From the NCBI GenBank assembly GCA_945907755.1, contig CAMDTN010000028.1, positions 1 through 32,011 on the forward strand: DNA of 32,011 nucleotides, in the 5' to 3' direction. The notes below the pieces were generated by a model. The model was not told the origin of the DNA, made no database searches, and saw only the letters and a program-made list of their open reading frames with translations. Origin of the DNA: Singulisphaera sp. GP187 (GTDB taxonomy: Bacteria > Planctomycetota > GCA-002687715). Shown here piece after piece: positions 1-32,011 of the stretch (position 1 is its first letter; each line of letters begins with the position of its first letter). Both the position numbers and the translations under genes were made by a program.

Positions 1-1
1 T

Positions 2-88
2 GTCACCGACGCGCGCACTTGGATGCTGACGGAGGGGTGGCGCCGGCACGGGCTGATCGGAGTCCACGAACTGCCGAGAACAGGGTGA
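2..88 (+). CDS. possible C-terminal end of a gene cut by the window edge
   Basis: An open frame enters from the left edge and stops at the TGA at 86-88. It encodes 28 residues beginning VTDARTWM and ending HELPRTG. The frame is rich in GCG, CGC and CTG codons like the genes that follow, and an unrelated frame overlaps it. I cannot recognise a family from so short a tail, and it could be chance. If real, it lies on the same strand as the thioesterase that starts 105 nt later. Confidence 0.3.
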   Translation, partial: VTDARTWMLTEGWRRHGLIGVHELPRTG

Positions 89-107
89 AGGAAAACGGCA
101 ATTTCGA

Positions 108-119
108 TTGCGCACTAAT
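108..119 (+). repeat. 12-nt direct repeat, copy 1, next to G-runs
   Basis: TTGCGCACTAAT occurs here and again at 1276-1287. In both places it is followed within about 10 nt by clustered G-runs (129-144 here) and lies upstream of a + strand gene. A 12-mer match alone can arise by chance in 32 kb; the shared G-rich context is what makes it worth marking. Confidence 0.35.
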
Positions 120-178
120 CGTGGTTTTGGGGAGGGGAGGGAGGTTTGCTCGCGAGCGAGCGACCAACGGAGGTGGCG

Positions 179-184
179 TAGGAT
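179..184 (+). promoter_or_regulatory. candidate -10 element for the thioesterase gene
   Basis: TAGGAT within GCGTAGGATGG ends 9 nt before the ATG at 194, which would give a nearly leaderless mRNA. The same GTAGGAT core precedes the POT gene (TAGGAT 1420-1425) and the nuclease gene (31324-31329). I found no convincing -35 box at 16-18 nt. Confidence 0.25.
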
Positions 185-193
185 GGAAGCGCT

Positions 194-607
194 ATGGGGC
201 ACATCAATCGCGAACCGCACGTGGTGAGGAGTTATGAATTGGATTCGTATGGCCACGCCAATAACGCGGCCATCGTGCAGTGGTTCGAGCACGGTCGCAA
301 CAGACTGTTGCAAGACCATGGTTTTGATTACGGCAACATCGAAGCCCACTGGGGCGTGCGCTTTGTACTTGTGTCAAGCAAGGTGGACTACAAACACTCG
401 TTGCGCATGGGGCAGCATGTGGAAATGAGCACCACGGTGGCGCGCATAGGGCGTACTTCCACGACTTTCGCGCAGCAAGTGGACGTCGTTGGTGTCGATG
501 GAGCGCGGACCACTGCCGCCATCTGCGAGAGCGTCATCGTGTGGACCGACCCCAGCATGACCACGCCGCAGCCAGTGCCCGCCGAGTTTCGCCGCCTGTA
601 CGCTTGA
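194..607 (+). CDS. acyl-CoA thioesterase, 4HBT / YbgC-FadM hotdog family
   Basis: A 137-residue single-domain protein, the usual size for a 4-hydroxybenzoyl-CoA thioesterase-type hotdog enzyme that hydrolyses acyl-CoA or acyl-ACP thioesters in the cytosol. The N-terminal stretch has the family's active-site region: a strand, then D17-SYGH21-ANN, then a long helix (QWFEHGRNRLLQ). D17 is the expected catalytic acid. The middle (VDYKHSLRMGQ, then a strand with RIGRTS) is typical of the hotdog sheet. The ATG at 194 has GGAAG 4 nt upstream and a possible -10 box just before that. The gene stands alone and converges on orn. Substrate cannot be told from sequence; FadM-like or YbgC-like activity are the alternatives. 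Confidence 0.85.
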   Translation: MGHINREPHVVRSYELDSYGHANNAAIVQWFEHGRNRLLQDHGFDYGNIEAHWGVRFVLVSSKVDYKHSLRMGQHVEMSTTVARIGRTSTTFAQQVDVVGVDGARTTAAICESVIVWTDPSMTTPQPVPAEFRRLYA

Positions 608-629
608 GAGTTTTTCGCGCGCTGCAACG

Positions 630-648
630 GCTGCTGCGGGGGAGCAGC
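630..648. terminator. hairpin between convergent genes
   Basis: GCTGCT pairs with AGCAGC around a 7-nt G-rich loop in the 72-nt gap between the thioesterase stop and the orn stop. There is no T-run on either side, so it may act only as a weak or Rho-assisted 3' end, or as an mRNA-end stabiliser. Confidence 0.3.
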
Positions 649-679
649 GCGGTGTCAGCGTGGGCGTGGCCGCTATTTC

Positions 680-1234
680 TCAGCGCACCTGTGCGGAAAA
701 CACGTGGTCGCGGTACCAACGCAGCTCGGCCACGGACTCGCGAATGTCTGCAAGGGCTTCGTGTTTGTCTGATTTCTTCGGCGGCGCGCACGCAGCGCCA
801 TACCAGCGTTTGGACAGTTCCTTGATGGTGCTGACATCCACATGGCGATAGTGCAGCCAATCATTCAATTCGGGCATGTGCCGCGCTATGAATGCGCGGT
901 CGTTGTGGATGCTGTTGCCGCACAGCGGTGAAGTGCCTTTCGTCGTGTGCGTCGCCAGAAACTCGAGCGTGCGCTGCTCGGCCTCCGCCACGCTGATATT
1001 GCTGTTGCGGCAACGCTCGATCAGCCCACTGCGCGTGAAATGCTCGCGGCTCCAATCGGAAAGCGTTGCCAACTGGGCTTCGTTCGTGTGCAGCACCAAA
1101 CTCGGGCCTTCCGCCACAAGATCGAGGTTGCCTGTGGTCACAATCGTGGCGATCTCGATGATGTGACAGCGCTCGTAGTTCAGCCCTGTCATTTCAAGGT
1201 CAATCCACACCAGTGGAGCAGTGAAGTCAGCCAT
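680..1234 (-). CDS. orn: oligoribonuclease, DEDDh 3'-5' exonuclease
   Basis: Orn degrades 2-5 nt RNAs, including pGpG from cyclic-di-GMP turnover, to mononucleotides in the cytosol. From the chosen start the protein is 184 residues, the normal size. All five DEDDh residues are visible: D12 and E14 in VWIDLEMTGL, D112 in NSIHNDRAF, and H158 and D163 in KHEALADIRES. An in-frame ATG lies four codons upstream (1246), but the downstream ATG gives the MADF start normal for Orn. The upstream one overlaps a TATGGT -10-like box (1242-1247), so the transcript may be nearly leaderless. Orn is best known in Proteobacteria and Actinobacteria; it is monocistronic here. Confidence 0.95.
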   Translation of the reverse strand: MADFTAPLVWIDLEMTGLNYERCHIIEIATIVTTGNLDLVAEGPSLVLHTNEAQLATLSDWSREHFTRSGLIERCRNSNISVAEAEQRTLEFLATHTTKGTSPLCGNSIHNDRAFIARHMPELNDWLHYRHVDVSTIKELSKRWYGAACAPPKKSDKHEALADIRESVAELRWYRDHVFSAQVR

Positions 1235-1241
1235 CGCGGCG

Positions 1242-1247
1242 ACCATA
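1242..1247 (-). promoter_or_regulatory. candidate -10 element for orn
   Basis: On the - strand this reads GCTATGGT with TG one base before the hexamer (TGCTATGGT), an extended -10 shape. It ends 7 nt before the favoured orn ATG. The similar sequences GCTATGAT and GCTATGCT precede pepA and the membrane protein at 31277. Confidence 0.3.
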
Positions 1248-1275
1248 GCACGCGGGTTTTCGGGCCTCGCGGAGG

Positions 1276-1287
1276 TTGCGCACTAAT
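1276..1287 (+). repeat. 12-nt direct repeat, copy 2, next to G-runs
   Basis: This is the second copy of TTGCGCACTAAT (first at 108-119), immediately followed by the G-run cluster at 1290-1335, in the divergent gap between orn and the POT transporter gene. Confidence 0.35.
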
Positions 1288-1289
1288 GC

Positions 1290-1335
1290 GGGGAGGTGGG
1301 AGGGGCGCGGTGCAGAGCTGGGGAAGTGGCGGGGG
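1290..1335 (+). other. G-run cluster, possible G-quadruplex
   Basis: Five runs of three to five G (1290-1293, 1298-1300, 1302-1305, 1320-1323, 1331-1335) lie on the + strand in the orn-POT intergenic gap. The spacing permits an intramolecular G-quadruplex with one long loop in the DNA, or in a long POT leader RNA. A similar shorter cluster lies at 129-144. Confidence 0.35.
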
Positions 1336-1482
1336 CTCAGCGTGGTGGGCCACGCGGCGATGGCGAACGCGGCGGGCAGACTGCGCAGCGCGGCGGGCAG
1401 ATGGTGGAAGGCGGTCGGGTAGGATCCCGCCCATCATCGCCGGGGCGCGCCGTTCCAACACGCGCTCGGCGGGGGAGCATTC

Positions 1483-3378
1483 ATGAATACTGCGGCGGCA
1501 AGCACTCAACGGACCATTTTCGGCCATCCCACGGGCCTCTTCATGCTCTTCTTCGCCGAGATGTGGGAGCGCTTCTCCTACTACGGCATGCGCGCGCTGC
1601 TTGTGCTGTACATGATCAAAGGCTTCCTGCAGTACGGCGACAAGCAGGCCTATGCGGTTTACGGCGCCTACACCGCGCTGGTCTACGCGACGCCCTTCAT
1701 TGGTGGGATGCTCGCTGACAGGATTCTTGGGCAGCGGCGCGCAGTGGTCATCGGCGGCCTGCTGATGGCTGCGGGCCACGCAGTGATGGCCATCGAAGGT
1801 GTCACTCCGTTCTACATCGCACTGTCGCTCGTAATCTTGGGCAATGGATTCTTCAAACCGAACATTTCCACCATGGTGGGCTCTTTGTATCCAGTGGGCA
1901 GCCCCAAGCGTGACGGCGGATTCACCATCTTCTACATGGGAGTTAATTTGGGCGCGGCGCTCTCGCCACTGCTCTGCGGCTACATCGGTGAAAAGTATGG
2001 CTGGCACTACGGCTTCGGCCTCGCCACCATCGGCATGCTCATCGGCCTGGCCACGTTCATCATGCCCACCCGCATCACGCAGTTGCTGATCGGCGCAGGC
2101 GCACTGCTGACCAGTTGGTCGCTCTACAAGTACAACCCGGGCGGCCCGCAGACTATGGCCGTCAACATGTGCATCGCCGGTGCGCTGCTGCTCTCTGCGG
2201 TGGCCGCGATAGCAGCCCTTTCGCGCGGCGGCTTCCCCAGCGACGTCGGGCAACCCAAGGACACTACGGCAGTGCGCAAATGCACGATTCCAGGCGTCCC
2301 CAACTGGCTTGCCATTCTGCTGGGCACCGCGCTATTGGTCCCGGGCATCGCCTTTGTGCTGCAAGACGGCACGCTCGCCACCAAGCTCCTCTCTGTCTTC
2401 GGCGGCCTCGCCTTCCTCTCCTTGATCGTCACGGCATTCCGCAGCGAAAAGGTCGAGCGGCAGCGTCTCTTCGTTGTGCTGATCCTGATGTTCTTCTCTA
2501 TGACATTCTGGGCGTTCTTCGAGCAAGCCGGCTCTTCACTCAACAACTTCACTGACCGCAATGTAGACATTGTCATCAACGACAAAGAACTGACGGCGGC
2601 GGACATCGGCACCGAAGTGAAGGACGCTCCATTGACGCAGGAATTCTTGGGCGTCGAAGTGGCTGGCAAGCGCTACACGCTGCAGGACATCAGCGCGGCG
2701 GAGAAGGCGCGCGATGATGCAGACCCAGCGACGGTGGGCACCGTTAGCTTCCGTGTGACCGAGGCGCATGTCGGCATGGGCATCGGCGGCGAAGTGCTGA
2801 AAGCATCAGTGTTTCAAGCAGTGAACCCCATGTGCATTCTGATCTTCGGATTGGTGTTGACCATGCTTTGGGGCGTCCTTGCTGCACGCGGGCTGGAACC
2901 CAGTACTCCAATCAAATTCGGATTTGGGCTGTTGCAATTAGGCCTCGGTTTCGGTGCGCTGTGGTATGGCGCAAAGCACGGCGATCGCCACGGCTTTTGC
3001 GGCATGGAGTGGTTGCTGCTTGGCTATCTGCTGCACACCACCGGCGAGTTGTGCATTTCCCCCGTGGGCCTGTCGATGGTCACGAAGCTCTCACCAGCGA
3101 AGATGGTCAGCACGGTCATGGGCGGGTGGTTCTTGTCCATGGCGTTCTCCAGCGACTTGGCCAGCAAGATTGCTCAGCTCACCGCTGTCGGCGGCGGCGA
3201 AGATGGCCCCCAAGTCATCCCACCGCCAACGGAAACCATCGGCATCTACGGTGGCGTTTTCGGGCAAATCGCGCTCTACGCTATGGGCGCCGGCGTTTTA
3301 GTGATGCTGCTGGCTCCGCTGCTCAAGAGCTGGATGCACGAGGACCCCGCCGCGACCAAGAAGGCCGCGGGGCACTAA
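1483..3378 (+). CDS. POT/PTR2-family proton-coupled oligopeptide transporter
   Basis: A 631-residue inner-membrane major facilitator that imports di- or tripeptides with protons. The proton-coupling motif of the family is clear in helix 1: E26-x-x-E29-R30-F-x-Y-Y-G. The second signature (NGFFKPNIS) and third (FYMGVNLGAALSP) follow. The protein is over 100 residues longer than a typical bacterial POT. About 85 polar residues (roughly 350-440) sit between two membrane helices and look like an extracytoplasmic insertion. GGGGGAG precedes the ATG by about 5 nt. Transport of peptides fits the two aminopeptidases encoded at 11252-14537. Specificity for di- versus tripeptides is not readable. Confidence 0.93.
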   Translation: MNTAAASTQRTIFGHPTGLFMLFFAEMWERFSYYGMRALLVLYMIKGFLQYGDKQAYAVYGAYTALVYATPFIGGMLADRILGQRRAVVIGGLLMAAGHAVMAIEGVTPFYIALSLVILGNGFFKPNISTMVGSLYPVGSPKRDGGFTIFYMGVNLGAALSPLLCGYIGEKYGWHYGFGLATIGMLIGLATFIMPTRITQLLIGAGALLTSWSLYKYNPGGPQTMAVNMCIAGALLLSAVAAIAALSRGGFPSDVGQPKDTTAVRKCTIPGVPNWLAILLGTALLVPGIAFVLQDGTLATKLLSVFGGLAFLSLIVTAFRSEKVERQRLFVVLILMFFSMTFWAFFEQAGSSLNNFTDRNVDIVINDKELTAADIGTEVKDAPLTQEFLGVEVAGKRYTLQDISAAEKARDDADPATVGTVSFRVTEAHVGMGIGGEVLKASVFQAVNPMCILIFGLVLTMLWGVLAARGLEPSTPIKFGFGLLQLGLGFGALWYGAKHGDRHGFCGMEWLLLGYLLHTTGELCISPVGLSMVTKLSPAKMVSTVMGGWFLSMAFSSDLASKIAQLTAVGGGEDGPQVIPPPTETIGIYGGVFGQIALYAMGAGVLVMLLAPLLKSWMHEDPAATKKAAGH

Positions 3379-3405
3379 TCCCAAGTACAGCGCTCCCGCC
3401 GGGCG

Positions 3406-3411
3406 TATAGT
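3406..3411 (+). promoter_or_regulatory. candidate -10 box for the seleno-thioredoxin gene
   Basis: TATAGT lies 36 nt before the ATG at 3448, in the 69-nt gap after the POT gene. It matches the -10 consensus at five of six positions, but no good -35 is visible, so read-through from the POT gene is also possible. Confidence 0.3.
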
Positions 3412-3417
3412 GGACGC

Positions 3418-3436
3418 GTCCTGAAACCCACAGGAC
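3418..3436 (+). promoter_or_regulatory. 5' stem-loop just before the ribosome binding site
   Basis: GTCCTG pairs perfectly with CAGGAC around a 7-nt loop (AAACCCA). It ends 2 nt before the GGAG at 3439-3442 that serves the ATG at 3448. If transcription starts after the TATAGT at 3406, this would be the very 5' end of the mRNA, a position that suits mRNA protection or control of initiation. Confidence 0.35.
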
Positions 3437-3447
3437 CCGGAGACACT

Positions 3448-4434
3448 ATGCGCCGTTTCATCTTCTTGTCCGCGCTCTTGCTGCTGGTCGGTGGCCTCGC
3501 CACCGCCCAGATCGAAGCAGGCGCGCGCATGACTCCACCCGAGCTTGAAGGCTTTGCCCAGACGGGCGCGAAGTCCACAGCAGACTTGGCCGGCCGCGCC
3601 GTCCTCTACGAGTTCTTCGCCTTCTGGTGAGGCCCTTGCGCAGGGGCGGTCAGCCACCTGAATGAATTGCAATCGAAACTTGGCGCCGAAGGCCTCACCG
3701 TTATTGCGGTGACCAGCGAAGCCACTGGGCCTACGGAAAAGTGGATCGCCGAAAAGGGCGCGAAGTATGGCTATGCCTACGACAAGGGCGGCAAGTTCAT
3801 GCGCGCTTGTGGCGTTAGCGGTATTCCGCACTCGGTGCTTGTCGATGTCAGCGGCAAGGTCACATTCAGCGGCAGCCCCAGCGCCATCACAGAAGACATG
3901 GTGAAGTCTGCATGCGCAGGCGCCATGACCACACCACTCTGGGAACTGCCCAAGCCGTTCGCCAAAGTGCGCACGGCCATCGCCAAGGGCGAACTCGCGG
4001 CAGCATTGAAAGAAGCGCAAGCGTTGCAGCAAGATGCCACGAACGGCGAGACAGCCACGAAGGTGGCCGATGCTGTGAAGGGCATGGTTGCGGGCGCGCT
4101 CAGCTCCGCCGAAGGCCTTTCCACCGCTGGCGATTTCTTGGGCGCAGAACGCGAATTCCAGCGCTTGCTGAAGGCTGCTAAGGGCATGCCCGAAGAAGCC
4201 TCAGCGCGCGAGAAGCTGACGGAGTTGACCGGCAGCCCCGAAGCCAAGAAAGGCATGAAAGCGCAGAAAACGCTGGAATCCATGACGGCGGAGCCAGTGA
4301 AGACCAAGAAGGACGCCGAGAAGCGCGTTGCCGAACTGGAAGCCTTCATTAAGAAAAACGAAGGCACTTTCGCTGGCAAACAAGCGCTGGAGCAAGCAGA
4401 GAAGTTGAAAGAAGCCTTGAAGAAGGGCGACTGA
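3448..4434 (+). CDS. selenocysteine-containing TlpA/thioredoxin-like protein (UGA at 3628-3630 read as Sec)
   Basis: Read through one in-frame TGA, this is a 328-residue secreted protein. Residues 1-20 are a signal peptide (MRRFIFLS... ending LATAQ). Residues about 30-150 form a TlpA/AhpC-like thioredoxin fold: EFFAFW60-U61-G-P-C64, then the cis-proline loop GIPHSVLVD. Residues about 165-328 are charged helices rich in Ala, Lys and Glu, perhaps TPR-like. U61 occupies the place of the nucleophilic cysteine of WCGPC. Sequence similarity to the fold continues without a break on both sides of the TGA, and a SECIS-like stem-loop follows at 3641-3660. GGAG lies 5 nt before the ATG. Expected role: extracytoplasmic thiol-disulfide or peroxide chemistry. 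A nonsense mutation is the alternative, but the stem-loop and the exact active-site position argue against it. Confidence 0.92.
3641..3660 (+). promoter_or_regulatory. bacterial SECIS element of the seleno-thioredoxin mRNA
   Basis: CAGG pairs with CCTG and GGC with GCC, with one bulged A (3656), giving a 7-bp stem and a GGUCA loop. The GGUC begins at 3648, after 17 nt following the UGA (3631-3647). The E. coli fdhF SECIS bound by SelB also has a GGUC loop, a bulged base in a short stem, and nearly the same distance from its UGA. The element lies within the coding sequence, as bacterial SECIS elements do. Confidence 0.88.
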
Positions 4435-4447
4435 GCGGAAGGTCGAG

Positions 4448-5836
4448 CTATTGCGAAGACGCAGTTCGCCTGAGAACACTGAGCGGCATACCGACGCTGC
4501 GTTCTAGTTCGAGCTGCGTACGCGCGATTTCAAGGCGCGCATCGACTAGGTCTTGCCTTGTCTGGAGCACACGCTGTTGTGTTTCGAGCAGGCTGAGGAC
4601 AGTTGTGTCCCCGAGTTCGTAGGCTCGCTGGGCGAGTGCGGCGCTGGCTTCCGCTTGTGGAAGCACATCGCGTTCGAGGAACAGTGCAGTGCTTCTCGCA
4701 GCGTTGGCTCTATCCAGAGCGGCTCGCACTTGGGCCGCGACTTCGGCGGCGAGCGCCTCCAGTTCCTTTGCCAACGCATCGCGTCGGTACTCTGCTCGAC
4801 TGACCTGAGCTTGGTTCTGATCGAACAGCGGCAGTTCGACACTGCCCGTGATGCCGCCGAGAAAGCCAGCGGAACTCCCACCCTCCGGCCGTTCGGAAGT
4901 AATCCCAACCGCAGCCGCCGGTATTGTTCGGTTGCGTTCGAGTTGAACTCTCGCATTCGCCGTTTCCAGCGCGAGAGTCGCCGACCTCACATCGAGTCGG
5001 AGTTGTTGGCCTCGCGCGACGAGGGCGGAATCCAGCTCGGCGAGAGCATCGGCATCGGGCAGCGAGTCGGTCAGTCTGACCTCCCGCATGTCGATGTTCA
5101 GCGAAAGCAAGCTCGCGAGCCTCTGTTTGTCGGCCTCTTCGCCCTGTGAGTGCCGACGGTATGCCAACTCCGCGTTGAGCACGGCCGCGCGCGCGAGCTC
5201 CTCGTCAGTCCTCGTTGCGACGCCGATTGCTACTTGCCGCTGCACCCCGGCGAGAACCAAGCGCGCGAGGACCATGCCCTGCTCCGCGACGGCACGCGCC
5301 TCGCGCACGGCCACAATCTGGAAATAGGCCGACTTCGTGTCGACGATCAGTTCAGCAGCGAACCGCGACAGGTCGAGGATGCGTTGATTTTGGCTGAGTC
5401 GGGCCACATCTTCGCGCTGTCGAAGCTGCCACAACTCGGCAACGCTTGCGACTAGGTCTACTCCCGCTCGCGTTCTGCCTCCGCCCGACGGAAGCAAGAA
5501 GGCCAAGCTCAAACTTGGATTCTTGAGGAGTCCCGCTTGAACAAAGTCCGCGTGACCTACGCCCAGCTCAAGGAAACCGGCATGAAGGTGACGGTTGTTC
5601 GCGAGCGCGAGCGAGAGCGCTTCGTCGAGGGTGAATCCCCCCGCGAGCACTAGCTCGATCTCGGTAACGCTGAGTGCCGCAAGCGCTGGATCGAACGGGA
5701 ACTCGGTCCCGGTTGTGTCCTGAATCATCGATCGCGCCGCCGCGAAGTCGGCGGAGGGATCTATTACGGTCGCGCAACTCGCCAACGCTACAGCGGTTGT
5801 GCAAAGGCAACACAGTTGAAGGCTACGCAGGAGCAT
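4448..5836 (-). CDS. outer-membrane efflux factor of the TolC/CzcC type
   Basis: A 462-residue protein from the chosen ATG. It has a lipoprotein signal ending in the lipobox LASC, about 21 residues in, and then the long amphipathic, coiled-coil-rich helices of an outer-membrane factor, with typical segments such as LALANNRHL and, in the second half, LPLFDQNQAQVSRAEYRR. It forms the outer-membrane exit channel of a tripartite pump. It is the last gene of the efflux operon and its start overlaps the end of the RND permease gene by 14 nt, which implies translational coupling. An in-frame ATG 18 codons upstream (5890) is possible but would put non-signal residues before the lipoprotein leader. 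The gene converges on the seleno-thioredoxin gene with 13 nt between the stops. Confidence 0.9.
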   Translation of the reverse strand: MLLRSLQLCCLCTTAVALASCATVIDPSADFAAARSMIQDTTGTEFPFDPALAALSVTEIELVLAGGFTLDEALSLALANNRHLHAGFLELGVGHADFVQAGLLKNPSLSLAFLLPSGGGRTRAGVDLVASVAELWQLRQREDVARLSQNQRILDLSRFAAELIVDTKSAYFQIVAVREARAVAEQGMVLARLVLAGVQRQVAIGVATRTDEELARAAVLNAELAYRRHSQGEEADKQRLASLLSLNIDMREVRLTDSLPDADALAELDSALVARGQQLRLDVRSATLALETANARVQLERNRTIPAAAVGITSERPEGGSSAGFLGGITGSVELPLFDQNQAQVSRAEYRRDALAKELEALAAEVAAQVRAALDRANAARSTALFLERDVLPQAEASAALAQRAYELGDTTVLSLLETQQRVLQTRQDLVDARLEIARTQLELERSVGMPLSVLRRTASSQ

Positions 5837-8800
5837 GGACGGTCTCCGTTTCGAGTTGTACGGGTTCAATGCGAAGATCCTGTTTCCCAAAGCGCAGGAA
5901 CAAAGCGGGCACGAGGATCATGTTGAGCAGTGTTGAGGAGAGTAGGCCGAACAAGATCACGATGGCCATCGGCGTCAGGATCTCGTTTCCGGGCGCATCA
6001 CCCCGAAGTGCAAGTGGGACGAGCGCAAGCCCAGCGGCCAGCGCAGTCATGAGAATCGGGGACAAGCGTTCGATCGCGCCGCGTCGAACGGCTTCGTAGA
6101 AGTCATTCACGCCCTCGACTCGTTGAAGGTGTCGGATGTGCGAGACCAGCATGATCCCGTTCCGTGCGGCGATCCCAAATACTGTGATGAAGCCGATGAG
6201 CGACGCGACGGAGAGCGTGCCGCCCGACAAATAAACGCCGAAGAGTCCGCCGATCAGTGCAAGTGGCAAGTTCACCATGATCAGAACCACATCGCGGGCC
6301 GAGCGAAACATGAAATAGAGCAGGCAGGCGATGCCAAGAACGATCAATGCCCCAAGCAGAGCAAGCAGTCGTCCCGTCGACGCAGCGCTCTCGAACTGCC
6401 CTCCATATTCGATGTAGTAACCAGGTGGCAGGCTCACTTGCTCCTGAACTCTCGCGCGAATGTCATCGACGACGCCGCGCAGGTCGCGACCGGACACATT
6501 GCACATCACCACAATCTTGCGCTGCACATTTTCGCGACTGATGAAGTTCGGAGAGCGGTCCTCTCGGATCGTGGCAAGCGCGGACAAGGGAACATTGGAA
6601 CCGCTCGGAGTGCCCACGAGAATCGTGGAGAGAAGCTCTGGGGACAACACACCGACAGCGCCGACCCGTACCACCATGTCGAAAGCATTCATGCCCTCAA
6701 TGATCTGACCGGCAAGGCGTCCGCTTGTCGCCAACTTCAACGCGTCGGCGACATCGCTCACTAGCAAGTCATGCGTGGCGATCGCGGCGCGATCAAACTC
6801 GACCCGCACGGTCGGTACTTGAGCTTGCTGCTCGACCGAGAGGTCAACGACTCCGGGGATGCCCCGCATCAATGTTTCGATCTGCGCCGCCGATGTTCGC
6901 AGGCGGCCAAGATCGTCACCGAAGATTTTCACGGCCACGCTTGCGCGCGTTCCAGAGAGCATGTGGTCGATGCGGTGGCCAATGGGCTGTCCGAACGTTG
7001 CTTGAACGCCGGGGATGCCTGCCAACTCAGCCCGTAGCGCATCGAGCAGATCTTCTTTGCTTCGTCGCGGCTTCCCGAATCTCACGGGTGCGTCCATGTC
7101 GAGTGTGAGGTCGATCTCGCTCGCCTCGACCCCTTGAACATGCTCGTCTTCCTCCGCACGACCGGTGCGTCGTCCAATCGCGACGATTTCGGGGTGCTTC
7201 ATCAACGACTCCTCGACGAGGTGAGCCAAGGCATCGCTCTCGGCCAGCGAGGTGCCCGGTACTGTCACCACGCCGACGACCAAAGCACCCTCGTTGAACT
7301 CGGGCAGAAACCCGCGACCCATCGAGAGGCCTGCCAATACGGCTACGGCGAGCAAGGCCACGCTGGGCAACGCGACCATCCAAGGATGGCGTAGCGCCCA
7401 AGTCAAAGGCTTCTGGTAACCCGACTGCAACAGCCTCACGAGCAACGGCTCGCGCACCTTGCGCACGGTGGCGCTCGTTGGAAGGAGCAGCAAACACAGT
7501 GCGGGCGTCAGGGTGAGCGCCGTGAGCAGCGAAGCTGCCAGCGAGACCGTGAACGCAAGCCCGAGCGGTTGCAGAAGTCTTCCCTCGACGCCGGAGAGAA
7601 AGAACAGGGGCATGAACACGAGCAGGATGATGAAGGTTGCGAGCACAATCGACCCGCGCACCTCGACACTCGCTTCGTAGATGACTGCAATTGCGGAGCG
7701 TCGATGAGCCTCAGGGAGCACGGCGTTTTCTCGCAAGCGCCGCACGACATTTTCCACATCGATGATTGCGTCATCCACGAGCGCGCCGATGGCGATCGCC
7801 ATGCCTCCGAGCGTCATCGTGTTGATGCTCGCTCCGAGCAAGTCCAACGCTAGTACGGAAGTGAGCAGAGAGAGCGGCAGCGCCAAGAGTGTGATGACGC
7901 TTGCTCGCGCGCTCGCTAGGAACGCGAGGACGACGAGCACGACCATGAGCGCGCCCTCGATGAGGGCGGTAGTCGTGTTGGAGATCGAATGGGTGATGAA
8001 GGACGCCTGCCGGAATAGGTCCTTGTTGATGAACATCCCTTCGGGCAGGCCTCCCTGAATCTCGGTCAGGGTCATGTCGAGGCGCTCGGTTAACTCCAGC
8101 GTGTTGGCCCCGGGCTGTTTCTGGATCGCGAGAATCACACCCGGCTCGATGATGGGTTCCCAGTTAGGTCCGCGACGCGATGCGGACCCTGTTCCGCGCT
8201 TGATGGCAGCCCCGATGGTGACGACTCCGAGGTCGGACACTGTGATCGGAACTCCGTCGCGGGTGGCGACCTTCGTTCGCGCGATGTCGTCGAGCGATTG
8301 GATGCGGCCGAGCCCTTCGACGAGTATTTCTTGCGCTCCGGATGTGAGCACTCCAGCCGACACATTCTCGTTCGTTCGCTCTAATGCGCTCACTACATCC
8401 GAGGCGGCCACCGCGTAGCCACGAAGCAGTTCAGGCGAAAGAACCACTTGGTATTGCTTGGTGTCTCCGCCGATCGGCGTCACCTGAGAGACGCCTGCAA
8501 CGGAAAGGAGCCTGCGGCGGACCTGTGTGGTCGCTGTCGTTCGTAGATCGAGTTGGCTATGCCGCTCGGATGTGAGCGACACGAACAGGATCTCACCCAT
8601 GATTGAAGACACCGGCGCGAGCTTGGGAGGCTCGACCTGCGAGGGAAGCGACCCTGTGATCGCGCTCAGTCGCTCGGTCACTGTCTGGCGGGCGCGGTAG
8701 ATGTCGGTGCCCCACTCGAACTCGACCCAGATGACGGCGATACCAACCGCCGTTCCCGAGCGGACTCTGCGCACATCCGCCGCGCCATTCATCGCGGTCT

Positions 8801-9008
8801 CGATTGGAAATGTTACCTGCGTCTCCATCTCATGTGGAGCGAGGCCATGACCCTCGACGAGCACCGTGACGGTCGGCGCTGTGAGGTCTGGGAACACATC
8901 GACGGGCATTCGGATCGCGACGAATGCGCCGATGGCCATAATGAACAGCGACAAGATGACGATTGTCAACCGGTTGGCGAGCGACCATCGAATCAGGAAG
9001 TTGATCAT
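5823..9008 (-). CDS. RND efflux permease, heavy-metal (CzcA/CusA) type
   Basis: A 1061-residue inner-membrane, proton-driven trimeric pump subunit, the usual length for the family. It starts with a cytoplasmic helix and the first transmembrane helix (MINFLIRWSLANRL). The pore/porter start has the family's MPVDVFPDLTAPTVTV. The proton-relay helix TM4 reads GALVDDAIIDVENVVRRL, the D-x-x-x-x-x-x-E-N pattern of heavy-metal RND proteins. The metal handled (Cu/Ag, Zn/Co/Cd or other) cannot be assigned from what I can see. It lies 16 nt after the membrane-fusion gene. In the first 90 or so codons all six Glu codons are GAG, whereas the respiratory genes mostly use GAA, which may point to acquisition. 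Confidence 0.93.
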   Translation of the reverse strand: MINFLIRWSLANRLTIVILSLFIMAIGAFVAIRMPVDVFPDLTAPTVTVLVEGHGLAPHEMETQVTFPIETAMNGAADVRRVRSGTAVGIAVIWVEFEWGTDIYRARQTVTERLSAITGSLPSQVEPPKLAPVSSIMGEILFVSLTSERHSQLDLRTTATTQVRRRLLSVAGVSQVTPIGGDTKQYQVVLSPELLRGYAVAASDVVSALERTNENVSAGVLTSGAQEILVEGLGRIQSLDDIARTKVATRDGVPITVSDLGVVTIGAAIKRGTGSASRRGPNWEPIIEPGVILAIQKQPGANTLELTERLDMTLTEIQGGLPEGMFINKDLFRQASFITHSISNTTTALIEGALMVVLVVLAFLASARASVITLLALPLSLLTSVLALDLLGASINTMTLGGMAIAIGALVDDAIIDVENVVRRLRENAVLPEAHRRSAIAVIYEASVEVRGSIVLATFIILLVFMPLFFLSGVEGRLLQPLGLAFTVSLAASLLTALTLTPALCLLLLPTSATVRKVREPLLVRLLQSGYQKPLTWALRHPWMVALPSVALLAVAVLAGLSMGRGFLPEFNEGALVVGVVTVPGTSLAESDALAHLVEESLMKHPEIVAIGRRTGRAEEDEHVQGVEASEIDLTLDMDAPVRFGKPRRSKEDLLDALRAELAGIPGVQATFGQPIGHRIDHMLSGTRASVAVKIFGDDLGRLRTSAAQIETLMRGIPGVVDLSVEQQAQVPTVRVEFDRAAIATHDLLVSDVADALKLATSGRLAGQIIEGMNAFDMVVRVGAVGVLSPELLSTILVGTPSGSNVPLSALATIREDRSPNFISRENVQRKIVVMCNVSGRDLRGVVDDIRARVQEQVSLPPGYYIEYGGQFESAASTGRLLALLGALIVLGIACLLYFMFRSARDVVLIMVNLPLALIGGLFGVYLSGGTLSVASLIGFITVFGIAARNGIMLVSHIRHLQRVEGVNDFYEAVRRGAIERLSPILMTALAAGLALVPLALRGDAPGNEILTPMAIVILFGLLSSTLLNMILVPALFLRFGKQDLRIEPVQLETETVHAPA

Positions 9009-9024
9009 GTGTTGGTTTCCTGAA

Positions 9025-10644
9025 TCAGTGCGCGTGGCCCGCGCCGAACGACGCGGGCGACAGGGCGGCCAGTTTGATCAGATAAGAGCCGCGTGTGGCG
9101 ACTCGTTCACCAGGCGCAATCCCGCGCCGGACTTCGACGAGCGCTCCGTCACGCAGGCCAAGTTCCAAGTCACGCCTTTCGAAAGTTTCGCCAGACAACA
9201 TGACATAGGCCGTCGGTAGTCCCTGCTCCATGATCACGGCTTCCATCGGAATCGTGACGGCGGCGTTCACTCGTTCCGTTGCCAGCGAGAGCTGAGCCAG
9301 CATCCCGTGTTTGAGTTCTCCCTCCGGGTTGGGAATCTCGTAGCGAATCAAGAATGTCCGCGAAGCGCTTTCGATCGTGGGGGCCATGTATGCGCTTGCA
9401 ACAGCGGCATCGGAAATCTCGATCCGTCGGCCCGGCATGGCTGGAAAGGAAACGAGGGCTGCGGGCGCCGCTCGAAGCCGTGGTAGATCGAACTCAGAAG
9501 CGCGCCCTTCGATCCAGAGCCGCGACGAATCAAGAATGCGAAAAAGACTTGAATTCGGTTCGACGGACTCACCCTCGACATGCCCAGTCGCGACGATCAC
9601 TCCTGCGATGGGCGCATGCAGCGGGAGGCGCGCAGTGGTGGGGGCCGCGCGAGCCGCGATCAGGCGATCAAGGGACTCCTTGGTGGCGCGCGCTGCATCG
9701 TTGTCGCTGCGTGATAGCGATAGATTCTGTTCGGCTTGGTCCAGTTGGGGTTTTGTGCTTAGTCCCTCTGTTCGAAGTTGACCGAGTCGTTCGTGTTCAC
9801 GCTCGGCGAAGCGGAGCCGCGCTTGAGTCTCGCCGAGTGCGCGTGCGCTCTCCAAGACTTTGAGGTCGAAGTCGAGGCCTAGGGCTTGGAGCTGGGCCAC
9901 ATCCGAGGCCGTGAGCGGCGGCTCGATCAGGCCGAGAAGCTGACCTCGCTCGACTGTTTCGCCGGTCCTAGGAAGTCTCCCCGACGGCGGCGCGAGCAGT
10001 CGACCCGAAGTTGGCGGGGCGACGATCGCGGCGGCGCCTTCGGGCACAACTGCTAATGCCGGAACGGTCAGCCGCTTCGATAGCGTGCGCGCGGCAGCTT
10101 CGGCGAGGAGCAGCTTCACCCTCCATTGCTGCTCCATCAAGAAAGGGATCTCGTTGTGTTGCGCCGGTTCCACTGCGCTTGGCGCGACTTGCCGAGCAGT
10201 GTGCTCGTCCGGGTGAATGACCATCTCTCCGAGGTCGAGCATTTCTTCGACCTGTTCACTGACCACGATCAGTCGCGCGCGATGTGTCCCAGCCTCTGCG
10301 AATGCGCCCTCAGGCACGAAGAGCCCGTCACGCTTCGGAGCTTCGACGCTGAGGGCCATCGAACCGATCTCCAGCCGGACTTTGCCCGCACGGACAGGTT
10401 CTCCCGAGGCACTGACCGTCAGGTGCACAAGGAAGCGGACATGAGCTCCGCGCACCAAGGGAGGGTTCTCCATGAATAGCAGCGTTCGCGCGCCGAACAC
10501 CGTCTTCGTTTCGGGTTCGAGTTCCGCCGGAATGCTCGATGCCTGCTCGTGTTCGTGAGTATGGGAATCATGCGGCTTGCAGCCAGCGACGAGCGAGAGG
10601 CATGCGAAAAACAGAATTGCTGAAGCGACAGAGTGGTGTTTCAC
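9025..10644 (-). CDS. periplasmic adaptor (membrane fusion protein) of the RND pump
   Basis: A 539-residue lipoprotein adaptor that links the permease to the outer-membrane channel. The start is GTG, supported by TAAGGAGC 5 nt upstream. The signal ends in LVAGC, followed directly by a His-rich tail (CKPHDSHTHEHEQ) likely to bind metal. Residues about 40-150 form an extra beta-rich N-terminal domain, then come the barrel-sandwich half-motifs (LAPPSGRLPRTGETVERG, LHAPIAGVIVATGHVEGE), the helical hairpin with heptads between them, and a C-terminal beta-barrel domain (TERVNAAVTIPMEAVI). It is longer than the typical 380-450 residue adaptor because of the N-terminal domain. It is second in the operon, after the His-rich protein. 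Confidence 0.9.
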   Translation of the reverse strand: MKHHSVASAILFFACLSLVAGCKPHDSHTHEHEQASSIPAELEPETKTVFGARTLLFMENPPLVRGAHVRFLVHLTVSASGEPVRAGKVRLEIGSMALSVEAPKRDGLFVPEGAFAEAGTHRARLIVVSEQVEEMLDLGEMVIHPDEHTARQVAPSAVEPAQHNEIPFLMEQQWRVKLLLAEAAARTLSKRLTVPALAVVPEGAAAIVAPPTSGRLLAPPSGRLPRTGETVERGQLLGLIEPPLTASDVAQLQALGLDFDLKVLESARALGETQARLRFAEREHERLGQLRTEGLSTKPQLDQAEQNLSLSRSDNDAARATKESLDRLIAARAAPTTARLPLHAPIAGVIVATGHVEGESVEPNSSLFRILDSSRLWIEGRASEFDLPRLRAAPAALVSFPAMPGRRIEISDAAVASAYMAPTIESASRTFLIRYEIPNPEGELKHGMLAQLSLATERVNAAVTIPMEAVIMEQGLPTAYVMLSGETFERRDLELGLRDGALVEVRRGIAPGERVATRGSYLIKLAALSPASFGAGHAH

Positions 10645-10740
10645 AGGGGCTCCTTAAACGCTGAAATCTACGCGAAAGCGCGGGCGTAGACGACGACCGC
10701 GCACCTCGAATGACGCCGCAGCGAAGCGGGTCGAGGCGCG

Positions 10741-11244
10741 CTATATCAGGAGTGGTCGACTGGAGCCAAGAAGATCGGCGGTTCCCAAATGCCGTCGCCG
10801 AGCGGGGGAAATCTGCGCACCAGCGTCAGTCGGCAGTAGCGGCGGGCGGAGCAAGACAGCATTCAACAACACCGCTGCGCAAATCGTCTTGAGGTGTGCC
10901 GCGATTGCCGCACCTGGCACCTGCGCACTGCCTGTCGCGACGATCACAGTAGGCAACTGGATGAGAACGCCTTCGTAGTCATCTACGGGCTCGTTCGTCG
11001 CCCGATGCTGCTGCTCGTCGCTTTCGTGTTGCGAGTGATGCCAAGCGTCAGTCACATCCAACCGGGACTCGTCGGACGGTGAGAACACTAGGTGCAGGTG
11101 CTCTCCGCTGTCGCCGTGCTCATGGAACAAGGCGGCGCGTCCGCCGAACACCTGCGCAAAAAACATCAACGGCACCAAAAGCCACAGAGCGCGACTGCGC
11201 AGTTGCGCGGGGCTCCTGTGTGTTCTGGTGTTCTGACCGCTCAT
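10741..11244 (-). CDS. His-rich membrane-anchored protein preceding the metal pump
   Basis: A 167-residue protein of no family that I recognise. One hydrophobic segment (ALWLLVPLMFFAQVFG, about residues 19-34) acts as a signal or anchor. It is followed by histidine clusters: HEHGDSGEHLHL and DAWHHSQHESDEQQH. A second hydrophobic stretch (about 120-145) and a basic tail follow. Small His-rich periplasmic proteins commonly lead Czc/Cus/Cnr-type operons and act as metal buffers or sensors; that role here is inferred from context. The start lies only 7 nt after the aminopeptidase P stop and has no good Shine-Dalgarno sequence, so it may be translationally coupled. A 96-nt gap separates it from the adaptor gene. 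Confidence 0.65.
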   Translation of the reverse strand: MSGQNTRTHRSPAQLRSRALWLLVPLMFFAQVFGGRAALFHEHGDSGEHLHLVFSPSDESRLDVTDAWHHSQHESDEQQHRATNEPVDDYEGVLIQLPTVIVATGSAQVPGAAIAAHLKTICAAVLLNAVLLRPPLLPTDAGAQISPARRRHLGTADLLGSSRPLLI

Positions 11245-11251
11245 GCGCTGC

Positions 11252-13048
11252 TCAGCGTAGCATGGTGCGCAGTTCGAAGCGCTCCGTCTCGGGCAGCAAT
11301 GGCGACAGGATTTCGATGCACTTGCGGTGGTAATTATCCAACCACTCGGTCTCCGCAGGATCCAGCATGGAATCTTCCACGAGGTCGCGGTCGAAGGGAA
11401 TCCAAGTCAGCGGTTCCAGCACCATCCATGCGCGGCCCACTGCATCCACTTGAGTCTTGGTCAGCAGGTACAGGTTTTCCAAGCGCACCCCGCCGAAACC
11501 GGCGCGGTAGTAGCCCGGCTCGATGCTGGTGACCATGCCTGGCTTCAGTGGCGTGGTGGCATAGGCCTTGCGCTCGCGCTCGCTGATGGCGAACGGGCCT
11601 TCGTGCACGTTCAAGAATGTGCCGACGCCGTGGCCGGTGCCGTGGTCGTATGTCAATTGCTGGTTCCACAGTGGCGCGCGGGCTAACGCATCCAATGCAG
11701 TACCCGGCGTGTTTTCCGGGATGCTTTGCCGCGCGGCTTGTATGTGCCCTTTCAAGACCAGCGTGTAAACGCGGCGGCGTTCGGGGTCGCAGCGGCCCAC
11801 CGCCACAGTGCGCGTGTCATCGGTGGTGCCACCCGCAATGTGCGCGCCGGAATCGATCAAGTACAAATCGCCCGTCTGCAACGGCGTCGCGTCGCAAGCG
11901 CCGTAGTGGATGATGGCGCCGTGCGCACCCGTGGCCGAAATCGTGTTGAAAGACAGGTCGAAATAGCCTTCTTGCTGCGCGTAAAAACCTTCGATGGCGA
12001 CGCGCGCGGAATCTTCGGTGACGGTGCGGCCCGCCTCCAATTCACGCCGTAGCCACAGCAGTGTGCGCGTCTTGGCCACCGATGCGCGCAAGTTCGCGCG
12101 CTTCTGTGCTTCTTGTTCCGCCGGGTTTTTCACGGCCTTGCGCAGCTCGATAGGTGACAGCATGGGCACGATCAACGCACCAGCTTCGCGCAGCGCCGAC
12201 ACCACGCCCAAGGTGATTCCGGATGGGTCGATCGACACCCGCTCTTTCACGGTGCGCAAAAACGGCGCGAACTCTTCGTAAGCATGCACCACAAAGCCGC
12301 CGCACTTCGGGTCGTAGCCTGCTGGCAGACGTTCGGACGGCGCGCGCAAGAACAAGTGCAGCGTCTGGGCGTCGATGTACATGAAGGCTTCAAACACCGG
12401 GTTGTAGGGGATGTCGCCTTTGGCCCGCAGATTGAGCAGCCATGCGATTTGGTCCAACTTCACCACCGCCATGCCGTCGGCACCTGCGGCTGCGAGGTCT
12501 GCGCGCACAACCGCCAACTTGGCCGCGGTGCTTTCGCCGCACCATTCCAGCGGCACCGTGATCAGTTTTGAATTCGCCGGCTTCGGGCGCGTGCGCCACA
12601 CAGCGTCCACCAGATTGCGCGGCGCCTCTACAACTTTGCCACCGAGGCGTTCCACATGCTCGCACAGAGTTTCGGCGAAACCGAAGGGGACTGTCATTGG
12701 GTCCACCCCAATCTTGTGGCTGCGTCCAGATTTCACGCGTTCTTCGATGTCGGCAATCATGTGCCGCGAGCCCGGCGCGCCCACTTTCATCAACGACACA
12801 CCGCTGCCTTCGAGTTCTAACTCGGCTTGCATGTGGTAGCGCCCGTCGGTGTACAGCCAGGCGTCGCTGCGCCCCACCAGTAAATCGCCGGCAGATCCTG
12901 TGAAGCCGCTCATGAACTCGCGTCGACCGCCATGCAGCGGCAGGTACTCGTTCAAATGTTCATCGACGCTAAGCACGATGAGATCATCGATGCCGTGCTC
13001 GGCAGTCAGCCCGCGCAGTGCGCGCACACGATCGGGAATCGCGCTCAT
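11252..13048 (-). CDS. Xaa-Pro aminopeptidase (aminopeptidase P, M24B family)
   Basis: A 598-residue cytosolic dinuclear-metal enzyme that removes the N-terminal residue before proline. The size and the two creatinase-like N-terminal domains match the long, eukaryote-like APP1 form rather than the ~440-residue E. coli PepP. Metal ligands of the pita-bread domain are visible in order: the aspartates in LIDSGAH and TTDDTRTVA, the histidine in YDHGTGHGVG, and the glutamates in SIEPGYY and RLENL. An ATG at 13048 is preceded by CGGAGC at 6-7 nt. It starts 13 nt after pepA's stop, so the two peptidases form an operon suited to degrading imported peptides, including proline-blocked ones. Confidence 0.93.
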   Translation of the reverse strand: MSAIPDRVRALRGLTAEHGIDDLIVLSVDEHLNEYLPLHGGRREFMSGFTGSAGDLLVGRSDAWLYTDGRYHMQAELELEGSGVSLMKVGAPGSRHMIADIEERVKSGRSHKIGVDPMTVPFGFAETLCEHVERLGGKVVEAPRNLVDAVWRTRPKPANSKLITVPLEWCGESTAAKLAVVRADLAAAGADGMAVVKLDQIAWLLNLRAKGDIPYNPVFEAFMYIDAQTLHLFLRAPSERLPAGYDPKCGGFVVHAYEEFAPFLRTVKERVSIDPSGITLGVVSALREAGALIVPMLSPIELRKAVKNPAEQEAQKRANLRASVAKTRTLLWLRRELEAGRTVTEDSARVAIEGFYAQQEGYFDLSFNTISATGAHGAIIHYGACDATPLQTGDLYLIDSGAHIAGGTTDDTRTVAVGRCDPERRRVYTLVLKGHIQAARQSIPENTPGTALDALARAPLWNQQLTYDHGTGHGVGTFLNVHEGPFAISERERKAYATTPLKPGMVTSIEPGYYRAGFGGVRLENLYLLTKTQVDAVGRAWMVLEPLTWIPFDRDLVEDSMLDPAETEWLDNYHRKCIEILSPLLPETERFELRTMLR

Positions 13049-13061
13049 GATTGTGCTCCGT

Positions 13062-14537
13062 TCAGTTGCTTAGATCTGCGCCGCCGAGTTCTTCCGCAAC
13101 AGAAGCCAGTAGCCCCACTCCGAAACCTGTACCGCGTTCATCGCGGAAAGCGGGCCCCGCGATGTCAACATGCAGCCAGTGCGGGTTCATGTCGTCGATT
13201 TGTGCCCAAACAAACTGCGCCGCGCAAGATGATTGGGCATTAGCGCGGTCTTTCACGGAGTTGCGCATGTCGGCCACCGCTGATGCAAACTCCGCCTGAT
13301 AAAACTCGGGCGCGAAGGGCAACGGATGCACGAGATCGCCGGTGGAGCGCCCGCACTGCACAGCCAGTTCTTCCAGCCCTTGGCGATTGCTGACAATGGC
13401 CGCGTGGCGATGGCCCGTGGCCACCAATTGCGCACCTGTCAACGTGGCCACATCGATGATCACATCCGCTTCCAACTTGCGCGCGGCATAGCTGACCGCG
13501 TCGCCTAAGAGCAGGCGCCCTTCGGCGTCGGTGTTGTTGATTTCGATGGTGTGGCCGGAATGCAGCGTGATGATGTCGTCGTTGCGGTACGAATCTGGCC
13601 CGATTGCGTTTTCCGCCAAGGCGGCCAATGCAAAGAGGCGGCCTTTGAAGCCTGAAGCGACCAGCACTTTGAATGCGGCCACGACGGCAGCCGCGCCGCC
13701 CATGTCGCCTTTCATAGTGCACATGCCGGCTGTGGGTTTCAGCGACAAGCCGCCGGTGTCATACACGACGCCTTTGCCTACCAGCACCACCGTGCGGCGC
13801 GCCTTGCCGCCTGCGCGCTTCGGCCCGCTGCTCAAGATGAGCAAACGGGGTGCAGTCACCGCTGTGCGGCCTACTGCGTGGATGCCGCCGCAGCCGTGCT
13901 TCAACAGTGCGGGGCCAACGATCTCCTGCAACTTCACACCCTTCAGGCCCTTCAGCAGTTGCTTGGTTCTGGCCACGAAAGTGTCGGTGTGCAGATCTGC
14001 GGTGGGGGTGTCGACCTGTTCCGCCGCCCAGCGCGAGGCTTCCACCACGCACTGCGTGCGCGCATCGAAGGCCACGGGGCGTCCGCGGCTGTCGCAAGCG
14101 GCGATGCTCAGGCGCACCGGCTTGCTGGCTTCAGTCTTGCGGCTGAAATTGGGCAGCGCGCGGCCCAAGGCGACGGCCACGGCTTCACCGTGTGCAGGCG
14201 CGTCGAGGCAAACCAGAGCGAAAGACTCGCCTGTCAGCTTGGCGCGCTTGGTGCACGAAAGCACCGCTTCGTTGCGCGTGGGCGAATTGTGGCGCGAGAC
14301 CTTGTCCGGCAGCGCCGCAACCACCAAGCGCTTAGTGCCAACGCGCGTTTCCGCTAAGGCGCCGAGGGGCCCGGGCTTCAGGCCTTTGCACAGAACCTTC
14401 GCTGCGGCTTCAAGCTCCTTGGCCAAGCAGTTTGCAGGCCAGCCGTCGGCGTAGCCTGCGGCACTCGCCAGCAAGAGGATGGTGTCAGCGGCGTCTGCCG
14501 CCTTGCGGGCGTTTGTGGGGAATCGCAATTCGCTCAT
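13062..14537 (-). CDS. pepA: leucyl aminopeptidase (M17 family)
   Basis: A 491-residue cytosolic hexameric dizinc aminopeptidase. The C-terminal catalytic domain has the signature NTDAEGRLLLGDA (D337, E339, R341), K255 and D260 in VGKGVVYDTGG, and D278 in MKGDMGG, which correspond to the E. coli PepA zinc and catalytic residues. The N-terminal macro-like domain (1-170) is divergent and has no obvious signal peptide. The ATG has CGGAGC 5 nt upstream. A TATGAT box 24 nt before the ATG suggests transcription starts here, independent of the oxidase operon. The neighbouring aminopeptidase P gene follows after 13 nt. Confidence 0.95.
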   Translation of the reverse strand: MSELRFPTNARKAADAADTILLLASAAGYADGWPANCLAKELEAAAKVLCKGLKPGPLGALAETRVGTKRLVVAALPDKVSRHNSPTRNEAVLSCTKRAKLTGESFALVCLDAPAHGEAVAVALGRALPNFSRKTEASKPVRLSIAACDSRGRPVAFDARTQCVVEASRWAAEQVDTPTADLHTDTFVARTKQLLKGLKGVKLQEIVGPALLKHGCGGIHAVGRTAVTAPRLLILSSGPKRAGGKARRTVVLVGKGVVYDTGGLSLKPTAGMCTMKGDMGGAAAVVAAFKVLVASGFKGRLFALAALAENAIGPDSYRNDDIITLHSGHTIEINNTDAEGRLLLGDAVSYAARKLEADVIIDVATLTGAQLVATGHRHAAIVSNRQGLEELAVQCGRSTGDLVHPLPFAPEFYQAEFASAVADMRNSVKDRANAQSSCAAQFVWAQIDDMNPHWLHVDIAGPAFRDERGTGFGVGLLASVAEELGGADLSN

Positions 14538-14561
14538 GTCTGCTCCGATCGTGGGGCGCCA

Positions 14562-14567
14562 TCATAG
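14562..14567 (-). promoter_or_regulatory. candidate -10 element for pepA
   Basis: On the - strand, CGGCTATGATGGCGCC contains TATGAT, five of six matches to the -10 consensus, 24 nt before the pepA ATG. An almost identical stretch, CGGCTATGCTGCGGCGCC, precedes the unrelated membrane protein gene that starts at 31277. No clear -35 is seen. Confidence 0.4.
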
Positions 14568-14631
14568 CCGCGGATCGGGCTCCGCCGAGCATCGACCCGA
14601 GCCGCATTGCACCGCGGCGACAGTTGGCGGG

Positions 14632-15672
14632 TTACGCCGGGAACCACTGGTAGAGCATGAAATAAATGATGACGCCGGTGACGGAAACATAGAACCACAC
14701 GGGCAGCGCGATGCGCGCCGCGCGTACGTGCTTCGGGCGGTTGTCTTTCAGCCCGTGACGGATGGCGTTGATGATGAAGGGCAGCACGGCAACGGCCAAC
14801 ACAGTGTGCGTGCCGAGGATGGTCAGGTAAACGATGCGCGCGGTGGGATGCGCTTCGGGGAACGAAGTGACCACCCCCGCTTTGAGCGCGTGGTAGGTGA
14901 GGTAGCAAGCGAGGAACACGGCGGAGCAGGTGAATGCCGCGAGCATCGCGCGTTTGTGGCCCGCGATGTCTTTGCGCCTAATGCGGCGCCAACCAACGAA
15001 CAACAATATTGCGGCCAGACCATTCAGCGTGGCGTTCAGCGGCGGAAAAAAGCTGAGGTCCATGGCGGCCTCCACGCCCAACAGCATGTGTGTGTCGCGT
15101 GCGAGGCGCTCCATGCCGGCGGGGTCTTCATAGTCATAGACGCCGTGCACCACGAGGCCGCGGTCAACCAGCACAAAGCGCGTGCTGTGATTCACCGGGT
15201 CGCCGGGGTCGCCCAATTTGAAGCCCGTGCGCATCAAAGACGCAGTGGTTTCCGGCGTGCCGCGCAAGAAGGCCCAGCGCGCAGGGTCTGCGCCGCTGCG
15301 TTGGGCATAATTCGCCAACGCTTCTTTGGTGTCGCGCTCGGGATCGACTGTGAAAGTGACCAGCCGCAGCCCTGGCAAAGCGCGCATTTTTTCCTGCAAG
15401 CGCCCCATGGCGGATGTCATGGCGGGGCACGGCCCGCTGCAATAGGTGTAAATAAAATCGGCGATCCACACTTCGTTGTTCAGCGCTGCGGAACCAAGTT
15501 CGCTGCCGTCTTCGCGTTGGAAGCTGAAGGCAGGCAGCACAAAGCCCAAGCGCGGGAGTGCGGCTTGGATGGGCGCTGCTTGCGTGTCACCTGCCGCAGC
15601 GGGGCTGTCCTGCGCCGCGAGTTGCGCGCAGCACAGGCCGAGGAGTGCGAATAGCAAATAGCGGTGGCGCAT
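14632..15672 (-). CDS. SCO-type copper chaperone fused to a DUF420 (CtaM-like) membrane domain
   Basis: A 346-residue two-domain oxidase assembly protein. Residues 1-21 are a signal or anchor sequence (MRHRYLLFALLG...). Residues about 40-200 are the thioredoxin-like SCO domain with its copper site C78-SGP-C82 and H162 (VNHSTRFVLVD). Residues about 205-346 are a four-helix DUF420 domain (FFPPLNATLNGLAAILLF, HKRAMLAAFTCSAVF, GTHTVLAVAV), a family linked to heme-copper oxidase maturation. SCO delivers copper to, or reduces, the CuA site of subunit II. The two functions are normally on separate genes. Fifteen more in-frame codons exist upstream but would spoil the signal peptide. It is the last gene of the oxidase operon and follows the small selenoprotein gene by 45 nt. 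Confidence 0.92.
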   Translation of the reverse strand: MRHRYLLFALLGLCCAQLAAQDSPAAAGDTQAAPIQAALPRLGFVLPAFSFQREDGSELGSAALNNEVWIADFIYTYCSGPCPAMTSAMGRLQEKMRALPGLRLVTFTVDPERDTKEALANYAQRSGADPARWAFLRGTPETTASLMRTGFKLGDPGDPVNHSTRFVLVDRGLVVHGVYDYEDPAGMERLARDTHMLLGVEAAMDLSFFPPLNATLNGLAAILLFVGWRRIRRKDIAGHKRAMLAAFTCSAVFLACYLTYHALKAGVVTSFPEAHPTARIVYLTILGTHTVLAVAVLPFIINAIRHGLKDNRPKHVRAARIALPVWFYVSVTGVIIYFMLYQWFPA

Positions 15673-15717
15673 GTTGGCTCTCAGTGTATGCACGCCGGCG
15701 TGCCGCCCGCAGCGCAC

Positions 15718-15966
15718 TCAAGATTCAGAGGATTCGGCTTCCGCTGCCTGGCATGCGCGATCGGCCTTGCGCACCAAGAACACCACCCAAGTGCCCAAGC
15801 TGAGCACCGCACCGATCATGAAGTAAATGCTGATGTTGTAGGCCAACGCCATGCCTTGGCCGGTTGCGTCATTGGCAGCGACCGCCGCCTTGCAGTTCGG
15901 TCAACCGAACGCAAAGCGCGGCAGTAAGCACAGCAGCGCGGCCAGTGTGAAGAGGGTGCGTTTCAT
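15718..15966 (-). CDS. small membrane selenoprotein in the oxidase operon (UGA at 15901-15903 read as Sec)
   Basis: Read through one in-frame TGA this frame gives 82 residues. Residues 1-21 are a cleavable signal-like leader (MKRTLFTLAALL... ending AFG). Then come U22-P-N-C25, the polar stretch KAAVAANDATGQGMALAYN, one transmembrane helix (about 46-67, ISIYFMIGAVLSLGTWVVFLV) and a charged tail. The order signal, CPxC-like motif, GQG-linker and single helix matches small proteins I recall from planctomycete oxidase operons, where the first residue of the motif is Cys. A perfect SECIS-like stem-loop follows at 15874-15889. The gene sits between subunit IV and SCO-DUF420. Predicted role: periplasm-facing UxxC redox or copper site helping CuA assembly. 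Without recoding, only a 21-codon ORF would be seen. No clear ribosome binding site. Confidence 0.85.
15874..15889 (-). promoter_or_regulatory. bacterial SECIS element of the small selenoprotein mRNA
   Basis: On the - strand GGCGGC pairs with GCTGCC (one G-U) to make a 6-bp stem closing a GGUC tetraloop. The loop begins after exactly 17 nt following the UGA, the same spacing and loop as the element at 3641-3660 on the other strand. It lies inside the codons for the segment after the UPNC motif. The closing pair is C-G in both elements. Confidence 0.87.
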
Positions 15967-15981
15967 AGCGATACAGCGCCG

Positions 15982-16003
15982 CGGGGCAAGCGAAATCGCC
16001 CCG
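15982..16003 (-). promoter_or_regulatory. intercistronic stem-loop upstream of the small selenoprotein gene
   Basis: CGGGGC pairs with GCCCCG around a 10-nt loop in the 47-nt gap between the subunit IV stop and the selenoprotein ATG. There is no U-run, so it is not a standard terminator. It could protect the upstream mRNA end or tune expression of the distal genes. Confidence 0.35.
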
Positions 16004-16013
16004 TGGCTACAGC

Positions 16014-16310
16014 TCAGAATTCCCAGAGCAGCACGAATGCCAAAATGCTCGCGCAAAGCAGCGGCGCGCAGGCCACCAACCCGAGGATGCGAGCCTCGAA
16101 CTTCAAGTGCATGAAGTAGCGCGCGATGTAGAGGATCTTCACCACTGAGATGGCGATGAGCAGCGTTACAGCCAGCCCGTGGTTGCCTTTCATCGCGAAT
16201 GGGATGACCACTTCGATCACCGTGAGAGCCACGAGGAGGGCGAAGATTTTCATGTAGGGCGGGTGCGTATGAGCCACAGCGCCTGCATCTGCGTGATTGG
16301 GATGAGACAT
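16014..16310 (-). CDS. cytochrome c oxidase subunit IV (prokaryotic COX4/CyoD-like)
   Basis: A 98-residue inner-membrane protein with three predicted helices (IFALLVALTVIEVVIPF; VTLLIAISVVKILYIARYFMHL; ILGLVACAPLLCASILAFVLLW). This is the normal size and plan of the small fourth subunit of bacterial aa3 and bo3 oxidases. The segment VVKILYIARYFMHLKFE is the family's most recognisable region. The N-terminus is His-rich (SHPNHADAGAVAHTH). GGAG lies about 10 nt before the ATG. It starts 17 nt after the subunit III stop. It helps stabilise CuB or the subunit assembly rather than carrying cofactors. Confidence 0.88.
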   Translation of the reverse strand: MSHPNHADAGAVAHTHPPYMKIFALLVALTVIEVVIPFAMKGNHGLAVTLLIAISVVKILYIARYFMHLKFEARILGLVACAPLLCASILAFVLLWEF

Positions 16311-16327
16311 GGTCTATTTTCTCCGCT

Positions 16328-17359
16328 TCAGATCAGGTAAATGAGCATGAACAACAGCACCCACACGAGGTCCACAAAGTGCCAATAGAGCCCGGCCACT
16401 TCGATGATGCTGCTGTTCTTGGTGGTGTAGGCACCTTGGAAGGCGCGGCACAGCACAATGCCCAAATACAGCACACCCACAGCCACATGCAGGCCGTGGA
16501 ATCCGGTGAGCACAAAGAAACTGGAGCAGAACAGGCTGGCCACTTTGGCTCCGGCTGCGCGGTGCGCGGCCATGATGGCGCCACGCTGTGCGGGCTCGGC
16601 ATCTTCCAATTCTGCGCGCAATTCCAGGCCATGGCGCCCCTTGGGTTCTGCTGTGCTGCCAGGAACGCCATAGGCCGCATGGTGAATAATGCCACCGCGA
16701 ATGGGGCGCATGTCCATTGAGGCACGATCACGCACCTCCAATTCAAGGAAAAGATAATCGCCTTCGCTGAAGTTGCCGCTGCGGAAATCTGCAGCGGTTT
16801 TCCCAGCGGGCATGGCTACCGGCGCGTCCGGTGTGCCATCCATCTTGCGTTGGCCATACAACTGCGTCGCTATTTCCAGTTTGGTCAGCTTGCCGCCAGC
16901 TTCGGCGCTGCGCGTAACAGCCTTGTCCAAATCCACCAACGCCATGCCTTGAATTGTGATGCCTTCATGCGCGAAGTGCGTCCATTCAAAGACTTGGAAA
17001 CCCACAAAGAATGCGCCGCCCAACATGGTGAGCGCGATGTACTTCTTCAGCCCGGCTTGGTTGCCGTCCTGCAACGCAGCCAAAGCCTTCACCATGGTCA
17101 CGGATGAGCAGATCAGCACGAAGGTGTTCAACCCCGTGAGGATCAAGTCCATGGGCAAGCTCCACGCCGGTTGCCAAGGCATGCCTGTGAGGCTGGGTTG
17201 GTCGACCGCAGAGATGCGCAGCACCATGTAGGCGCCAAGGAACCCAATGAAGGCCATGGCGTCCGACACGATCAAGAGCCACATGGCGAACTTGCCGTTG
17301 GTGAACTCGAAGTTGCCTTCGGTTTCGATGTGCGGCAGCGCGTGATGATCTGAAGACAT
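16328..17359 (-). CDS. coxC: cytochrome c oxidase subunit III with a large periplasmic insertion
   Basis: A 343-residue inner-membrane subunit. The start is set at the ATG preceded by GAGGA; 12 more in-frame codons upstream look untranslated. Family landmarks are present: [19 protein letters not shown] in the first helix, FQVFEWTHF near 121-129, [12 protein letters not shown] near 281-292 and [13 protein letters not shown] near the end. Between the EW motif and the TGFHGLHV helix, where the usual loop has a few dozen residues, there are roughly 140 polar residues (about 133-273), including [10 protein letters not shown]. Subunit III supports proton uptake and stability of subunit I. The role of the insertion is unknown; it may contact a partner such as the cytochrome c donor. 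Confidence 0.93.
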
Positions 17360-17398
17360 GCGTTCAGTTCCTCTGGGCGCCACGAGGCACCCCATTTC

Positions 17399-18295
17399 TC
17401 ACGAAGCGGTAGCGACTAACAAGAATGCGAATTGTGCGGGCAGCACGAAGAGCGATGCCCAGAACAGAAACCTCCACGACGCGAGGCTGCGCGTGAATGC
17501 CGCGCGCAGAGCCGTGCCGAGGAAAAATAATGCGCAACCAAGCCCGCCCCAGAGTGCCACTTGGCCGCCAAGGCCAAGGCACGCGGGCAAGATGCTGACG
17601 GGCACATACACCAGCGCGTGCAGCAGCACGCGGTGAGCAGTGGCCAAACCGGTTGGGTCTGCAACCGGCAGCATCTTGAAACCTGCACGGGCGTAATCTT
17701 CGCGATGCAGCGTTGCGATGGCGAGGAAATGAGGGAATTGCCATACGAAGATCAGCGTGAACAAGCTGAGCGCAGCGGCGGTCATTGGCACACCGGCGGC
17801 GGTCCAACCCAACAGCACGGGCAATGCGCCAGGAATGGCGCCCACGATGGTGTTCAAGTTCGAGCGCGTCTTCAGCGGCGTGTACACAGCGGTGTACAGC
17901 AGCACTGTGGCCGCCGACAACGCGGCAGGCACGGGACCCAGCGCAACGAATAGCGTGCCCACACCCAATGCGGTGCAAACGCTGCCGAAAATGATGGCTT
18001 CGTCGCGGCTGATCTGCCCCGCGGGCACAGGCCGCATGCGCGTGCGTTCCATGAGCGCGTCCAAGTGCGCTTCCAAACCCATATTGATGGCACTGGCGCC
18101 ACCAGCCGAAAGCAGCACGCCCACGGTGAGCGCGGCCAACGCGGCCCAATTCAAGGGTTGCCCTGTGGGTACCGCCAGCAAATAGCCAGCCAACGCCGCA
18201 ACGATCACCAAGAAATTGAGGCGCAGCTTGAGCAGGCTCACCCAAGCGCGCGATCTGCTGCTGCTTGGACTAGCGCTGAAGGCGACTGCGCTCAT
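17399..18295 (-). CDS. ctaB: protohaem IX farnesyltransferase (haem O synthase)
   Basis: A 298-residue UbiA-superfamily membrane enzyme that adds farnesyl to haem B to form haem O, the precursor of haem A. The first substrate-binding motif reads N71-xxx-E75-xxx-D79-ALMER-T-RMRPVPAGQ. This is the N...E...D version seen in some CtaB groups in place of N...D...D. Several predicted helices fill the rest. The start ATG overlaps the ctaA stop by 4 nt (ATGA), which fixes the start and implies coupled translation. In-frame ATG codons further upstream lie inside ctaA and are rejected. The gene lies 39 nt before coxC. Confidence 0.93.
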   Translation of the reverse strand: MSAVAFSASPSSSRSRAWVSLLKLRLNFLVIVAALAGYLLAVPTGQPLNWAALAALTVGVLLSAGGASAINMGLEAHLDALMERTRMRPVPAGQISRDEAIIFGSVCTALGVGTLFVALGPVPAALSAATVLLYTAVYTPLKTRSNLNTIVGAIPGALPVLLGWTAAGVPMTAAALSLFTLIFVWQFPHFLAIATLHREDYARAGFKMLPVADPTGLATAHRVLLHALVYVPVSILPACLGLGGQVALWGGLGCALFFLGTALRAAFTRSLASWRFLFWASLFVLPAQFAFLLVATAS

Positions 18296-19281
18296 GCGAA
18301 TGCCCCTTGCGCAGCAGGCACTGGCGTTGCGGCCGTTGCTGCGGCAAGTGTGTGCCGCGAGCGCACCCACAGCATCTGCACGCACACAACCAGCAATCCG
18401 GCCACCACCAAATGCAAACTGGGAATGATGGCTTTGAAATTGAAGGCGGCGTTGCGCGCGTTGCCGTCTTCCACGAGCAGCAGGGCGGCGACGCCCAAAA
18501 GGAATTGCACCGTGACGATGAAGCCAATGGCCAACGCAGGGCCGCGCAGGCCGGGCGCATCATTAGCGTCGCTATTAAGCGCGGCGCCGCTGACGCGCGC
18601 AAGGGCGATCAGTGCCAACAGCGCTCCGGCAACATGCAACACCAAACCCATGCCGCTCATGGTGTGGCGCAGCCATGCGCCCAACGCAATTTGCAATAGC
18701 AACGCCAACAGTGCGAACTTGGCGCGCGCTTCCAGTGCCGGCAGAGCGCGGCGTGCGCCGCGGCCGAAGCCCGGGCGCGTGGCCACCCACAGCGTGGTCA
18801 CCACGGCAACGAACGATTGCGCAACCAGCGCGTGCACCATCGCGATGGCACGAATAACGAATGGCTCATCAGGAGTGCTGGCGAGGCCGGGGTATTGCGT
18901 GCCCACCAAGACGCGCACACCACCCAGCGCTGCTTGAGCCAGCACCAATCCGAAGGCGGCATAGCTCAAGCGGCGCACCCACGGAGCAGGCGCATCGGCG
19001 CGCCGTGCGCGCAGCAGCACGCACAGGGCGAAGGCACCAGTCAACAGGCCGGTGAAGCCCGCCACTTGACGATGCCCAAGTTCCCAAAACACGCCGCCGG
19101 TCATTTCCGGCAGCGCCACGCGCAGCGGCAACGGCCACGAATCCACCGCGTCGCCGCTGTCGGTGCTGGTCACTTGTCCGCCTGCAAAAAGCAGGAAGAG
19201 CGTGGTCAGCAGCAGCACGCCCGCCAAGGCGTGCAACCCGCGTCCGCTGCGGCCCGAAGTGTGCGCGTGGTCGTGGATCAT
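18292..19281 (-). CDS. ctaA: haem A synthase (COX15/CtaA family)
   Basis: A 329-residue membrane protein that oxidises the C8 methyl of haem O to formyl, making haem A. The early QVTSTDSGDAVDSWPLP loop and E-L-G-H-R are family landmarks. Four haem-binding histidines are suggested by GHRQVAG, MVHALVAQ, LHVAGALL and SLHLVVAGL in alternating helices of two pseudo-repeats. The His-rich start (MIHDHAHTSGRSG) is unusual. The chosen ATG lies 7 nt after the coxA stop; a longer frame running into coxA is rejected. Pairing with ctaB shows that the oxidase uses haem A. Confidence 0.92.
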   Translation of the reverse strand: MIHDHAHTSGRSGRGLHALAGVLLLTTLFLLFAGGQVTSTDSGDAVDSWPLPLRVALPEMTGGVFWELGHRQVAGFTGLLTGAFALCVLLRARRADAPAPWVRRLSYAAFGLVLAQAALGGVRVLVGTQYPGLASTPDEPFVIRAIAMVHALVAQSFVAVVTTLWVATRPGFGRGARRALPALEARAKFALLALLLQIALGAWLRHTMSGMGLVLHVAGALLALIALARVSGAALNSDANDAPGLRGPALAIGFIVTVQFLLGVAALLLVEDGNARNAAFNFKAIIPSLHLVVAGLLVVCVQMLWVRSRHTLAAATAATPVPAAQGAFA

Positions 19282-19288
19282 GAACGCA

Positions 19289-21121
19289 TCAGTGCGCGCG
19301 TGCCTGTCCTTGAGCCTTCTCGGCGCTGGTGAGCGGCTGGAATTGCGGCGTGAAATCTTCAGGGGCTGCCGGGTCCGCGTACTCATACGGCCCCCGGTAC
19401 GCCACTGGAATCACATCGAAATTGCCGTGACCCACCGGCGGTGTGGGTGTGTTCCACTCCATAGTGGTGGCCTTCCACGGATTGCGCTCCGTGCACACCT
19501 TGCCGGCGAACATGCTCCAGAAGAAGTTCACCGCGAGGATCAATTGTGCAGCGCCCAGAATAAGCGCGGCGACGGTCATCAGTTGGTTCACCGGCAGCAT
19601 GCCTTGCAAGTTGCCGTAGAAATATGGGTCCGCCGTGCGGCGCAGCATGCCGCGCGATCCCACCACATGCATGGGGAAGAAGGTGACCTGAAAGGCAATA
19701 AAGGTGATGATGATGTGGGTGTAGGCCATCGGCTTATTCATGAAGCGGCCGAACATCTTCGGATACCAGTAATAGATCGATCCGAAGACGCCGAAGAGCG
19801 TGGAGCCGAACACCACATAATGGATGTGCGCCACGATGGCGTAGGTGTCGTGGATCTGGATGTCCACTGGCGTGGCGGCCATGAAGATGCCCGACAAACC
19901 GCCGATGATCCACATAGAAACGAAAGCCAGCGAGCACAGCGTGTGCACTTCCAGCTTCATTTGCGAGCGGTAGATCGTGGCCAGCCAATTGAAGGTTTTC
20001 ACCGCCGAAGGCAGCGCAATCATCATGGTGGCGATCATGAATGTGCGGCCCAACGCTGGGTTCATGCCCGACTGGAACATGTGATGGCCCCACACGATGA
20101 AACCCAAGAAGGCGATGCCAGCCATGGAATACACCATGGGGCGATAGCCGAAGATGGGCTTGCGGCAGGCATTCGCGAGCATGTCAGAAACCATGCCCAT
20201 GGCGGGCAGCACCAAGATGTACACAGCCGGATGGCTGTAGAACCAGAAGAGATGCTGCCACAGGATGACTTGGCCGGTGCCAGTAGCTTGCGCGGTTTCC
20301 GACACGACGCGGGCGGCAGGCACAAAGAAGCTGGTACCGAATTCGCGGTCCATCAACAGCATGGTTACGGCAGAGCCCAGTACCGGCGTGGCGCATAGCA
20401 CGAGGATGCTGGTGATCAGGATGCTCCAAGCAGTCAAAGGCATGCGGAAGAGTTGCATGCCCTTGGCGCGCATCTTCACGATGGTGGTGATGTAATTCAC
20501 CGAGCCGCAAATCGAAGACCAACCCACGAACCAAACGCCCATACACCACAGCGTTTGCCCGTCGCCCAGCATTGTTTCTGAAAGCGGCGGATAGCTGGTC
20601 CAGCCAGCGCCGGCGCCATCGCCGGGCACATAGAAGCTGAAGGCCATGAATACAAAGGCCGGCCACATCAACCAATAAGACAGCGCGTTCAGGAAGGGGA
20701 AGGCCATGTCCTGCGCGCCCAATTGCAACGGCACGACGAAATTGCCGAATGCGCCCACCAGCAACGGGATGATCACAAAGAAGATCATCACCGAGGCATG
20801 CATGGTGAACATGACATTGTAGTGCTCTGGTGCTGCGCCGCCGTCGGCCCAGTTGAAGAGCTGCTTGAACCCAGGAACTTCCGTGCCAGGCCAAGCCAAC
20901 TGCCAGCGCACGCCCAAGGCAAGTGCCCCGCCAACCACCGCCCAGAGGAGCGACGAGACGAGGAACTGTTTGCCGATCATCTTGTGGTCTCCCGACCACA
21001 GGTAATGGCTATAGAACTTCGGTGCGATGAGGCGCACCAAGGCCATCACGACACAGAGGCCGAGAATGACCAGCCAAGGAGTTGTGGTGACATTGAAGTC
21101 AGTGGCTTCCATGAGTTGCAT
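19289..21121 (-). CDS. coxA: cytochrome c oxidase subunit I, A2-type heme-copper oxidase
   Basis: The 610-residue catalytic subunit that reduces O2 and pumps protons. Cofactor ligands are all visible: H108 (MFTMHAS) and H434 for low-spin haem a, H432 (AHIHYVV) for haem a3, H297, H346 and H347 (WGHHMF) for CuB, and Y301 for the His-Tyr crosslink. Helix VI reads Y295-S296-HP-A299-VY: the A1 glutamate is replaced by Ala and the Tyr-Ser pair typical of A2 oxidases precedes the His. K375 in the ALPSAVKTFNW stretch is the K-channel landmark. AAGGA lies about 10 nt before the ATG. It starts 18 nt after the coxB stop. No extra cytochrome domain is fused. Confidence 0.97.
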   Translation of the reverse strand: MQLMEATDFNVTTTPWLVILGLCVVMALVRLIAPKFYSHYLWSGDHKMIGKQFLVSSLLWAVVGGALALGVRWQLAWPGTEVPGFKQLFNWADGGAAPEHYNVMFTMHASVMIFFVIIPLLVGAFGNFVVPLQLGAQDMAFPFLNALSYWLMWPAFVFMAFSFYVPGDGAGAGWTSYPPLSETMLGDGQTLWCMGVWFVGWSSICGSVNYITTIVKMRAKGMQLFRMPLTAWSILITSILVLCATPVLGSAVTMLLMDREFGTSFFVPAARVVSETAQATGTGQVILWQHLFWFYSHPAVYILVLPAMGMVSDMLANACRKPIFGYRPMVYSMAGIAFLGFIVWGHHMFQSGMNPALGRTFMIATMMIALPSAVKTFNWLATIYRSQMKLEVHTLCSLAFVSMWIIGGLSGIFMAATPVDIQIHDTYAIVAHIHYVVFGSTLFGVFGSIYYWYPKMFGRFMNKPMAYTHIIITFIAFQVTFFPMHVVGSRGMLRRTADPYFYGNLQGMLPVNQLMTVAALILGAAQLILAVNFFWSMFAGKVCTERNPWKATTMEWNTPTPPVGHGNFDVIPVAYRGPYEYADPAAPEDFTPQFQPLTSAEKAQGQARAH

Positions 21122-21139
21122 GATTGTGTTCCTTCCGCC

Positions 21140-22300
21140 TCAGCGATTGGTCGTTTCGCCCTGGTAATGCACCGCAACATCGTTTTGGTCCCACCACCAC
21201 CAAACCTTGGAAGACGCGCCGGACCAATCCGGGCGGTCGATGCCATCGTTTTCGCTGGCCCACTTGGTGGATTCCGCTTTGAGCCACAATTCAAATTCGG
21301 CCACTTCATGCACCACCAGGGTGGCGCCCATCTTGGTGTGGCCCAGCCCGCACAGCTCTGCGCACATGATGGGGAAGCGTCCGGCACGCGAGGTGTCGAA
21401 CCACACCGGCACGGCCAAGCCGGGCACCACGTCTTGCTTCACGCGGTAATTCGGCAGAAAGAAACTGTGGATGACATCCATGGAGCGCTGCACGATGCGC
21501 ACCTTGCGCCCCACGGGCACATGCAATTCGCCGACCGCTGGCACATCGTCTGCAGTGGCAAACTTGCCGTCGCTGCCGGCCAAGCGGAAGTTCCATTCGA
21601 ACTGCTTCGCGGCCACTTGGGCTTCAAACACATTCGGCGCGCCAGCCTCCGGGATTTCCATCTTCATGGATTTCCACATGCCCGCTTGCAGCAAGGCGAT
21701 AGCCACCAAGATCACTGCTGGGATGAGCGTCCAGATCAGCTCCAGTTTGTGATTGCCGTGGGTATGCGCCGCGCGCATGCCGGGCTTGCCCCAGAACGAG
21801 AACAAGCAGAACAGGAAGAAGCCTTCGGTCAGGATGAAGGCGATGCCTGTGATCCACAGGATCAAGTAGAAGAGCTCGTCTACTGCATCCCCGAAAGATG
21901 CGAAATTCTCTGGGAAAAACAGAGTTCCTGGCTCTTTCACCGCGGCGCCTGCTGCGTGGTCCACCGCTTTGGTGCCCGCGGCCCCGCGTTCCAGCACCTT
22001 GAAGGTGTGCTGGTTGGTCAGCAGCAAGATGCCGCTGTTCACCGGGCTGCCCTCTGCGGTGATGCGTTGCACGGCAACGAGTTCGTCGTCCACCAGCAGA
22101 TTGCCGGTGCCTGGCATGCGCGAGCCATCCTCCAGTGTGAATGTTGCATTGACGCCTGCGCTGGCTGGCAGCGCCAACTTCAAGGCGGTGCTCGGCTTTT
22201 CAAACGCCACTCTCATGCCGTAGCAGAGAAGGACGACTAAGGCCAAGGCAAGAACGAGCAGCACGGGGCGGCTCGTAGGCGTGGCATTGCTCTGTGCCAT
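21140..22300 (-). CDS. coxB: cytochrome c oxidase subunit II with CuA site
   Basis: A 386-residue subunit that accepts electrons at the dinuclear CuA centre. An extra N-terminal hydrophobic segment (about 13-29) and a roughly 110-residue extracytoplasmic region come before the two usual helices (about 146-168 and 188-206), so the protein is longer than most. The cupredoxin domain carries H278 (MDVIHSFF) and C313-A-E315-L-C317-GLG-H321-TK-M324, the complete CuA ligand set. There is no CxxCH, so this is not a caa3-type fusion and needs a separate donor. GGAG lies 6 nt before the chosen ATG. An inter-gene hairpin sits just upstream at 22311-22346. Confidence 0.96.
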   Translation of the reverse strand: MAQSNATPTSRPVLLVLALALVVLLCYGMRVAFEKPSTALKLALPASAGVNATFTLEDGSRMPGTGNLLVDDELVAVQRITAEGSPVNSGILLLTNQHTFKVLERGAAGTKAVDHAAGAAVKEPGTLFFPENFASFGDAVDELFYLILWITGIAFILTEGFFLFCLFSFWGKPGMRAAHTHGNHKLELIWTLIPAVILVAIALLQAGMWKSMKMEIPEAGAPNVFEAQVAAKQFEWNFRLAGSDGKFATADDVPAVGELHVPVGRKVRIVQRSMDVIHSFFLPNYRVKQDVVPGLAVPVWFDTSRAGRFPIMCAELCGLGHTKMGATLVVHEVAEFELWLKAESTKWASENDGIDRPDWSGASSKVWWWWDQNDVAVHYQGETTNR

Positions 22301-22310
22301 TGCGATCTCC

Positions 22311-22346
22311 AATGTTTGCGGGGGAGCATGAGCTCCCCCGCACATT
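22311..22346 (-). promoter_or_regulatory. long stem-loop directly upstream of the coxB ribosome binding site
   Basis: A perfect 10-bp stem, GCGGGGGAGC with GCTCCCCCGC, closes a 4-nt loop (22318-22341). It extends by AATGT pairing with ACATT across a TT bulge. It ends just before the GGAG of coxB and lies 100 nt or less after the cupredoxin stop. No U-run follows on the - strand. It is better read as an mRNA-processing, 3'-end-protecting or attenuating element separating cupredoxin from oxidase expression than as a standard terminator. Confidence 0.6.
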
Positions 22347-22400
22347 CCACATTCATTCCGTTAGGAAAACTAGTTGCTGCACGGGACCCGAATCAGGAAA

Positions 22401-23108
22401 TCACTTCTTGCCGAAGGAGAAGTTTGCATCGGCGGCTGCTCCGGCCGCGATGGTCACCTCGATGTCCTTGGGCTTTTCCTTTTCGTGCCACGCGGTGAGT
22501 GTGTAGGTGCCGGGCGGAAGATTGTCAATCTTGAAGCTGCCATCTGCGGCTGACACCGCGAAGAAGGGATGCTCGAAGATTGCCACGCGGGATTCCATCC
22601 ACGAGTGGATATCGCACTTGAAAGAGCAGGTGCCGATTTCGGCGCGCTTCATGTCTTGCGCGGCGGGCACAACGCCCTCGGTGCTCTGGGTCAAATTCCA
22701 GTCACCGTTCAGCTTGGACTGGAAGTGCACGTTGTGAGTGGTCTTGTCCGAGTTGCGCAACTCAATCTTCTGGCCGAGTTGGATGGCAACCACATGGGGA
22801 AAGTAGGTGCAGCCCTTCTGGTCGAGGGTCACCGTTTCGGTCTTCACCGCGAACTTCTGGCCTTCGGGCAAACCCTTGCTGACATACACGATGACATTCG
22901 CGAGATTGCCGTTGGCGTCCACCACGGTGGTTTCCTTGCGCATCTCTTTGCCTTCCGCTGCGGTTTTGCACACAGGGTCGGAATCCATCTGGATCAGTGC
23001 GTTCTTAGGCGTCTTGCCTTCCCACTTGATGGTGCCTTTCACCGAACCGGCTTGGGCCACAGTGATGCCGACAAGAACGAGGACTAAGCAAAGTGAGCGT
23101 GCGAGCAT
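22401..23108 (-). CDS. periplasmic cupredoxin-domain protein heading the oxidase operon
   Basis: A 235-residue secreted protein with a signal peptide (MLARSLCLVLVLVGITVAQA). Residues about 25-175 look like a plastocyanin/amicyanin-like blue copper domain: H125 in TTHNVHF, then C165-DI-H168-SW-M171, the order of type 1 copper ligands. Residues about 176-235 resemble a carboxypeptidase-regulatory-like beta domain (GSFKIDNLPPGTYTLTAWHE). The start is set by GGAGG 8 nt upstream of 23108; upstream in-frame ATGs (23138, 23198) lack this. As first gene of the oxidase operon and divergent to the bc operon, it is a candidate electron carrier between the two. Copper binding is inferred from the ligands, and C37-like alternative roles such as copper delivery remain open. 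Confidence 0.82.
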   Translation of the reverse strand: MLARSLCLVLVLVGITVAQAGSVKGTIKWEGKTPKNALIQMDSDPVCKTAAEGKEMRKETTVVDANGNLANVIVYVSKGLPEGQKFAVKTETVTLDQKGCTYFPHVVAIQLGQKIELRNSDKTTHNVHFQSKLNGDWNLTQSTEGVVPAAQDMKRAEIGTCSFKCDIHSWMESRVAIFEHPFFAVSAADGSFKIDNLPPGTYTLTAWHEKEKPKDIEVTIAAGAAADANFSFGKK

Positions 23109-23142
23109 GATGATGAACCTCCGGCGGCTCGTACTCATCTCG

Positions 23143-23160
23143 CCACGGGATGCCCCGTGG
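23143..23160 (-). promoter_or_regulatory. leader hairpin upstream of the cupredoxin gene
   Basis: CCACGGG pairs perfectly with CCCGTGG around a 4-nt loop, 35-52 nt before the cupredoxin ATG. No U-run follows. Confidence 0.35.
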
Positions 23161-23235
23161 GCGGTGGAAGAGTCGCGGCCGCAACATCTTGCAGGCACTC
23201 TTGTCCAGCATCAATGCGGCATGGATGCGTGGGGC

Positions 23236-23256
23236 CGTGCGGCAGGTTGCCGCACG
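23236..23256 (-). promoter_or_regulatory. strong 9-bp hairpin in the divergent region
   Basis: CGTGCGGCA pairs perfectly with TGCCGCACG around a 3-nt loop. It could be an operator dyad for the oxidase operon promoter or a leader hairpin. It lies 128 nt or more from the cupredoxin ATG and just upstream of the -35 box of the opposite promoter. Confidence 0.45.
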
Positions 23257-23276
23257 CAGTGCGCAATGCTGCTTCC

Positions 23277-23305
23277 TTGATGCTAAGCAGGCAGCGCCCT
23301 ACTAT
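23277..23305 (+). promoter_or_regulatory. sigma70-like promoter for the Rieske/cytochrome b operon
   Basis: TTGATG (23277-23282) and TACTAT (23300-23305) are separated by exactly 17 nt, each matching the consensus at four positions. Transcription would start near 23312, leaving a leader of about 140 nt that includes the 18-bp palindrome. Confidence 0.5.
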
Positions 23306-23323
23306 CGACACGCCCGCGCCGCA

Positions 23324-23341
23324 CTTTGGTTGCAACCAAAG
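23324..23341. promoter_or_regulatory. 18-bp perfect palindrome, candidate operator
   Basis: CTTTGGTTGCAACCAAAG is identical to its reverse complement with no gap. It sits about 12-30 nt downstream of the predicted start of transcription of the bc operon, where a dimeric repressor could block the promoter. As RNA it could fold only with a strained loop, so a protein-binding site is more likely. Confidence 0.55.
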
Positions 23342-23454
23342 AGGGGCAAGCGCGTGGTGGCAGCAGCACGCTTGCCGGATTGCGAAATTGGTTTCACGGC
23401 CGTTCCATCAAGGGGCGGCCAATAAGGGGCGGTGTCACGCCGTTCTTGCTTGCC

Positions 23455-24054
23455 ATGGCAGAAGACCACAGCGAATCAGCACCGAAAGCAGCGTCGAGCG
23501 AGGCTTTGCAGCCGCGCGCGCCGCGTCAAAAAGAACCCGTGCAGGCGAAGGCTAAGGACACCCCGGGCGACACCGGGCGGCGGGCTTTCGTGTTCCACAC
23601 CATGGCGGGTTTCATCACCTTGCTCATCGTGTGCTTCGCGCGCTTCTTCTTCCCGCGCACGCTGTTCGAACCCAAGACTCGTTTCACCATCGGCTATCCG
23701 GGCGACTACGGTTTCGGTGTCGACACCAAGTGGCAGCAGAAGTATCGCATTTGGGTGTGCCGCAATGCGTCGGGCTTGTTCGTTATCTATGCGCGTTGCA
23801 CCCACCTCGGTTGCACACCGGACTGGAAGCCCGCAGAGAACAAGTTCAAGTGCCCGTGCCACGGCTCGGGCTTCGATGCTGAAGGCATGAATTATGAGGG
23901 GCCAGCGCCGAAACCCATGTTGCGCTGCCATCTCGAGATCGACCCCACCGGCCAAGTGCTGGTGGATTCGTTGAATCTCTACGACTTCGATGTGGGCACT
24001 AAGCAATTCAAGAACTTGCAGCCTGGCACTAACGGCCCGCTGCTTGTGGTCTGA
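23455..24054 (+). CDS. Rieske [2Fe-2S] protein of a bc-type complex
   Basis: A 199-residue protein with a hydrophilic, charged N-terminus (about 1-43), a membrane anchor (about 44-67, FVFHTMAGFITLLIVCFARFF) and a periplasmic Rieske domain. Cluster ligands are C115 and H117 in CTHLGC120 and C133 and H136 in CPC135H; C120 and C135 form the usual disulfide. It takes one electron from quinol at the Qo site and hands it to haem c. The ATG at 23455 has no clear Shine-Dalgarno; longer frames would need a TTG and run through the palindrome, so I prefer this start. It is first in an operon with cytochrome b 20 nt downstream. Confidence 0.93.
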   Translation: MAEDHSESAPKAASSEALQPRAPRQKEPVQAKAKDTPGDTGRRAFVFHTMAGFITLLIVCFARFFFPRTLFEPKTRFTIGYPGDYGFGVDTKWQQKYRIWVCRNASGLFVIYARCTHLGCTPDWKPAENKFKCPCHGSGFDAEGMNYEGPAPKPMLRCHLEIDPTGQVLVDSLNLYDFDVGTKQFKNLQPGTNGPLLVV

Positions 24055-24074
24055 GCGCCGGAGGTTTTTGAAGC

Positions 24075-24968
24075 ATGTCGCATGGCCATGATGAAGTGCC
24101 GCCAGAGCCGGAAACGCCGGCGGGTGAGGGCAACCCTGGCGGGTTGTTCACAAAGCTGCGTGCGAAGGCGAAGTCGCCGGCGCAGTTGCAAGCCGAGTTG
24201 AAAAACACCCAAGTGTGGAAGTCGATCTTCCGGCACAAGCTGGACGATTCGGCCCGCAACCGCTCACTCGCGGTGCTGTCCAGCGTCTTCTTGCACTTAC
24301 ACCCCGCGCGCGTCAATCGCGATGCGGTCCGTTACAACTTCACTTGGGGCATGGGCGGGATCACTTTCTACCTGTTCGTCCTGCTGACGCTGACGGGCAC
24401 GCTGTTGATGTTCTACTTCCATCCTTCGAAGGGTGAGGCCTACCGCGACATCATGTTCCTGCAGCATGATGTGCCCTTCGGCAATCTGCTGCGCAACATG
24501 CACCGCTGGTGCGCGCACGCCATGGTGATCACCACTTGGCTGCACATGATGCGCGTGTTCATGAGCGGTTCGTACAAGCCACCGCGCGAGTTCAACTGGA
24601 ACATCGGCGTGTTGTTGCTGCTGTTCACCATGCTGTTGTCCTTCACGGGCTACTTGTTGCCGGACGATCAGCTTGGCTTCTGGGCTGTCACCGTGGGCAC
24701 CAACATGGCGCGCGCGACGCCGGTGATGGGCCACGAAGGCCCCTTTGGGCCCGAGTTGGGCTTCACTGCGTTCAACGATGTGCGCTTCGCGTTGCTGGGA
24801 GGTTCGGTGGTGGATGCGAACGCGCTCTTGCGCGCTTACATCTGGCACTGCATCGCCATTCCGATCATCGCGTCGGTGTTGTTGATCGTGCACTTCTGGC
24901 GCATCAGGAAGGACGGGGCCATTTCTGGTCCTGCTCCAGTGATGCTCGCAAGCGAAATCACGGACTGA
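24075..24968 (+). CDS. cytochrome b, N-terminal (b6-like) subunit
   Basis: A 297-residue inner-membrane subunit that binds both b haems. Two histidine pairs lie in helices 2 and 4: H143 and H157 (13 residues between) and H258 and H273 (14 between). The unequal spacing is that of cytochrome b6, and the split from the C-terminal part also resembles b6f. About 85 residues of hydrophilic N-terminus (MSHGHDEVPPEPETPAG...) precede the first helix, far more than in b6. GGAGG lies 11 nt before the ATG. A 15-nt gap leads to the next subunit. It oxidises quinol together with the subunit IV-like protein. Confidence 0.94.
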   Translation: MSHGHDEVPPEPETPAGEGNPGGLFTKLRAKAKSPAQLQAELKNTQVWKSIFRHKLDDSARNRSLAVLSSVFLHLHPARVNRDAVRYNFTWGMGGITFYLFVLLTLTGTLLMFYFHPSKGEAYRDIMFLQHDVPFGNLLRNMHRWCAHAMVITTWLHMMRVFMSGSYKPPREFNWNIGVLLLLFTMLLSFTGYLLPDDQLGFWAVTVGTNMARATPVMGHEGPFGPELGFTAFNDVRFALLGGSVVDANALLRAYIWHCIAIPIIASVLLIVHFWRIRKDGAISGPAPVMLASEITD

Positions 24969-24983
24969 GCAAAGGAGCCTCGC

Positions 24984-25913
24984 ATGGACTGGCATCAGGT
25001 CTGGGAATTGGTTTCGTTGCCCGACAACGTCCCCATCGTGCTGTTGCTGCTGATGGTGCCGTTCTACACATGGCTCGCATTCCGCGAAGCTGGGCGTAAT
25101 GACAGGCTTATTGCCGAACTCGAACGCGATCCGGACATGCGCAAGACGCACCACCGCGTGCCGTACCCGTGGAAACCGGGTTGGCCCAAGACGGTGCATG
25201 TGTGGCCGCATTTGCTGAAGCGCGAGTTCCTCGCCGCCATCATCGTCACTGTGGTGATGATCGTATGGTCGATCTGTTTGGACGCGCCACTGGAAGAGCC
25301 TGCGAACCCCAGCCTCACGATGAATCCGTCGAAGGCCCCGTGGTACTTCCTCGGCTTGCAAGAGCTGCTGGTGTACTTCGATCCGTGGATCGCCGGCGTG
25401 GTGCTGCCGAGCATCATCCTGATGGGCCTCATGGCCATTCCCTACATCGATGTGAATCCGCTGGGCAACGGCTACTACACGTGGAAGCAGCGCAAGTTCG
25501 CTATCGCCACCTTCCTGTTCGGTTTCCTCGTGCTGTGGGTGTTGCTGGTCATCATCGGCACCTTCATTCGAGGGCCCGGCTGGCTGTGGTTCAACCTCGG
25601 CGAAACATGGGACCACCACCGTGTGGACCATCAAGTGAACTACGACTTGCACGAACTCTTCGGAGTGACTGGCGCATGGCAGGTGATTGCGTTCGGCGCG
25701 GCTTTCGTGGGCGGCTTCTGCGCCATCGTCGGCGGCATCACCCACCTCTGGGTGGTGAAGTGCATGCCCCTGATGCGCAAGCGCATGTCCTTGGTGCAGT
25801 ACGCGACTATGTTGCAGTTGTGGGTTCTGATGATGCTTGTGGTCGCCAAGATCATCGCCCGTCTCGGGTTCACCGTGAAGAACTTCTTGGTGACCCCTTG
25901 GTTCAATATCTGA
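24984..25913 (+). CDS. cytochrome b C-terminal (subunit IV-like) subunit with altered PEWY motif
   Basis: A 309-residue membrane protein, almost twice the length of b6f subunit IV, with about six helices. It starts with a helix (17-33), then the conserved NPSKA118-P-W-Y121-FLGLQELL region that lines the quinol oxidation site. The usual Glu of P-E-W-Y is replaced (A-P-W-Y), a change known in some alternative bc-complex groups. Two further C-terminal helices (AWQVIAFGAAFVGGF; QYATMLQLWVLMMLVVAKII) are beyond the canonical set and may anchor the multihaem cytochrome. AAAGGAG lies 7 nt before the ATG. Confidence 0.92.
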   Translation: MDWHQVWELVSLPDNVPIVLLLLMVPFYTWLAFREAGRNDRLIAELERDPDMRKTHHRVPYPWKPGWPKTVHVWPHLLKREFLAAIIVTVVMIVWSICLDAPLEEPANPSLTMNPSKAPWYFLGLQELLVYFDPWIAGVVLPSIILMGLMAIPYIDVNPLGNGYYTWKQRKFAIATFLFGFLVLWVLLVIIGTFIRGPGWLWFNLGETWDHHRVDHQVNYDLHELFGVTGAWQVIAFGAAFVGGFCAIVGGITHLWVVKCMPLMRKRMSLVQYATMLQLWVLMMLVVAKIIARLGFTVKNFLVTPWFNI

Positions 25914-25940
25914 CAAATCCTGCAGCGAGAGCATTACGCC

Positions 25941-28900
25941 ATGGCTGACATCATTCAGACACCGGAAGCACAGAGCGAAGAGCAGGATCCGGTAGTCACC
26001 AAGTCCATCTTGTGGCCCGTTTTCCTGGCCATGGTCGCGCTGGTTGCCAGCTCGGTGTGGTGTGTGTGGGACGAGTTCTACACACGGCGTCCTTACAAGG
26101 ACTATCAAAACGAGTGGGTGGCGACGGCGAAGCAAGCCTACGGCAGCAAGCTCGCTGCGTCTCAAGCGGAATGGACGCGCGTGACATCGGCGCCTGAATA
26201 CAAGGCACTGGAAACAGCGATGCGCGCGGCGGAGGCCAAGGTGGCCCCCGAAGTGACGCGCCTCGCGACGCAGATGAACAGCGAAGTGTTGCCGCGCATC
26301 GCCGCGCTGTCGCAACCAGTGAAAGTGGCGCGCTCGGAAGCCGCCGCAATGACCTACCGCTTGGAACACGCACGCGCGCACGGCCACGCGCAAGAAGCCA
26401 AGCATTACGAAGCGGAATTGGCGGCGCTGAAAGCGCGCAAGAGCGCGGTGTCGATGCCCGGCGGCACGGCACCGGAGTCTTGGGGCTTCGAGCAAATGGT
26501 GACGGAGTTCAATCGCCTGAAGTCGCTTCAGGGTGAACTGCAAGGCCAGACCGCAGTGGTGCGGCGCGAAGCGGACGCAGCGCGCGCGGCATTCAACGGC
26601 TGGCGCGATGCGCACTTGCGTACGGCGTCACCGGCTTCGGTGCAGGCGTTGATCGACAGCATTGACAGCTTCGAACACGACATCAAGCAGATCCACATCA
26701 AAATCGATGACGGCGAACTCATCGAGCGCTGCGAGTCTTGCCACACAGGCATTCTTTCGCCGGTGCCGTTGGACGCTGCAGAGCTTGCCGGCCACAAGGT
26801 GTTTGCCAGCCATCCTTCTATGGATCTACTAAAGCTGCACCCACCCGAACGATTCGGTTGCAGCCCGTGCCACGGCGGCAATGGCATTGCGGTGGAATCT
26901 GTGGCGATGGCCCACGGCAAGAACAAGCATTGGCTGTGGCCCATGCTCGCCAAGGAAAACACTGAAGCGGGCTGCATGCAGTGCCACAAGGACGATTTGT
27001 GGTTGGCGCATGCATCCACTGTCAATGAAGGCAAGCATTTGTTCCAGTGGCGCGGCTGCGTTGGCTGCCATCGCTACGAGGGCTTTGGGCGCGAGGCAGA
27101 AGAACTGAAACTCGCCGAGAAGGCCGTTGTCGGCGTGCTCAAGGACCAAGACGCAGTAGAGATCGCCATCGTGCGTCAGGTGGAGATCACCGAAGACGCG
27201 AACGCGAGCGCCGAGGCGGTGGACGGCGCTTACCGCGAAGCCACGCGCCTGCGCCAAGATTTGCACCTCGCGCGCACACGCGGGCAGCAACTGGCCCAAG
27301 ATGTCGCCAGCCTCGATCTTGAAGTGAAGAAGATTGGGCCCAATCTGAAGGAAGCGGCCAGCAAGCTGAAACCCGAGTGGATTCTGGCTTGGCTGAAAGA
27401 TCCGCGCGCATTCCGGCCCACCACCAAGATGCCGCGCTTCCGCGTGGACGACGAACAGGTGCGCGACATCGCGGCATTCTTGTGGCAAAACTCGACGCCC
27501 AAGGAAATCGCGGCCATTGACGGCGACGGCGATGCCGAGCGTGGCCAAGAATTGGTTATCTCGCGCGGTTGCTTGGCTTGCCACAAAGTCACCACCGACG
27601 AATTCGATGCCATCGGCAACGAGTTTTCCGCCGAACTCTCGCGCATGGGCGAAAAGACCAGCGCGGCCTACATCGCCAGTTGGGTGAAAAACCCGCGCTA
27701 CCACAACCGCTACACAGTGATGCCGTCGCTGCGTCTCTCCGATGAGGACTGCGTCAACATCGCTGCGTGGCTGTCGTCGTTGAAGAGCGACAAGGCTGTC
27801 TATCTCGACAACGCCGCGGCGTTGGCGCTCTTGGGCGACAAGGGCCGCTTCGAGCGTGGCAAGAAACTGGTGCAGCATCTCGGCTGCGCGGCCTGCCACG
27901 AAATCAACGGACTCGAAAACGAAGGCCGCATCGGCACGGAGCTGAGCGAAGAAGGCAGCAAGCCGCTGGAACGCTTGGATTTCGGCACACGCACCAAGGA
28001 ATACAAGGGTGCCCACACCTACAACCACAAGGGCTTCTTCGAAGCCAAGTTGACGAGCCCGTCCACCTACGACAAGGACAAAGAGTTCGCGAGTTGGAGC
28101 GACCGCTTGCGCATGCCCGAGTTCTTCCCGCTGGAAGGACAGGCGGGCTACGAAGAGCTGAAGGGCAGCATCAATGGCGAAATCGATGCGCTGACAACAT
28201 TCTTGTTGGGCAGCACCGAAGCGCACATTCCGCCTTCGTTGCAGTACATGCCGGAAGGCGCAGCCAAGGACATCCAGCAGGGTTGGTGGCTGATCAAGAA
28301 ATACAACTGCGACGGTTGCCACCAGATTCTGCCGGGCGCGACGCCTGTGTTGTGGACGCTGCCCATCTACGAAGAGACCGCCAGCTTCACTGGCGTTCCC
28401 GGCAAGAACGGCCGTCCGCCCACGCTGGTGGGCGAGGGCAGCCGCGTCGATCCTGTGTGGCTGTCGCGCTTCCTCGCCAATCCGGCGCTGGCGGCTGATG
28501 CTACTGACGCGCATCTGCGCAACGGCGTGCGTCAAGGCATGACCGTGCGCATGCCCACCTTCTACTTGTCCGAACGCGAGCGTGGCACGCTGGTGCGCTT
28601 CTTCCAAGCGCTTTCGGATTTGAGCACCACCGACTATGTGCGCCCTGAGTTCGCTCCGCTGGACGCAGCGGAATTGGATCTCGCGCGTTCAGCGTTCACC
28701 GCTGGTGACTGCGCCAACTGCCACTTGCTCGGCGGCGAAACCGCCGTGAACCCCGACACCACTTACGCGCCTTCGTTCGAAGTGGTGCGCGAACGCATCC
28801 GTCCGGGCTGGACGCATCGTTGGGTCACCGAACCCAACACCATCATTCCCGGCACGGCCATGCCCGCCATTCTGCAACGCGAAGCTGGTGGCGAACGATG

Positions 28901-29069
28901 GATTGTCAACACCGCGAAGCTCAGTGCTACGGCCATGCGCCGCGTGGGCGACGAGCGCCTGAAGCGTTTGGCCAGCTACACGGGCGATCACGCCGAGTTG
29001 TTGATGCGCTACTTCGCGCAGTGGACCGCCGAGGAATCGGCGTTCCAACAAGACGCGCGCAAGAAGTGA
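25941..29069 (+). CDS. 1042-residue membrane-anchored octahaem cytochrome c
   Basis: One transmembrane anchor (about 22-42) is followed by a long charged, coiled-coil-like region (about 50-260) and eight CxxCH haem sites: CESCH 264, CSPCH 307, CMQCH 345, CVGCH 373, CLACH 544, CAACH 649, CDGCH 790 and CANCH 924 (first Cys positions). The first four are clustered like a small multihaem module; the other four are spread over monohaem cytochrome c domains, with possible Met ligands such as TKMPRF, TVMPSLRL and TAMPAIL. It takes the place of cytochrome c1 or f and could carry electrons directly toward the oxidase. It lies 27 nt after the cytochrome b subunit. No separate small cytochrome c gene is present. 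Confidence 0.93.
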   Translation: MADIIQTPEAQSEEQDPVVTKSILWPVFLAMVALVASSVWCVWDEFYTRRPYKDYQNEWVATAKQAYGSKLAASQAEWTRVTSAPEYKALETAMRAAEAKVAPEVTRLATQMNSEVLPRIAALSQPVKVARSEAAAMTYRLEHARAHGHAQEAKHYEAELAALKARKSAVSMPGGTAPESWGFEQMVTEFNRLKSLQGELQGQTAVVRREADAARAAFNGWRDAHLRTASPASVQALIDSIDSFEHDIKQIHIKIDDGELIERCESCHTGILSPVPLDAAELAGHKVFASHPSMDLLKLHPPERFGCSPCHGGNGIAVESVAMAHGKNKHWLWPMLAKENTEAGCMQCHKDDLWLAHASTVNEGKHLFQWRGCVGCHRYEGFGREAEELKLAEKAVVGVLKDQDAVEIAIVRQVEITEDANASAEAVDGAYREATRLRQDLHLARTRGQQLAQDVASLDLEVKKIGPNLKEAASKLKPEWILAWLKDPRAFRPTTKMPRFRVDDEQVRDIAAFLWQNSTPKEIAAIDGDGDAERGQELVISRGCLACHKVTTDEFDAIGNEFSAELSRMGEKTSAAYIASWVKNPRYHNRYTVMPSLRLSDEDCVNIAAWLSSLKSDKAVYLDNAAALALLGDKGRFERGKKLVQHLGCAACHEINGLENEGRIGTELSEEGSKPLERLDFGTRTKEYKGAHTYNHKGFFEAKLTSPSTYDKDKEFASWSDRLRMPEFFPLEGQAGYEELKGSINGEIDALTTFLLGSTEAHIPPSLQYMPEGAAKDIQQGWWLIKKYNCDGCHQILPGATPVLWTLPIYEETASFTGVPGKNGRPPTLVGEGSRVDPVWLSRFLANPALAADATDAHLRNGVRQGMTVRMPTFYLSERERGTLVRFFQALSDLSTTDYVRPEFAPLDAAELDLARSAFTAGDCANCHLLGGETAVNPDTTYAPSFEVVRERIRPGWTHRWVTEPNTIIPGTAMPAILQREAGGERWIVNTAKLSATAMRRVGDERLKRLASYTGDHAELLMRYFAQWTAEESAFQQDARKK

Positions 29070-29079
29070 TGCCGCAGCA

Positions 29080-29913
29080 ATGAACGCAACCGAAGCAGCG
29101 GGGGGTGGACAGCGCTCGCGCGTGCCCGTCCTACTGTTAGCGGTGGTGGGCACGCTGCTGCTGATGTTTTTCGCCTTCCGCGTCAACTGGTTTGGCGCGA
29201 CGCTGGACGACGCAGAACTGGTCGTTGCTCTGCGCACGCAAGATTCAGCCCAAGCAGTGCAACACGGCACCGAACAATTGGTCAGTCGTTTTGCGCGCCG
29301 CGACGCGGCGGCATTGCGTGGCGATTTCGCAGAAGCCCTCGGGGCATTGAAGCAGCACCCGCAGTGGGAAGTGCGCCGTGCGGCGGCTTGGGCCATGGGG
29401 CACGATCCATCAGGGCGCAATCGCAGCGCGCTGCAAGACATGCTGCGCGACGAAGACCGCGGCGTGCGCATCAATGCGGCTGTGGCTTTGGCGAACTACA
29501 ACGACGCTGCTGGGCTGAGCGAGTTGCGCGACGCATTAGTGCCCTTCGCCGTGAGTGCTCCGGTGGCGGGCAAGTTCAGCACCCGAGCCAAGGTGCAAGA
29601 GGCCGTCAGTTTAGGGCGCGACCTTGGCAGTGTGACCACTGCTGACGGATCTGCGCCCGTGCGCGTGGCCATGAATGGCTGGGTGCAGCGCATGCATCAG
29701 GCCGATGGTGCCACCGTGGCGGCCGGCGCTGTGCTGGCGGAAATCGCGCCGGATGCGCCCACGCTGCTGAATGTGTTGCTGGCACTGCAACTCGTTGGAA
29801 CTCGTGCTGAAGTAGCGCTGATCGATGCTCTGCGCGAGACCAGCCCTGCAGGCAAACAGCCCGAAGTCGCCGCACAAACCGAGCGCACGCTGGAGGCGCT
29901 CCGACGCCGCTGA
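29080..29913 (+). CDS. membrane-anchored HEAT-repeat protein with an embedded lipoyl-like segment
   Basis: A 277-residue protein with one N-terminal membrane helix (about 15-33, VPVLLLAVVGTLLLMFFAF). Helical HEAT/PBS-lyase-like repeats follow (about 70-150: WEVRRAAAWAMGH, RGVRINAAVALANY). Then comes a short beta-rich piece (about 194-225: VRVAMNGWVQRMHQADGATVAAGAVLAEI) with the pattern of a biotinyl-lipoyl or HlyD half-motif but no lipoylatable Lys where expected. A final repeat (EVALIDALRET) closes it. The gene starts 10 nt after the multihaem cytochrome stop, so it belongs to the bc operon. The role is probably assembly or scaffolding of the complex; no enzymatic residue is seen. Confidence 0.78.
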   Translation: MNATEAAGGGQRSRVPVLLLAVVGTLLLMFFAFRVNWFGATLDDAELVVALRTQDSAQAVQHGTEQLVSRFARRDAAALRGDFAEALGALKQHPQWEVRRAAAWAMGHDPSGRNRSALQDMLRDEDRGVRINAAVALANYNDAAGLSELRDALVPFAVSAPVAGKFSTRAKVQEAVSLGRDLGSVTTADGSAPVRVAMNGWVQRMHQADGATVAAGAVLAEIAPDAPTLLNVLLALQLVGTRAEVALIDALRETSPAGKQPEVAAQTERTLEALRRR

Positions 29914-29914
29914 G

Positions 29915-29943
29915 TTGTCAGCACATCCAGCCCCCACTACGAT
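29915..29943 (+). promoter_or_regulatory. sigma70-like promoter for the ferredoxin gene
   Basis: TTGTCA (29915-29920, five of six matches) and TACGAT (29938-29943, four of six) are separated by exactly 17 nt. The start of transcription would lie about 16 nt before the ATG at 29966, just ahead of the GGAG at 29956-29959. The box begins 2 nt after the HEAT gene's stop. Confidence 0.5.
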
Positions 29944-29965
29944 TCACCCCCAAGCGGAGCCCGCC

Positions 29966-30283
29966 ATGGCCGAAAAACTCATCAGCACCAAGCGCAAGAA
30001 AAAGCCAAAGGAAATGGCGGTGATCACGGATCAATGCACCGGATGCGCCGGCTCGCCCACATGCATTCCGTTGTGCCCCGTGGATAACTGCATGCTCCTC
30101 ATCCACGACAAAGAGCACGAGCCCTTTGGCTATGTGTGGGTCGATCCCGTGAAGTGCATCGGTTGCACCAAGTGCATGACCAAGGGCCCCAACGGCACAT
30201 GGTTAGACGGCTGCCCTTGGGACGCCATCGTGATGCTGCCCACCGGCCAGTGGGAAGTCGAAAACGGCCTGCTGCCGTACTAA
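29966..30283 (+). CDS. 2[4Fe-4S] ferredoxin-like protein
   Basis: A 105-residue soluble protein without a signal peptide, so cytosolic. It has two cluster motifs: C24-xx-C27-x5-C33-xxx-C37-P and C64-xx-C67-xx-C70 ... C83-P, plus an extra C42. The wide spacing in the first motif (CTGCAGSPTCIPLC) and the 12-residue gap before C83 are not those of a standard clostridial ferredoxin. The start with a Lys-rich head (KRKKKPKE) could bind acidic partners or membranes. GGAG lies 6 nt before the ATG. It ends the + strand operon but has its own apparent promoter. Link to the bc complex is by neighbourhood only; it may feed another pathway. Confidence 0.9.
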   Translation: MAEKLISTKRKKKPKEMAVITDQCTGCAGSPTCIPLCPVDNCMLLIHDKEHEPFGYVWVDPVKCIGCTKCMTKGPNGTWLDGCPWDAIVMLPTGQWEVENGLLPY

Positions 30284-30290
30284 TAGCGGT

Positions 30291-31277
30291 TCAGGCGGGC
30301 AACAGCTTCAAGCGTTCCAGTTCTTCCAAGATCGACACCGCATCTTCGACGCCGGTGCTCTGCCACAGCAGTTTGCCTTCGCGGAAAAAACCAACAGAGC
30401 GCTGTTCGAGCGTTGGGTACTGCCCGCGCGTGGTGGGGTTCTTGTCTAAGTCCAGCCACAGCACATGAGCGCGGCCGCGCAGCGTCTCTTGCAAACGCAG
30501 CACTTGGCTCTCGATGACGCGGTCTCCGATGCTCCACGCGTGGTACGCGTGCACCAGCACTGGCAAGCGCGCGTCCACCACATCCACTTGCCAAGTGAAA
30601 TCGCTCACATGAGGAAGCTGCGGTTCGCCCTTGCGTTTTTTCATGGCTAACAGCAGCACCACTAACGCCGGCACCAGCACCAGCAACCAAATGATCCAAG
30701 AGAAAAAGTCGTCGCTGGCCGCGCTGACATCTTGGCCCGCGCCGCGTGCTTGTTGCGGCAGCAGCAGCGCTATCGCGCCGAAGCTCAGGGCCGCATGCTC
30801 GTCGGCGCTGCGTTTTTCCCACAGTGCTTTCTCGCGGCGCCAGCGCCACCAAGTGATGAAGAAAGTCATGACACCCAACAGCGCTTGCGTGCCCGGCATG
30901 AAGATCGCCACCCACGCAGGCAGATCGGCCGGAGGAGGCAGCAAGTATTGCAGCAGCACCGTGGCACTGGCGCTCAGCAGCAACACGGTGCCGCCTTTGC
31001 TGCGCAGGCCCATGTCGCGCAGGAGAGTCGTGTAGAACACCGCCCAAGCGCCCAAGAATTGCGCGCCATACAGCGTTAGCGCAGGCGTGCTCAGCGGCCC
31101 GGAAGAATCCCACGGTGGCACCGTGCTGAAGCGGTCCAAGATCAACAGTTGCAAAAGCACATACAGCGCCGCAGGGTGCACGAGGCAGCCCACCATGTCC
31201 CAAACGCTGTCGTCTGTCCTGCGGATCTCTGCTGCGCGCTGCCGTGCGGCGTCATCGGTGTTGTCAGCGCGTGCCAT
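30291..31277 (-). CDS. polytopic membrane protein with a cysteine-less thioredoxin-like C-terminus
   Basis: A 328-residue protein from the chosen ATG. Residues about 30-205 hold several hydrophobic helices, the last (DDFFSWIIWLLVLVPALVVLLLAM) close to the predicted thioredoxin part. Residues about 225-325 have the thioredoxin fold pattern: DARLPVLVHAYHAWSIGDRV, then a helix, VLWLDLDKNP, and VGFFREGKLLW. Where WCGPC would stand it reads W-S-I-G-D, so it cannot do dithiol chemistry. Role unknown; a structural or binding role is the best guess. The gene converges on the ferredoxin gene with 7 nt between stops. A TATGCT box lies only 8 nt before the ATG. Confidence 0.7.
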   Translation of the reverse strand: MARADNTDDAARQRAAEIRRTDDSVWDMVGCLVHPAALYVLLQLLILDRFSTVPPWDSSGPLSTPALTLYGAQFLGAWAVFYTTLLRDMGLRSKGGTVLLLSASATVLLQYLLPPPADLPAWVAIFMPGTQALLGVMTFFITWWRWRREKALWEKRSADEHAALSFGAIALLLPQQARGAGQDVSAASDDFFSWIIWLLVLVPALVVLLLAMKKRKGEPQLPHVSDFTWQVDVVDARLPVLVHAYHAWSIGDRVIESQVLRLQETLRGRAHVLWLDLDKNPTTRGQYPTLEQRSVGFFREGKLLWQSTGVEDAVSILEELERLKLLPA

Positions 31278-31285
31278 GGCGCCGC

Positions 31286-31291
31286 AGCATA
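31286..31291 (-). promoter_or_regulatory. candidate -10 element for the membrane thioredoxin-fold gene
   Basis: On the - strand, CGGCTATGCTGCGG contains TATGCT, ending 8 nt before the ATG at 31277. The nearly identical CGGCTATGATGG precedes pepA. The close spacing implies a leaderless or very short leader mRNA. Confidence 0.35.
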
Positions 31292-31323
31292 GCCGCACAG
31301 ATGCCCATCACGAACGCCGCGGG

Positions 31324-31329
31324 TAGGAT
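31324..31329 (+). promoter_or_regulatory. candidate -10 element for the nuclease gene
   Basis: TAGGAT within CGGGTAGGATCGC ends 22 nt before the ATG at 31352, a normal leader length. The same CGGGTAGGATC occurs at 1415-1425 upstream of the POT gene. No clear -35. Confidence 0.3.
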
Positions 31330-31351
31330 CGCAGTCGGAGATCGTTGCATC

Positions 31352-32011
31352 ATGACCGAGTCGAATCTGCCGAATGCCAGCTACTGGGCCGACAACCCTT
31401 GGGCGCGCATGAGCTTTTCGCGCTTCGCGGCGCACCGCCGATGCCCGGCTTGGTACCGGCACACAGCCTTGGATTGGCACGCCACATGGACCACGCCGCC
31501 GCAAGAAGCGGGGCATGTGGTGCAGGATGTGCTGCAAGCGGTGTTCGACAACAACCCCGCAACGGATGTCACGGCCGAAGATTTGGAAGGGCGTGCGGCC
31601 AAGCGCGTGGGCATCAATTTCGCGAAGGCGTGGGGGGCGGCGGTGCAAACCTACGCGGCCAACCCGAATGCGGTGGGTAGCTTCGATATCAGCGAGGAGC
31701 AATACGCTGGCTATGCGCGCCAAGGACTGAAGTTCCACACGGCGGAAGTGGCAGCGTGGTTGCAAGACCGTCATCCGCGCACTGGCGCACGCATCGGGTT
31801 GCCGGCTTTCGGCGCAGTTGGCGATGCTTGGGTTGCGGTGCGCCCGTGGCATGCGCCGGAAGCGGTGCCGGGGGAGCACTGGAACGAAGTCATTCCGCAA
31901 GGCTGGTTCCAAGGGCAATACGATTTGGTTTACGAGTGGACAGGTGCGCGGCGCATTGTGGATTTGAAAGCCAGTTCCGGCAGCAGTGTTTTTTCCAGTG
32001 AGATTGGGCAC
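31352..32011 (+). CDS. PD-(D/E)XK nuclease-superfamily protein, 3' end beyond the window
   Basis: The frame opens at the ATG at 31352 and is still open at the last base, giving 220 residues of an incomplete protein. The start MTESNLPNASYWADNP leads into SFSRFAAHRRCPAWYRH, the S-x-S-R-x...C-P lead-in typical of Cas4/RecB-type nucleases. The active-site strand follows at about 196-208: GQYDLVYEW, then RIVDLKAS, fitting D...(D/E)-x-K with D before the hairpin and DLK at its end. GGAG lies 12 nt upstream. Such proteins act in DNA repair or recombination, but the missing C-terminus prevents assignment. It is divergent from the membrane protein gene. Confidence 0.75.
   Translation, partial: MTESNLPNASYWADNPWARMSFSRFAAHRRCPAWYRHTALDWHATWTTPPQEAGHVVQDVLQAVFDNNPATDVTAEDLEGRAAKRVGINFAKAWGAAVQTYAANPNAVGSFDISEEQYAGYARQGLKFHTAEVAAWLQDRHPRTGARIGLPAFGAVGDAWVAVRPWHAPEAVPGEHWNEVIPQGWFQGQYDLVYEWTGARRIVDLKASSGSSVFSSEIGH

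Follow-up and report, generated by a model that had tools for sequence, protein, structure and literature searches.

A predicted small selenoprotein family encoded beside heme-copper oxidase assembly genes in Planctomycetota

CcmH is a CxxC haem-ligation factor with a signal peptide, a CPxC near the mature N-terminus and one membrane helix; the eukaryotic SelK and SelS are tiny proteins that also have one membrane helix, with Sec located in a flexible segment. CuA assembly requires reduced cysteines, and in Bradyrhizobium the reduction is supplied by TlpA (PMC6696091). DUF420 (CtaM) is needed for oxidase assembly and has been proposed to export copper to SCO; SCO-CtaM fusions have been noted in planctomycetes (PMC13344008). 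A 2026 catalogue lists 119 prokaryotic selenoprotein families, and the family described here is absent from it (PMC13188914). Within the open-licence literature no description was found of selenoproteins with DUF420, in heme-copper oxidase assembly or in planctomycetes, in agreement with the original prediction that a Sec motif in an oxidase assembly operon is undescribed; one planctomycete genome paper gives its selenoprotein candidates in a supplement (PMC4807772).

The window (the whole stretch of DNA analysed, 32,011 nt from Singulisphaera sp. GP187) carries an oxidase operon in which a 296-nt gap between COX4 and SCO-DUF420 is occupied by the selenoprotein gene (Table 1); the gap had been correctly described as filled, its size having been given as 297 nt. 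Read on the minus strand from 15966 to 15721 with UGA as Sec, the gene translates as MKRTLFTLAALLCLLPRFAFG-U-PNC-KAAVAANDATGQGMALAYNISIYFMIGAVLSLGTWVVFLVRKADRACQAAEAESSES*, which bears out the anticipated layout (a signal peptide, then U-P-N-C, a lone membrane helix and a charged tail), with the UGA at the position given for it; the second in-frame TGA (15718-15720) terminates the gene. Gene callers return no normal-length ORF at this locus, and the selenoprotein is overlooked by ordinary gene finders because its reading frame runs through a stop codon. The start of the neighbouring SCO-DUF420 gene is called as GTG 15717; an ATG near 15672 is more likely. C-terminal to the transmembrane helix is a basic tail, VRKADR, and a K/R-rich tail follows the helix in homologues as well; this charge pattern suggests that the motif lies outside and the tail inside. 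In the AlphaFold2 model a short helix begins with UPNC and precedes a single long helix spanning residues 39-81, with pLDDT 94-96 across residues 51-80 (mean pLDDT 83.9 and pTM 0.52 for the model overall).

Table 1. Positions in the window of the selenoprotein gene, its elements and the neighbouring oxidase genes
Feature	Positions	Strand	Basis or detail
Selenoprotein gene (whole)	15718..15966	minus	ATG 15966-15964, 82 residues, stop TGA 15720-15718
Signal peptide MKRTLFTLAALLCLLPRFAFG	15904..15966	minus	A-F-G immediately ahead of Sec
UGA codon 22, read as Sec	15901..15903	minus	UGA/Cys interchange among 84 homologues
Predicted redox motif U-P-N-C	15892..15903	minus	Motif positions 1 and 4 invariant in 74-sequence alignment
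Predicted bSECIS hairpin GGCGGC-GGUC-GCUGCC	15874..15889	minus	6-bp stem, loop GGUC 15883-15880, 17 nt past UGA
One transmembrane helix, approximately residues 45-67, containing the near-invariant Met50	15766..15834	minus	Alignment and AlphaFold2
SCO-DUF420 (CtaM-like) fusion	14632..15717	minus	Pfam SCO1-SenC and DUF420; contains CSGPC
Cytochrome oxidase subunit IV (COX4_pro), upstream neighbour	16014..16310	minus	Pfam
Cytochrome oxidase subunit III, upstream neighbour	16328..17395	minus	Profile for finding the same neighbour in relatives

Homologues were found in 6 of 12 genomes by an order-level search, all six with UGA at the same codon, and a profile search within the order was positive in 9 of the 12. 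In a phylum sample of 392 Planctomycetota genomes the first profile matched 88, and a broader profile matched 110 of the same genomes. Among 84 distinct homologue sequences an in-frame UGA is present in 32 and a Cys codon at the identical column in 52; homologues with CPxC in place of UPNC, proposed as a check, do exist. Cys forms also occur in one Ignavibacteria record (L035) and one Kapaibacterium record (L038). In the 74-sequence alignment no columns other than motif positions 1 and 4 are invariant; M1 and M50 come close (M50 in at least 90%), and no His or other additional ligand is conserved.

The hairpin that follows the UGA had been called a perfect SECIS-like element at the right distance; position and distance are confirmed, and the stem falls short of perfect by one G.U among its six base pairs. 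Its energy is -9.7 to -11 kcal/mol (-11 for a 24-nt stretch), an unremarkable value on its own (equalled by 6 of 200 shuffles); the hairpin is convincing because of covariation among relatives and not from its single-sequence fold. Over the 32 UGA members the stem columns are 86.5% paired, with both sides varying in five of the six pairs; the covariation score is 0.373 versus 0.134 for shuffled alignments, a value reached by none of 500 shuffles, whereas in 32 Cys members these columns are 37% paired and do not covary. Relative to a codon null, in which the protein sequence is fixed and codons are redrawn from local usage, the UGA members form 5.19 of 6 pairs versus 4.16 +/- 0.16 and carry 25 GGUC loops versus 4.0 (null maximum 9), while the Cys members equal the null for pairs (2.15 versus 2.20); the stem-loop is thus conserved in UGA members only, as foreseen in the original prediction. 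In all 22 UGA members with a GG[U/G] loop carried on at least five contiguous pairs, the distance from the UGA to the loop start is 17 nt. The published bSECIS model (PMC13188914) is satisfied by the window hairpin and by 28 of 32 UGA members, versus 12 of 52 Cys members; in the other 4 of the 32 a model-conforming hairpin is absent. The RNA element also dictates a protein residue: the loop-forming Val codon is GTC in every one of the 28 UGA (UxxC) members that have Val there (28/32 overall). In L073, L078 and L080, all of one genus, Leu replaces this Val, the GGUC loop is absent and the hairpin that conforms to the model has a CGGGU loop and is found 32 nt past the UGA. RNAalifold on all 32 UGA sequences returned a different, weak 4-pair structure instead of the 6-bp hairpin, probably because the GGUC loop is missing from seven UGA members; restricting the input to canonical members recovered the 6-bp hairpin. 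The tree of these short proteins, with nine UGA/Cys changes and just 10 starred branches, is poorly resolved, which leaves a phylogeny-corrected pair test without power. Judged by its comparative pattern, the hairpin is a selenocysteine insertion element inside the coding sequence.

A CxxU form, with Cys first and Sec second (e.g. AQC-A-M-U-K-E-S), was recovered with the broader profile in 14 genomes (L126-L134, L136-L138, L140 and L145), and its hairpin is relocated downstream with the UGA in at least seven of them: in the seven members whose stems have at least five contiguous pairs, a GGU loop lies 18-21 nt past their own UGA. A held-out UxxC form, L141, has a perfect GGUC hairpin. By its reading frames this is a family in which Sec is possible at either C-x-x-C position, in the three forms UxxC, CxxC and CxxU. 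Instead of the CxxC motif, a divergent relative, L139 (G288), has Cys and Sec side by side (KSCUPPQG).

The presence of Sec machinery in the genome had been named as a further check, and SelB (324.6 bits), SelA (498 bits) and tRNA-Sec (78 bits) are all encoded in Singulisphaera sp. GP187, the tRNA-Sec gene adjoining selA (G000:C67:7864-9364). SelB is present in 30 of 32 UGA genomes versus 18 of 38 with Cys (p = 2e-5); completeness is 77% and 89% for the two UGA genomes that lack it, and tRNA-Sec is encoded in one of these. SelB scores above cut-off in 234 of 392 genomes of the phylum, and selenocysteine use looks common in Planctomycetota. The window holds another selenoprotein candidate at 3445-4434 on the plus strand (UGA 3628-3630), a TlpA-like thioredoxin with W-U-G-P-C; a GGUC lies about 18 nt past its UGA, and its single-sequence fold is not exceptional.

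Two other readings of codon 22 were weighed. Were the UGA an ordinary stop, with the remainder non-coding or decayed, the failure of gene callers to see a normal-length ORF would be expected, and a lone hairpin proves little where the DNA is GC-rich; however, the UGA sits at the same codon in all six order members and in 32 phylum sequences with the downstream frame conserved, codon changes after the UGA between the pair G000 and G011 are 11 synonymous and 7 non-synonymous with third positions varying most, and the covarying hairpin is restricted to UGA members. This comparative evidence refutes the chance or pseudogene reading, which is left with a negligible probability. Decoding by another route, such as reassignment of UGA to Trp, found no supporting point and is exceedingly improbable: the aligned residue is Cys, never Trp, in 52 of 52 other sequences, Sec machinery is present, and UGA cannot have been reassigned because TGA also ends the selenoprotein gene, as it does in several genomes; reassignment was rejected. 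The claim of a very small selenoprotein within the oxidase operon is sustained by UGA/Cys interchange, the covarying hairpin and the Sec machinery, and the gene almost certainly encodes a selenoprotein in which UGA is decoded as Sec.

Of 84 homologues, 59 carry A-x-[AG] at -3/-1 ahead of the motif and 78 fit a relaxed SPase I pattern. A lipobox before the first Cys or Sec occurs in just 2 of 84, and a lipoprotein reading was rejected. The suggestion that Sec is the first mature residue fits the window protein and most members but is not universal; in some members the probable cleavage site is separated from the motif by at least one residue (e.g. AMA|QCSMC and SAFA|QGCPMC), so Sec in first place cannot be essential.

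Genes for COX, SCO, DUF420 or CtaA/B lie near 29 of 32 UGA loci and 43 of 52 Cys loci, counted with kinship ignored, and a frequent order in the family is COX3-COX4-SCO-DUF420-selenoprotein family gene; a minority of members, several CxxU forms among them, are unlinked to oxidase genes. DUF420 is found in 104 of 110 family genomes versus 58 of 282 others, kinship again ignored, and the family tracks DUF420 whether linked to oxidase genes or not. This genome context makes a role in copper-site assembly of heme-copper oxidase likely. As to the nature of that role, a redox catalyst is somewhat favoured over a copper carrier, and the best explanation, of moderate confidence, is a membrane-anchored, outward-facing selenol/thiol oxidoreductase for oxidase copper-site assembly. 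It is hypothesized that signal peptidase removes the leader and that the helix serves as an anchor in the cytoplasmic membrane, U-P-N-C lying at the outer membrane face and the basic tail on the inner side; UxxC would then cycle between selenol-thiol and selenenylsulfide as a reductant dedicated to oxidase biogenesis. The targets kept reduced for metallation may be the CxxxC of SCO, the CuA cysteines of subunit II, or copper passed on by DUF420/CtaM; the proposed job would be that of TlpA for ScoI and CoxB in Bradyrhizobium. Cysteines suited to such a reductant are present in the window's SCO (CSGPC) and subunit II (CAELCGLGHTKM). The motif is probably redox-active since Sec is tolerated at either thiol, which is the best available hint; counting against a redox role, substrate binding and selenenylsulfide recycling lack an explanation because the thioredoxin fold is absent.

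The main rival is a copper relay, in which the outward UxxC/CxxC together with Met50 would pass Cu(I) from the DUF420/CtaM exporter to SCO, Sec serving as a soft metal ligand with no redox catalysis. It gains from the near-invariance of Met50, from SCO and DUF420 as neighbours, from the proposal that CtaM exports copper to SCO (PMC13344008), and from the catalogued occurrence of Sec in a CopZ-family protein, a cation ATPase, a mercuric transport protein and a Cu/Zn efflux transporter (PMC13188914); however, variation among UxxC, CxxU and CxxC is typical of redox motifs, easily oxidised Sec seems costly as a passive ligand, and the lack of a conserved His or further ligand also tells against a relay, which is considered possible but rather unlikely. 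Oxidases often contain small subunits with one helix, and the single helix and operon place beside COX4 would suit an accessory structural subunit in which the UxxC bond is structural or protective; such a subunit is improbable given that the gene is unlinked in some genomes, that it co-occurs with DUF420, an assembly factor, and that Sec would be of little use in a structural bond.

These findings add a new selenoprotein family, and an overlooked gene, to respiratory operons across much of Planctomycetota. If the oxidoreductase proposal is true, it would be the first selenium link to the building of the cytochrome oxidase copper site, for which the SCO/CuA reductant is still debated; the UxxC/CxxC/CxxU series is in itself a natural experiment on why evolution puts Sec at the first thiol or at the second.

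The window protein is matched by no Pfam or NCBIfam model. It has a CxxC-type motif and lacks the thioredoxin fold: neither a Pfam thioredoxin match nor a PDB fold match was obtained, and the AlphaFold2 model of its 82 aa consists of helices only. A PDB sequence search gave no significant match to a solved structure, the matches returned being membrane-helix noise, and weak QOXA matches in four members (best 3.7e-5) probably reflect helix similarity. The proposed likeness to TlpA of Bradyrhizobium is that of a membrane-anchored protein with an outward two-thiol motif serving SCO and the CuA cysteines (PMC6696091); TlpA, however, is thioredoxin-like, whereas the window protein has a short helix after the motif and is without a Trx domain. 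With the assembly factors CtaM/DUF420 and SCO the selenoprotein family shares operon and genomes, but it is a separate small protein of unrelated sequence. The family resembles CcmH in its signal peptide, CPxC near the mature N-terminus and one helix, although none of 74 members has a Pfam CcmH match; SelK and SelS are alike in size and single helix, by description and not by sequence, and differ in organism and in Sec position. UxxC, a bSECIS and Cys homologues are common to the known UxxC/CxxU selenoproteins (thioredoxin, glutaredoxin, Prx-like, DsbG-like, UGSC, CYCXC and others in the catalogue), from which the window protein differs in being without an NCBIfam or Pfam match and outside the 119-family catalogue. 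It is likely that the family is an undescribed one and the first to be connected with heme-copper oxidase assembly: a minimal redox peptide anchored in the membrane and lacking a thioredoxin fold, with Sec at either CxxC position and a SECIS hairpin following the UGA.
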